This document shows, piece after piece, positions 1 to 64,000 of a stretch of DNA of 64,000 nucleotides. Within the stretch, counting starts at the first letter, position 1. Every line of letters begins with the position of its first letter. Below the pieces are notes generated by a model. It ran no database searches, was not told where the DNA came from, and was given only the letters and a program-made list of their open reading frames with translations. Source of the DNA: Fusarium oxysporum f. sp. lycopersici 4287 (taxonomy: Eukaryota; Ascomycota; Sordariomycetes; Hypocreales; Nectriaceae); contig NC_030988.1 in assembly GCF_000149955.1 (NCBI RefSeq), positions 1,760,109-1,824,108 of the forward strand, in the 5' to 3' direction. Made by a program: the position numbers and the translations under genes.

Positions 1-107
1 CTCCGATTCTGCTGCTCTAATCCTGTCCAGGTAGTTATTTATTCTAGGCATCTCCGTGCGAAGCTAGGAGAGTATGTGTTTGCTTGATAACACTTTATTG
101 ATTTGCC

Positions 108-2965
108 CAGCGCTCATCATATGTCAACTCAATCAATCAATCACCCCAATCAAATCAATCAAATCGTCAAATTCTTCCTTCCAATCCAATCAAATCGCAC
201 ATTTCTAAATTTGAAATAATTGACATATTACATATGCATCATGTGATCGTCTAATCTCGAGGCAAATCCAGATCTTCCCGAGCCATTACCCTACACTAGA
301 TAGTCGCAGATGGAAGTCTACTCGCAAATAGTGGGTGGATTAGCGGCAAAGCTAAGTATCTGCGATCGTGATCTAACACATGACCCCACCGCGCGTATGC
401 AATGTGGAACACGTTTTCCAACAATGTCGCGCCATTAAAATAATCCCTTCTACACGTGGTTTTTATTCCATTTCACCAGTAGGATGTCGAACTCGCCACT
501 CTCCCCGTCGCCAGCTGGCTTTCCGCCAACAACATTGACACCTTGCCCTGTACCTCCTTCTTCCGTCTTCTCACGATTGTCTCAGCCTAAAACGGTCGCC
601 AAGTAGTTGGAAAAAGCAGCCGTTGGAGCTTTACCTCCTAAACCGACCATTGAGAATCTGCCCAAGATTACTTGGAAGAACCGTCGCTTCGTCCAGGAGG
701 ATTTGTTAGCTCGAAAAGGTGCAAAGGGCAGGAAGAGCTGGATTAGGTCGCACGGGACCTTCCTAGTCGGGCTGAACTATCATGATCTACCGATAGGTCA
801 CGTCTGGTGCTGCAATCGATGTGATATGAGAGGCGCAGCGGAGTTCTTTTCGGTGCAAGCCACGTCTTCCGCAGCGGACCATCTTCGAAAGTCTGTGCTT
901 ATCCCGTTCAATCTCATTGACAAGATATCCAGCAGCTGACAGACCTGTGTAGAGCTCACCGGTTCACACCAGCTAGCCAGTCTAGCGAGTCAAGTCCTGG
1001 TGATGAAGGTGTCATTGATATTTATTCTGGTGCAACACCGAAAAGGCGCCTGCTTGAACAGAGCGCCATACCAAGGGCGAAAATAAAAGCCATCCAAGAA
1101 CTAAGCGTTGGGTTCGTCATTGATAGCGATGTGCCATTCACCATCTTCGAGCACAGCTTTCTTCGGAAGATCTTCAACCATTTCGACAAGTGGTTTAGTA
1201 CTCCAGATGGCGTGGAGTGGTAGTTCTGTCACTAGAGAGATACATCAACTCTTTGAAGCAAAGCGGGATACCATCAAAGCAGAGCTCCGCAACGCTTTGA
1301 CAGCGGTGCACATTAGCTTCGACCTCCGGACGTCACCGAATCGCTTTGCAACCATGGCTGTATTTGCGCACTTTATAGATCAACTGGGTCATCAGCAATC
1401 CCGTCTGCTGGCTCTGCGTCGTCAATTTGGTGCTCATAGCGGCGAGAACCTCGCCGGTTCTCTGATCGACATCGTCCACGAATGGGAGATTGAGGGGCGC
1501 GTTGGCTGTGCCATCTCTGATAACATGACGGCAAATGATACTTGCCTGTACTATATGTACCAGCGGCTTGATCCATCGATGAGACCGGTTGATATCAAAT
1601 CCCGCCGATGCGATGCTATGGGCACACGCTCAATCTCGTCGCGCGTGCCTTCTGTTTGGCAAAGACGCCGAGTCATTCGAGCTGGAGTCTGACATCAACG
1701 GCATGCGCGGTCTTGTTGAGCAGGACCTGGATCATTGGCGCACGAAGGGACCCATTGGGAAGCTTCGCAACATTGTCAAGTTTATCCGTTCATCGCCGCA
1801 GCGGAGCGAACAGACAGCCATGGATGCCTATGGGAGGTATTGATAGGAATGGAATATCTGTTGGAGCATTTTGAGGACTGGAAGGTCTTCTATAGTGAGG
1901 TTACGGAGGAGACGATGGGAGAAACTCAAGTGGATGCTGCGGAGCGGATTGCAATGACATCAGCAAATTTCCGAGAGTCCAACGGTCGGCCAAGCCGCGT
2001 TCGCCGTCTCCCTGCCCGCTTTGAGGAGGATGAGGTTTACGTGCTACCACAGCGGAGTCAACCCCCGAGATTCGTAGAATCTGCCTTACCGCTGCATTCT
2101 CGGGCTGATTATTCTACGGCGGAGAAACGATCAGCGTCCGAGACGTCGCAAAAGAGCACATTACCAGCGGACCATCGAGCCTATATCCGGGCATCAATCA
2201 ACAACGGGTGGAAGAAGCTGAATGAGTATTATGAAAAGCTCGGACAATCTCCCTTGTTTGCGGCAGCAATCATTCTTCACCCGAGGTTCGGGATCAGCTG
2301 GTTAGAGGCGACTTGGGTGTCTGAGGAGCAACTCGCTTGGGTTCGTGATGCCAAGGCTGGAATCAAGGATTACTTCACCCGTTGGTACGGCGCGAACCAA
2401 GGACTGTGCGAGGAAACAACGAAGTACGACGCAGCGCCAAGGACGATAGGTCAAGAGGATGATCAGTACACTCAGTGTATTAATAGCAAGACAAAGAAAG
2501 CGTTTGCGACGGGTGGCAGTGTCAGCGAGCTCGAAAAGTATCTCCGTCTCGAGCCACAGGATACGCAGGATGCTATTGAATGGTGGAGAGACTACAGGGC
2601 CTCGTTTCCTTCACTGAGCAGCTTTGCCCTGGATGTCTTTGCTATTCCAGCGATGGCGAGCGATTGTGAGAGACAATTCAGCCTAGCGAAGCTGACGTTG
2701 ATGTCAGAGGCTCTCGATGGGCGCAGATACATTGGAACATTTCAATGCCTGAAGAACTGGGTCAGGCAGGGCGGAGTAAGGTTAGGTAGTTGGGTGGGTA
2801 GCTGAGTGTTGGTGTACATGAGGGGATGACTTCGGGTAGGGGTCTCCACTCACGGAATTGAAAAGGGTATCAATCAAATCAAACAAATCAACTTTGAGCT
2901 CAAGGGCTGTCAATCAAATCAACTTCGGGGCCAAAGTTGATTTGATTGACATATGATGAGCGCTG
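108..2965 (+). mobile_element. hAT transposon, decayed autonomous copy
   Basis: The ends are a perfect 20-bp inverted repeat: CAGCGCTCATCATATGTCAA at 108-127 and its reverse complement at 2946-2965. Next to both ends lie clusters of short ATCAAATCAA-type repeats (about 130-200 and 2870-2945), the usual place for transposase-binding motifs. The interior carries a broken hAT transposase in the plus direction. The 8 bases outside each end (100-107 and 2966-2973) do not match, so the expected 8-bp target duplication is absent. One flank was therefore probably lost or rearranged. Confidence 0.9.
484..2805 (+). pseudogene. hAT-family transposase pseudogene
   Basis: The probable ATG at 484 opens a frame broken by TAG at 604-606 and again at 937-939. 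The first segment (607-939) holds a BED-type zinc finger: the motif SWIRSHG, then a Cys-x2-Cys pair (WCCNRC), then a distal His in DHLRK. Later pieces lie in different frames: 1085-1220, about 1200-1620, about 1590-1700 and 1735-2805. Their order matches the RNase-H-like DDE core. The last ends in the hAT dimerisation region (EWWRDY, then FALDVFAIPAMASDCERQFS, about residues 285-320 of that piece). Several frameshifts and nonsense codons make it inactive. The family assignment is secure from the C-terminal motif and the 20-bp TIRs; exact breakpoints between frames are approximate. Confidence 0.88.
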
Positions 2966-3263
2966 GTGGTGGTGTCGCATTGAACAACGACGGCAGTTTC
3001 CACGCCTTAGCTGTATGGCCATCGATATACTCTCGATAAGCCCTCAGTCGGCAGGGCCAGAAAGGACCTTCTCAGGCGCTCGTAGGACCGCATCATGGGA
3101 CCGGCTCTCGATGGCGTGCGAGCGGCTGCAGGAAGTTGAGTGTCTTGGCAATTGGATGCGGAATGGGCATATTGTGGGGACTCGGCTCGGTGGACTGGGG
3201 CTAGCATGTGATCCGGACATTGGTACTGATGATCTCTATATAGAAATGAGTGATGTTGAATAG
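2966..3263 (+). pseudogene. C-terminal fragment of a second hAT transposase
   Basis: Directly after the right TIR of the first hAT element an open frame encodes another hAT dimerisation region: FPRLSCMAIDILSISPQSAG followed by PERTFSGARRT, then ECLGNWMRNG and a natural stop. It differs clearly from the dimerisation region of the element to its left, so it is a separate hAT lineage. Only about 95 residues remain. Sequence left of the first element (1-107) shows no matching upstream coding sequence, so this is a remnant next to, not cleanly split by, the first element. Confidence 0.8.
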
Positions 3264-3549
3264 CGTGGCGATTCTCTGCACTTCAATACCATAGATTCTT
3301 ATCACCAACTTCCTATTTTGGGAAACTGGCGATGTGACATGATCATTATACGTGAGTTGACTGATGAGTTTGAGTTAAAATTATGAGCGAATTATGGCTA
3401 GGCCGTATGTAACTCATATGAGTGAGTTAGAAGAGACGAAACTCATGAGTTAACTCAACGCCCAGGTATGCCTCAGACCCCTGGAAAAGGCTCATTAGGG
3501 CCCCTGATAGAGTCCACTGCTGCACATAACGTACGCTCTGGTGCTTTGC

Positions 3550-4630
3550 TTATACTTGAAATGATATTGCTTTCGAGTCAAGCTTTCTTCTGAAATCCAC
3601 CTCGAAGTTGACGCCTGAGTTATCATCCCAATATTCCTGACCATTTACGATGTATCGCACATAAAAGAACAAAGGGCTCGAATCAAGCTCATCCGCATCA
3701 AAGAGGCTAATGCCAACAACAAACTTAACGTAATTTTGCACACTCCTAGAACTTGACGCGCGATAATACTTCGCTGGGGTTTCGGAGACCGTCTTCCAAT
3801 AACCTCACGTAAAACGGCAAATGATGAATTTTCCAAAGGCCAAGTCAGCTACCACGATACGGACATACTATGTCCCGACATAGAGAGTCGTGCGACGACT
3901 AGAAAAAATAGAATTTTTGGACTCTGACATCCATCGGCTTTCGGGTCGAATCATCATCGCGGAAGTTAGGTGTAAAGATTTCCCATTGAGGCGACAAGGC
4001 TACTTTCTGGTTGGCTATCTGTTCATCCGAGAGTGGATTCCTGCTCACAAATCATGGACTTGCGCCTAATGTCAGTGGTTTGTCGGCGTTTGAAAAGTAG
4101 CGTACATGCTCCAAGTTGGGGTCAAAATGAACAGTCTTGAACGAAGGCCGCTTTTTCGCGCTGCGACGATCACCAAATAAATGCATAGCCGGACGTGACT
4201 GCTGCTGTATCTTTTCTCCCCCTCTTTGGGCGGAACCGACATCGGTTGTAACAATCGCAGCGTAACTGAGCGTTGTCGCAGAGGAAGCACAGCTCAGTCC
4301 TCCAGTATGTTGTTGATTCAATGTGACCCTTTCGTTTGCAGTACAATTGGGATTCCCATGTTGAGGGTCGCCCTGAGGCTTCTTTTTCGAAGTGGGTTGT
4401 GATGGCAGGGTATTCAATCGCAAAATCCGCCTGGCGCATTCTTTCAAGTCTGTGAAAGTCTTGAAATTCTTGCCGAAAGGTTGGAAGATACCATTATCTT
4501 TGGAGGTATGTAAGGTTGAATCTCCTTCAGTAATCGAACAGATGGAAGTCACACCACGATATTGCTGGGTTGGACTACGCGATCGCAGTGGCATTGCCGG
4601 GGCACTTATGACGTCTGATCTTGCCTCCAT
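3550..4630 (-). pseudogene. GAC1/PIG-like protein phosphatase 1 regulatory subunit (CBM21), broken
   Basis: Read on the minus strand from ATG at 4630, a 192-residue frame contains the PP1-docking motif KTVHF (the [RK]-x-V-x-F type) followed by DPNLEHVRYF. This is the usual entry to a CBM21 glycogen-binding domain in fungal Gac1-like regulators. TGA at 4052 ends it, but the same frame continues through the domain start (QWEIFTPNF). After a frameshift near 3900, CBM21 resumes: ADLAFGKFIICRFT, a TGA, GYWKTVSE, then SPLFFYVRYIVNGQEYWDDN up to a natural stop at 3550. The intact family directs type-1 phosphatase to glycogen metabolism. This copy has one frameshift and at least three in-frame stops, and its N-terminus is short for the family. 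It could be a decayed paralogue of a gene elsewhere; function is unlikely. Confidence 0.8.
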
Positions 4631-5553
4631 GTGTCTGCGTGCGAGCGGTGGTCAAGTGTAGACGGAATGCAAGCAGAAACAGCAGGAAAATAATTGGATA
4701 CTGGTTGAGAGCTCGCGCTTTAGTCGTCCTTTTTCGTATGTAACCTGGGAGAAATAGATGTTGAAGAGCTGTATCTTACGTGTGGTATGATATATGAGGC
4801 ACGACTGCGATGCGTGGTTCCACAGGACAACAAAACAAGAAGCTGGCGTTGAGAAAAGCATCGTGGCAGGTGGAGGTTTATTTGATTTGGTTATGATGGT
4901 GGAGCAGGGATGTGTGTTAATTGTTGAAGGTGTGATTGGTGATTCAATGTTGACTTTTGCTTATGGTGAATATGGCCGTGGTCCAAGGGTCATCGAACAT
5001 ATGGTGACCCTGCTGCCAGGGCCGGGGGTGACATTGGAGAGAAACCAATGACTCCGAGCATATCGCTCATCCTAGGCCTCAGAGGACCTGGAGTGTACCA
5101 TCATAGTTTTCAGTCATGATACGATGAGCAAATTGTCAAAAGTAACATGTGAAATCACCACACCGCAGGCGGCTCAAATCATCAAACCGTCATTGCGGTC
5201 AGTATTATCCAATAGTATCTGAAGTTCCCTAGCATACTCCAGCCAGACATGTGAGATGTCACAAGGCGTTAGAAAGGATGACGTTGGTGTACCATCATCA
5301 GATCAGTATGACAGAAGGCCACTAGTGATGGCTGACCGAGCGATTGGTGGAGCGCTAGAAAGCGGTTCGAACTGCAGTGTACCAGCGCGACAGCACACAA
5401 GCATTGCCACTACGAGCCCTATCTCCTCAGTGCCCCTAAGCATCAATACCCGTGGTGGCAGCGGGGTTGGTCCAATTGGAATGCCTCAAACAGGAGGTTC
5501 TTTATTGCCTACCAAATTTCTATTATGATAGAAGTGCCAGTAATTCCCATTGT
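4631..5553. other. intergenic, no supported gene
   Basis: Short open frames on both strands show no recognisable motif, codon pattern or splice structure. The part nearest 4630 would be the 5' leader of the broken CBM21 gene. Confidence 0.5.
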
Positions 5554-5555
5554 TA

Positions 5556-7744
5556 CCATGCAGTACCCACCTACCGGTAATACCCACCAACCGGTAAGAA
5601 AAAGAAATATTTCCCCATACAAAATGCAATTTTTCAACCAGATTTAGGAAATCCACCAAAAATAATAAGAGTGAAATAATATTCGTATTTCGTTTTAGAA
5701 TTAAGTGGATTTTAGTATTCTCGCGGTTTTCTAACTTCACGCCCTGCCCGCGTGCGTACCACAGTTAATTCTTCCTCCTCCGAATTTGACCTCTCATCTT
5801 CTTCCATCCCTCCTACCTTGATCACATCCTCAACAGCATCTGCCCTTTCAATTGCTTCGTTTGGCTCAGAAATAGCGTCACCAGCCACTAGAGCTTCGGC
5901 CAATGTCATGAACCTTTTGTTAGGATTCGGTATCGCCTTCCTCTTCTTGCCTCTGCTCAACCGGCCAACTTCCTCCTCCAGACTAGCTATTCTAGTGTCG
6001 AGAGAGGCGATCTTTGACTCTTGAGCTTCAAACCCTCTCGATATCACAGAATAGCGCCTTCTTGTTGATGGGCTCTTGTTCTTCCCCATATCTCGGATGT
6101 GGCGGCTGGTCGTTGGCGTATGATCAGAGTCGACTTGCCCGTCTCTGTGGCCGTGTGACCCAGGCGTCGTTTCTTTCTTGTCCGACTGAATCTCAGGATG
6201 CAGGAGCGCTTTCCGTCGTGAAATCGGCCAGTTTCCCGTCACTCTCCAGCCTGAGAGGATGTTTTTCTTCGTCATACCTACTGCTCTGGCTCTGGCATAG
6301 GCCTTGATGAAATTGACCTTGTCCACCGGCGCAGAATCGGTCAGGCTGGTGAGTTTCTGCAGCTCTTTTCGATAGGCAGCATAGGAGGCATTAAAGACAC
6401 CATTGTCCAGTGGCTGCAGGCCATGAGAGCAGTGTGCAGGCAAGTAACAGCAATATACGTTGTTCAAAAAACACGTAGCCATCCACTCATCCTGGATTTA
6501 GGGTCAGCGCCGTCAGCGATATTTCCGATCTAGAACAGGTAGGCACCCACAGATACATGGCTTCCATGGCCATCTAATATGATGAGCCTTGCATCAGACT
6601 CATCTGCTGGTTGCGTTTGAGGCAGACAGACCTCCTTGAGCCACTCGACTGCAATATGGTTGTCCGTCCAGCCGTTGTCGGACGTGATATAATACCAGTC
6701 GGCGACTTTTCTGAACTCGTCTATAAACCACTGCTGCTGAAGCTCTTTGCCTTTAAAGATAATCCCAGGCTTCAGAAGACGGCCATCTGCGGTGACGGCT
6801 TCGATAAAGGTAGTCCAAGTGCGGCACTGCGAGCCCTTGAGGAAGGCCTTCCTCCTGGGATCGCTACTGCCAATAACCAAGCAATGCAAGCCTAGGTTTT
6901 TAGTGGATTAGTGAGGTTTGTAGCAAGAGTGACCAATACCTACCAAAACCAGCCATGGTACCGCCCTCGTCAACCTTAACCGTGTTCTCAGGCTTGATCC
7001 AGCCATATTCGCTCTCCCGGATATTAAAGTACCAATTGACGGCCATTGGGGTAAAAGAATTGAACCTTGCAGCTTCCTGGCGTTTTCCTACCTTCGTATC
7101 GATCTCTGGATGGCGTTTAATAAACCTGGCTAGCCAGTGTACACCGATAGGCCTTTCCCGGCCCTGCTATCTCAACAGGGCAGCTACGGTGGCGCGAACT
7201 TGACTGTGGGAAGGAGCATAGCCCAAGGCCTCTTGTCGAAGTATCCATGTAACTAATCTAGCCTCTTGGGATTTGTATAACAGCTAGGCAGGTTGGGTGA
7301 CCTCGGGCTTTGACGGTAGGCCTCTTAATCGGTCAGACAGAGTGGTTTGGGGCATTCCATGCTTCTGGGCGGCCTGGTGCTGCGAGAGGAGATTATCTGT
7401 AACATCCAGTATAGCTTCAATGACATCATTCTCTGTATAGGACTGTTGAGGCAATTTCAAGGCGATTAAAGGAAGCTGCTATAGATAAAAATTTGAAGAA
7501 ATTTCGGGGAGGCTGGGTGATGAAGGAGACATTTGAGAAATTTTACCTTAGTGCCATGCGACCAAACTGCTTGTGTAAAATACAAATGAATATGCCAATA
7601 TGAAACAGCATGAAACTCTCAGTAAGACACAATCTGTTTCATGTAAATAACTTCAATTTTGGCCAAGCACTGTGCAAGTGAAGTTTGACATTTTGTATGG
7701 GGAATTGTTTTTTTTTCGCTGACCGGCAGGTGGGTACTGCATGG
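5556..7744 (-). mobile_element. pogo/Fot-type Tc1-mariner transposon, copy 1 (decayed)
   Basis: Bounded by TA at 5554-5555 and 7745-7746, the expected target duplication. The ends are inverted repeats beginning CCATGCAGTACCCACCT; the first 23 bp differ at one place and weaker similarity extends to about 75 bp (CCCATACAAAATG on both sides). At the left end the ACCCACC(T/A)ACCGGT unit is present twice. The single gene lies on the minus strand and is clearly related to the intact copy at 23678-25904, though TIR sequences differ, so the two are sister families. Confidence 0.92.
5712..7454 (-). pseudogene. pogo/Fot-like DDE transposase pseudogene
   Basis: It has the same three-exon plan as the intact relative at 23834-25598. 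The N-terminal helix-turn-helix region (about 7454-6955) contains at least two in-frame TAG codons, each at a place where the relative suggests Gln or another sense codon. The expected ATG reads TTG at 7454. The catalytic segments survive: VDEGG (about 6965), LIILDGHGSH (about 6555) and LQPLDNGVF (about 6410), i.e. all three acidic residues. The C-terminus is charged and ends near 5712. It probably cannot make active transposase but could supply a C-terminal fragment. Confidence 0.88.
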
Positions 7745-7746
7745 TA

Positions 7747-8209
7747 GTTTGCCCGCTGTGTTAACAACTACAAGAATAGCCTTAGAGGCTGCAGGTTCTC
7801 TTAGACTGCCTTGAAGTGCGAACTCAAACTGCTGTTCAGAATTTCCAGAGTTCAAGCCACAGGTTTAGTTAGTGGGTGTATTACGCAACAACTGGATGTT
7901 GCGGACAGGACATGCGATGAACGGGGCGTGGGAAGTTCCAGAACACCACATGTTTCGGCACTTGAAGTCATTCGGCCAACAGGCTATTATCATATCACAT
8001 GGCTAAAGTATTGGGTTCTTGGTTACAGTACATCGATTCACTTGCGTTTGACCAAAAGATCAGATATCAGCCACAAAACCTTGAAAAAAGCGTAGAAGGC
8101 TTTGGATTGCTATTGGGCCAAAACCAGAAACGGATCCAGTTCAATGTTGATATACTTGAGTGGGCCAATTCTTTAAAGTCTAGCTGGTCCCTTTTCCCTT
8201 CGTTGATGC
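7747..8209. other. spacer between pogo copy 1 and LINE copy A
   Basis: No gene is supported. Joining the flanks across the pogo element (…7746 with 5553…) gives a short open minus-strand frame of about 50 codons from 7855, with no recognisable family. It may be part of an older interrupted gene or chance. Confidence 0.4.
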
Positions 8210-8250
8210 TTATGTTATGTTATGTTATGTTATGTATATTTTTCGTCCGG

Positions 8251-8265
8251 GGGGCCGTAGGCCCC
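8251..8265 (-). promoter_or_regulatory. LINE copy A 3' hairpin before the pentamer tail
   Basis: GGGGCCGTAGGCCCC forms a perfect 6-bp GC stem with a 3-nt loop and lies about 16 nt before the CATAA tail in element sense. The same hairpin is conserved in copy B (47952-47966). In other LINEs a 3' stem-loop next to a short repeat tail is recognised by the reverse transcriptase; that role here is inferred. Confidence 0.6.
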
Positions 8266-8747
8266 GAAAGTCCCCTATTGGGGCACAGGACGTGCTGGGC
8301 TAGGGGTATCAGAGTCTGTCTACACGCTAATTACAGACATGCTACTGGCTATAAAGAATTGGTCATTCGCAACGCGAAATTAGTTTCCTTCTCTAAATCC
8401 AATTTCAGCAAACGTGTCATCAAACTGCGCTCTATCCAGCATATCAACGGCACAAAATGGCGCATCTTATCAAGCTTGCTACCCGTCAGCGGGATGGCCA
8501 AGCGCGGCTGATGGATGAAAGCCGCAAGGTAAGCCTGTTTCCAGGCGATCGTGAGCCTCTGGACACGGTTGCCGCGGGGCTGCCTCCGAGTACTCCGAGT
8601 AATCGCGGCCGGATGGAGGGCGTGTCAGCGCCTTACATCTGGTCGAGAACAAGTGAGAGAAAGACAAAGTAAGGAAGAAAATGTGTACAAAAGAGATGTG
8701 AAAAGAGAGGGAGAGAGAGTCGCAAGTGCTTCTCTGGTCGTCGTCGC

Positions 8748-11700
8748 CTAATGACGAGGGCATGTCTTTCCAAAGAACGCGCTGTCTTTGGACAGGTCGA
8801 TGAACTTGGTGAAGTCTTTTCCTATTGCTAGATTGACTGCTGCATTCGGTGAGGGTGCCAGCCTCATCCGATGACGCGGCGGTACATTTCTGCAGTAGAA
8901 GATGTGATCCGGTGCTTTGCGTCGGCCACATGAGCAGACCAGACGTGCATCGACGTGGTCAAATCTTTCGTGGTATGCGGCGAAGTCCCCGTGGAGAGAC
9001 CTCGCTGCCAGCAGATGGTGCAACGCTGCACGCGGGAGCAACAGCTCCGGCGGACAGCCTGTAGTCGCCTTGAGATTGAGTCTCCTGTACTGCTCAGGAG
9101 CGGAGGTGGACCACCACGCCTCGAATGCTTCTTTCGGTTTCTGTCTTGCGATTCTTCGTAGATAAGCCAGCGTCGGCTGAGCGCCTTCGGGCTCGGGGAG
9201 CGATGATGCTGCCTTTGCCAGCTTGTCGGCCTGTTCGTTGCCAGGGATGTTGGAGTGCCCTGGCACCCAGCGAACTTGGATGGCTCCATGCGATGTCGTC
9301 AGAGCTTGGAACTCGAGAAAGACGTTTTGAGAGGATTCAGAAGGAGTGCCTCGTAGACACGTGGCGGCTGCCAGGTTATCTAGGCAGATGAATATATTCT
9401 GTGTTGCTAATTCTCGCAGGGTTAGAGCAGCCTTCAGGCCCTCTAAAGCCCCGGTAGCTTCAGCATCGAAAACCTCAGCAGGTCCGAGGCGACCTGATCC
9501 GTCAAAGATGGGGATATTGTTTTCATGGATGGTGAAGCCATAGCTGGCAGCCCCTTCTGAGGAAAGAGAGCCATCCGAGTATACGACCAAGGTGAGCGGG
9601 TCGAGAGACTCGACCCAGCGGGAAAAGGCGTCAGCCGATTTCTCTTTAGACGCTGTCTGCAGTGGAGGCATCTGTTCTTGATGGAAGCATCGGTAGACGA
9701 GTTTCGGCCGCGTGCAGGGTGCAAAGAGTTCGTTTGCACGTCGAAGGCGCGTCCTGAAGCTGTTCTCTGCCTGTATTTGATATCTTCGTTTGATGAGGTC
9801 GTGGTAAGTAGGCTGTCGGGGCGGGCGCGTTCGGATCGCCAGAGGATGAGCCTCATCCAGCGATTTGAGTCGTGCAGAGAACCTAAGTCGCCTCGCGTCA
9901 AGCAATTGATCGACTGGTGGTATCCCGCTTTCTCTGTGGAGGACGGTGATGGGTGTCGTCTTCCAGACGGGAAGAATGGCCTTCATAGCCTGTTTCATGG
10001 CTTTTGTCATTATTTGCACGAGATGCTGGTTACTCGATGGTAGATCTTTCGTAGGATGGGTCCACCGCGGCCTGGTCTTGCCCGGGTACCACGCCTCGGA
10101 GCCGTGGAGCAGCACTGGCTCGGCACATGCTCTGACGGCGCCTCGCACGGCGCTCGGTAGAGGGCCGTGTACCGTGTTGGTGAGCCCCCGCAGATGATAA
10201 GCCACTGCCTTTGCTTTCGCCGCCCACTTTTCGACATGAAGTCGAAAAGATAGTCTGCTATCCAACCAGATACCAAGCCAGCGTAGAGCTGGTTCAGGGT
10301 ATTTCTCGACATCGCCGTGGCGTACTGCCGGCGCAGTCCTGAGTTTGCTGCGGGAGAAATGCATGACTTCGGTCTTCTTCGTGTCGAAGGACACGCCATT
10401 CTCCGCGCCCCATCGCACCATCTCGGCGATAGATCTAGATGCCATGGCAGAAGTCTCGTCTACTGTGTCGCCTATGGACAGGATGGCCGTGTCGTCTGCA
10501 TAGCCGAAGCGACCCTGAGGGTTCCCTAATCGATAGATTGGCTCAGTGTAGAGCAGAAAGAGGATTGGCGATACCGGCGACCCCTGAGGGAGGCCGCACT
10601 GAAGGGGAGAAGAGAGCGTGACTGTGTCTTGGTACCTGACACGCGCCGACCGGCCGCCCATGAAGGAGCCGGCCCAGCGAGCCAGATGATTAGGCCAGCC
10701 TTGCTCACGAAGACGCAGGATGAGCCTGTTGCGCATGACGGTGTCGAAAGCACCTTGGACGTCCATTGTGACTATAGTCGCCACCTTCTTGCGTGCGAAC
10801 GCTTCTTCAATATCATGGACCAGAGCAGTTACCAAGTCTGTTGCCGACCTCTTGGGGAGCGCCCCAGCTTGCTGCGGATGAAGGACGCTGTAGTGAACGG
10901 CTGCCCAGGCTAGGCGGCGCGCGATCAGTCGTTCTAGTCCTTTACCAAGACAGGAGAGCAGTGAGATGGGTCGCCATGCTCGTGGTTCGGTAAGGTCTCT
11001 CCGTCCCGGTTTCGTGATCATGACCACCTCCGCCTCCTTGAATGGTTTTGGCTGATGGCCTATGGTAAGGCATCTTTCGAAGAGACGACGGACGTGTGTA
11101 CCGATGGCATGCCATACTGCTTCAAGAAGTTTGACTGTGATGTTGTCTGACCCTGGGGATGTATTGCCTGTGTGACAAGTCGCATATTGCGCCTCCTCCA
11201 GAGAGATTCCGGGAGAAAATGGGATCGATCTAGGTGGGAATACTGGCGTCCATGCGTTTGCGATGTCGTCCTCCACAGTTCTTCGTTCAAGCGTGGCCTG
11301 TCGGAGTGCGTTGGCTTTACCCATCTGGGTTTCATACACGACGTTATCGACCTGTAGAGGTGGCGGCTGGAAAGCTTCTGGGGACTTTAGCCACCGGACA
11401 GCTTTGAAAACGTCGCTACTGCTGGAGAAGCCATCGATGAGGTTACGCCAATAGCGCCTCTTGGCCCGACGGAGCACACGATGAAAGCCTCTTTTGGCGA
11501 TCTGAACGTCCTGGTTGAAGCCGCATGGGTAGCTTCTTCTGATGGCTCGAAAAGCAGCCGCGGCGTCGGCGCACTCCTCTGTCCACCAGGGAGCTGGGCG
11601 TCCGCCTTTCCGCGCGGGCCGGCCAGCTGCCTTCGCTGCTGATGTCAATAGAGTTACAAGTGAAGACGCAAGCTCGTCCAGCTCCGCAGGGGTCGAATCT

Positions 11701-12491
11701 CTCAGGGGGATTTCTGTGGCTCCGAGCTCTACGATCTCGACAAATCGTTTGAGCTCATCTTCCGTCGTCACTCGAATCTTGCCCAGCTGTATCGGGGCCG
11801 GCCTGAGGTCAGGGAAGGTCAAGCTGAGGGTGAAGTGGTCAGAGCTAGTGGCGAGATGGTCCTCGACGGTAGCTTCAGCAAGTGGCAGGTTCGTAAACGC
11901 AAGATCGATTGTGTTGCCGTATGGGTTTGTCGGGATATATAGGGTGTTGAGAAGGTCGAGGTCATTCTCCGATGCCCATCCTGCTATCTCTTGGCCCCGA
12001 TTCGTAGCTTGGCCTGTCTGCCAGCTACGATGTCTAGCATTGAAATCGCCAGCAACAAAGCAGCGTTCCGGGACCGACTACCGAAGCAGCGTGTTCAGGG
12101 CGTCTTTCTCGTCGTTCTGGCGATAGACGTTGACTACAGTCATGCCGTTGATCGTGAGCCAAAGGATATCGCGAGTCTGGAAGGGTCGAATCTGGTCAGC
12201 CAGAAGTCTGGGGTCTCGCCGGACATATGTCATGACTCTAGGCCGAGTATCATTGCTGTTCCACATGTCGACCGGCGTAAATGTGTCGTATGCAGGGTGA
12301 GTCTTAGTTAAAGTGCGGGTCTCTGTGTGAGCCGTCCACGGCTCTTGCAAGAGCACAACGTCATATTGTTCCGAGTCGGCCAGCGCCAGGGCGCAGTCGT
12401 GGGCCGGAGGGATCTTGCCGACGTTGGCCTGGAAGATCCTGAACGGCTTCCTGTCGTTCTTTCGTGTTTGAGAATATCTATTCCTGGCCAT
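8748..12491 (-). pseudogene. LINE copy A ORF2: endonuclease-RT-RNase H, one nonsense codon
   Basis: From ATG at 12491 a single frame of about 1247 codons runs to 8748, interrupted only by TAG at 12078-12080. Copy B has TGG (Trp) there, so one G-to-A change disabled it. Order: APE-type endonuclease (FQANVGKIPP, LLQEPW, GDFNAR, TSSDHFTLS), reverse transcriptase (LPQGSPVSPILF; YADD at 10491-10502), RNase H (VVYSDGSL, DAEATGALEGL, FICLDN, WVPGHSNIPGNEQADKLA) and a C-terminal Cys/His motif (CSCGRRKAPDHIFYC). The start overlaps the end of ORF1 by 14 nt. Apart from the stop the protein appears complete. Confidence 0.93.
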
Positions 12492-13287
12492 GCGAGCGAT
12501 TAATGAGAACTATTCGGCGCTTTCGCGGTGAGCCTGGTCTGGGCTGTTCGGGTTCTTCCTCTGCTTCATAGCCAGCATGAGGGGTCGTGGCCACCATGAT
12601 GCACGAAGGTGCTCCTGATACAGCTGGGCTGGGAGCACGAGTGTTCGGTCGTTCTTGTGGTGTAACATCCTCGTTTTGTCGCTCAGCCATGCCCTGCTGG
12701 GCTTCCTGATGCGATCCCGACTGTGGTTCTGGGTGTCGTTGTCGGTATGTCTCCGCGCCTACGGTCCGAACATGCTTTCGTTGCTCTTTAGTGAGTCGGC
12801 GGAGCACGCCGTGCACTGTCTTTGGCCGAGCTGGGCACCTACGGAAGTTGGCCTGGTGGGGGCCTAAGCAGTTGATGCACTGTTCTCGTGCGATGCAATC
12901 GTCTACAAGATGGCCAGCCTCACCACAGCGTCGGCAAACTGGCTGTCTGTGACAGTTGCGGGCAAAGTGGTAGCCCCAGCACGTCTCACACTGTCTGGGT
13001 CGGTCGGTTTTGTCGACGAGTCTGGCTGCGCTGCTGCCAAAGAGCGACCAGAATCTCTTTGTGGGCTTCAGGAAAGACACAAGCAGGGCCTTGGTCAAGG
13101 GGTTATCCGAGAATTGTCTTCCGGTACGTACATCAATGGGCTTGAGCCCAGTCTGGATTTCTATCTCGTCGCTAACGACGCTGTCACTATTCACCTCATT
13201 TCCGTAAAAGTCGGTCAGCCTTGTAGGAACGTCTGAGATCACATAGGTGAACCATTCCTTGTTCGTTTCTACTGCTGTAGCTCCCAG
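12478..13287 (-). pseudogene. LINE copy A ORF1 (Gag-like), 5'-truncated
   Basis: The frame is open from the truncation point 13287 to TAG at 12478-12480 and corresponds to the C-terminal half of ORF1 in copy B (from ETNKEW). It keeps three CCHC zinc knuckles (CETCWGYHFARNC, CRRCGEAGHLVDDC, CINCLGPHQANFRRC), which bind RNA in Gag-like proteins. Copy A has an intact ORF1 C-terminus, ending RSHGQE, whereas copy B is frameshifted here. The missing N-terminal half, including the start codon, makes it non-functional. Confidence 0.9.
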
Positions 13288-13461
13288 TCCAGGGGCTGTT
13301 GGAAAATCCGGGGATCCCCCTTCCCTTCAGGATTCAGACTAACAGTCTGAAAGTCCTAGATTTAAAGTTTAAAGTCCTAGATGAAATCATTTAGAGATAT
13401 AAACCTGAGAAGAACTCTCATCTTAATAATGAACAACTAAGTTTCATAAAAAAAAAAAAAT
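13288..13461. other. LINE 5' junction and 3' flank of the DUF3659-like gene
   Basis: Contains a run of 13 A (about 13449-13461) directly after the stop of the neighbouring minus-strand gene, i.e. a poly-T stretch in its 3' UTR. No gene is seen. Confidence 0.5.
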
Positions 13462-14208
13462 CTATTCACCCAGCACTACTGCGCAATATAAACAACATTC
13501 CTTAGCCTCCTCTGGAGCAACCTCCTTGAGCTTATCCTCGCCATCGGCGGGAACGTCGCGGTCCTCGAGGCTGATATCCTTCTGGTCCTGGTCCTCAGAC
13601 TTGTCATCAGGTGTCACGTACTTGACCCCAGGTGCCTTAGGAGTTTCTGTGGGTGTCTTTTTGTCGGTGGCTTGAGAAGTAGCGTCTGACTTGCCTGTCT
13701 CGCCCACGTTTTTAGCTGTATCGCCAACAGCTTCCGTGGCACCTTCAGCTGTGTCACCGACAGCTCCTGTGACAGTACTGGCGGTGTCTCCCAGGCCGCC
13801 GGACTTCTTGTCTCTGGACTGGGTTGTATATTCGCTCTTTGCCTCGTCGTGGGAGTCGTCCTCCTCCTCAGGCTTTCCTTGTCCAATAGGCAGGGTCTTG
13901 CCTAGGACATCGCCTGAAGAGCTAACAACATCGCTGGCGGTGTTGACGGTGTTGCCTACGAGGTTCTTGAGGTTATCGGTGTCGGCGATCTTGCCGACAA
14001 TGTTGCCGGCGTCATCTAGGACATCTCCAGCATCATTTACGACGCCAGCTCCGCTCCTGGGGATTGACTCAAGGTTGACTGCAATGGGGACGATAAGCAC
14101 TAAGTTTGGTTAGAGGACTGTGAACGCACCAGGAGATTCCTGCTCTTTGGAAGCTGTGTCTTTTGTTGTGTCCTGAACCTGAGAGGACAGATCCTTTGTC
14201 TCGGACAT
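13462..14208 (-). CDS. DUF3659/LEA-like hydrophilic protein
   Basis: Two exons: ATG at 14208, exon 1 14130-14208, a 51-nt intron 14079-14129 (GTGCGT…TTGCAG), exon 2 13462-14078, giving 231 residues. The start is chosen because the first exon joins in frame, while the long second-exon frame has no convincing start. The protein is very hydrophilic. Its first part has a DUF3659-type unit (VVNDAGDVLDDAGNIVGKIA), followed by a late-embryogenesis-abundant-like stretch of GDTAEGATEAVGDTAKNVGE repeats and an acidic tail ending in CCLYCAVVLGE. Fungal proteins of this kind are often stress related, but no enzymatic role is known. The C-terminal Cys cluster is unusual for such a disordered protein. Confidence 0.75.
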
Positions 14209-14903
14209 GGTGACGTTTGTTATTTTTTGTTGTCGGTGGTCTTCGTCTCTTCAACTCCTTCAAGATAAAAAAGCGTACCTTTCAGATAATAGAGGATCTG
14301 GGGGTATCCTTGTATTGTTTTGATTGCCGCTGTGTAAGTTGGCTAAGAATGGAATGAATTGATACTTTTGTCGAAATCTCGGCCAGCACCACATCTTTGA
14401 CTACTTCTACGGGCACATGCCGCATACAAATCAAGTTTTACGGCAGCCATTCAATCACGTCAATTAACAGTCACAGCGTCAGTGTAATCACCACATCGAA
14501 CTAGCTATGATACTGCGCCGCACCTGTTATCGAACGAGAGCTGCAACAGCCACATGTCATGATTAAAATCGAACCGTGGGATGGTGTGGCGAGGGATGTT
14601 GGATGACGTATCGAGGAGCATTCCTAACATGAATTAAATGTACCAAGAGAGCTCTGTGTGCTGAAAGCTGTGAATGTTCACCAGGATGAGGCTGCTTCTC
14701 CCCTGATCGCGACTTTGTCGACGAGAATGTCGGGCAGTTGGGATGAGAATGATGCATTATTGACCTCACCATGACAATCGGCCCGCGAGCCTAAAGTGGT
14801 TGATCATATGCTTCATACAAACTGGAATTCGCCATTCATCAAAAAAAGGCGGACCAGCTGCGAGGTAGCAGTGACACACCTATCCCCTCAATCGCCGAAA
14901 GGC
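14209..14903. other. upstream region of the DUF3659-like gene
   Basis: Presumed promoter and 5' leader of the minus-strand gene. No further gene is supported. The 8-bp duplication CGAAAGGC of the adjoining hAT element occupies 14896-14903. Confidence 0.5.
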
Positions 14904-15831
14904 CAGTGATGTAAATAGTGTGGCCGTAAATAAGACAATATCATATTCAATATCGTATTGGCTGCACGGTATTTTTATACCGTGCAGTGCAAGCAATACC
15001 GAAAACCGTGTAGTGCAGTGCAGGGACATTCAGATATCGTATAATATGATATTCATTCAGTGCAAATACAGTGCAATACGGGTAATACGAGACCTCTCGT
15101 TGTACGCATCAGCCTCGAGCTTCCCACCCTATTTGACGAGTACCATGTCACGGTCGGCTTCATGGTGAAGCTTCACAGTAACTGCTACCTGGGCTGCCGC
15201 GTGACTCAACGCTTGGGTTTTCGACACGTGTAACAGACAATATTACAGGTTTCCTTTCTTTCCTCTTCAGCTTAGTTGTTCGTAGTCAATCCACTGCATT
15301 TCCAGCGCTTCAAGCCTGTTGACTGTATCATACCGTTACATATCAGAACTATACCAACCCTAAGAATCGATGTTAACGATATATAAAATACTTAAAAAAA
15401 TGAACCTGCAGAGTTTTATTATAATCGCTGCTTTTACTTCGTTCTTGTACGTAGGAAATACGAAACTTTAGTTCAGTAGTAATGCTGCCTACCTGTTTAT
15501 ACCCGTTAGCTCAACACAAGTGAGGTCCGGGAGAACGCCTTCTCAGGCGTTCTTATCATTTGGAAATAGTGTGCTGCTGTATGTTGGCCGTGAAAATCCT
15601 CTTCTTTGGTCGAGCAGGCTGTCTTAAACCTCAATCTTTACATAATTGGTTAGTTTTATACCGAGGTCATGTGGGTCTTTACACGCCGTGCGATATGATA
15701 TTACAATACGATATCGATCAAATACAGTGCAATATCGTATACAGTGCAGTGCAGCAAATTCTTAAACAATACAGTGCAGTGTGGAGTTGAAAAAATATCG
15801 TATACGGTATTTTGCACTATTTACTTCACTG
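14904..15831. mobile_element. non-autonomous hAT element (928 bp) with 8-bp target duplication
   Basis: Inverted ends CAGTGATGTAAATAGTG (14904-) and, reverse-complemented, CAGTGAAGTAAATAGTG (ending 15831) match with one difference. The flanking octamers 14896-14903 and 15832-15839 are both CGAAAGGC, an exact 8-bp target duplication diagnostic of hAT-type insertion. The interior has no transposase. Near both ends it carries many copies of short motifs such as CAGTGCA and ATATCGTAT, which could be transposase-binding sites. It must depend on an autonomous hAT elsewhere; neither hAT remnant at 0.1-3.3 kb has these TIRs. Confidence 0.93.
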
Positions 15832-15839
15832 CGAAAGGC

Positions 15840-17278
15840 TACGGAAAGTACCTTTGCCCATATAGCTCCTGTTACTTGATAGGCACATGAGGAGAACCTA
15901 AAGATTTGGGACGAATTTACGCCTATGGCACAGCATAAACTTGTCCGAAGGGGAAAAAGAAGCTAATTGCATTTCTTTTCAGGGCCAGTGAGTTCGACAG
16001 CCAAGGTCAAGAAGCTTAAGGAAGCCTTTGGCGCCGGTCAGCAATAATAAGAAGGGGAGTCAATTACAGAAGAGGCATCAATCAATTTGAGGAGTTAGCA
16101 GTGTGATGTCACGATTTGTAACTCAACATATTGTTGGAACATCTATCATAGGCTAATTTAGGTAGAGAATAATGTACCCTCTATTCTTGAAATTTAATTG
16201 GGCAAAATCCCTGGAGTGACCTGGCGATAGCCTTTCACAATTCAGTGGATAGGTAAGCATGCATCAAACACTCAATTCGTTGGGCGGTAACTTCTGTTCT
16301 GCCATCAGCTGGTATGAATAGATCGTAATTTGTTAACTTGACGATGATTGGTTGTGCTTTTCAACTAGGTGTTGGAATGGCTAGTAACCCACGGACGAGA
16401 GAGCACCAGGGTGCAACATAACCACACACATCCTACAGAGTACGCTGCGTAGATACATATTCACATTCCCAAGGTTCCGAGTTACCCAATACCGAGCATT
16501 CCACTGAAGTGCTGCGGTATGGGGGTCTGGTCTCGTCCAAACCCTTGCCTGTTTCTTGTTCTACGCCTTACGTGCAGAAAATGGTTCCTTCTGGTCCTCG
16601 CGGGGCTTAGAACAAGTCGATTAAAGTTCAGTTCCTCCAAGTCTTCAATGTCTCTTGTTAATTGTTGAAGTAACGCCTAGATCGGGCCACATCCGGGGCG
16701 ACAATAGTAAAGTTGGCTACACTGCACGGTAATGGTGTCACGTTGTGTACTTTACATAATGGGGCGTGCGATCGTTATAGCAGTGTTACTCCAGTCGGAC
16801 CCCAGTATAAAGATGTATATAGGACGTAGCGCGGGGAAACAACTAAACCAAGAACATACACACATCCAATAAGACTCATCAGAGAATCAGAGCTCATGAC
16901 AAATGGAGATACGGCTGGGTCAGGGGTGAGTGTGCTCCACGCCATATATTACGGATCGAAATAAACTCGCACACGGCGCCCTCGTCCAAGGAGGCAGCAG
17001 GCAAGCAAACAACTTAACATTCCTGGGATTCATTATTTACAAGCGCCGCATCCTTGCTAGCAAATCAACAGTGACTGGTGGACCTACACGACGCCGCACA
17101 TGAGAGACAATCAGAGACTGTTCAGCTGCTTCTGGATAGAGGCGCAGACGTTAACGCTTAAGGCGGTTATTATCTCCCCAATGCTTGCGGACCTCCGTGT
17201 TGGTCACAACGAGAGGTTATGGCCAATTAAAATGCACTAAATAAATGGTACAAATACCCTCTGCTACATTAGGTGGTG
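15840..17278. other. long intergenic stretch without supported genes
   Basis: No long frame or RNA gene. A possible short terminal exon on the plus strand (about 15979-16047, after TTTCTTTTCAG, ending GAGQQ-stop) cannot be connected to other exons. Confidence 0.4.
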
Positions 17279-17281
17279 ATA

Positions 17282-18170
17282 GAAGTCCCATCAATATTTG
17301 CTTTGACAAATTGCAACATCACAGATACGGCATCCGAAGGTGGTCTGGCTATGCACCTTAGGTCGCTTCCTCTTCTTCTCCTCATTGCCGCTGACCTCCG
17401 TAAGAGGGCTCCATTCCGGGACTTTTGTTCTTAGCTGCCCCTGCCTACACCCTTGGCAGGCGAGGCAGTCTGATTTAACATGACAGTCGACAAAGTTGAT
17501 CTCGCGGTCCAGGCGTTTAAGCTGTAATTCGGCATCCTGTAGATCACGCTCGTCCCCTGCTCGGTAAAGCTGCCTTGCCTGACTGTCGTAACCGTAGGCG
17601 TTGAACAATTTGTTATAAATGCACTCTCGCCATTTCCTGTGACTTTTGTATCTCTTCCACCTTGGCTGCCCGTGAAGTTGAACAATATAGCTGTTAACAA
17701 GGGCCACATCAAGGAGGAAGGCCAGGCTAGTGCCTGTCACGGGCCCCGGCGTAGGGCATGATCATACCTTCAGTATGGCCTCAATTGGTCACCGCGGTCA
17801 ACGTGGTTCATCTCGTCGTTATAAGCAGCAGCCACTGTCAGTATGTTGATCAGCTTGACAGTCTCGTCATCAAAAAAAAAAAAAAAAAAACGGCATATAG
17901 TCTTGGCTTCTGATTTCTTAGACGATGACTTCTTCCTCTACCGGACGACACGCTCATCGTCGGCGCCGGTGAACACGGTAAACAAGAATAACACAAGTTT
18001 GTTGTCCTTCCAAGCGATTTGGTTGACCTAGGGATACGTAACGAAGACGGATTAGTAAGGTCTTCTCAGCCAAAAGTGTCTGAAACCAGTATCTGGTTGT
18101 CAAGGGTCGGTATCGCTTTGACGCCATTAAATTCGTGCCATTTTTTCACCTTGCCATCATTGTTCTTATC
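17282..18170 (-). pseudogene. piggyBac-type transposase, C-terminal fragment
   Basis: The minus strand encodes, in order, the end of the DDE_Tnp_1_7 core and the C-terminal Cys-rich domain of a piggyBac transposase: an NQIAWKDNKLVLFL segment (about 18030), AAAYNDEMNHVDRGDQLRPY (about 17825-17770, containing the third catalytic Asp), then a 149-residue frame (17291-17740) with WKRYKSHRKWRE, CLACQGCRQG and CRICDVAIC. Stops and a frameshift near 17760 separate the segments, and a run of 19 A lies at about 17872-17890. The first two catalytic Asp regions are absent, so it is dead. It resembles the piggyBac copy at 59.2-61.3 kb but is diverged. Confidence 0.85.
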
Positions 18171-19280
18171 CTAGGCTAATTCTTCGCTGATGCCGCTATT
18201 CGTATGAGCCGTGCCAGTAGCCCCCTGGCCCTAGTTGCAGAGGTTGCGGAAGAGAGGTGGAGACGAGAAGATGGTAGATTAGTGATAGTGCCTCAGTAAA
18301 AGAAACGTGTATTTTGTGGGTCCCCTGATATATCAATACTGAGTGGCGGGGAATATACATAAAAGGACAGAACAGAGACAGAAGAAGGACGAGCTCCTGG
18401 GGACTAGATTGACCCTCAAGTGGGAAAATTAACCTCATTCAATTGGACATCAACCCTACTCGCGTATCCAACAATTCCCAGCCGCCAATCTAACATGTAC
18501 TCGCCGGAGCTCCTCGATAATTGAAAGGGATAGTAAACCCCTGTTCTGATCAGCACTACCCTTCCTGTATGTGGAATAATGTAAAATCAAACTCTACACC
18601 TTGGCAATAATCAACCCTACAAGGTTTAAAGTGGGTCAATAAAATCAACTCTAGTAGAGTTGATTTAGTCATTACTTACTAGGCAGCCGGTCAAGCTGAC
18701 CGCTTTTAAGCCTTCGGCAGGGTTTACATTAAAACAGAAAATATTAATAGACTGAGGTTATTTTCTCTTTCCCCTAAGAGCTTGAGAAACTGCCTAAACT
18801 AGTCAGTAGTGCAAAGGGTTTAAGGCCGGCTAGCTCTATTATACTATATAGTACCTCTTTTTATCTCTATCATCTTGTCTCTTTTTATCCCTTTTTATTT
18901 TTAACTTTTCCTAGCTATTTTTCTATTTTCTTTTATTAGTTCCTAGGTATCTCTCTTAGAATAATCTCTCCTATTAAACTTTCTTTTTCTACTACTGGCT
19001 ATTTCTTTTTGGGAATTGATAGAGCGGCATGACGGTTTTGATACAGAGGCATGACCTTACAGCGGCATGACTTTATATAACATTCAATTGGTCAGTTCTT
19101 CGCGGACCCATAAATACTTCCTGACGAACCCAGCGTGACCAGCTCTCTTAACATGACCTTATTCTTACCTCAAGCTCTCCCGGTTCTCAAGATCTTGGCA
19201 AAGTAGGATCTCTCAAGAGGACTCGTTTTGAATGGAAAATTTCTTGCTCTGTTTATTGCTCAGGAAACACGTCTAACGCT
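18171..19280. other. AT-rich spacer with small repeats, 3' flank of MULE gene
   Basis: Holds a perfect palindromic hairpin at 18642-18666 (arms AAATCAACTC and GAGTTGATTT, 5-nt loop) and three GGCATGAC repeats at about 19026-19073. Either could belong to a transposon terminus. No gene. Confidence 0.45.
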
Positions 19281-22185
19281 CTACTCTCTGACTACTATAG
19301 AAGGAAGTATATTTTCATCGCTGTCAACTAGCTCCCATTGACTCCTCGTCCTCCGGATGCTCGGTTGCATCCTCCGACCGCTAGCACGGACTCCTGTTGT
19401 TCGACCAGATCCGAGGGTGGCTGACTGACTTCGTGTCTGACACTGAGTCGATATGCTGCTTACCTCACTATTGGCCTGCGTGTTACTATGCTGGCTTGCT
19501 TCCAACGAGACCCTGGTGAGTGTAGATTTATTGACGATTCGCGGCGGCCGACCTCGCTTACGGCCTGCTCGCTGTCTTGCTGCTAGACTGGTCAGTTGAC
19601 TGACGTTTTGGCTGCTCCCGCCAATGACCATTCTCGAAGGCACAGGCTGCGCGGTATTCTTGGGTCTGCCACGTAGAGCAGTGGAAATCCTAGGATCAAG
19701 AATCCGTCGGTATGGATCTTGGAATGATGAATCTCGTAGTCGCCAATGTGGATGGACATCATATCTAGTGAAAGACGTTGCAGATCCCAGCTTCGCATAG
19801 ACTTTATGACAACAAGGGACCCCAAGCTCGACAGAAACCGAGCAGTCATCGTTACAGTCTGAGAGAGGCTCTGGAAAGGGATTCCTCCCGGTAGGCATCG
19901 CCTTACGAGCAATACGATATTGCTTGTTGATCAACCCAAGCGCCTTCGATGAAATCACTGTTGGTAGATCACCTAGGTAGTCTCCACTTGATCCTAGGTA
20001 TTCACGGGCAGTAAGAACCTCATCCTGTGCGCAGGCATCCTTGAAGTCACGTTCTTGATCTTTCATCATGTCCTGCATTGCTTCGACGAGTCGATACAAG
20101 TGGCTCATGCCGTTCAAGAGATAGCTCTTGATGTTGTTGTTGCTTGCCTCTGTTCCGGAGGTGACGCGGATACCAAAGTTGCAATGCTTGCGGAGGAAGC
20201 AGCGTGCCCACTGGGCCCTAACCGGCAGATAGGTCCCATGGAGATAGCGTAGGATGGCTCTTTGGTCATCAAACTTCTTGCAAAGGTCTCTCCACGCCTT
20301 CTCGTGGGCCTCCTCTGTTTCAGCAAAGAGTACACGCTTCCACATCATAAGAACCCCTCGGTAGGTGTGAGGAATCTCGTCACCGGTAAGCGCGTGGACC
20401 AGCTGTTTGTCCGTAAGGCCGAGCTTAGCCTGTGTCTGAGGGGCTGAATCCTCCCAGTCACTGGCGTCAGGGCTACTACTGCTCTTCCGTTTCTTAGCCC
20501 ACTTCTGCTTCGATTTAAGCAGGACATTCGAGTTAATGTGATAGATGCAAAGTTGTTGCTGCACATCAGGAAACTGATCATTGAGGGCGGCCTTCATAGA
20601 GTCGTCGAAGTCGGTGATAATGACATCAGGTTGCCTAACAGAGTGCTGGCCTATAAGCTGGCGAATGCTCTCAGCGAGGAATTGGAAGCCTTCTCTTCTC
20701 TCATTGTCGATCAGGCCGAAGGCTGCGTTGAATACAGTCCCAAGACAGGTCTGACCAGTGGCTTGGAATAAGGGAAGCTTGAATCGATTAGTATTGTATG
20801 TGTTGTCAAAGCTTATGACCTCAGGGAACCGCTTCCACATCTGGATACAATAAGGAAACGTCCAGACAAGACCAAGTAGACGGTTTGGTTGGTCATCAGC
20901 CCACTTGGCAAGATAGGGAATCTCCATCTCGTCGAAGAGCTTGATTAATGCCGCAGTAGGTGTGTAGCCATTTAGCTTTTCCCGGTTGATGAGCGCGCGG
21001 GCGTTGTAGATATCCCTCTGAGTAAATGACGATTCAGGATGTTGCTCTTCGACCACGGCCCGAACATCACGAGCCCGGATGCCGACTCGACGACTTGTTT
21101 ATTCAATGGTTGCCCTTACTGGCGTAGTGAGTCGTCTATGAGAGGGGTGCGCAGATGATGTGATACTAGGTCCATGGTTATGCTGGCTGTGTTCCAAGTT
21201 TGGATGTTGTCGTAGAAGCCATTTGCCCTCTTCCAGGGCTTCAGCAATTACCATCCACTTACAGCCACACTTCCGAGATTTACGTTGTCGAAAGCCTGCG
21301 CCTTTTGAAGCCCCTGGCTGTCCAAATCGATCACACTGAAGCGAGTATCTTATCCGTCGTCCTTTATATGAATAGGCATTCCTTCGAACGATGCCAAACC
21401 CGTTTTCTTTCGCGAACAAATTGACCAAGTCGAAGAGAGCTTCAGCCGATGGCGCCGGATCGCCTGGAATAGTGTGGGTTAGGGATTGGGCCTGGAAAAG
21501 GTGAAGAGATTTGTTGAAAAGATAATGATTCTGGTGATTCGGCCCTTGGTGATACTTGAAGAATCTGTGTAGGTGACTTGCGCGGTGGAGAGTATGGTGG
21601 AGGAGATTTGTAGGCGTCTGAGCTGAGCGGCGACCAACCCCATCGCTCTCGCCATGCACGCACTCGTTCGTATGACCGAGCAAGGTCAATGGTCAGACTC
21701 TGGCCTTCACCAACAACCTGCCGTATAATTTTCATAGCAGATTCGAACTCAGCTCTTGTTGCGGTCGATGGCCGTTGGGCTGGCTCTGGTGGGGAGGAGA
21801 AAGGTGGAGGGTCGATTTCGGGACCTGGAATAGGGACTCTGACTCGCTGAAGTCGTGTCCTTCCTGATGGAAACTCATTTAGAAGGTAAATCTCGTAATC
21901 AAACCGCAGATCCCACGCAGGTTCGTGGAGGCCCTGCGAGCCGTGGGGCAGTGGGAAGGTCGAAAAAGTCTGTGGATAAGAAGCAAAGAGGTTGCTTAGC
22001 GTATCTTCGTCGCCTATTCCATAGTATTGGCCGATGCTTGCTGCGGAACTGCTTGCAGAGTTCGGCCGATTTACGAGTAAAGGAGGGCTAAAACTGGCTT
22101 GTCGGCTTATTCGCTGTCGTTTTTCACGGTGTATTTGATTACTAGGGCTTAAGCTTCGCGGCCTACGAAGGCCTATACGTCGTTC
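19281..22185 (-). pseudogene. MULE (Mutator-like) transposase, interrupted at its 5' side by copia copy 1
   Basis: Most of the protein is the 591-residue frame 19281-21056: MULE DDE core (FDNTYNTNRFKLPLF; DVIITDFDDSMKAAL; LCIYHINSNVLLK) and a SWIM zinc finger (CSVSVELGVPCCHK). Upstream is a FAR1/WRKY-GCM1-like zinc region (FAKENGFGIVRRNAYSYKG, then CDRFGQ, RKCGCKWM). TAA at 21099-21101 interrupts the frame at a likely former CAA (Gln), and a frameshift lies near 21450. A further open frame, rich in Pro/Ser, continues from 21735 without a stop to 22185, where the copia LTR begins. The true N-terminus is therefore lost beyond the insertion. C-terminal AT-hook-like GRKRGRPPR lies at about residue 495. 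It is inactive. Confidence 0.88.
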
Positions 22186-22335
22186 TGTTGAACAGGTGCT
22201 GGGGTCTCACGTGCAAGCAGGGATACTTTAAGATTACAGCCGAAATGGTAAAACCTCTAAGGGGTAGATTTCAACAGAACACAACATGAATACACCAATT
22301 CACATCAATGAACCGAATACACGTAATGTCTGACA
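22186..22335 (+). repeat. copia copy 1, 5' LTR
   Basis: 150 bp, TGTTGAACAGG…GTCTGACA; nearly identical to the LTRs of copy 2. Confidence 0.95.
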
Positions 22336-22407
22336 ATTAAGAGTCTCAATTGCATCTCAGCGACCCGCGCACCCAAATGCATACGACCTTCGGTTCATTC
22401 TATCACC

Positions 22408-23677
22408 ATGTCGGCCAAACACGCCGAGAGGACCATTAGCTACGCGTCTCCGGAGGATTGGGACTCCTGGTCCAACGAATTCCAGAAACTGGCGCACGCC
22501 TACGACCTATGGCAGTATATTGATCCGACCGATCGTATCCGATGGCCTCAGCGACCAGAACTTCCAGAAATCCGAGACTACCCCAGACAAGCAGATCCGG
22601 ACGATCCCGATAGTGGCACAATGACGCCCGGCTCAGATTACGTACCGCCCCGGCGAATCGGAGAGTTGACGTCTGAAGGAAGAGCGGAATACGAGCATGA
22701 TATCAGGATCTACTCTCTGAAAGAAACGGCGTATAGAGAGACGAAGAAACAGGAGCAGAAGCTGGTCGAGTTTGTCCTCAAGACGGTCTCGGCCACGTAT
22801 CAGAAAACATCCTGCGTCACGGGAGACCGATTGGACAAGTGGTATCAGGAGCTATGAAGATCTGGAGTGGTATACAACGAACGCCTTCGACCCGAAGCGC
22901 GCGACAAGTACCACAAAGCCGTACATGCAGCCCCGAAGATCAACAAACTCAACGAATGGGTCACGGAGTGGGAGACGACCATGGCCGAAGCACTCAAGCA
23001 CCTCGTGGGCCAATGTCGGGGGGTGAAGATCAGAGAGATCTCCACGGTTGAGTGCGATGCTTGTGGAATGGCGAAGGTGAAGCGCCAAGTCCGTCGACAA
23101 ATACGAGTTCCACCCGAGAAGGCTGGAATCCGACTCGCTATTGATTTCCACGACATGAGTGGGGATCCAGGCTACACTTCAGCTATGCTGGTCACCGACC
23201 GTTACTCTGGCTATATCTGGGACTATTATCTTCCCGATCGAACTGCACCAACGCTTATTGGTGCACTTGAGCATCTACTCAGAACACTAGAGCGACAACT
23301 CCAGTGTAGGCCCGAAGTCATCGAGTGTGATAACGAGATCCCGGATAGTCACCAGGTAAGTGACTTCCTCAGTATCAAAAACGGGATGCGCCTAGAGCCC
23401 TCCGCGCCATATGCCCAAAGTCAAAATGGCGGCGCAGAGCGCTCGGGGGGTGTGATCAAGGAGAAAGCTCGCGCGATGAGAGCTGGAGCAAAGCTGCCTT
23501 CGTTCCTTTGGGTTGAGATCTGGCGCGCTGCCGTGTACCTATACAATAGGACACCCAAGTATATCTACAATTGGAAGACGCCATATGAGCGTTTCTATAC
23601 TTACTTTGCCTTTAGGGACGGCGTGGTTGTCACGGAGCGTAAGCCCGATCAGAGACACCTACGCGTATATGGTTGTA
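22408..23677 (+). pseudogene. copia copy 1 gag-integrase fusion remnant
   Basis: Starts like copy 2 gag (MSAKHAERTISYASPEDW). TGA at 22855-22857 replaces the CGA (Arg) of copy 2. The frame then continues to TMAEA, where it jumps directly to LKHLVGQCRGVK of the GAG-pre-integrase/integrase region. The 1236-bp deletion lies between two GAAGC repeats and keeps the frame. The integrase core (AIDFHDMSG, VIECDNE, QNGGAERSGG) is intact up to the pogo insertion at 23677. Confidence 0.93.
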
Positions 23678-25904
23678 CCATCCAGGACCACCTAGTGGGC
23701 ACCCCCACCTAATGGACCACCAAAATTTCAATCTTCCCATATAAAATCCAAATATTGATGTCCGCAAAAACAGGCCCGATTTTCAATTAATAAACGAGGC
23801 TTTAAAGAGAGTTTCTATAAAGTTATTTGAATTTTACTCTCTCCGTGGTTTTTTGACCTCCCGACCGCTGCGTGTGCGCTGGCAGTGCTTTGTTACGACC
23901 GTAGAGTCCTCACGTTCGTCCTCTAACCTGACACCCACCTCAATCACCGACTCGACCTCCTCATCCACATCTACCTCTATTTCTGCCCCCTTTGAGTCAG
24001 GAAGAGCTTCTCCAGTCGCTAGAGACTCCGCTAGAGCCATGAATCGTCGGTTCGGGTTCGGTACCGCCTTTCTTTTCTTCCCTCGCCGCAGCTGAGCCAT
24101 CTGCTCCTCGAGGCCAGTAATCCGCGCATTCTGAACGGCAACCTTCATCTCTAAACCTTCCAGCCCCTTTGCAATCTTACTGTACTTCTGCCTGGTCGGA
24201 CGACTTTGGTGCTTGGCCATTTCCCTCACTTGCCAGCTCGTTTTCGGCGTATCATCTGAGTGCAGTTGAGGAGGGCTCGGCGTCTTGAACTCTTCCAGCA
24301 GTTTTTCTTTGTCCGGTTGAATTTCTGGATGTGCTAGAGCTTTGTAACGATTTATTGGCCAATTTCCAGTAAACCTCCAGCCGGATAAGATAATCTTCTT
24401 CCTCATGCCCGCTTCCCTCGCTTTCGCGTATGCCCGAATAAAGTTGACTTTGTCAACCGGCGCAGAATCGATCAAACTAGCCAGCTTTTGGAGTTCTTTC
24501 CGGTATGCACCTTTGATGACATTAAAAATTCCATTATCTAATGGCTGCAGACCATGGGAACAATGTGCTGGTAAGTAACAGCAGTAGACGTTGTTCAGAA
24601 AGCACGTAGCCATCCACTCGTCCTGACTGCTCGTCAGCGACCCTATAGCGGGTGACTCAGCGGCGAAAACACCGAAATGCTTACCTGCGCATGGCTCCCG
24701 TGGCCGTCAAGGATAATAAGTCTCGCATCCGATGCATCACGAGGCTCCGTTTGAGGTAGATAGACGTCTTTCAACCATTCGAGAGCTATATGGTTGTCGG
24801 TCCAGCCGTTCGGGGATGTGATGTAGTGCCAGTCCGCTATTAATTCGAATTCGTTCAGAAACCACTGTTTCTGCAGCTCTTTCCCTTTAAAGATAATTCC
24901 CGGTTTTAAAGAGCGGCTAGTTGCAGTGACAGCCTCAATAAACGAGGTCCACGTGCACGACTGAACGCCTTTCAACATCGCCTTCTTCTTCGGGTCAGAG
25001 TTCCCGATTACGAGGCTGTCCAGGCCTCATGGACAATCAATTAGCTATGCCCTATAAAAACCCATAGAGCACTTGTAGAAGACTTACCGAAACCCACCAT
25101 TATACCGCCCTCGTCCACGTCAACCGTGTTCTCAGGCTTGATCCAGCCGTACTCATCCTCCCGGATATCGAAGTACCAATTGACCGCCTTCGGAGTAAAT
25201 CCGTCAAATCTGGCGGCTTCCTGACGTTTCCCAAGCTTGTTAGATAGTTCTAGGTGACGTTTGACGAGTCTCGTAGTCCAGTGCTTACCCAGAGGCTTGT
25301 TATTGCTTTGTTGTTTGAGGATGGCCTCGACACAGGCGCGGAGCTGGCTGTGCGATAGAGCATAGCCCAGAGACTCTTGTCGCAGCACCCAACGAAGGAG
25401 TGTCTCCTCCTGGCTCTTTGATATACGCTGGTGGGCCTGGATCCGTTCATTCCTGCTCGCTTGACCGGAAAGTCGCCCAGAAAGGGTCGACCGAGGTACT
25501 CCACGTTTCTGGGCCGCCCCCGTCTGTGACAGGCCTCTATCAGTAATATCGAGTATAGCCTCAGCTACGTCATCTTCGGTATAAACACGGCGAACCATTG
25601 CGAAAGGAGTTCCGACAAGAAAATTAGGTGTAAATTCGGCTCAAGTGGATGGAGTCGCGTGGGGTAGATGAGGAGAAATGCGAAAGAATTCAAAGTGCTA
25701 GAGAACTAGGCCACAAGGCGGAACGGGGAAAAATCAAGCCGATAGGGAAATTCCATGAAAACTGCTATACAACATTGGTATAGGTTTGCGAGTATCTACG
25801 TTCTTGGCTGAATGCGTTGTACTTGAAAATTCGGAGTTTGTATGGGAAGATTCAAATTTTGGTGGTCCATTAGGTGGGGGTGCCCACTAGGTGGTCCTGG
25901 ATGG
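23678..25904 (-). mobile_element. pogo/Fot transposon, copy 2, apparently intact
   Basis: Inserted in the integrase gene of copia copy 1. TA is present on both sides (23676-23677 and 25905-25906), while the uninterrupted copia copy 2 has one TA at the same place. The terminal inverted repeats, starting CCATCCAGGACCACCTAGTG, are about 68 bp long with very few mismatches. The single transposase gene has a full open frame after splicing. All this points to a recent insertion of a potentially autonomous element. Confidence 0.96.
23834..25598 (-). CDS. pogo/Fot-like transposase (DD35D), intact
   Basis: Three exons: 25088-25598, 24685-25025 and 23834-24622, with 62-nt introns 25026-25087 (GTAAGT…GAG) and 24623-24684 (GTAAGC…CAG). 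The product is 546 residues. N-terminal Psq/CENP-B-like helix-turn-helix (AILDITDRGLSQTGAAQKRG) and Tc5-type DNA-binding domain (about 55-130) precede the DDE_1 catalytic domain: Asp about 162 in VDEGG, Asp277 in LDGHGSH and Asp313 in QPLDNG. The last two are 35 residues apart (DD35D), typical of pogo/Fot. The C-terminus is basic (RRGKKRKAVPNPNRRF) with a coiled-coil-like stretch. No stop or frameshift interrupts it, in contrast to its decayed sister at 5712-7454. It should cut and paste elements bearing its TIRs. Confidence 0.93.
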
Positions 25905-28473
25905 TAAAGCCTTCGCGATGGCGACCGATGCTTTGAAAAAGAAGAATCGGCGACAACGACTCAATCCCCGAGGGTGGATAGGATACCTGGTCGGGTATAA
26001 CTCAACAAACATCTACAGGGTCTGGAATCCGTTGACCAACAAGGCCATCTCCACTAGAGACGTGATCTTCAACGTTCTCTGGGGATGTGCAACACCTCAA
26101 GGATGATTTAAAAGAACTAAACCAGGAAGAACTTATTCAGCATCTCACTGATGCTGAGGTCCTACAGGGATCTAGCATCAATCTGGATGCTTCTACCCAA
26201 GAAGAAGACGAGGAATTAAGCGCCTTGCCTGAAGGACTAGCGTTTGAGCGGGAGGCTGCAAGTTATCCACATAGAGGGTTTGAACGTGATCCCACGATTA
26301 CGCAGGGTGAGACTGGCAGGACACTAGTCGTAGGAGATCGTAATCGAGAAGAGCCTGACGGGACTGATCACCCCTACACGACCGCTCGATTCACTCCCTA
26401 CCTGACCCCGGAGACTTGCCCTCTACGGCCTGCTGCCCTTCTGGTCGCTACTATCAGAGAACCTCCCGTGAGGAAGGAGGGGGGGAACCCCCCTCAGTTA
26501 CGAGCTGCCAAGATGGTGCATGTCCCACCTAGCGCTGGCACTTCCCCGGGACGAGACGGCGCAAATGGAGCCTCTCGTGTCATTTCAACTCCGAGCAGTT
26601 ACTGGGAGGCCGCATTTAATGCCGGTCGACTTGCATCTGTGAAAGGGACCTGGAATGGCAACGTGGTGAGTAAGCGGAAGTTCGAGAAGCAGGCGAGCTC
26701 GGCCAGCTGCCACCCTGATAGCGGAGAACCTCAGTCTACGGGAAGCCATGGGGAATCTACTAAGCTGATGGATTCTCCCAACTGCAAAACACAGTCTGCA
26801 AAGCTGACAGATTTAGGTGACGGCCAACGCCGGATACACCGGCGAGACATGCCAATATTGCCAAAAAGGCATAAAGACCTCAAGAACCATCCACTAGGTG
26901 ACCTATTCCGCGAGGCAGAAAAGACTCATCTTGAAAGCCATAAAGAAATGCGCTCCTGGCGTGAGGTTCAGAGAGAAGAAGCCGCAGGTAAGGAACTCCT
27001 GGACTGCATGTGGGTTTATGTGTACAAGTTCGACAAGCACGGATGGTTCACCAAGTGCAAGGCCCGGCTCGTTGTGCGAGGCGATCAACAGGCCAAGTCG
27101 ACACACGAGGATACCTATGCATCCACACTTGCCGGCAGATCTTTCCGAACACTCATGGCTATAGCTGCTCGCTTTGATTTAGAACTTCTCCAGTATGATG
27201 TCGTCAACGCCTTTGTCAATGCTGAACTGAAACAGGACGTCTATATGCGGATGCCCGGAGGCTACCGGAAGCCTGGCCTGATCCTCAAACTTCAGAAAGC
27301 ACTATACGGCTTGCGCCAGTCACCATTACTTTGGCAAAAGGAACTAACCACCACCCTTACGAACATTGGGTTCAAGTCTGTACCTCACGAGCCATGCTGT
27401 CTCTCGAAAGGAGGAATATTGATATTCTTCTATGTGGACGACCTTATTGTTGCCTACGAGAAGACCAATCAAAGATCGGTCGAATGGACGATAGGCAAGC
27501 TTCGAGAAAAGTACCAACTCTCTGGAGGAGATATGCTACAGTGGTTTCTTGGAATTGAGATTATTCGCGACCGAAACCAACGTCTGATTTGGCTGTCGTA
27601 ATTGTCATTCGTGGATAAGATCACTAGTCATTTCAGGATTCAAGGGGAAAGCCTTCCCTCACTCCAATGACCACGAAAGAACTTCTTCCGAACGAAGAGC
27701 GCGCATCAACAGTGTCAATACAGCAGTATCAACGCAAGACCGGATCAGTGCTCTACCTGGCAGTAATCACTTGACCCGATATTGCCTTTGCCGTTTCTCG
27801 ACTTTGTCGATTCAACATGAACCCGAGCGACGATCATCATGAGGCCTTGGACCACCTATTCCGGTATCTGCAAAACACCAGGGCACTCGCACTACAACTC
27901 GGCGGAACAGACACTTTTGATGTGTACAGTGACGCTTCCTTTGCCGACAACACAATCGATCGGAAGAGCTCGCAAGCCTACGTGATGAAGCTATTTGGAG
28001 GGACTATTGGATGGCGCGCCAACAAGCAGGACACCGTGAATACCTCTACAACAGAGGCGGAGTTGCTGGCACTTGCGCAGGCTGCGAAGGAGTCCATGTT
28101 CATCTCCAGATTAATCACCGAGCTCGGCGTGACCCTTGACAACAGAAGCATCATCATTCAGTGCGATAACGTGCAGACTATTCGGCTGATCAACGCCGAC
28201 GTGGCTCTCCTGCAGACTAAACTTCGACACGTCGATATCCATAACCACTGGCTGCGCCAGGAGGCACTCGCTAACCGGATTTCGGTCCGGCATACTCCCA
28301 CTACTGAGATGATTGCAGATGGCCTTACGAAGGCACTGCCCGTTCAGCAGTTCCAGAAGTTCGTCACACAGGTTGGCCTAGTGGATATCAACGACAGGAT
28401 CCAGGAGAGAAGGTTCAAGGAGCTTACTGCGGAGGACATCATCAGAGCAGAGGAACAGTTATACGAAGGATGA
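25905..28473 (+). pseudogene. copia copy 1 pol remainder (RT-RNase H), decayed
   Basis: Continues the integrase C-terminus after the pogo insertion. Compared with copy 2 it has an 11-nt deletion near 26070 (frameshift), TAA for CAA at 27599-27601, a one-base loss near 27645 and TGA for CGA at 27773-27775. The RT YVDD motif (about 27430) and RNase H (VYSDASFADN) remain readable, and the last frame ends at 28473. It cannot make a full polyprotein. Confidence 0.93.
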
Positions 28474-28560
28474 GCCTATGAAGGGAATGGACGGATGGCC
28501 AACCTGACGATAGCAAACGGACTATACAGACTGAGCCCCAAGGTTCAATCTGGGGGGGTG

Positions 28561-28710
28561 TGTTAAACAAGTGCTGGAGTATCACGTGCAAGCAGGGATG
28601 CTTAAGATTACGCGCCAAAATGGCGAACCCTTCAAGGGGCAGATTTCAACAGAACACAAGATGAATACACCAATTCACATCAATGAACCGAATACACGTA
28701 ATGTTTGACA
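28561..28710 (+). repeat. copia copy 1, 3' LTR
   Basis: Starts TGTTAAACAAGTGCTGGAGT: compared with the 5' LTR it carries several G-to-A changes (TGTTGAACAGG becomes TGTTAAACAAG). A purine-rich tract with seven G (about 28552-28558) precedes it and would serve as polypurine primer. Confidence 0.93.
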
Positions 28711-28753
28711 GTAACACTCGCTTGTTTGTAACACTCGCTTATCACGTACGTTA
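28711..28753. repeat. right end of a pogo-type MITE (10-mer GAGTGTTAC type)
   Basis: Reads, on the minus strand, TAACGTACGTGATAAGC, then GAGTGTTAC, AACAAGC and GAGTGTTAC. This is the modular terminus described for the MITEs at 32723-33594. It is cut off on its inner side by the copia LTR. Confidence 0.75.
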
Positions 28754-28781
28754 CTTAAAACACTGTGAATAGGAAACGTCA

Positions 28782-29862
28782 TCACCACCAGTCTCGTTGG
28801 ATCGACTCAACACTTTCTTTCACTAGTTTTCCCAACGCCTTTACCGCAACCTCTTCCCCAGCATCCAAAGATAACGGAACTGAACTCAGAATTCCCTTTC
28901 TTCCAATAACAGCAGGCATGATGAGACAACATTCATACTGCTCTTGAAAGTGACTAACGGGGTATACCTCATGCTTGTCTAAGATAACAGAACAGCACAA
29001 ATTAGCAGCGACTGAAGCAATCTCAAACGGCGCAGAGCCTTTACCCCGTATGATACTTTGCAATCGATGCTTGCAGATTAGTTCAATTCTATTGCGATCA
29101 AGAGCATTGAACATTTGTACGTCAGCAATAGGGACCGCGCCAATGCTTGCTGAAGACCAGGTGACTACTTGGTCGTCCCCGTGACGACCCACGACGAATG
29201 CATCTACAGCAGACGGTGATACCTATAATGGTGCTGTATTAGAGAGATTGAGATGTCTGATAGAGTCGCGGGTACTCACCAAGGTACGAGATGCAATCAT
29301 CCCACGAAGTCTGTAAGTGCCGAGAGTAGTACCGGTGCCGATGACCTGAGACGGAGGAAGTCCCGACATGTCTTTGGCGATGGATGATAGCAAGTCAGCA
29401 GGATTTACCACAACCAGCAAAACCGTGTCAGGTCGGAAAGGTTTCATCGCCTCCATCACCTCACGTATCATCGAAGTGTTCCGAGACATATAGTCAACCG
29501 TTGCCTTACCTTGAAAGAACCATAAGCCTGTAGCAAAAGCAAGTACTTGGACGCTTACCTAACGTGTGTTTAGATGCAGCGGTTATGACCACGAGGTCGC
29601 TCTGAGCGGCCTCACGATACGTGGCTGGGCGTACACGTGTACTGTTGTTAGTACTGTAGATGACATCGGAGAGGTCTTCGATCTGAGCATTTCTCAGATT
29701 GAGATCGAGATCAACGAGAAGCGACTCGCTGGCGATAGAATTCAGTGCAAGGTTATAAGCGACGGCACTGCCGACTTCTCCGACACCTACAATCGCTACT
29801 TGAGATGCTGAGCCCTTTGTGTGCGGTTAAATAACTCGAGGGATTGATCTCCCATCGTGCAT
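28782..29862 (-). pseudogene. L-lactate dehydrogenase-like gene, early stop and altered active site
   Basis: Exons 29559-29862, 29280-29509 and 28782-29222 are separated by introns of 49 nt (29510-29558) and 57 nt (29223-29279). The protein has the LDH Rossmann start (VAIVGVGEVGSAVAYNL), VVNPADLL with the conserved Asn, the catalytic His in GRHGD and a natural C-terminus (IQRDWW). The only in-frame ATG (29862) is followed after 11 codons by TAA (29827-29829), possibly from CAA. An alternative ATG at 29855 is one base out of frame. The substrate-binding Arg of the mobile loop (GESR region) reads Thr in GKATVDY, and the Asp partner of the catalytic His (LDxxR) reads Gly in LGTYR. It is therefore either a pseudogene or a non-LDH derivative with a first exon I cannot see. 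Confidence 0.72.
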
Positions 29863-30422
29863 AAAATGTGCCGTGTCTTATAAAGTTCAAGAGATGAGTT
29901 TATGACTTGCGGCGTGATTAGAGTTTGCGGTGTTCTGATTGTGTTCTGGCGTCTGATATTGGTGGCTGTCAGAGTAGCAAGGGAGGGTTACACGATAAGC
30001 GAGGTGTTATGACAGTTGTAATACGATTATCTGCACGAAGCCACGATAAAATCAGATCATAGTTCGTTCCGTGCTTGTTAATGGGGTTAGAAAGGTATTT
30101 TAAGAATGCCTTCACTGGCGGTTATATGCGGTTGTAGTACTAACCGAGGTCCCTGATCTGACTGATGCACCATTGCACGGTCACCTTGAGCTTCTCGTAT
30201 CGGAACATTATATTCCGGTCTTCCAATAGTCAAATGGCCCAATCAATCTAACGACGCCGGTGTAAGCTTATCTTTGGCGCATAAGTGGATCACTTCACAT
30301 GCGACGAGTTAGTTCGTAATGGCCTGCACAATGACCCAAACTGACCTCTATTCTAAATATAAGTTAGAGGAGGCAATGCAGTTGTAGTACGAGATCTGGA
30401 GATTGGAAGCACTCCAGTCAAG
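29863..30422. other. divergent intergenic region
   Basis: Lies between the minus-strand LDH-like gene and the plus-strand secreted protein gene and would hold both promoters. No gene seen. Confidence 0.5.
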
Positions 30423-30429
30423 TATAAAA
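30423..30429 (+). promoter_or_regulatory. TATA-like element of the secreted Cys-rich protein gene
   Basis: TATAAAA lies 102 nt before the ATG, followed by an A/C-rich leader that ends CACCATTGTCATCATG, typical of highly expressed fungal genes. Confidence 0.5.
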
Positions 30430-30530
30430 TGCCATCTCAAGCAGCCATGCGCTGACTTGATCATTATCAATAGCATCCGCTCGCTATCATAAGATTCAAT
30501 CAATCATCACACATCAACACCATTGTCATC

Positions 30531-30817
30531 ATGAAGGTTATCCCTCTTCTCACCACTATGGCTGCCATCACAGCTGCTACCCCAGCTCCTAAAGGCTGTA
30601 CGCCTGGAACCTACTCGTGCACGCCAGACCTCAAGGGCTGGCAGGTCTGCAATGTCGACCGCACCTGGGTAGTAAGTATCTCCGTTCCATGGCGGCGGAT
30701 GACAGGAAAAGCTTATCCGGTCTCTAGTTCGCCGGTGTCTGTCCCCCGAAGACGGGTTGCCTGTTTAACAAGCAGAACGGCTCGCCGTATTGTGTGCCCC
30801 CTGGCTTCCATTTTTGA
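30531..30817 (+). CDS. small secreted cysteine-rich protein (effector-like)
   Basis: Two exons, 30531-30671 and 30728-30817, with a 56-nt intron (GTAAGT…CTCTAG). The 76-residue product starts with a clear signal peptide (MKVIPLLTTMAAITAATPAPK; cleavage probably after Ala16-Ala19). The mature part has six Cys: GCTPG, YSCTP, QVCNV, GVCPP, TGCLF and PYCVPPGF. Both exons supply Cys residues, which supports the splice. The spacing resembles small fungal secreted proteins with a CTPGTYSC…WQVC pattern; their function is unknown, some being induced in hosts. Predicted extracellular and disulphide-bonded. The short length, TATA box and location in transposon-rich DNA fit an effector candidate, but this is inference. 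Confidence 0.85.
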
Positions 30818-31316
30818 TTGGGCTGCATTGCCGCGTCGTTGGGAAACGTCGTTTTCTACTTCTTTTGTTGATTCTGTTCTTTACCCAACTCTTAGTGCTT
30901 ACTCATTGCGGTATACGAGGGCGCTGATTAGTGCATCTTGATATCACTCCTTTGCTGGCGACAATGTGGACATAGTGCCAGCTCTTTGTACATAGGCTCG
31001 TTCTTTAATGTATCTTTACTTTTGCTTTATCACATAACAATGCCCTGGATTGTAATGTCTAGTATATGCAGTGAAAGATATACCCATTAATAGCCTAGTA
31101 TCTGAGTAAAAAAAAAGATGCTAATAAGTTGAATCCCCAAGTTGGCAAGCCTCAAACAACTAATGATACAAATTCCTCAACCAAAATTTGCAAGCCTCCA
31201 GGAAAAGAAGATGTACATTCCCCATCGGTTAAAACCAACTCCATAATCACCAAAAGAGTCCGTTTAGACCAACCTTCTCGTATTTGTAATGTGTATTCAA
31301 CAACAGTCTTTTACTT
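30818..31316. other. convergent intergenic region
   Basis: Contains the 3' ends of the plus-strand secreted protein gene and the minus-strand 201-residue gene. No further gene. Confidence 0.5.
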
Positions 31317-31922
31317 TCAACAGTCCGTGTTCTCCGCCAGTCTCTGCGACTGCATGGAGCAACCACGTTCATCCCCATATGGCCATTCCCCTTTCATCTT
31401 GTACACGCCGTGTCGTACTCTGCATAATTCAAGAGGATCAAGCAGCTTACGCGCTGCATTGTTTGCATCAGCCCGGTGAACAAAAGTCCCCTCTATTTGC
31501 ATCTCCTGCACGCAGCCAGTTCGATCTTTATTGTAGTCGATGACGGTCTGCGTCACGTAGTAAAGCGAAGGTATTCCTTGGGGTAACATGATAGATCCAT
31601 CGCTGTCTCCCAGAAGCTGTTCAGTGTTGGGTGTAGCCTGGATAGAGATCTGGAATACCTGACCTGCAGGGGCCTTAGCGTAGACCAGAACTCCATTGCC
31701 ATAAGCCCAGTCTTTAGTGTGACTTGAATGTACGGCGTACTCGATGAAGTCCTCCGGTTCGTATCTCAGCGTATGGAGGACCCTGAAAGCCGAGTCTTTG
31801 GCGGAGTCGAGTGTCGTACGTGTGCCGAGAATGTAGATGGATCGTTTGGCCCCCGAAGAGTCTAGATGGAAGTCGATGACTGTTAGGATGACATGGTAGA
31901 GGAGTTCGGAACTGTTCGACAT
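31317..31922 (-). CDS. conserved-looking protein of unknown function, 201 aa
   Basis: An uninterrupted frame from ATG 31922 to TGA 31317. I recognise no domain. It begins LLYHVILTVIDFHLDSSGAKRSIYILGTRTTLDSAKDSAFRVLHTL. A similar order recurs later (YYVTQTVIDYNKDRTGCVQEMQIEGTFVHRADANNAARKLLD), which suggests two related repeats of about 50 residues: a strand ending in D(F/Y), a basic turn, then a helix with alternating Ala. No signal peptide or membrane segment, so probably cytosolic. Balanced codon use and the internal repeat argue for a real gene. It faces the secreted protein gene tail to tail. Confidence 0.7.
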   Translation of the reverse strand: MSNSSELLYHVILTVIDFHLDSSGAKRSIYILGTRTTLDSAKDSAFRVLHTLRYEPEDFIEYAVHSSHTKDWAYGNGVLVYAKAPAGQVFQISIQATPNTEQLLGDSDGSIMLPQGIPSLYYVTQTVIDYNKDRTGCVQEMQIEGTFVHRADANNAARKLLDPLELCRVRHGVYKMKGEWPYGDERGCSMQSQRLAENTDC

Positions 31923-32722
31923 GATGAAGAACTTTCAAGTAGATATCAGGTATTTAAGCAGAGAAGATGGTTGTTTAATGAATAAGTCAGGTTTAATGAC
32001 CCAAGAGCGCTCGAAGCGACTGAAGGGACGACGTGAAAATATATCCATATTGTCTGATGTGCATTTTGAAATCAGAGAACGCGTATCGTCATAGTAGCCA
32101 AATGAACGACGCTGCGGGGCTGTCTCGACATGTCTTCATTGGTCATGCGATAAAGGTGGCGCCCTCAAACTCAATTGAATCTGCCCGAAGTTTGTTAATC
32201 CCCGCCAGAAGATACGCACCTGATCCTTGTCGTGTAGATGCTGCCTTTTTCATCGCATTCAGAGCTGTCATATGTCAGTCATAAGAGCAAATCGTGTTAA
32301 ATTGTTCAACCCGGGTATTCAGCGAATTGGATCAATAGGATTTACTCACATAAACATCTGTGGCGTCTAAAATGGCTGAATGGGAGTGACTCGTCACATC
32401 ATGTTGCGTCCCGTTGTGGCGTGATGCTAACGCTACGAATGGTAAGTAATGGTGGTGTCCATCATATCATAACCTAGAGCCTCGGAAACCCGTTCGAATG
32501 CTAACCTTCGATCAATTTCAGATGAGAGTTCATAAGGTATAATTCATATCAAGCGCAACATCCCAGTCACTTGCCTCTGTGAGGAATCTCGGTGGGGGAC
32601 CATCCTTCGCAAGTAGCTACGAGACTAATTGTCGCACTGGATGTGCTTAAAATGGATTGAAGGTCGGGTCATTCAGAATGAGCAGCAGTAGTGAGTTGAT
32701 TGGTTCTATCTTCTGTGTGGGG
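31923..32722. other. intergenic region before the nested MITEs
   Basis: Presumed promoter of the 201-residue gene, then sequence without any supported feature. Confidence 0.45.
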
Positions 32723-33594
32723 TAACGTACATGATGAGCGAGTGTCTCAGACAAGCGAGTGTCTCACCTCACTTTACACCTAAAAAGCTGGCTTTTAAAA
32801 GCTTATATAGAATTCAGGCTACGCCCAAAAAAGCTAAAAGCTTTGTAACTTATTTTTAACTGTATAAGAAAGCTATATAACGTGTTTGATAAGTGAGTGG
32901 GTCATCCAAGTGAGTGAGTCAATCTTATTTCCACCTTAAATCCGGGGTTTAAAAAATTCTTTAAAAATTCAAACTAAGCCTAAATTGGCTGTAATTTTAG
33001 TAGCCTATATATAAGTCTTAAAATATATTATATAAATTTTTTAAGACTTTTAGAAAAATTCTATATAGCTATAAACCTTAAAACCTATTTATACTGTATT
33101 TTATACTGTATAATTAAGCTTTACTATATAAAATAAAATAGCTAAAAGTCTTAAAAAAATATTTTATAATAAGGTTAACTATACTATTCTTAAAAATATT
33201 TTTTTTAAATTTTTATCTATTTTATTTAGAATAAAAAAATACTATAGGGTAGGTTTTTTAATACTATACAGTGCAGTGACTCACTTACTTGTCTGACCCA
33301 CTCACTTATCAAACACGTTACTTCATAAAAGAATTATAGCTAAATTATTCGTAGAGTTATTAAAGAAAATCTATTTATACTGTATTTTAACAGGTTTTTT
33401 AGATAATATAATGCTAAAGAAAATCTAAAAAATAATATTTTAGTTTTAAAAGCTGTACTACTTAAAACTATAACTTTTAATATTTTCTATTATTTTATTT
33501 TAGCTAAAAAAGTGCTGTAGGGTAAGCTGTATTTAGGTAACACAGTATAGTGAGACACTCGCTTGTCTGAGACACTCGCTTATCATGTACGTTA
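32723..33594. mobile_element. pogo-type MITE X (TA to TA), interrupted by MITE Y
   Basis: Ends in about 45-bp inverted repeats: from the left TA-ACGTACATGATGAGC, GAGTGTCTCA, GACAAGC, GAGTGTCTCA, and the complement at 33551-33594, flanked by TA. After removal of the nested element Y it is about 430 bp, AT-rich and without coding capacity. The same family recurs at 41108-54057. Confidence 0.88.
32878..33320. mobile_element. pogo-type MITE Y nested inside MITE X
   Basis: Starts TA-ACGTGTTTGATAAGT, GAGTGGGTCA, a 7-nt spacer, GAGTGAGTCA, and ends in the complement at 33278-33320. The architecture equals that of X but the 10-mers differ. It is 443 bp including the flanking TA pairs, strongly AT-rich and non-coding. 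Confidence 0.85.
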
Positions 33595-33689
33595 TTCCAT
33601 CCCACAGGTTTTACTTTAAATCACCCAGCTTGATTACTAAGGGCTGTTGTTCCTGAGGATCATTGAGACCATGCCCGGCCTGCGACAGG

Positions 33690-35534
33690 GTGTTACAGAT
33701 AAGCGAGTGTTACAAAAGTCTTCATCTTAAAAATAAAAATCTCAATAAAAACACAATAAAGTATCTAATCGTTTAATTCTAATTGCTATACTCTTCTGCA
33801 GAGGCCTCAATACCCTCTTGACAGGTCCTTGCATTATGCCCGGCCTTGCCGCATCTCCCACAGCGCCGAACCCCCGGTCGCATCGACCTTCCCTGACCAC
33901 CACTTTTCGACAATTCGGCCACTACCTGCATATCTATATCTATCTGATCAGTTAAATCCCGACCTTCCTCTACTGCCATCTTCCCTCTATTCTGTAGGCG
34001 GGTTCTTTTTTCTCTGCGCCGTCGGCTAAGTATCTCATTCGCCTGTCGAAGATCTTGAATCTCAGCCCTCATTAAAACCATCTCATGCATAACTGCCTTC
34101 GTTCCTTTTGAAAGAGACTTTAGTGCTTCTAAAATTGACTCTGGAGAGCTGCTTTGATGCCTTCTAACTCGTCTTTCAAGGTATTCAGACTGCAATTCAG
34201 CCTCAATAATTGTCTTCGGGGTCTTTGAAGTCCAAGGTTGTGCCTGGCCTGCTTCCTCCTCAGCAGGTGTTGGAGTCCGTAGCTGCACATGAAGCTTTGA
34301 GACTACACTTTCTGGATCAAAAGGGACAAGGCCAGCTCCCTTAAAACCTCCCTTAATATTCTTCTCGGTCATAGTAGCCTGAAAAGCGGCATAAAAGGCC
34401 GGGAAGAACTCGGTCTTCGAAATGTGAGTTATAGAGCTTCTGATTAGATGCTCAATTTCTCGACCATATGCCTTTTTCAGCGGCCCAAAGCACCCGATGT
34501 CAAGAGGCTGAAGTAGATGAGATGAATGAGGCGGCATACAAAGCGTAATAATATTATGCTCCTCACAATATATCTCAAAGTCGGTCGAGTGGTGACTTTC
34601 GTGACCATCAAGGATCAGAAGACGATAGGAACCAACTGATAGATTGGCTGTACATCGGTCAAAGTGCTTTAGCCACTCAAGGCCTAGCTGGTTATTTGTC
34701 CATCCATTTTGGCTCGTTGCGATAACCCAATCGCCCGGGAGGTCGCATTCTCGGTACCAATTCGTAAGGTGATATTGGCCTGCACCAATGATAAACGGTG
34801 CGATCGATTGACCTTCTGCATTAATCGGCTGGATTACAGTAATCCATTCCCGGTTTCCAGGCTGCGCTGATTTTGGTCTGCCTTGCCTTTCTGAACCGGT
34901 GACGACCATTCCGGCCATAATAATGCCCATCATAAAGCCAGTCTCATCAAAGTTCCAGATATCATCTGATCGGATACCATACTTTGCGATTGTGTCCTGT
35001 ACGAGCCTAAACTAGCTACGAATAATCGATGGATCTTCGCATTTAGCTCTCTGGTAGTCATATTTCCGAAATAAACGCGTCTTGAGCTCTGGTTGTCGCT
35101 TTACAAAGTTATGAGCCCAGCGCTTGCCGACAGGTGACGCATCGCGGTCAGCAAGCAGAGAATTAGCCATTTCTTCCACAAAACGTAATCGCGAGGGAAA
35201 TCCTCGCGAATCTAGATCAAGAATGAATTGGACTATTATCTGCTCTTCCAGATCAGATAGTTTCCGTGACTTTGGAATCCAATCGCGTCGTGATTGAATG
35301 CCTTGCTGGCGGCGACGTAGGCGGCGCTCATCAATCTCATACATCTTTGCAGCGCGTCGGACACTTAATTTTGGATTATTCTGAAGGGCCTGAAGAGCAA
35401 GAAGGGTTTTAGCTTCAATTGAAGATTGTGACATGATAAATGGTTGAAAACTAATTGATCAGGTAAAATGTATGATGTAAGAGGGAAAAGTGCGGCGCAT
35501 ACTTGTCTGCGGCGCATGCTTATCAAACACGTTA
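33690..35534 (-). mobile_element. pogo-type transposon with zinc-knuckle transposase and unlike ends
   Basis: The right end (35491-35534) has the modular terminus with 10-mer ATGCGCCGCA twice, 57 bp before the transposase ATG. The left boundary (33690-33714) instead shows a partial terminus with GTGTTACA repeats around GATAAGC. The two ends thus belong to different MITE-type families, so the true left end was probably lost or exchanged. The boundaries on the left are uncertain. Confidence 0.65.
33779..35434 (-). pseudogene. pogo-like transposase with C-terminal CCHC knuckle, one stop codon
   Basis: From ATG 35434 to 33779 a 552-codon frame is interrupted only by TAG at 35009-35011 (probably from TGG). 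N-terminal helix-turn-helix (LSVRRAAKMYEIDERRLRRR) and Tc5-type domain lie at about 20-130. The DDE_1 core has Asp in NFDETGF, LILDGHESH and LLQPLDIGCFG. Its last 60 residues carry an acidic linker and a CCHC zinc knuckle (CGRCGKAGHNARTC), an addition absent from the pogo copies at 5.7 and 23.8 kb. The knuckle could bind nucleic acid during transposition (inference). Inactive unless the stop is read through. Confidence 0.9.
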
Positions 35535-35576
35535 GCTTTAAATTTAATTCTTTTTTGGATACCGTTTAAAAAATAC

Positions 35577-37151
35577 CTACTCAGTAGTCTGTTTTTTCCG
35601 CTTTTTCGGACGTATTTCTGCAGCTGGTTTATTATTTAACTTCCAGGTATTCCTTTCAGCCCGATCACGGGCTGAGATCAATTGTGGTATATCAGGAAAA
35701 GCCTGATTAGGGTCAAAATTGACCTGCGAGCGGCCGGGTGGCCTCTGATCAACTTCTCGAGCTCTTATGATCACGATTGCCTCGTCTTTGGTGCAGTTTT
35801 CGGCTATCTTTTGATCGAGGGACTTGCCTGCCTTCCTGAGGATTAATCTGATGTCCCTTTGCACGTTTTCTGACGCCCAATTCACCTTTAAAAGCAGTTT
35901 TTCAATATCATGACTATATGAAGGCGTCGCGAAGATATCATCGCCCTGTAGAGCTTGGATTGGTGGTGTTATAAGGGGGTTTGAAATCACGGATCGACGC
36001 TCTTTGGGCTTCAACTTTAACACTGCCTTCTCAACGTCGACAGGATAAATTCCAGATGCTTTAAATGCATTCCGGATATTGTCTTGACTGAACGCTTTAT
36101 TGGAAGCTATTTTATATGCAGTTGCGAAGATATGTTTCTGCCGAGAGGATGTCGCCTCGTACGTATGCATCCCGGCCGTCTCAGCTCGATAATACCTCTT
36201 CAGAGCTGCGAAAATGCCCACATCGAGAGGTTGAGTGATATGAGAAGAATGCGAAGGCAGCCAACTGAGCCAGACCTTGTTCATATATGCCTTCTTCATG
36301 AATTCCACAGAGATATGAGTCTTATGTTGGTCCAGGACGAGAAGTCTCCATTGTGACGGGTCTTTTGGCGTCGTCCCAGGGAGAAAAACATCATAAAACC
36401 ACCGTAACATAATTTCCGTATTGCTCCAGCCCTTCTTACTGCATGTGTATTTCCAATCAGGAATAAAATCGCCAAGATTCTGGCCCTGTGATGTTTTTCC
36501 TGTATATACAATACACGGGGTTAGTCGCTGACCTGTAGCAGATATAGTCTCGAGGATTGAGATCCAAGCCGAGGCGTCAGACTGTATCTTCTCTGATGAA
36601 GTCGTCAGGACCGTTCCGGCAACAGCCCCGGCCAAAGACTCCCCTTCTTGGACTCCAGTTTCGTCGAGATTATACATGCGGTCTGAGCCTATGGATAACT
36701 CTTTGCAAATGGCCAGAAGACCACGATAATACTCCCTGAGTCCCTCCTCTGTCACTGTCTTCCTTCTTGCAGTAGAAAAAAGTCGTGATGGCTTCAAAAT
36801 AACACTCGTATGACGCCTGAAGAAACGGTTGACCCAGTTCTTGCCGAGGTGCGGTCCAAGACCGTTGAGTTCAGCAAGATGCTGTGCGTATGAGTGTATC
36901 TCTGACTTCAGAAGAGGCTGGAACGCCTTCTCACGCAGTAAAATAAGGTCAACGAGTTCCTTTTCCTGTAAAGGAGTCAGAGAGAGGAACTTTTCATGTG
37001 CTATTTGTGTCGATTAAGCACCGTTGATCCGATCCCTCAATGTCGAGCGAGGAACGGTCTCCAGCTATGATGCAGCGCGAATACTCGTCTCACGGGCGTT
37101 AGAAATGGCTCGAAAAATCCTCATTTCACGATCAGGTATATTTAAAGTCAT
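35577..37151 (-). pseudogene. second pogo-like transposase, two N-terminal stops
   Basis: The frame runs from ATG 37151 to 35577, 525 codons, with two stops near the start: TAG after IRAAS and TAA after INGA. Both sit where CAG/CAA (Gln) is likely. The remaining 406-codon stretch is open. N-terminal helix-turn-helix (FRAISNARETSIRAAS), Tc5-like region (LGPHLGKNWVNRFFRRH), catalytic Asp in YNLDETG, LVLDQHKTH and ITQPLDVGIF. A basic C-terminus (RPKKRKKQTTE) could be a nuclear signal. It belongs to a different pogo lineage from the neighbour at 33779. I could not find its TIRs. Confidence 0.88.
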
Positions 37152-37380
37152 TTTAAAAACTTGGAATTAATTGAATAAGAATTGCAACCGTGAGATATCC
37201 GCGTCATAGATGCTATCTGTTGGTGTTGAGACTATCACCAATCGGGCGGTGGGGGGTGGGCGGGGTGGTGAGATACGTTAGAAGCCTTAACAAGCCTAAC
37301 AAAACACCAATGCCTTCTAATAAGGCCGAAATAAGAGTACAACTGGAATGGCTGAGTGTGATGGTAAAAATGAAGGATCC

Positions 37381-37531
37381 TGTCAAACATTACGTGTATT
37401 CGGTCTATTGATTCAGATTTGTGTATTTATGTTGTTTTGTGTCAAAATCTTCCCCTTTAAAGTTCTACTATTGCGATTTGTAATCTTAAGGTATTCCTGT
37501 TTGCAGGTGACATCCTAGCACCTGTTCAACA
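37381..37531 (-). repeat. solo copia LTR with 5-bp target duplication
   Basis: The reverse complement reads TGTTGAACAGGTGCTAGG… to …ACGTAATGTTTGACA, a diverged 151-bp LTR of the family at 22 and 42 kb. The flanks 37376-37380 and 37532-37536 are both GATCC. It is the only LTR locus in the window with a matching duplication, showing the family makes 5-bp duplications and that the internal part was removed by LTR-LTR recombination. Confidence 0.9.
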
Positions 37532-38738
37532 GATCCTAGCTCAATTGACATCAGACTAGCCTGTTTAGACACGGTACATGAAGGATTCATCTTCGCATGG
37601 GTCAGAGTGCCTTGACAGTTCATCTGTTGATTTGAAGCGGCCCGCTGTCAAACAATTTATCATCTGGGAAGTCCCTCAAAGTGGGCTGGTATGCTCAAGC
37701 ATCTAGGCTCATTTGTAGGAGGAGGTATGGTCTTGGCCCGCCTCGTCTGTGCATGAACCCTTTGATGCCATCAAAACGAAACCTAATCTTCATGATTATT
37801 ATGGGAATGAGGTGTGTGTGATCTGATGACTAGGCACGCCCATGTAGTTGTGATGAAGGATTTGGAGGTACTCCATAGTAGGGGGCAAATGAGTGAGATC
37901 ACCGCACTCTACGCCAAGAATGAGCCTCTAGAACTTGGTCTCAGCAGCCAACTAAATACCGACAGTATATGTATATTCAACAACTGAACGTACCGGATGC
38001 CACCATGATATCTTCACATCACCACCGGTGGGCCCAAGCTGCTGAGCCGCAATCCCCACCGGAGTTACTCTGCGAACTTCTGTGGATCACACTCTAGACT
38101 TATGATTCTGAATACAGGCTTAATTAACCGACCGGTGCAGACCCCTCTCGACTCGGGCTGACGTGTGATGTTATCTGCGTCTCAGCAATCTTCTAATGAA
38201 TAATAACTTATCAATCTTTAAACGTCTTCAACATTGAGAATAATATTAATTTCGTTCGTGGCCACATCCTGCCTCAGCGCTGCTTCACTTGCGCGTAATG
38301 ACGATCAGCGCCAACGTAGGTCTTCGCCATCCTGCGTTGACCAAGTCTGATACCGTAATTAATACGACATGACATCCGAGCCTTAGATAATTCGACTAAC
38401 ATGATGTAGCTTCTTCTCGTTGATATCGGAGAAGATGTGTACCCAATCGCTCGGGAGTCTATCTCTACCCTGGTCTTCCAACGTTTGAGACATCCCTCAT
38501 CTCTGCGTATAAGGACACGAAGGTATTTCTGCGGTGTGTTTCCAACATTGAAGCCGCGCCGTCGATATTGCGCTACTCAGTGACCTATCTTTCATGCCAA
38601 CCCAGGCTAATCTAGCACATGCTGATTATATATAACTATGATGTCCGAATGTTTCATTGGAATGTCCTTCGGAAATAGTACTAGAACTCAGAAATATACT
38701 ACATCAGACGGTCATAACATCGAAACATATGCAAACAT
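37532..38738. other. intergenic, 3' of the alcohol dehydrogenase gene
   Basis: No frame, RNA gene or repeat family is recognised. Confidence 0.45.
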
Positions 38739-39984
38739 TCAGTCCACGTCAATAACTACCTTCAAGGCCCCATGCTGAGCCGCCTTTCCAAACGTTTCAT
38801 AAGCCTTCTCCATGTCACTGAACTTAAAGTCTAGACCAATAGGTTAGCTCTTTCTTGATTGAATCAAGTTTTTGCTTACGATGCGTGATGAGTAGGCTTG
38901 GCTTCAACTTGCCTGACCCAACTAACTTGAGAAGCATGGGTGTAGTGACAGTGTCAACAAGTCTCGTGGTGATGGCTAGTATCACGATTGGTTAGCAATA
39001 CCCTTGCTTAAGAAGAACGCACTCACAGATATTTCTATCCCAGAGCTTCTGTAGGTGAAGATCCGCTTTTGTACCGTGAACCCCGACGTTGGCTAAGGTG
39101 CCGCCGGGTGCCAGTAACTCTTGACATAGCTCGAATGTTGCTGGGATTCCCACAGCCTCAACAACAGAATCGCATCCCTTGCCGTCTGTTGCAGCCATAA
39201 CACTAGCAACTGGGTTCTCTTTGGAACTGTCAATTATCTTGGTGGCGCCCAGGTGCTTCGCAACTTCTAGCCTCTTGGCGTCCATGTCGACAATGATAAT
39301 TTTGGACGGTGAGTACATCTGGGCCGTGACCAAAGCCGCCAAACCTATAGGACCAGATCCCACGATGGCAACGATGCCTCCTGGCTGTACCTTGCCATTC
39401 AACACGCCACATTCTAGTCCTGTGGGGAATATGTCACTCAGCATGACCAAGGCAGCCTCATCAGCACCCGGGGGGATGGCATAAAGGCTTGAGTCAGCGA
39501 ATGGAACGCGGACAAACTCAGCTTGCGTGCCATCTATGGTGTTTCCGAGGATCCAGCCTCCCGATATGCAGTGGCTGTACATGCCTTTACGACAGTACTC
39601 GCAAGTCGCGCAGCTCGAGATACACGAGATTAGCACACGATCACCTTTCTTGAACCGCGTGACAAAGGATCCTGTGGAGTGCACAATACCAACGCCTTCG
39701 TGACCTAAGACGCGGCCGGGCTGGCAGGTAGCCACATCGCCCTTTCGGATGTGCAGGTCTGTACCACAAATAGTTGTCTTTGTGACCTTTATGATGGCAT
39801 CAGTTGGAGATGAAAGGGTGGGAATAGGCCGATCCTGGAGGGATACCGCATTGACTGCCCTGTAGACGAGAGCCTTCATCGTAGATAAGTATCTGGGACC
39901 GAGTTTAGTGTAGTTAATCAAGGTTCTAAACCGGGCAGTGCTATAGATGGCAGGAATGAATGACCTTGAGATTTGAGTAAGCAT
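38739..39984 (-). CDS. zinc-dependent alcohol dehydrogenase, probably mitochondrial
   Basis: Three exons: 39027-39984, 38880-38975 and 38739-38830; introns 38976-39026 (GTGAGT…ACTAG) and 38831-38879 (GTAAGC…TCTAG). The product is 381 residues, normal for the medium-chain dehydrogenase family. The first 35 residues are rich in Arg/Ser/Thr without acids (MLTQISRSFIPAIYSTARFR), a likely mitochondrial presequence; a second Met (STMKALVY) could start a cytosolic form. GroES-like domain: catalytic zinc ligands in TTICGTDLH and LGHEGVG; four structural-zinc Cys in CATCEYCRKGMYSHC. Rossmann domain with GSGPIGLAA and the acidic cofactor-selecting Asp in IIVDMDAKR (NAD-type). It would oxidise or reduce short alcohols or aldehydes; the exact substrate cannot be read from sequence. 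No defects were seen. Confidence 0.92.
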
Positions 39985-41107
39985 CGATATCGGAATGAAC
40001 CTTGTGGAATCGTCAAAACAGCGGCGATGAACGAAAAAATGGTGAGAGGAAGACGCCTTCAGGAACGTGTTTTAAGGCTAAGATAGTGTTCCTACCGGTG
40101 GTCTGATGGCCTGATGTATGCTATTGGTGTCATGTAGTTTAAAAAGCGAGGTAATTTTGATTATATATGGCAAACAGCGGGGGAGCTTCTTTGTCAATCA
40201 TGTGAGAACTTTCGACTAATGAAATTAATAACAACGTGGGTGAGAGATATCAAGTTTACAACAGGCCATAATGATCTCATTATTTGAGGACCTCTCGAGG
40301 TAAATACGTGATGATTACATGACCATTAATGGCGACCAAAACAGCGTTGGCTTATCCACTAGCCACGTGGTATTGCGTGAGGATGACGTGACGGTAATTT
40401 ACAACTAACACATACATAAGCAAGGTCGAATGGCTCACTAGAAACAAAAAATGGTTAGATTATTTCGCAACGCAAAGCCACAATAAACGTAACTTTGGAT
40501 CAACTTTATTATTCCTTGACAGTAGCAACCATGTAGATACTGCCCAGGGTCCTATACTTTCACATGATATATGTGAGCTTGTCACGTCACACCCCGCCGA
40601 ATTATGCTTTTATATCCTCTATTGAATACAATTCCCAGACTTAATATTCATGGTTTTGCCATGATTAGAACCTCGACGCTGGAAAAGATACTTTCATTCA
40701 GTGACCACCTAAGGTCAACACTGGTGGTCCAAAAGTATCCCGAAACGCCACCCCACCTTTGCGAAAACCACTTCCTCCCGACGTGACACCTCCACATCTT
40801 TTAATTGTCCACAACTGGTTGGATACGCGCTACGTATATTGAGCGCATGAATGGGGTGGATTCAACGTATTATGGAGCAGAAACTGGTAATCTTATTGAT
40901 TGAAGTCTTGATGAAGCCTTGTCTGTCTCTCTCGGCAGAGTGCGGGGCCGCTAGTCAATTCTTGATGTTTTTACAGCCACATGCAACACATAATGTTGTC
41001 TCCTAATGAGGCTACAACTCGTACCCCACCCACCCTATTCCTGTCATTACAGCAGTACAAGCGGGGTACCAAGAGCTTTAGCTTCCAACTTTTTACAGCT
41101 AAATTAC
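39985..41107. other. upstream region of the alcohol dehydrogenase gene
   Basis: Presumed promoter next to 39985; the remainder to the MITE end at 41108 shows no supported gene. Confidence 0.45.
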
Positions 41108-41230
41108 TAACGTACATGATAAGCGAGTGTCTCAGACAAGCGAGTGTCTCACGTCACTTTACACCTAAAAAGCTGACTTTTCAAAGCTTATATAGAATTC
41201 AGGCTAAGTCTAAAAAAACTAAAAGCTGTA

Positions 41231-41648
41231 TAACGTAGTTGATAAGCGAGTTAGCCAGACAAGCGAGTTAGCCAGTACACTTTTCACCTTAAAACCTATT
41301 TTTTAAATAATTCTTAAAAATTCAAATCAAGCTTAAAATAGCTTATAATTAGGTAACTTATAAATACGTCCTAAAGTAAGCTATATTAATTATCTTAGAT
41401 TTTTAAATAAATCCTATATAGCTATAAACTTTAAAGTCTATTTATACTGTAAAATACACTGTATTTTAAAGTTTTCTATATAAATCAAAATTTTTAAAAA
41501 TCTTTTAAAAATACCTCTTAATAAGATTAACTATACTATTTTAGGAAAAAGGTTTATTTAATTTTTAGCTAATTTATTTAGGGATTAAAATACTATAGGG
41601 TATGCTACTTTTAGCTGCACAGTATACTGGCTAACTTGCTTGTCTGGC
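41231..41648. mobile_element. pogo-type MITE Z, right end lost
   Basis: Starts TA-ACGTAGTTGATAAGC, GAGTTAGCCA, GACAAGC, GAGTTAGCCA, and approaches its right terminus at 41628-41648 (ACTGGCTAACTTGCTTGTCT), where the solo LTR cuts it about 20 bp before the expected end. AT-rich and non-coding. Confidence 0.8.
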
Positions 41649-41798
41649 TGTTGAACAGGTGCTGGGGTCTCACGTGCAAGCAGGGATACTTTAAGATTAC
41701 AGCCGAAATGGTAAAACCTCTAAGGGGTAGATTTCAACAGAACACAACAGGAATACACCAATTCACATCAATGAACCGAATACACGTAATGTTTGACA
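41649..41798 (+). repeat. solo copia LTR inside MITE Z
   Basis: Full 150-bp LTR, TGTTGAACAGG…ATGTTTGACA. The flanking pentamers CTGGC and CAATC differ, and the remaining MITE Z end does not continue on the right, so this LTR results from recombination with sequence loss rather than simple excision. Confidence 0.9.
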
Positions 41799-42121
41799 CA
41801 ATCCATAAATCCCCTGGTATCCCAGTTGGTGAACTGGGCATTCCATACTAGGGCGAGCGGTTTTGGCAGGAGACATGTTTCGACATGAACTCCTCCATCT
41901 AAGATCAGAAAAATCTATAGAAAGCGAGGCCTATATCGCAATTAGATAAAAAGTTTATCTAGAGCATTAAATCATGATTTCCGTGGGTGCGCCGTAGTTT
42001 TAAGCTTATCGTGGCTTGGTAGGCTGTGGTCCTGTAGAGATCAACTTTAGTAAGAGGTTTATGTTAATAGGAATACAACTATCTGAGTTTAGAAACTCTT
42101 ATAAAAAGCGAGGCATACATT
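41799..42121. other. unique spacer between solo LTR and copia copy 2
   Basis: About 320 bp without frame or repeat; not related to MITE interiors. It probably came in with recombination. Confidence 0.45.
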
Positions 42122-42273
42122 TGTTGAACAGGTGCTGGGGTCTCACGTGCAAGCAGGGATACTTTAAGATTACAGCCGAAATGGTAAAACCTCTAAGGGG
42201 TAGATTTCAACAGAACACAACATGAATACACACCAATTCACATCAATGAACCGAATACACGTAATGTCTAACA
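42122..42273 (+). repeat. copia copy 2, 5' LTR
   Basis: 152 bp; starts TGTTGAACAGG and ends GTCTAACA, where the other LTRs read GTCTGACA or GTTTGACA. Confidence 0.95.
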
Positions 42274-42345
42274 ATTAAGAGTCTCAATTGCATCTCAGCG
42301 ACCCGCGCACCCAAATGCATACGACCTTCGGTTCATTCTATCACC

Positions 42346-43587
42346 ATGTCGGCCAAACACGCCGAGAGGATCATTAGCTACGCGTCTCCGGAGGATTGGG
42401 ACTCCTGGTCCAACGAATTCAAGAAACTGGCGCACGCCTACGACCTGTGGCAGTATATTGATCCGACCGATCGCATCCGATGGCCTCAGCGACCAGAACT
42501 TCCAGAAATCCGAGACTACCCCAGACAAGCAGATCCGGACGATCCCGATAGTGGCACAATGACGCCCGGCTCAGATTACGTACCGCCCCGGCGAATCGGA
42601 GAGTTGACGTCTGAAGGAAGAGCGGAATACGAGCATGATATCAGGATCTACTCTCTGAAAGAAACGGCGTATAGAGAGACGAAGAAACAGGAGCAGAAGC
42701 TGGTCGAGTTTGTCCTCAAGACGGTCTCGGCCACGTATCAGAAAACATCCTGCGTCACGGGAGACCGATTAGACAAGTGGTATCAGGAGCTACGAAGATC
42801 TGGAGTGGTATACAACGAACGCCTTCGACCCGAAGCGCGCGACAAGTACCACAAAGCCGTACATACAGCCCCGAAGATCAACAAACTCAACGAGTGGGTC
42901 ACGGAGTGGGAGACGACGATGGCCGAAGCGATCAGCAAGAAAGTCCCTGATGCCCTCGACGCGCAATGCTGGGCGGAAGACCTGAACCGAGCAATGTACC
43001 ATGTTCTCCCCAGCTGGGCATCTACTTTCCGACAACACCGACGTCCTCAAATCCTCAATAATTCCCTCAACTATCGAGAGGTCGCTGCCGACATTCGATA
43101 CGAAGCCAAAATGGCCAACGCTAGCGGAAGGCCGTCAGGAATCAAGAGAGGCGCATTCGCAGCCACATACGGCGCTGCATCCAGGAACGACAGACCTGCA
43201 ATCACAGACCGCGATAATGACACTATTGAAGTCCAAGGAGACGCCTCAGATTGGGCGACGGACGAAACATCCTATGCACATCGAGATACGCGAGGCCAAG
43301 GCCGTGGGCGTAGAGCACGAGGCGGCGGAAGAGGAGTATCAATAAAACGAAAACGAGCAGAGACGACCGTCAATCCGAACCCGGATGGCCCTACTTGTCG
43401 AGGATGTTTAGGTTTCCATGACTGGAAAGGCTGCTGGTACTTATTCCCAGCCCAGAAAGCCGAAGGATGGGAGCCCAACCAAGCGATACAACGATTAATA
43501 AACGACCGTCTCAAGAACGATACTGGTTTGGTGGAGGAAGTCAAACGATTGTCCAAAAGTAGAGACAGAACCACTCAGGACGAGTGA
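42346..43587 (+). CDS. gag: copia Gag
   Basis: 413 codons from ATG (72 nt after the LTR) to TGA. The N-terminal region resembles the capsid-like UBN2/retrotran_gag region of fungal copia elements (WDSWSNEFKKLAHAYDLWQY…). A basic Arg-rich stretch (GRGRRARGGGRGVSIKRKR) precedes a Cys-His knuckle (CRGCLGFHDWKGC, spacing 2-3-4), both RNA-binding. Gag forms the virus-like particle and packages RNA. Its frame equals that of pol, and the stop is followed by CTTGGGCGGGGT before the pol ATG, so Gag-Pol could arise by UGA readthrough. Confidence 0.93.
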   Translation: MSAKHAERIISYASPEDWDSWSNEFKKLAHAYDLWQYIDPTDRIRWPQRPELPEIRDYPRQADPDDPDSGTMTPGSDYVPPRRIGELTSEGRAEYEHDIRIYSLKETAYRETKKQEQKLVEFVLKTVSATYQKTSCVTGDRLDKWYQELRRSGVVYNERLRPEARDKYHKAVHTAPKINKLNEWVTEWETTMAEAISKKVPDALDAQCWAEDLNRAMYHVLPSWASTFRQHRRPQILNNSLNYREVAADIRYEAKMANASGRPSGIKRGAFAATYGAASRNDRPAITDRDNDTIEVQGDASDWATDETSYAHRDTRGQGRGRRARGGGRGVSIKRKRAETTVNPNPDGPTCRGCLGFHDWKGCWYLFPAQKAEGWEPNQAIQRLINDRLKNDTGLVEEVKRLSKSRDRTTQDE

Positions 43588-43599
43588 CTTGGGCGGGGT

Positions 43600-46500
43600 A
43601 TGGCACACGTCAAGGCAAGCTACCTAGTGATGCACAACTTTATCGCAGCCTTCAACTGTGCCCCCTACCCTCTCAGACATTCTGCCATCCTTGACTCTGG
43701 ATCGACAATCCATATCTTTAATGAAGTATGCAGGTTCCTCAACTACCGACCGGCACCGTCTGGAGACTTCGTCTACGCAGGGGAGTCACCAGTGGCCATT
43801 CACGGGTACGGGAACGTGGATATTCGCGTTCAAGGACCTCAAGGACCCTCTCTTCTCAGATTGCGAGATGTAGCTCATTGCATAAACTTTGCATGCAATA
43901 TTGTGTCATACCGCCAGTTGCGGAAAAGGGGCTACTACTGGGATACCAAAGGGAATAACAACCAAATCCGCAGGAAAGATGATTCAATCCTCTGCACATT
44001 GACGGATCATTTCGACCAGTACGTACTGGAGTATATCGACAAATCAACAACGGCAGCGGCATTCCTAGCCAAACGGAAACAGTATGATTCGTGGACTAAA
44101 CGCCCTCCTCGCAGTGGAGACGAAACCTTTTGGCACCTTCGACTTGGACACCCAGGGCCTGAAGCACTCAAGCACCTCGTGGGCCAATGTCGGGGGGTGA
44201 AGATCAGAGGGATCTCCACGGTTGAGTGTGATGCTTGTGGAATGGCGAAGGTGAAGCGCCAAGTCCGTCGACAAAGACGAGTTCCACCCGAGAAGGCTGG
44301 AATCCGACTCGCTATTGATTTCCACGACATGAGTGGGGATCCAGGCTACACTTCAGCTATGCTGGTCACCGACCGTTACTCTGGCTATATCTGGGACTAT
44401 TATCTTCCCGATCGAACTGCACCAACGCTTATCGGTGCACTTGAGCATCTACTCAGAACACTAGAGCGACAACTCCAGTGTAGGCCCGAAGTCATCGAGT
44501 GTGATAACGAGATCCCGGATAGTCACCAGGTAAGTGACTTCCTCAGTATCAAAAACGGGATGCGCCTAGAGCCCTCCGCGCCATATGCCCAAAGTCAAAA
44601 TGGCGGCGCAGAGCGCTCGGGGGGTGTGATCAAGGAGAAAGCTCGTGCAATGAGAGCTGGAGCAAAGCTGCCTTCGTTCCTTTGGGTTGAGATCTGGCGC
44701 GCTGCCGTATACCTATACAATAGGACACCCAAGTATATCTACAATTGGAAGACGCCATATGAGCGTTTCTACACTTACTTTGCCTTTAGGGACGGCGTGG
44801 TTGTCACGGAGCGTAAGCCCGATCAAACACACCTACGCGTGTATGGCTGTAAAGCCTTTGCGATGACGACCGATGCTTTGAAAAAGAAGAATCGGCGACA
44901 ACGACTCAATCCCCGAGGGTGGATAGGATACCTGGTCGGGTATAACTCGACAAACATCTACAGGGTCTGGAATCCGTTGACCAACAAGGTCATCTCCACT
45001 AGAGACGTGATCTTCAACGAGAAGGAGACGTTCTCTGGGGATGTCCAACACCTCAAGGATGATTTAAAAGAACTAAACGAGGAAGAACTTATTCAGCATC
45101 TCACTGATGCAGAGGTCCCACAGGGATCTAGCATCAATCTGGATGCTTCTACCCAAGAAGAAGACGAGGAATTAAGCGCCTTGCCTGAAGGACTAGCGTT
45201 TGAGCGGGAGGCTGCAAGTTATCCACATAGAGGGTTTGAACGTGATCTCACGATTACGCAGGGTGAGACTGGCAGGACACTAGTCGTAGGAGATCGCAAT
45301 CGAGAAGAGCCTGACGGGACTGATCACCCCTACACGACCGCTCGATTCACTCCCTACCTGACCCCGGAGACTTGCCCTCTACGGCCTGCTGCCCTTCTGG
45401 TCGCTACTATCAGAGAACCTCCCGTGAGGAAGGAGGGGGAAAACCCCCCTCAGTTACGAGCTGCGAAGATGGTGCATGTCCCACCTAGCGCTGGCACTTC
45501 CCCGGGACGAGACGGCGCAAATGGAGCCCCTCGTGTCATTTCAACTCCGAGCAGTTACTGGGAGGCCGCATTTAATGCCGGTCGACTCGCATCTGTGAAA
45601 GGGACCTGGAATGGCAAGGTGGTGAGTAAGCGGAAGCTCGAGAAGCAGGCGAGCTCGGCCAGCTGCCACCCTGATAGCGGAGAACCTCAGTTTACGGGAA
45701 GTCGAGGGGAATCTACTAAGCTGATGGATTCTCCCAATCGCAAAACACAATCTGCAAAGCTGACAGATTTAGGTGACGGCCAACGCCGAATACACCGGCG
45801 AGACATGCCAATATTGCCAAAAAGGCATAAAGACCTCAAGAACCATCCACTAGGTGACCTATTCCGCGAGGCAGAAAAGACTCATCTTGAAAGCCATAAA
45901 GAAATGCGCTCCTGGCGTGAGGTTCAGAGAGAAGAAGCCGCAGGCAAGGAACTCCTGGACTGCATGTGGGTTTATGTATACAAGTTCGACAAGCACGGAT
46001 GGTTCACCAAGTGCAAGGCCCGGCTCGTTGTACGAGGCGATCAACAGGCCAAGTCGACACACGAGGATACCTATGCATCCACACTTGCCGGCAGATCTTT
46101 CCGAACACTCATGGCTATAGCTGCTCGCTTTGATTTAGAACTTCTCCAGTATGATGTCGTCAACGCCTTTGTCAATGCTGAACTGAAACAGGACGTCTAT
46201 ATGCGGATGCCCGGAGGCTACCGGAAGCCTGGCCTGATCCTCAAACTTCAGAAAGCACTATACGGCTTGCGCCAGTCACCATTACTTTGGCAAAAGGAAC
46301 TAACCACCACCCTTACGAACATTGGGTTCAAGTCTGTACCTCACGAGCCATGCTGTCTCTCGAAAGGAGGAATATTGATATTCTTCTATGTGGACGACCT
46401 CATTGTTGCCTACGAGAAGACCAATCAAAGATCGGTCGAATGGACGATAGGCAAGCTTCGAGAAAAGTACCAACTCTCTGGAGGAGATATGCTACAGTGG

Positions 46501-47427
46501 TTTCTTGGAATTGAGATTATTCGCGACCGAAACCAACGTCTGATTTGGCTGTCGCAATCGTCATTCGTGGATAAGATCACTAGTCATTTTAGGATTCAAG
46601 GGGGAAAGCCTTCCCTCACTCCAATGACCACGAAAGAACTTCTTCCGAACGAAGAGCGCGCATCAACAGCGTCAATACAGCAGTATCAACGCAAGACCGG
46701 ATCAGTGCTCTACCTGGCAGTAATCACTCGACCCGATATTGCCTTTGCTGTTTCTCGACTTTGTCGATTCAACATGAACCCGAGCGATGATCACCATGAG
46801 GCCTTGGACCACCTATTCCGGTATCTGCAAAACACCAGGGCACTTGCACTACAACTCGGCGGAACAGACACTTTTGATGTGTACAGTGACGCTTCCTTTG
46901 CCGACAACACAATCGATCGGAAGAGCTCGCAAGCCTACGTGATGAAGCTATTTGGAGGGACTATTGGATGGCGCGCCAACAAGCAGGACACCGTGACTAC
47001 CTCTACAACAGAGGCGGAGTTGCTGGCACTTGCGCAGGCTGCGAAGGAGTCCATGTTCATCTCCAGATTAATCACCGAGCTCGGCGTGACCCTTGACAAC
47101 AGAAGCATCATCATTCAGTGCGATAACGCGCAGACCATTCGGCTTATTAATTCCGACGTGGCGCTCCTGCAGACCAAACTTCGACACGTCGACATCCATA
47201 ACCACTGGCTACGCCAGGAAGCACTCGCTAACCGGATCTCGGTCCGGCATACTCCCACCACCGAGATGATTGCGGACGGCCTCACGAAGGCATTACCCGC
47301 TCAGCAGTTCCAGAAGTTCGTCATGCAGGTTGGCCTAGTGGATATTAACGATAAGATTCAAGAGAGAAGGTTCAAGGAGCTCACTGCGGAGGACTTTGTC
47401 AGAGCAGAGGAACAGCTTGATGGATGA
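43600..47427 (+). CDS. pol: copia Pol: protease, integrase, reverse transcriptase, RNase H
   Basis: 1275 codons without interruption. Protease: active-site motif DSGST at residues 32-36. GAG-pre-integrase zinc region: H-L-R-L-G-H…CDACG (about 178-212). Integrase core: D in AIDFHDMSG, D in ECDNE, E in GAERSGG (about 230-350). An RSP-rich linker (about 500-740) precedes the reverse transcriptase (WREVQREEAAGKELLDCMW; YVDD at 46387-46398) and RNase H (VYSDASFADN, TTEAELLALAQAAKE; about 1090-1180). Only 31 residues precede the protease site from the first ATG, which would be a poor independent start. Because it shares the gag frame and follows a single UGA, the natural product is probably Gag-Pol. 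No broken residue was seen. Confidence 0.95.
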   Translation: MAHVKASYLVMHNFIAAFNCAPYPLRHSAILDSGSTIHIFNEVCRFLNYRPAPSGDFVYAGESPVAIHGYGNVDIRVQGPQGPSLLRLRDVAHCINFACNIVSYRQLRKRGYYWDTKGNNNQIRRKDDSILCTLTDHFDQYVLEYIDKSTTAAAFLAKRKQYDSWTKRPPRSGDETFWHLRLGHPGPEALKHLVGQCRGVKIRGISTVECDACGMAKVKRQVRRQRRVPPEKAGIRLAIDFHDMSGDPGYTSAMLVTDRYSGYIWDYYLPDRTAPTLIGALEHLLRTLERQLQCRPEVIECDNEIPDSHQVSDFLSIKNGMRLEPSAPYAQSQNGGAERSGGVIKEKARAMRAGAKLPSFLWVEIWRAAVYLYNRTPKYIYNWKTPYERFYTYFAFRDGVVVTERKPDQTHLRVYGCKAFAMTTDALKKKNRRQRLNPRGWIGYLVGYNSTNIYRVWNPLTNKVISTRDVIFNEKETFSGDVQHLKDDLKELNEEELIQHLTDAEVPQGSSINLDASTQEEDEELSALPEGLAFEREAASYPHRGFERDLTITQGETGRTLVVGDRNREEPDGTDHPYTTARFTPYLTPETCPLRPAALLVATIREPPVRKEGENPPQLRAAKMVHVPPSAGTSPGRDGANGAPRVISTPSSYWEAAFNAGRLASVKGTWNGKVVSKRKLEKQASSASCHPDSGEPQFTGSRGESTKLMDSPNRKTQSAKLTDLGDGQRRIHRRDMPILPKRHKDLKNHPLGDLFREAEKTHLESHKEMRSWREVQREEAAGKELLDCMWVYVYKFDKHGWFTKCKARLVVRGDQQAKSTHEDTYASTLAGRSFRTLMAIAARFDLELLQYDVVNAFVNAELKQDVYMRMPGGYRKPGLILKLQKALYGLRQSPLLWQKELTTTLTNIGFKSVPHEPCCLSKGGILIFFYVDDLIVAYEKTNQRSVEWTIGKLREKYQLSGGDMLQWFLGIEIIRDRNQRLIWLSQSSFVDKITSHFRIQGGKPSLTPMTTKELLPNEERASTASIQQYQRKTGSVLYLAVITRPDIAFAVSRLCRFNMNPSDDHHEALDHLFRYLQNTRALALQLGGTDTFDVYSDASFADNTIDRKSSQAYVMKLFGGTIGWRANKQDTVTTSTTEAELLALAQAAKESMFISRLITELGVTLDNRSIIIQCDNAQTIRLINSDVALLQTKLRHVDIHNHWLRQEALANRISVRHTPTTEMIADGLTKALPAQQFQKFVMQVGLVDINDKIQERRFKELTAEDFVRAEEQLDG

Positions 47428-47515
47428 GCCGAATAAGGGATCGGAAGGATGGCCAACCTGACAATAGGAATACGGACTGCACAGACTGAGCCACGATGGC
47501 CAGTCTGGGGGGGTG

Positions 47516-47665
47516 TGTTGAACAGGTGCTGGGGTCTCACGTGCAAGCAGGGATACTTTAAGATTACAGCCGAAATGGTAAAACCTCTAAGGGGTAGATT
47601 TCAACAGAACACAAGATGAATACACCAATTCACATCAATGAACCGAATACACGTAATGTCTGACA
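47516..47665 (+). repeat. copia copy 2, 3' LTR
   Basis: 150 bp, TGTTGAACAGG…GTCTGACA, preceded by the polypurine tract TCTGGGGGGGTG. Confidence 0.95.
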
Positions 47666-47905
47666 TTATGGCCCGATCTTTTGCCCTGTGGTTTAACGGC
47701 TTGTGCAACCGTTACATAATATATATAATAATTATTATTATTATAAAAAGCTTCATATTAAGACATATACTATATTAAATAAAATTAAGTTAATAATAAG
47801 CTGTTAAGTCTTAAAAACCTAAAAAGTAGTCTTAAGAACGATTAATCTTGTTATATAAAAAAGGCAGCTTTTCCTATTACTAATATAATATTTTCTATTA
47901 TTTAT
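47666..47905. other. AT-rich remnant, probably MITE interior, with LINE target copy
   Basis: Very AT-rich and non-coding. Its last 15 bp (47891-47905, TTTTCTATTATTTAT) are the left target duplication of LINE copy B. Confidence 0.55.
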
Positions 47906-47951
47906 GTTATGTTATGTTATGTTATGTTATGTTATGTATATTTTTCGTCCG

Positions 47952-47966
47952 GGGGCCGTAGGCCCC
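47952..47966 (-). promoter_or_regulatory. LINE copy B 3' hairpin before the pentamer tail
   Basis: GGGGCCGTAGGCCCC, identical to copy A (8251-8265), with 6-bp stem and 3-nt loop, next to the TATAC and CATAA-repeat tail. Candidate RT recognition stem-loop. Confidence 0.6.
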
Positions 47967-48435
47967 GAGTCCCCTGCTGGGGCACAGGACGTGCTGAGCT
48001 AGAGAATTGGGGATCTATCTATAAGCTAATTACAGAAATACCATTGGCTACAAGGGCGATTAGTCATTCGCGACGCGAAATTAGTCTTCCCTCAGATTCC
48101 AATTTTTGCAACCGCGTTAGTAGACCAAACACACTCTATCCAGCATCTCATCGGCACAAATGGCGCATCCTATCGAGCTTGTTACCCGTCAGCGGGATGA
48201 CAAGGCGCAGCCGGGACATTACAGCCGCTTTTGGAGCCTGATATCAGGGAGGCTGAGATCAGCCTGTGCATGCGGCAGCTTGAAACTGCCTCAAGGTAGT
48301 CGCGGCCAAATGAGGGGCGTTGGCCCGCCCTTCATCTGGCCGTGAGTATATGAGAGAGAAAGGAAAGGTAACAAGGAAATACGTCGATGGTAGAGAAAGA
48401 AAGAGAGTCGCGAGTGCTTCTCAAGTCGTGGGCGC

Positions 48436-51400
48436 CTAGTAGCGAGGGCAAATTTTCCCAAAGAACGCGCTGTCTTTAGACAGATCGATAAACTTGGTAA
48501 AGTCTCTTCCTATTGCTAGATTGACTGCTGCATTCGGTGAGGGTGCTAGCCTCATCCGTTGACGCTGCGGTACCTTTCTGCAGTAGAAGATATGATCCGG
48601 TGCTTTGCGTCGGCCGCATGAGCAGACCAGGCGCGCATCGCCGTGGTCGAACCTCTCGTGATACGCGGCGAAGTCCCCGTGGAGGGACCTCGCTGCCAGC
48701 AAGTGGTGTAAGGCTGCGCGCGGGAGCGTCAGCTCTGGTGGGCAGCCTGTAGTCGCCTTGAGGTTGAGTCTCTTGTATTGCTCAGGAGCGGAGGTAGACC
48801 ACCACGTCTCGAATCCTTCTTTTGGTTTTTGTCTCGCGATCCGTCGTAGGTAAGCCAGCGTTGGTTGAGCACCTTCAGGTTCGAGGAGTGATGACGCTGC
48901 TTTTGCCAGTTTATCGGCCTGTTCATTGCCAGGGATAGAGGAGTGTCCTGGGACCCAGAGTACTTGTGTGGCTCCGTGCGATGCCGCTAGAGCCTGAAAC
49001 TCGAGAAAGACGTCTTGAGAGGAGTCGGAGGGCGTGCCTCGCAGGCACGTGGCGGCCGCGAGGTTATCTAGACAGATGAAAATGGTTTGCGCTGCTGACC
49101 CTTGCAGGTTCAGGGCAGCTTTGAGGCCCTCTAATGCCCCAGTAGCTTCAGCGTCGAAGACCTCGGCAGGCCCAAGGCGACCTGATCCATCGAAGATGGG
49201 GACATTGTTCTGATGAATGGTGAAGCCGTAGCTTGCAGCTCCTTCCGAGGATAGAGAGCCATCTGAGTATACGACCAAGGTGAGCGGGTCGAGTCTCTCA
49301 ACCCAGTGGAGGAAGGCGCCAGTCGATTTCTCTTTTGACGCCATCTGGAGTGGAGGCATCTGTTCTTGATGGAAGCATCGCTGGACGAGTTTTGGCCGCT
49401 CGCAGGGCGCAAGCAGCTCGTCTGTGCGTCGGAGACGTGTCCTGAAGACACTTTTTGTCTGTATTTGATATCTTCGTTTGATGAGGTCGTGGTAGGTAGG
49501 TCGGTCAGGCGGTCGACGCGGGCGCGTTCGGCACGCCAGAGGGTGAGCCTCGTCTAGCGATTTGAGTCGTGCGGCGAATCTTAGTCGCTTTGCTTCGAGC
49601 AATTGGTCAATTGGTGGTATACCGCTTTCCCTATGTAGGATGGCGGTGGGAGTCGTCTTCCAGACAGGTAGTATCGCTCTCATGGCCTGATTCATGGCTT
49701 TGTTCATTATTTGTATGAGATGCTGATTGCTCGACGGTAGTTCCTTTGTGGGCTGATTCCATCGCGGCCTAGTGCTGCCTGGATACCACGCCTCCAAGCC
49801 GTGAAGTAGCACTGGCTCGACACATGCTCTGACAGCACTTCGAACGGCGCTCGGTAGAGGGCCGTGTATCGTGTTAGTGAGACCCCGTAAATGATAGGCT
49901 ACTGCCTTCGCTTTAGCCGCCCACTTCTCGACATGCAGTCGGAAAGATAGCCTGCTGTCCAGCCAGATGCCCAGCCAGCGCAGCGCTGATTCGGGGTGCT
50001 TCTCTACATCGCCATGACGTACTGCTGGGGCAGTCCTGAGTGTTCTACGGGAGAAGTGCATGACTTCGGTCTTCTTCGTGTCGAAGGAAACGCCGTTCGC
50101 CGCGCCCCATCGCACCATCTCCTCAATGGAACTGGATGCCATGGCAGTAGTCTCGTCTACCGTGTCGCCTATGGACAGGATGGCCGTGTCGTCTGCATAG
50201 CCGAAGCGACCCCGGGGATTGCCCAGTCGATAGATTGGCTCAGTGTAGAGCAGAAAGAGGATCGGCGATGCCGGCGACCCCTGAGGGAGGCCGCACTGTA
50301 GGGGAGAAGAGGGCGTGACGGTGTCTTGGTACCTGACACGCGCAGACCGGCCGCTCATGAAGGAGCCAGCCCAGCGAGCCAAATGGTTAGGCCAGCCCTG
50401 TTCGCGAAGACGCAGGACGAGCCTATTGCACATGACGGTATCGAAAGCACCCTGGATATCCATTGTGACTAGAGTCGCCACTTTCTTGCTTGCAAACGCT
50501 TCTTCGATGTCATGTATCAGGGCTGTCACCAGGTCTGTTGCCGACCTCTTGGGCAACGCCCCCGTTTGCTGTGGGTGAAGGACGCTGAAGTGCACCGTTG
50601 CCCAGGCCAGACGGCGTGCGATCAGCCGCTCGAGTCCCTTGCCGAGACAAGAGAGCAGCGAGATTGGTCGCCATGCTCGTGGCTCTGTGAGGTCTCTGCG
50701 CCCCGGTTTTGCGATCATGACCACCTCCGCCTCCTTGAATACTTTTGGATGATGGCCTGTTGCAAGGCATCTTGCGAAGAGACGGCGGACGTGTGTCCCG
50801 ATGATATGCCATACTGCCTCGAGAAGTTTGACTGTGATGTTGTCCGATCCCGGGGACGTGTTGCCTGTGCTTAGGGTTGCGTACTGCGCCTCTTCCATGG
50901 AGATCTCTGAAGGGAACGGTATCGGTCTACGAGGAGTGACAGGCGTCCAAGGGTTTGCAATGTCGTCCTCTGCAGTTCTTCGTTCTAACGTAGCCTGTCG
51001 GAGTGCATTGGCTTTGTCTATCTGGGTCTCATAGACAACATTGTCGACTTGTAGCGGTGGAGGCTGAAAGGCTCCAGGGGATTTCAGCCACCGGACAGCT
51101 TTGAAAACAGCGCTGCTGCTGGAGAAGCTATCGATGAGGTTCCGCCAATACTTCCTTTTAGCACGACGGACTACACGGTGAAAGTCTCTCTTGGCCATCT
51201 GGACATCTTGGTTGAAGCCCAGAGGGTAGCTACGTCTGATGGCTCGAAAAGTAGCCGCGGCGTCGGCGCACTCCTCCGTCCACCAGGGAGCTGGACGTCC
51301 ACCTTTGCGTGCAGGCCGGCCAGATGCTTTTGCTGCTGATGTTAGTAGATTTACGAGTGCCGACGCAAGCTCGTCTAGTTCCGCAGGGGTCGAATGTGAC

Positions 51401-52195
51401 AGGGGGATTTCCGTGGCTCCAAGTTCTACGATCTCGACGAATCGTTTGAGCTCGTCTTCCGTCGTCACTCGAATCTTGGCCGGCTGCATCGGAGTCGATC
51501 TAATATCAGGGAAGGTCAAGCTGAGTGTGAAATGGTCGGAGCTAGTGGCGAGGTGGTCCTCGACAGTAGCTTCGGCCAGCGGCAGGTTGGTGAATGCAAG
51601 ATCGATTGTGTTGCCGTGCGGATTTGTCGGTATGTCTAGAGTATTGAGAAGGTTGAGGGTCGTTCTCTGACGTCCAGTCTGCAATTTCTTGGCCGCGATT
51701 CGTAGCTTGGCCCGTCTGCCAACTATGGTGTCTGGCATTGAAATCGCCAGCGACGAGGCAGCGCTCCGGCACAGGCCATCGAAGTAGCGTGTTCAAGGCG
51801 TCCTTCTCGTCGTTCTGGCGATAAAAGTTGACTATCGTCATGCCGTTGACTGTGATCCAAAGAATGTCACGTGTCTCAAAGGGGCGAATCTGGTCAGCCA
51901 GAAGTCTTGGGTCTCGTCGAACATATGTCATCACTCTAGGCCGAGTGTCGTTGCTGTTCCACATGTCGACTGGCGTGAACGTGTCGTACGCAGGATGTGT
52001 CTTGGTTAGGCAGCGGGCTTTAGTATGAGCTGTCCACGGCTCCTGCAGGAGTGCAATGTCATATCGTTCCGAGTCGGCTAGCGCCAGGGCGCAGTCGTGG
52101 GCTGGTGGGATCTTGCCGACGTTGGCCTGGAAGACCTTGAGTGGCTTCTTATCGTTCTTTCGTGTCTGCGAGTACCTATTCCTGGTCATAGTCAT
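48436..52195 (-). pseudogene. LINE copy B ORF2: endonuclease-RT-RNase H, one frameshift
   Basis: ATG at 52195 opens the APE endonuclease (FQANVGKIPP, LLQEPW, AGDFNARHHSW). An extra G in the run 51657-51659, absent from copy A, shifts the frame. The remaining 1090 codons then run to 48436 without a stop: TIDLAFTNLP and TSSDHFTLS (end of endonuclease), reverse transcriptase (GLPQGSPASPILF; YADD at 50188-50199), RNase H (VVYSDGSL, FICLDN, WVPGHSSIPGNEQAD) and CSCGRRKAPDHIFYC. Copy A has the correct frame at this place but carries a nonsense codon nearby, so neither is intact, although each is sound where the other fails. Confidence 0.94.
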
Positions 52196-53816
52196 GAGTA
52201 CGGCTTGTCAGGATTATACGACGCTTCTTCTTCGGTGAGCTTTAGTCCATGATGCTCAGGCTCCTCCTCTGCTTCGTAGGTAGCCCGGGGAGCTGTGGCC
52301 ACCATGATGCACGAGGGTGCTCCCGACGCAGCTGGACTCGGAGCGTGAGCGTCTGGCTGTTCATCTAGTCCGGATGTCGCCCCTTTCGCAGCTCAGCCGC
52401 TCCTTGTTGGGTTTCCATATGCGTCTCTAGTTGTGTTTCTGAATATCGTTGCCGGTATGTTTCCGCGCCCACCATTCGGACGTGTTCTCGTTGTTCTTTG
52501 GTAAGCCGGCGAAGGACGCCGCGTACTTTCTTCGGCCGAGCTGGGCACTTACTAAGGCTGGCCTCGTGGGGCCCTAAGCAGTTGACGCACTGTTCTGGTG
52601 CAGCACAGCCGTCTGCGATATGGTCAGTCATGCCACAACGTCGGCAGACTGGCTGTCTACGGCAGTTGCGGGCAAAGTGGTAGTCCCAGCACGTTTTGCA
52701 CTGTTTAGGTTGGACGGTTTTGTCTATGAGTCTGGCTGCACGGCTGCCAAAGAGGGACCAGAATCTCTTGGTGGGCTTGAGAAAGGACACAAGTAGAGTC
52801 TTGGTCAAGGGATTATCCGAGAATTGTCTCCCAGTACGTATATCAACGGGCTTGAGCCCTGTCTGGATTTCTATCTCATCGCTGACAACGCTGTCACTAT
52901 CCACCTCATTGCCGCGAAAGTCAGTCAGTCTTCTGGGAAAGTCTGAGACCACATAAGTGTGCCATTCCTTGTTCGTTTCTACTGCCATAGCTCCCAGCTC
53001 AGCCGCCCACTCGGCCCGCTTCTCTACGAGAAAGTCGCGCGTTTCGAGGTCGGCAGCCAGGATGGCCCATCCTGATCTGACTTCAAACACCTGTCGGATC
53101 TTGTCTGAGACGGCGCCGAGTTTTTCCCGGATCAGGGTCCGGATTGCATAGCCACTATGGGTCCTGGCCGGAGCTCCGGCTTCTAGACGGATGAAGACAC
53201 GGAGGTCTTGTCGGGGTGGAGCGATGGTCGATTGTTGCCCTTGGCGATGAAGTGGGTCAGATTGTCGGTGTTGTTGTTGTTGATGTTGGGGAGTTGGGCG
53301 GGCGTGGTCAGTGGGGAGCGAGGCGGCGACGCTGCTGTAGGTAGGCTTAGAAGCTGGTGCATCGCCGGAAAGCTCTTGTTTCCAAATGCCGAGGAAGCTG
53401 TCGGCGAATTGCCGAGCGAAACGTCGCTGCGGTCCAGCGGTGAATTGCTGAGCGGCTTCTTCAAACTTGGCGCAGAAGGCCTGGAAAACCATCAGCTTGG
53501 CGTTGTACTCTTCCACGCGCTCGCGGGCGAGGTCATTGGCCGATTTGATAATAGAGATTGGCTGATCATAGATCGATGTGGGGTTGGCACGCTCAGCTCC
53601 TTCCGCAGCTGCAGCAGTGGTGGCGGCGTTGAGTGGTGAGGACGGTGTCTGCGCCGTCCGCCCGAGGCCGGGTGAAACACCAACGGGACCGTTGACGATT
53701 GCAGGGCTGTTTTGCAGGAGAGCTGCACGGGCTTCTCGGTTTAGATTGGCGGGAGTGTGGATCCCAAGATCAAAGCGATCCGAGACAGCGGGCGGGCTCG
53801 TCATGGACGAGGCCAT
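52192..53816 (-). pseudogene. LINE copy B ORF1 (Gag-like), late frameshift
   Basis: The frame from ATG 53816 is open for 483 codons to TAG at 52365. A frameshift near 52375-52390, compared with copy A, cuts off the last about 60 residues; the correct C-terminal frame (GAPSCIMVATAPRATYEAEE) reads on to TGA at 52192-52194. Contents: Ala/Pro-rich N-terminus, coiled-coil-like helix (about 90-130), Gln-rich stretch (HQQQQHRQ), an RRM-like or Gag domain (about 210-340) and three CCHC knuckles (CKTCWDYHFARNC, CRRCGMTDHIADGC, CVNCLGPHEASLSKC). The natural TGA overlaps the ATGA of ORF2. The truncated product may still bind RNA because all three knuckles precede the break. Confidence 0.92.
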
Positions 53817-54126
53817 CGCCGCGGCTTGCGGCTGCGCGAAGAGCAGGTTGGGTCGTTTGTTGTGCGCTTGTTAAGGATCTTGGTGCAGGCAAGGGCCACT
53901 TTCTTAACACTTGTATGCCAAGAAAGTGTGATGACAAAGGAAGGTGTTTTCTATTATTTATTTTAGCTAAAAAAGTGTTATAGGGTAAGCTGTTTTTAGG
54001 TAGCACAGTATAGTGAGACACTCGCTTGACTGAGGCACTCGCTTATCATGTACGTTATACAATTTATGGCAACTCAAACCATAAATATATCTTCAGATCT
54101 CGATCAAATACAAGAGGTCGATTCCT

Positions 54127-54294
54127 ATGATGAGAAGAGCTTCTATAAGCAACACGAAGGCCCCTGCACGGACTCCAAGGAGCCTGCCGGAGCCGATGAT
54201 TATCCAGCTGATAAATATCGCGGCTTCAATTTCAGCCCTTTTATTGTGCAACCTTGCCATTATTATATTCGTTATTTACCTCCATCAAGGCTGA
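54127..54294 (+). CDS. possible 55-aa single-pass membrane peptide
   Basis: ATG ATG at 54127 opens a 55-codon frame: a basic N-terminus (RRASISNTKAPARTPRSLPE) followed by a long hydrophobic segment (IAASISALLLCNLAIIIFVI). It lies 70 bp outside the MITE X' end. The composition is suggestive, but the overlapping frame is also open, and length alone does not separate it from chance. Confidence 0.2.
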   Translation: MMRRASISNTKAPARTPRSLPEPMIIQLINIAASISALLLCNLAIIIFVIYLHQG

Positions 54295-54990
54295 AAAAAA
54301 AATAGCCTATAAACTCAGTATATATTGAAGGATATATAAAAGATTGAGACGAATTATTCAGAGTGCAGTAGAGGTGAGGAAAAGCTTGAAGCGTGTACTC
54401 GTTGACTGAAATGCAAGCCACACTTTTATCATCATGATCTCAGGAAGAATGAAAATGACCCACGAGGCTTCCCTAACCGCGGTGCATCTATGAATAAAAC
54501 ATTCAGGCTTTCAGCAACGTGGTCACCGCCAGGAACTGCTGCGTTGCATGTTATGTATGCACGCAACCGCACAATGCCAATGACAGACCTATGTATACGC
54601 TTCGAATCTCCCCATTGGTGGTGCAGACTGCGGCAGCTCCAATATGACCATGGATAGCGCTCCCATCTGTGTAGGCTTGTAGAGTGACTAGTTCGTCGTG
54701 TATAATCTGTCTACGTCTGGTCTGGGCTTCTACGTTTATTTCGATAAATGTCTGCGGTCCGTGCCATCACGGAGGAAGCAAAGGGGGCGCTGTGGAATCG
54801 AGTGGGTCCGTCTCGCGGTGGACCCCATGTGATGCAGTCAGATCATGCCTCAATCTATAACTTGGCATATCCTGTCGGCAGAATAACTCATGCCCTCCTT
54901 CCTAACTTCTAAGTGGGCTTGTATGTCATGCTTTGTATAGCAATACCAAACTCTAGTCGGTATTTAAACATTCACTCATCTCCGAAAAGT
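54295..54990. other. intergenic, upstream of the membrane protein gene
   Basis: No supported gene; presumed promoter for 54991-55452. Confidence 0.45.
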
Positions 54991-55452
54991 ATGGCGCCGA
55001 ACATTAAAACTCCACGCGCCAAAAATGTCTCCAATCTTCCCCTCTCTACTATAAGTCGCCTGGCATTTACTTATTTCGGCGTTGTCTTCTCCACAGGCTT
55101 CTTCTTTGGTACCATCCGCCATCTATACGTCATCCCCAAATTCAATCTCCCTCTGCCACATGCCGAAATTATTGAGGCACCACTTATGTTTATCGCTGTT
55201 ATTGCTTGGGCGAATTGGCTAGTAAACCGCTATAAGGTCCCCGCTAGAGCACGTGTAAGAATGGCAGTTGGACTGTTTGGGTTGGGATTTATGGTTTGCA
55301 TGGAATTCATGGGGCGCAGAGTTGCGGGACGTCGTGGTCCTGCAAAAGAGAGTGAGGAGGTGTGGACTGAAGCAGCTCGAGCGCTGTATTTGTTCAATTT
55401 GATATTGTTTGGGATTATGCCTTGGATTCTGATGTTGGTAGAAAAGGGGTGA
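54991..55452 (+). CDS. small four-helix integral membrane protein
   Basis: Start chosen at MAPNIKTPRAK (54991); an in-frame upstream Met at about 54913 would add 26 residues lacking any pattern. The 153-residue product has four predicted membrane helices: LAFTYFGVVFSTGFFFGTI (about 24-42), PLMFIAVIAWANWLV (about 64-79), MAVGLFGLGFMVCMEFM (about 91-107) and ALYLFNLILFGIMPWILML (about 131-149). Short basic loops (RYKVPARARVR, GRRVAGRRG) lie between helices 2-3 and 3-4. The pattern VFSTGFFFGTIRHLYVIP resembles small bacterial and fungal membrane proteins of unknown function. No intron is needed. Confidence 0.75.
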   Translation: MAPNIKTPRAKNVSNLPLSTISRLAFTYFGVVFSTGFFFGTIRHLYVIPKFNLPLPHAEIIEAPLMFIAVIAWANWLVNRYKVPARARVRMAVGLFGLGFMVCMEFMGRRVAGRRGPAKESEEVWTEAARALYLFNLILFGIMPWILMLVEKG

Positions 55453-57287
55453 TCCCATGCTGAGCTTGATGTATATTTCGATGACATATGTCACATTCAA
55501 GGCGCATGTCATTGTTAGCGACAGAGTAAGCGCCGTGCACATTGTTTGCCTCAGCTGGTAATGTAGCATTATATACATCTGCATATACCTACGCAGTGTG
55601 TCCAAGCTGTGGTGAAACCTATGTTAAATGGCCTTAACTGTTGTATGTGATGTAAGCACAGAGTCAATTGACGAATGACTCTATCGCGAAATAAATGCAT
55701 GGCTTTAGTTGTTGAAGTCTGAAAGAGGTTTTGCTCCTTGGTTAAACCGTCTCACAATTGAATCTCACCCTCTGCGCAGCTTGCGATATGATCAGGACGA
55801 TTCTTTTATTATGCTAGCAAATAATGCTACAAAGTTATAATCAGGAGGTCCAGACACACTGCTACAATAATAAGCCAATGCCTTGGAACGCTACATATTA
55901 TCATAGCACCTGCCTCTTCTAGCCCTAAGGTCTAAACCAAGGGCAGTCAACAGCTTGACTTAGCCAACCGACTATCCTCTTCTCTGAGGAAGTAGGGTGC
56001 CAAAACATTCACAATTGCGGACCGACCGCTGCACTCGTCAATTCATTTAAACCCTGCCAATTGAACTTCCCGTCAACATCGCAGGTATGCATTCCGAGTT
56101 AAGTTACATGCAGAACTGAGATAGGCAAGGTCGCACGCTAGAAGGCCGGCCAATACTATCCCAAGGATTATTGATAACCTCACGCGATCTATCCTATGGC
56201 ATCTTCTCTGGGAACTTTTCAGCGACCTTGTCATTCACGCTCAATGATGCTGGTTGGATCGAGCTCTTGGTCGGGCCTTCGCGTTACCCATGTTCGTGGA
56301 CTTTCCAGCTGTAGCCCAGGCCTCGTTAAGGATAGAATAGACTTCCCTTGATGAATGGAACAGCCGATATGACTCTCAGCGTGTGATCCGTGGCTCGAAG
56401 CATGCATATCTGTTCAAGCCAGTGCACCTGGGGCATAGCGGATAGCGTACCCAGAGCGGTCCAAACTGAGGGCTTGAAAGATCCTTCGATAGGACATACG
56501 GCAATTGGTCTTCGAGGCGCGTACGAATTCGATCATTTAAACCTAGGCTTTTTTAGTCCGCTAGCAAAGAAGGAAGGGAGGGCTTGGCCTTGGCGTCTCT
56601 TAGCAACTTAGGCCACCCGACCGGCGTTTAGGCGTAGTGAAAAGAGAAATTACAACCAGCTGAACCTGCCTTGAGGTTATCCCTAACCACTGGGATATGT
56701 CATTATAATTGAAGCCGGCGGTAATAAGTATACGGCCTGGAAGGCGTTGATCGTGAGTGAGCTGCCGTGTCCCTTGCGCAAACAGGCTTTAAAATATGGT
56801 CTTGACGACCAAAGCCACATACACCTGTTCTGTAATGGCCACACCTGAAGGTTGGTATGTGTAGACATGGATGCAACACAGAGGTTGTCAGCCTGAAATG
56901 GAAGCTCTTATGATTCTCATTATTTACTGGTTGAATTTGTTGATGCGCACACTATGAGTCCCATACTTAACGCCCTGATCAAAAGCGCATCCTGGGCAAA
57001 GATACAACCATGATAAAAGTATAAGCTTCAGCTTACAGTCTTAGATTTAGATTACTTCTGTGATTAAGAGAATTATAACACTGGTAAGTAAGACTCATAC
57101 CCTACGTATCAATACCCTCATATACTAAAGAGTAATGAAATATACGTCCCTCGCGTAGGAGAGGGAGCGGATTGCAAAAGAAGAAACCCCTTGTCAAGTA
57201 TTTTTCAGGCTTTGCACGACCACTCAAAGGTTCGATCACTAGAACCCTAACACCTGCATAAATCATCCGTCGCTGATGAAACCCCGC
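55453..57287. other. long intergenic stretch
   Basis: No frame with recognisable content, no tRNA or 5S rRNA signature. Confidence 0.4.
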
Positions 57288-57828
57288 CTAAGGAACGTCT
57301 TCAGGATCGCAGCACCTGTCTGGAATGAATATTGACTTGCATAATGGGCAATCGACATGGTGTCTCTGGAACCAGGAGTCGATGCAACCAGTATGGAAGA
57401 CATGTTTACATTTCAATCGTCGGACATTATCTTGGTCCCTAAGAACTTCGATGCATATTGCACTATACTGACATTAGTACGAGTAGGAAAATCCCTCCTC
57501 TCAAATTGGTACTCACCAGACGTCAACTGAACTAGGCTGCGTTACAGTCCATGTCGCCTGCTTTTTGGACCCTTTCACTATTCTGTATTTTTCTGAAGGG
57601 CTTGCGTTGTTGAGGATCTTTAGATGTAGAGGATATCGTGATTTTACGATAAAGCTAGCATTATTAATATGAATATTAACCACAAAACTTTGAAAGATGG
57701 GCGTACAAAATAATAACTATTAATAATAGACCAATAATGCTGCCTATCACCCCAACGAATGCTACAGGCGTACCTGAGACGAAGGCATTGCGGTGACTGG
57801 TTGAATTACCTGGAGGAAGATAAGGCAT
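57288..57828 (-). CDS. membrane-anchored RING-H2 ubiquitin ligase, 144 aa
   Basis: Three short exons: 57707-57828, 57517-57654 and 57288-57462, with introns of 52 nt (GTACGC…GCTAG) and 53 nt (GTGAGT…TATAG). The splices join in frame and give MPYLPPGNSTSHRN, a single membrane helix (VAFVGVIGSIIGLLLIVIIFF, about 22-42), a basic juxtamembrane part, and a C-terminal RING-H2 finger: CAIC, then CKHVFHTGC, then CPLC. All eight ligands are present, and the C-terminus (CCDPEDVP) is Cys-rich. Each exon is too short to stand out, but Pro, Trp (SWF) and ligand spacing are exactly those of E3 ligases that recruit E2~ubiquitin at membranes. The first Cys codon is created by the second splice, which strongly supports the model. 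Substrates are unknown. Confidence 0.85.
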
Positions 57829-59152
57829 GAATGATCTTTTGATAGGGACTTTCTGTTGAAATAGAGTAATTCTCAGTAAAATGTGGTGAAATATAAAGGC
57901 TATACTTCGCGTTGTTCTCTTGTTGTATCTAATGGACCAGTTGCGACTTATATTACTGATTTCTCAGATATTTGATCGTAAGTTTCCGCCATAAACGACG
58001 CACCATGGCAAACTGAGCCACATAACGAAGAAGTCAAAAATCATGGAACCATGGCTCAGGCACTTATTGCCCGTTTTTTGATTGGGGATCGGGCGAGAAT
58101 GTAGGTAGTTAGTTGTTAGTCGAAATATCGGTGGTCTGATACATTGTTCTAGCATTACTTGCCGCCTTTTCCCGATATTATGATTTTGGTGCTTATTCCT
58201 ACGAATGTTCAGAGTTCTCTTTGGCTTGATCACATCACCTGAGGTGAGGTCAGGTGGTTCTGGGTCGGGTTAAGCCTTGGAGGAGCCTAGTAGCAGCCAC
58301 TACGAGTCCGATGACGCGATGACATTTAGTATGACCACTACCTAGGCATCTAAAGACACGATCGCAGGTAATGAAATTTAACAGACAAATCAGTCCAGAT
58401 CAACGGGCTGACCTGCAGGAAATCTGTAACGGCCCCGGACCCAATCCTGGAGAGATCACGTTCGCTACCAACAAGGAGCGGGTCTCGGCACTGACTGGTA
58501 GAAAATAGAGGCCTCCATGACGCTGAGGAGGCCGTCCGCACGAAGCCTCTGAGCCTTCATAGCGCGAGGCTCATGGGTAACTTCTGGACTGCTATGGGTA
58601 TAGAACATCACATGCCTGTGGGAAGTCAGTTTCAACTGCGGCCAGACGTTCGTTCGAACTTGGTGGAGAGACAGTATCGAAAAGCAAGGTACAGTATTGA
58701 GCACTAGCACCTTCCGGTCCACAAAAACATGCTCTTTGTAAAGTCTAGGGTGGGGCCATCTGGGTACATGGCTCTACCTGATAAGCAGATGTTCTGTCAG
58801 AATTTGGCCGCCTTATGGGTGCGTAAGCAATTTCTGGCTTAGCAAATGAAGTACTTAGAAGTACCGCTGCTGTGTGGAGTCCAAGGCGCGAATGTGGGGA
58901 AATGGAGACAGACCAACAGTGCGAGTTATAAGTTCTGTCGCTTGCATCAATCAGGTAAGTACATCGAGATACACACTTCTACTCAAGAATGATATATGGG
59001 CTGCGCTCCTAAACGAGAGTTATTGTTGGAGAGGAAGGTGCAAGTGCTCAATACTGTACAGTGATCATGCTTAGCCAATTTATCAGCTGAACCCGAGAGG
59101 ATTAATCCGAGGCTCACGTTCGAATACCAGAATCACCTTAGGAAAATATCTA
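57829..59152. other. intergenic between RING gene and piggyBac element
   Basis: Presumed promoter of the RING gene at its left edge; otherwise nothing recognised. Confidence 0.45.
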
Positions 59153-61320
59153 TCTCTTTGAGCGGCATAAGCCTCCAAAGTGGTCACGACAGGGGTCTAG
59201 AGCCAATCAAAATTAGCGCAACTCAAGATACATCCACACACACCTAATTTTGCGTGTGATAGAAGTACCAGCAGGTCGCTGTGTTACAAATAGCTACCTC
59301 ACATACTTTGCAGCCGTATCGGGTCTGCGACCGCCGCTGATTTCCTGATATCGGCTGTAGATAACCTCCTTTTTCCTTCCTTCTTGTGAAGGATCGAGGC
59401 TGTCCTTGCCGGCAGCCTTTAGAAGCTAGGCAGTCGGAATATTTACCTCTATACACATGATTGATATCTCTTTGTAGGTGAATTTGCCGTGCTTCTGTAT
59501 CCTCGATATCTTCCTCCTTCCCTGTGCGGCCTCTCTTCCCTTGTGTGACTTTCAGTTGCGCATTTGTTGAAAATGGCATTGTAAATAGCCTCTTTCCAAG
59601 CTTGAAGCGTGGTATAGGGCTTCCAATGAGGCTGCCGCGTTTTCTTCTGTAAAATGAAGCTATTCGCAAGTGCGACTTCAAGGAGGAAAGACCAAAGCAA
59701 TGCCTGCCAAGGACCGCGCCGGAAACGATGCTGGTATGTTGTATAGGACCTTATCTGACCGCCGCGGTCCACGTGATTCATTTCATCGTTATACTGAGCG
59801 GCAACAGTAGGAATAGGGATTATCTTGGACTGATTTCAATTGAAGACCTGCTGCAGGCGTTGCGCCTCTTTTGGCGGGCAATTTCCTCTCTTTTGGTGTG
59901 CGCTCGTGAGGGCCTTTGCTGTGCACAGTTGAAAGGGATAGCACCACAGAGCTATCTTGCCAATCGATTTGAAGGACCTTAGGGGAACGGAAAGAGACAA
60001 AATAGTGAGGAAAATATAGGTAAAGTTGTCTGTACCTGTTTATCCTTCGTCGGGATTAAATATACCTCGTTATACACCAAAGGCGTGGTATCTTTTATAT
60101 GCTTCATCTCGGTGGTGATGCCGCAGTTAGGGCGTGCCGTGCTTGTAGCCCCGTATCCAAGCCGCCGAAGAAGGCGGAAGAGTTGCGGTGACGAGAAGAG
60201 GTTATCTGTGAAGACGTGCTGTGTCTGTGTTGACAGACAGCCTTTTCAGTAGGTGAACTAAAGCGCTCTGTGTATTGCTGAGAGGGATCACGGTCAGCAG
60301 CTTTCCCTTCTTGCCGCGCTGTTGTGATGTAGGTAGCTCGACCGTTATAGCCTTATATGGTGATGCCTTTACATGCCAAAGCCACTGCAGAAAGTAGCCC
60401 TGTTGCGCAATAACCCAGATTTTGAACCCCACTGGCGTGGGCTTTCTCTTGACGAGCGTTGTCTCTTTTGATCTGCCCGTAAACGGCACCATGCACTCAT
60501 CTACAGTCAGATTAGTCCCTGGAAGATAGTGCTCGATAGACACCCTTTGTATATGCTCAGACCACTCTTCAGCCGCTTGGAAGGTCTTTGGAAGATCGCT
60601 CTCAACCCTCACATCGAGCTTGGTGTAGTCAAAAGTGCGGAAATACTGTGTGGTCAGCTCGAACTTCCGTAACGGCATGAACTTGATGATCGAGTGAAGA
60701 GGTCGCTGATCTCCTAGCCTAGGGGCCTCCCAATGGCCCTTGAGGGATATTTCCCTATGAATTCCTAGGTAAATAAGGACCCCAAGCCATACATAAGCCG
60801 TTGCGGTGGAGATGCCTTCCCATTCGACGATGCGTGAGTGTTCAGAAAGGGGGATATTCCAGTTGTCAGTAACGGCATTTTCAAGCAAGTGAGCGACCCA
60901 GCTGTTTGTGTATTCAATCCATGACTATATAAGGGAAATAGGTACGAAAAGCTGGAATAATTCGAGTGGTTCCTTGGGCAGAGGGTTGATCTTAAAATCA
61001 CGATATTCTAGGTTGAAAGGTTCAAAATCATCACCGCGACCCTCTTCGGGCGGAAAATTAGGCACGCCGGTGGGGTCATCAGGTGCCCTCAAAGGCGGGG
61101 TATCAAAGCTGCGATCATCTATGTAATCTTGTATCTTTTGAGAGCTCATCGTTTCATTTGAGACTCGTTAGGGTCAATTTGTATGAGGATTTTGATGATT
61201 TTGCTGGTGTTGAATGAAGAAGCTGTTTGACGGGTACTTCACGTACCCTGCAGGTACTAGCGGGGTTAGTAAGCAAAGTGGGGTAAGTGACCTGTTGGAG
61301 GCTTATGCCGTCTAAAGAGA
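59153..61320 (-). mobile_element. piggyBac-type transposon, decayed
   Basis: Imperfect inverted repeats: TCTCTTTGAGCGGCATAAGC at 59153-59172 and, reverse-complemented, TCTCTTTAGACGGCATAAGC at 61320-61301, continuing CTCCAA on both sides. The interior is one transposase gene on the minus strand. A TTAA duplication was not found, so outer limits are approximate. Confidence 0.75.
59244..61149 (-). pseudogene. piggyBac transposase pseudogene
   Basis: From ATG 61149 the frame reads into an acidic N-terminus, TAG near 60932, then the DDE_Tnp_1_7 core (60202-60888): AYVWLGVLIYLGIHR, first catalytic Asp in NLTVDECMVPFTGRS. A frameshift near 60235 leads to the second Asp (VFTDNLFSS). A 58-nt intron-like gap (about 59982-60039) precedes VLQIDWQDSS, and a further shift leads to EMNHVDRGGQIRSY with the third Asp. 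The C-terminal Cys-rich zinc region (about 59450-59260: CLASKGCRQG, CKVCEVAIC) is last. All three catalytic positions are recognisable, but at least one nonsense codon and two frameshifts make it inactive. It is far more complete than the fragment at 17.3 kb. Confidence 0.87.
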
Positions 61321-62082
61321 CAATTCGCCATGGAGGTCGTCCGCAATCTGGACTTTAAACTCCGTGCGCCCCTTAAAGCCTTATCGCCGAATTGCCGGTA
61401 AATCCTACAGTACATAGTAGATACAAAGTCTGTAGCTTAGTCCCTGCAGGGTTTCCCTTGCCAACTCCCCAAGTCTAGACCTAGAGGCAGGATTCAACCC
61501 CCCTTAAACCATTGGTCATATGTATCGTATGACGTACAAAAGTACCGGCTCAGATCCTTGGACAAAAAACTATGGATCAGCGTTCGGAGTAACTCAAAAC
61601 GATGAGATCAATCATTCAACAGGAAAAGCTCCCCTGTCGTGATCTACCTCTGATGTCAGTCAGATGCTGATGATTGGCTGAAACAAGCGTGGCTGAAAGG
61701 GTCCAGAACTTGAGCCCATCGTTCGATTGTGCGATTCGGAACCCCTACAAATACATCGGAGTGGGGTAGAACAGGGTAGCATCCCGTTCTGGGCCGCCCA
61801 CGGGCTGGGATCCCAACTTATTGTATCAGATGATTTTGGGCCTACATAATATTCCCCGTGACTCGGCAATGGCCGTTGTAATCAGCCCATACTTTCATCA
61901 AGGATTAAGTTGCTGCCGGACAGTGTTATTCCCGGCATCCAGAAATACTTCAACTCCAAGGTTATATCAAGTCCCTGAAGAATCATGGTTCTCGCCCATC
62001 AGGCTATCTCGCACGTAATCCATTCTCTAGACAGCGCAAAAATCACTGTTGAGGTCACACTGACCTTATCTCCCGCACGAAA
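61321..62082. other. upstream region of the bHLH gene
   Basis: No gene supported; presumed promoter and leader. Confidence 0.45.
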
Positions 62083-63571
62083 ATGGACGCTACGATATGT
62101 CCTTTTGACCTGGTCCTGTCATGTCGCACAAGTGAAAATGTAAGTACCAGGGATCCTCTGTCACTGAATCCACTCGGGGTTCTACCCCCAGCTACTCCGT
62201 GCAAATCAGCCTACCCAAACACATCCTTCTCCCCAGCATCCTGCTCCACATTCCCCCAAAAGCCGGCATCCCTGTGGCGCTCTCGCGTAAGTTTCCGCGG
62301 CACATCATTAAGTATCCAGATCCCTGGAACAAACCGTGGGGCATTGTCATATTCCAAATTGAAGAACATGCTCATCGTTTGTTAGGCTGTGGCGTCAGAA
62401 ATCGGTCAATTTCCACCTGTGTGGGATCAACCCATTCCCAGATCCGACTATTACTCCAATAAGACACCATTTTACGAAAACTACTATGGGAAGGACTTCC
62501 CGGGCCTTTTTTTCGATGGCCCTGCACAGTCGCCTTTCCAGAGCACAGCCGATTCCTCTCCAGAATCTGACTGCATCTCATCACCCATTCTGGATGTAGA
62601 TATGACACTAAATTTCTGTATGTCACACCAAAGCTACTTGGAACTCGCAGCCGTGACTAAACTCAATGGATGTAGCGGATACGTCAATGGATATCATGGA
62701 GCCCATTCCTTGGGACCTCAGTCTAGATCAACCAACATATGGTGGTCTTCCCACGTCAGACCTGTCTCAAGATGTTCAAACTGCCTCCGATTATAACCGA
62801 ACAACAGCCTACCGACAACAATCAGACGCATTTTCTCTAGGGACAGTAGCGAGCAAGCCCTGGGCAGAGCCGGGCCTAGACGGAGCACAAGAAGATGACC
62901 ATACCTCGAGCTCACGACAAAAGCGAACCGCCCGATCTCGACGACAGAAAAGAGATAACAGAAAGTCTTCCGAAACATCCCTTGCTAATACTGGTGGCGC
63001 TCCCTCGGTATCGGACGCTGCCAGTCCCAGCTTCACGCCGCAGTACAGCCGCGCCAGCATTGGGTCTGGATCCACGCCGATGGCTTCTGCAGCATCAACA
63101 GCTTCTAGCCGTCAAGCAAAGCTCAGAAGCGCGTCTCATACTTCGAAAAACAGTCATTCCCGGCCAAACGATACCCCCAAGGAACGCCGAACGCGCGCCT
63201 CCCACAATCTTGTCGAGAAGCAGTATCGAAATCGTCTCAATGCCCAATTCGAATCCCTTCTCAGCGTCCTACCAGAACAACTTCGCGCGGCGAACAACGG
63301 AAATGGCGATACTGACGACTCGGAGGGGAATGACGCGGACCGCCGTGTGAGCAAGGGTGAAGTTCTGGAAATGGCTCGCAAGCATATACAATTACTGGAG
63401 CAGGGGCGCGCTGAGTTGGAACGCAAGAACCTCGAGCTTCGTGGAAATCTCCGACGGCTAAAGGGATCTGCCTCTGATGGTACAGTGTCCTCGTCGAGCC
63501 AGGAAACTCCGCTCGATTTCAAAGCCGATGCGAATGGCGAGACACAAGCCGGCGACCAAGACAAGAGTTGA
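62083..63571 (+). CDS. bHLH-leucine-zipper transcription factor (SREBP-type basic region)
   Basis: Proposed exons 62083-62286, 62386-62617 and 62676-63571 give 443 residues. The second intron (62618-62675, GTATGT…TGTAG, with branch-like GACTAAAC) is convincing. The first (62287-62385, GTAAGT…GTTAG) is needed because the second exon lacks an in-frame ATG, but the first exon is less certain. Ser/Pro-rich activation-type N-terminus, basic cluster (RQKRTARSRRQKRDNRK, a likely nuclear signal), then the basic region RRTRASHNLVEKQYRNRLN with helix 1 (AQFESLLSVLPEQL), an acidic loop (GNGDTDDSEGNDADRR), helix 2 (KGEVLEMARKHIQLLEQ) and a leucine heptad extension (ELERKNLELRGNLRRL). His and Glu for E-box contact are present. 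It should bind E-box or sterol-element-like DNA as a dimer; targets are unknown. Confidence 0.87.
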
Positions 63572-63742
63572 AAACGAAGGATCGCCAAGAAACAGGGAAT
63601 GACTGCGCAGGAACATGATGGAATGTTCCAAACCATCCGATGGCTGCTCTGGAAGGGAAAATCCGTTGGCACTGGATGCTCGTTTTCCATGGTACCTCAG
63701 GCATAGAGTCCAGGCCATCCCTCTTAGGCTTTCCTGGACTTT

Positions 63743-63823
63743 TTAAGTTCTGGCAATGGTAGCACTGGCGGCAATGCGCTTGTTTCCCTTAATGTTGTAA
63801 ACCTCCACCACGGTCACTTCAGG
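63743..63823 (-). CDS. possible last exon of a minus-strand gene
   Basis: Minus strand reads PEVTVVEVYNIKGNKRIAAS, then ATIART and TAA (63743-63745). An AG at about 63824 is preceded by AT-rich, intron-like DNA with a GTAAGA donor near 63873. Composition looks coding, but the family is not recognised and the rest of the gene, if any, lies beyond the window or was lost. Confidence 0.3.
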   Translation of the reverse strand, partial: PEVTVVEVYNIKGNKRIAASATIART

Positions 63824-64000
63824 GGGCTCCAGCCAATTAAAACGCGTTAAATTAAAGGTACATAATATCTTACATAATTTATATTGTGATAATAAGCCCC
63901 AAACGATCCGGATTGTTATAAATTGCTACCTGATGTCGCCCTAACGAATTGACCAGGCAAATGTCACACGGTGTTGAAATGAGGATAGAAATGAGGCAAG

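Follow-up and report, generated by a model that had tools for sequence, protein, structure and literature searches.

CENP-B is a domesticated protein with one fixed specificity, and the CENP-B box is 17 bp long. Its recognition helices in structure 1HLV are residues 38-48 and 119-130 (PMC4653904). Among fungal transposons, Trem of Paracoccidioides is a Tc1/mariner element of mostly 1850-1891 bp (TremF, 2329 bp) whose terminal inverted repeats (TIRs) consist of two 17-bp direct repeats, as do those of Aft1 and Tan1, a figure legend naming Pot2 and Fot1 as well (PMC2836289). DAHLIAE1 of Verticillium dahliae (1861-1862 bp) has an ACGT tip and an open reading frame (ORF) that starts at nt 100 and encodes 551 aa with HTH_psq and/or HTH_Tnp_Tc5 plus DDE_1; its 41-62-bp TIRs contain 15-17-bp direct repeats, taken as transposase-binding sites, and its five subfamilies differ in their termini, while DAHLIAE2 has three 17-bp repeats at one end and two at the other (PMC3441728). 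The combination of terminus and transposase lends transposition some specificity (PMC3441728, PMC4188875). In Fusarium oxysporum, Fot5 encodes a pogo-like transposase, mFot5 is a MITE of less than 500 bp with TIRs like those of Fot5, and strain Fol4287 has around 64 intact transposase genes in its one genome (PMC3599309).

The window analyzed here, a stretch of 64,000 nt from Fol4287 (contig C3, 1760109-1824108), contains modular termini, which belong to 1.86-kb Fot5-like pogo/Fot1 transposons and to ~440-bp MITEs. A first-pass annotation, which described a 10-nt word repeated twice inside a fixed frame, knew of no named fungal element of this description; Trem and DAHLIAE1/2 do have this anatomy (PMC2836289, PMC3441728), and the present elements are of the Fot5/mFot5 kind already named in F. 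oxysporum (PMC3599309). They resemble DAHLIAE1 in size, ORF (551 aa, from about nt 100), domains, ACGT tip and repeat anatomy (15-17-bp direct repeats in the TIR), whereas the accessible part of that account is without residue-to-base covariation, mosaics, or exchange of words among MITEs (PMC3441728). With Trem they share TIRs of 17-bp direct repeats, and the accessible text on Trem makes no comparison of words with transposase residues (PMC2836289). Their likeness to Fot5 and mFot5, the latter compared by description, lies in the pogo-like transposase and in a short, non-coding MITE (430-455 bp, below 500 bp) with termini of the Fot5-like plan; 17-bp units, word types, and a link between word and transposase do not figure in the portion of that account at hand (PMC3599309). 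As in CENP-B, two tandem helix-turn-helix (HTH) motifs would sit on one site, with the variable residues falling in roughly the corresponding part of the first HTH, but PDB sequence searches detected no similarity between CENP-B and the present DNA-binding domain: one search with this domain returned no match, and a second returned weak matches, mostly to the C-terminal knuckle. A search of the literature (titles and openings of abstracts, mostly outside subscription journals) found, among the papers listed, no residue-to-base code, two-word mosaics, or MITE backbone exchanging words; a query on the literal TGATAAGC plus transposon gave no relevant title among the matches listed, and PMC4495683, consulted for direct repeats in Fot1-like elements, added nothing. 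The elements themselves are of a known kind, and the residue-base code and the switching of words by MITEs appear to be new.

The relevant features of the window are as follows.

28710..28753, minus strand: solo Fot5-type terminus, TAACGT-ACG-TGATAAGC-GAGTGTTACA-AACAAGC-GAGTGTTACT
32723..33594, unstranded: outer MITE with word GAGTGTCTCA at both ends, split by the inner MITE
32878..33320, unstranded: inner MITE of 443 bp, nested in the outer MITE, with words GAGTGGGTCA / GAGTGAGTCA and far end AAGTGAGTCA
33688..35534, minus strand: broken Fot5-like pogo element, a mosaic, with its 5' end on the 35534 side and its 3' end on the 33688 side
33688..33714, plus strand: 3' terminus of the broken pogo element, GGGTGTTACA-GATAAGC-GAGTGTTACA, outermost bases missing
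33779..35011, minus strand: region encoding the DDE_1 catalytic domain and the CCHC knuckle at the C terminus, downstream of the in-frame stop
35012..35434, minus strand: coding part for the bipartite DNA-binding domain, with HTH_psq below and HTH_Tnp_Tc5 above cut-off
35279..35281, minus strand: codon of residue 52 (W) in the linker; an aromatic residue 52 accompanies words with T at base 2
35306..35329, minus strand: codons for residues 36-43 in L009 numbering, which the model places in helix three of the first HTH
35491..35534, minus strand: 5' terminus of the broken pogo element, TAACGT-GTT-TGATAAGC-ATGCGCCGCA-GACAAGT-ATGCGCCGCA
41108..41230, plus strand: left end of a second outer MITE, with word GAGTGTCTCA twice
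41231..41648, unstranded: MITE nested in the second outer MITE, with word GAGTTAGCCA
54014..54057, minus strand: solo right end, TAACGT-ACA-TGATAAGC-GAGTGCCTCA-GTCAAGC-GAGTGTCTCA

The plan is present at all six places for which it had been annotated, and what was given as five terminus types comprises six word types. Two further places had been overlooked, 54024 (GAGTGCCTCA/GAGTGTCTCA) and 33688 (GGGTGTTACA-GATAAGC-GAGTGTTACA), and the terminus at 35491, previously assigned to a MITE, is really the 5' end of a 1.85-kb transposase-bearing element. MITE-in-MITE nesting occurs twice in the window, at 32723-33594 around 32878-33320 and at 41108 around 41231, with the right ends of the latter lost. 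The word of the outer MITE (32723..33594) is identical to that of the autonomous element L066; the inner MITE (32878..33320) has an interior homologous to those of MITEs with other words and a word matching autonomous L054; and the nested MITE at 41231..41648 shares both its word and its AGT spacer with autonomous L069, its right end being cut within the outer word by a sequence starting TGTTGAACAGG. Two copies of a sequence starting TGTTGAACAGGTGCTGGGG lie at 41649 and 42122, the first truncating the MITE at 41231..41648, and by eye they resemble the LTR ends of a Copia-like element at ~42341-47427. The interior of the solo terminus at 28710..28753 would extend to the left, where Copia-like sequence is found instead (by eye). 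Rfam and tRNA scans of the window returned no matches.

The window transposase (33688..35534) contains one in-frame TAG and carries E36, R37, R41, and W52 (L009 numbering). It scores 26.7 bits for HTH_Tnp_Tc5 (cut-off, 22.2), 107.1 for DDE_1 (cut-off, 22), and 18.2 for HTH_psq (below the cut-off of 20.4), and its CCHC knuckle was recognized by eye and by a weak profile match. Many protein relatives have all three of HTH_psq, HTH_Tnp_Tc5, and DDE_1. Nearly all of the protein matches listed with an organism name come from Fusarium, mostly F. oxysporum, the non-Fusarium ones among those listed being from Drechslerella (P0006) and Verticillium (P0059); P0027, also among the matches listed, is a named Fot5 transposase and is 69% identical. 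The relatives from this search are proteins without DNA ends, and a search of viral contigs and genome contigs returned no relatives outside this genome. A second pogo-like transposase frame at 35577-37013 on the minus strand (HTH_Tnp_Tc5 plus DDE_1) is 27% identical to the Fot5-like one; none of the termini of the present plan was seen beside it, and this distant frame was left out of all counts.

The core TGATAAGY-N10-GACAAGY, allowing up to 2 mismatches, occurs 9 times in the window where 0.42 occurrences are expected, a count of 9 being attained in 0 of 100 shuffles. Collected from the whole 61.2-Mb genome, as had been proposed, it occurs 582 times with up to 1 mismatch versus 14 for the reversed pattern, 271 times versus 0 for the control under a stricter pattern, and 83 times versus 0 when words are restricted to those starting with ATG, all of these genome-wide counts being inflated by duplicated contig segments (a mirror image on C3, also C6 and C70). 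Chance, assembly duplication, and low complexity as causes of the repeats were ruled out by the shuffle and reversed-pattern controls and by the use of distinct sequences only.

The retrieved sequence yielded 101 distinct 44-bp termini, 79 with a second bracket and 22 without, at least 2 of the latter being chance matches by our own reading. The two words inside one end differ by a mean of 0.92 bases in the 79 two-bracket termini, compared with 4.34 between elements, and by 0 or 1 in 66 of the 79. The claim that words agree within an element is thereby upheld, and independence of the words inside elements, named in advance as evidence against it, is absent from these 79 termini. The frame is less rigid than had been described: the stretch between TAACGT and TGATAAG, given as 3-4 nt, has 3 nt and, like the word, differs by family (ACA, GTA, GGT, GTT, GCA, AGT, GAA, and others), and the second bracket is GACAAGY in only 48 of the 79 termini, others being GATAAGC, TCCAAGY, TATAAGC, and more (TCCAAGT at 32878 and AACAAGC at 28711). 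The first bracket varies too, and the outer frame is largely common to the variants, yet not invariant.

Complete elements are ~1.86 kb (about 1.864 kb) long, with one ORF of ~551 aa and termini on both sides. The 35 distinct two-ended elements measure 1840-1870 bp and have TAACGT ends, a TA insertion site, and inverted terminal repeats of ~44 bp. An end contains one to four 17-bp units. Two per end is the arrangement in 27 of the 35, 5 have a single unit at the 5' end, and 3 a single unit at the 3' end; ends with three units were seen in L004 and L060, and a relic within L018 has an end with four. The units at L018:3814 (four) and L060:2576 (three) are arranged head to tail, pointing to unit slippage. 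One identical 551-aa transposase is encoded at nine places on C2, C3, C4, C5, and C9 (L043-L051), suggesting recent movement of this family (HYRTL / GAGTGTCACA, with two-unit ends on both sides), which was probably active recently.

For comparison of words with transposases, the N-terminal domain was read beside each 5' end, with residues numbered as in the L009 protein. The 89 domain matches, 7 of which had no end, reduced to 45 distinct combinations of domain and end; those in which the helix or the end could not be read were excluded, and types were defined by helix plus residue 52, which left 31 DNA-binding-domain types after removal of a relic row (L011, minus strand) from an earlier 32. 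The word of a type was the majority over copies at the 5' end in the 31-type mutual-information and leave-one-out sets, and the outer copy in the all-column scans and in the 27-family distance and spacer analyses. A structure model has residues 36-43 as helix three of the first HTH and residue 52 in the linker.

Word type and transposase, whose association had been proposed as a test, are associated at the level of single residues. Among 56 residue-position tests of mutual information over the 31 types, the strongest pairs are residue 52 with base 2 (z 9.3), 41 with base 5 (z 8.5), 36 with base 8 (z 6.7), and 37 with base 7 (z 6.3), each at a family-wise P of ≤0.002, and seven more pairs reach z 3.1-4.4, including 52 with base 1, 38 with base 4, and 40 with base 8 (4.4 each). 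W or F at residue 52 accompanies T at base 2 in 11 of 11 types, and this T occurs in 0 of the 20 others. The remaining associations are similarly regular: H, R, or K at 37 with C7 (10/10), R36 with C8 (9/9), E36 with G8 (3/3, majority word), R41 with G5 (24/24), and N41 with T5 (3/3), whereas Y36, S37, and Q37 each occur with more than one base. These rules are chemically sensible, in that R36-C8 and H/R/K37-C7 would set a basic residue opposite guanine, and along the helix the paired bases come in antiparallel order, which is what a first HTH placed on the inner part of the unit would give.

Leave-one-out prediction was correct in 31 of 31 cases from residue 52 to base 2 (baseline, 20), in 27 of 27 from residue 41 (baseline, 24), in 20 of 24 from residue 37 (baseline, 9), and in 17 of 27 from residue 36 (baseline, 13), compared with 13/27 (baseline, 10), 18/27 (21), and 11/24 (15) for mismatched controls. 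When all 87 variable domain columns were scanned in 30 families, only 41-5 (P = 0.003) and 52-2 (P = 0.005) passed family-wise, followed by 52-1 (P = 0.087), 36-8 (P = 0.092), and 37-7 (P = 0.182). Across all 551 columns, z exceeded 3 in 61 of 1026 tests inside the domain and in 51 of 2601 outside it; among the strongest outside signals, several depend on single deviating sequences, which is not true of column 313 with base 1 (z 6.9). The first base of the 3-nt spacer tends to follow residue 92, being mostly A where the residue is R and mostly G where it is S or C; the spacer as a third read-out was left as suggestive, since this part of the domain is inherited in blocks and L010 and L018 depart from the association.

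Distances were compared over 27 full-length families, with the word split into its first four and last six bases. Neither part shows a relation between word distance and catalytic-domain distance (first four, r = -0.08; last six, r = -0.06), but word distance increases with distance in the helix (r = 0.28 for the first four; 0.47 for the last six, P = 0.0002), and that of the first four increases with difference in the aromatic state of residue 52 (r = 0.75, P = 0.0002; 0.04 for the last six). The helix and residue 52 correlations persist after removal of catalytic-domain distance. Shared ancestry alone would not produce word distances that are linked to the helix and residue 52 and unlinked to the catalytic domain. 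This independence of catalytic-domain descent, together with the joint change of both word copies and both ends, makes it extremely improbable that one promiscuous transposase moves all variants and that the words are neutral subfamily markers inherited by descent, even though the outer frame is largely shared and one backbone underlies MITEs with different words.

Two pairs of families separate the halves of the word. L011 and L027 have the common helix NEHRLRR and are identical at 289 of 396 positions in residues 151-551, and their words, GAGC-GTCGCA in L011 (T52) and ATGC-GTCGCA in L027 (F52), differ in the first half, which tracks residue 52. Likewise, L070 (T52) has GAGT-GAGCCA and L056 (W52) has ATGT-GAGCCA, with the common helix NRSTL. 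Both pairs suggest that the word itself is modular, its first part going with the linker and its last part with the helix.

Both ends had been said to agree wherever both survive; this applies to 32 of the 35 distinct complete elements but not to the broken window element (33688..35534), whose 3' terminus has a word different from that of the 5' end and is followed by the same bases as the 3' end of L052. A sliding-identity comparison of the proteins shows all four elements with mismatched ends, i.e., 3 of the 35 plus the broken element of the window, to be recombinants, and in 4 of 4 the word at the 5' end suits the DNA-binding domain that the element encodes and the word at the 3' end is the one carried by the family that donated the C-terminal part. 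The window mosaic is of the DERRL type N-terminally and GPMKL from about residue 251, with residues 151-250 closest to an SFETL element; L031 changes from GPMKL to SFETL at about residue 401, its residues 201-300 forming a patch most similar to L016/L017; L018 changes from PRNTL to NRSTL at about 351; and L038 changes from DERRL to PRNTL at about 151. Recombination thus reshuffles the reading part with the catalytic part, and this would account for the lack of linkage between word and catalytic domain as well.

Such recombination creates linkage blocks, and unit numbers of 1 to 4 make slippage likely, so that words could be thought to drift freely, to be homogenized by 17-bp slippage and end conversion, and to be linked to the domain simply because the opening few hundred bases of the element contain both, with just ~100-250 bp between the 5' word and the codons of the domain. 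This is quite unlikely, as equally near parts of the DNA-binding domain correlate little with the word (r = 0.05 and 0.05; after removal of catalytic distance, 0.13 [P = 0.055] and 0.12 [P = 0.11]), the signals are position specific (52 with bases 1-2, 41 with base 5), the halves of the word recombine in step with helix and linker, and the words of 3' ends 1.8 kb away agree in the same 32 of 35 elements.

The first-pass annotation's view that the words co-evolve with a transposase of changing specificity is supported by residue-level covariation and by the mosaic elements. The termini are very probably those of Fot5-like pogo/Fot1 elements and mFot5-like MITEs, with the word as the specificity part of a predicted 17-bp transposase-binding unit that co-evolves with the residues reading it, a co-evolution well supported by the covariation. 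Each end would consist of the TA target, the ACGT tip, and then one to four (usually two) 17-bp units of the CENP-B-box kind, of which the variable 10-mer is the specificity part. Judging from the covariation, the second HTH would face outward, to AAGY and perhaps the 3-nt spacer; the linker would lie in the middle, residue 52 setting word bases 1-2 (AT where it is aromatic, GA/AA otherwise); and the first HTH would turn its recognition helix inward, with residue 41 reading base 5, residue 37 base 7, and residue 36 base 8. When the reader residues change, a family would survive only if the words at both ends change along, and a new word probably reached all copies through slippage of the unit and inter-element recombination. 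The outcome would be many element families with distinct address words, which the MITEs followed by exchanging words on one retained backbone.

The 430-455-bp elements with ends of the same plan are MITEs, and eight of these, with eight words, were compared by BLAST over the sequence inside the termini. Their interiors match each other in 23 of 28 pairs at an E value of 1e-3 or better, the best pair being L008 (TTGCCGATTA) and L001 (GAGTGTCCCA), with 81% identity over 348 bp (E = 3e-91), whereas comparison with the 35 autonomous interiors gave chance-level matches alone (best E = 0.017 over 19 bp). Global alignments of the eight and of the outer window MITE show 63-81% identity, at z 4.4-34.6 over letter shuffles, with L002 and L015 the most distant. 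At least most of the compared MITEs thus share one backbone that carried many words, and the failure to detect it in the 35 autonomous elements suggests that one MITE lineage changed address repeatedly. L077 (516-958), which contains GAGTGAGCTA, GAGTGAGCCA, GAGTGGGCCA, and GAGTGAGTCA inside one MITE, looks as an intermediate step in a change of word would. Several MITE words are those of autonomous elements (L054, L066, L069, L011, and L070), as they would be if MITEs were independent deletion derivatives of their own autonomous families and no lineage had ever switched word, but with interiors that match each other and not those of the autonomous elements, this is very unlikely. No partner for the MITE words GAGTGGACCA, GAGTGCCACA, and ATGTGTCCCA was found among the retrieved autonomous elements.

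We lean toward a broader reading of repeated re-addressing, in which a readable code (residues 36, 37, 41, and 52 to bases 8, 7, 5, and 1-2) has split the elements of this genome into about thirty reader types with their own words, many of them mutually blind, and one MITE lineage was re-addressed repeatedly by replacement of all word copies on a retained backbone. It has long been asked how transposon families become separated to the point where related transposases no longer mobilize one another's copies. This one genome offers about thirty states of such divergence, each molecule containing both the binding site and its reader; with single residues tied to single bases, the question becomes directly testable. 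The elements also constitute a natural data set for DNA reading by CENP-B-type tandem HTH domains, and their MITEs would be able to change masters without loss of backbone. If the code is true, the word of any Fot5-like transposase could be predicted from it.

On contig C3, termini compared by hand are mirror-symmetric for ~0.4 Mb on each side of a center near 3,066,100, and the symmetry continues further out with an offset of ~16 kb; the mirrored segments are found again on C6 and C70, where the transposases score identically, and the symmetry reflects either a very large inverted duplication or an assembly artifact. Within the window, two related long frames on the minus strand, at 8748-12077 and 48436-51792, have by eye the look of LINE-type reverse transcriptases.
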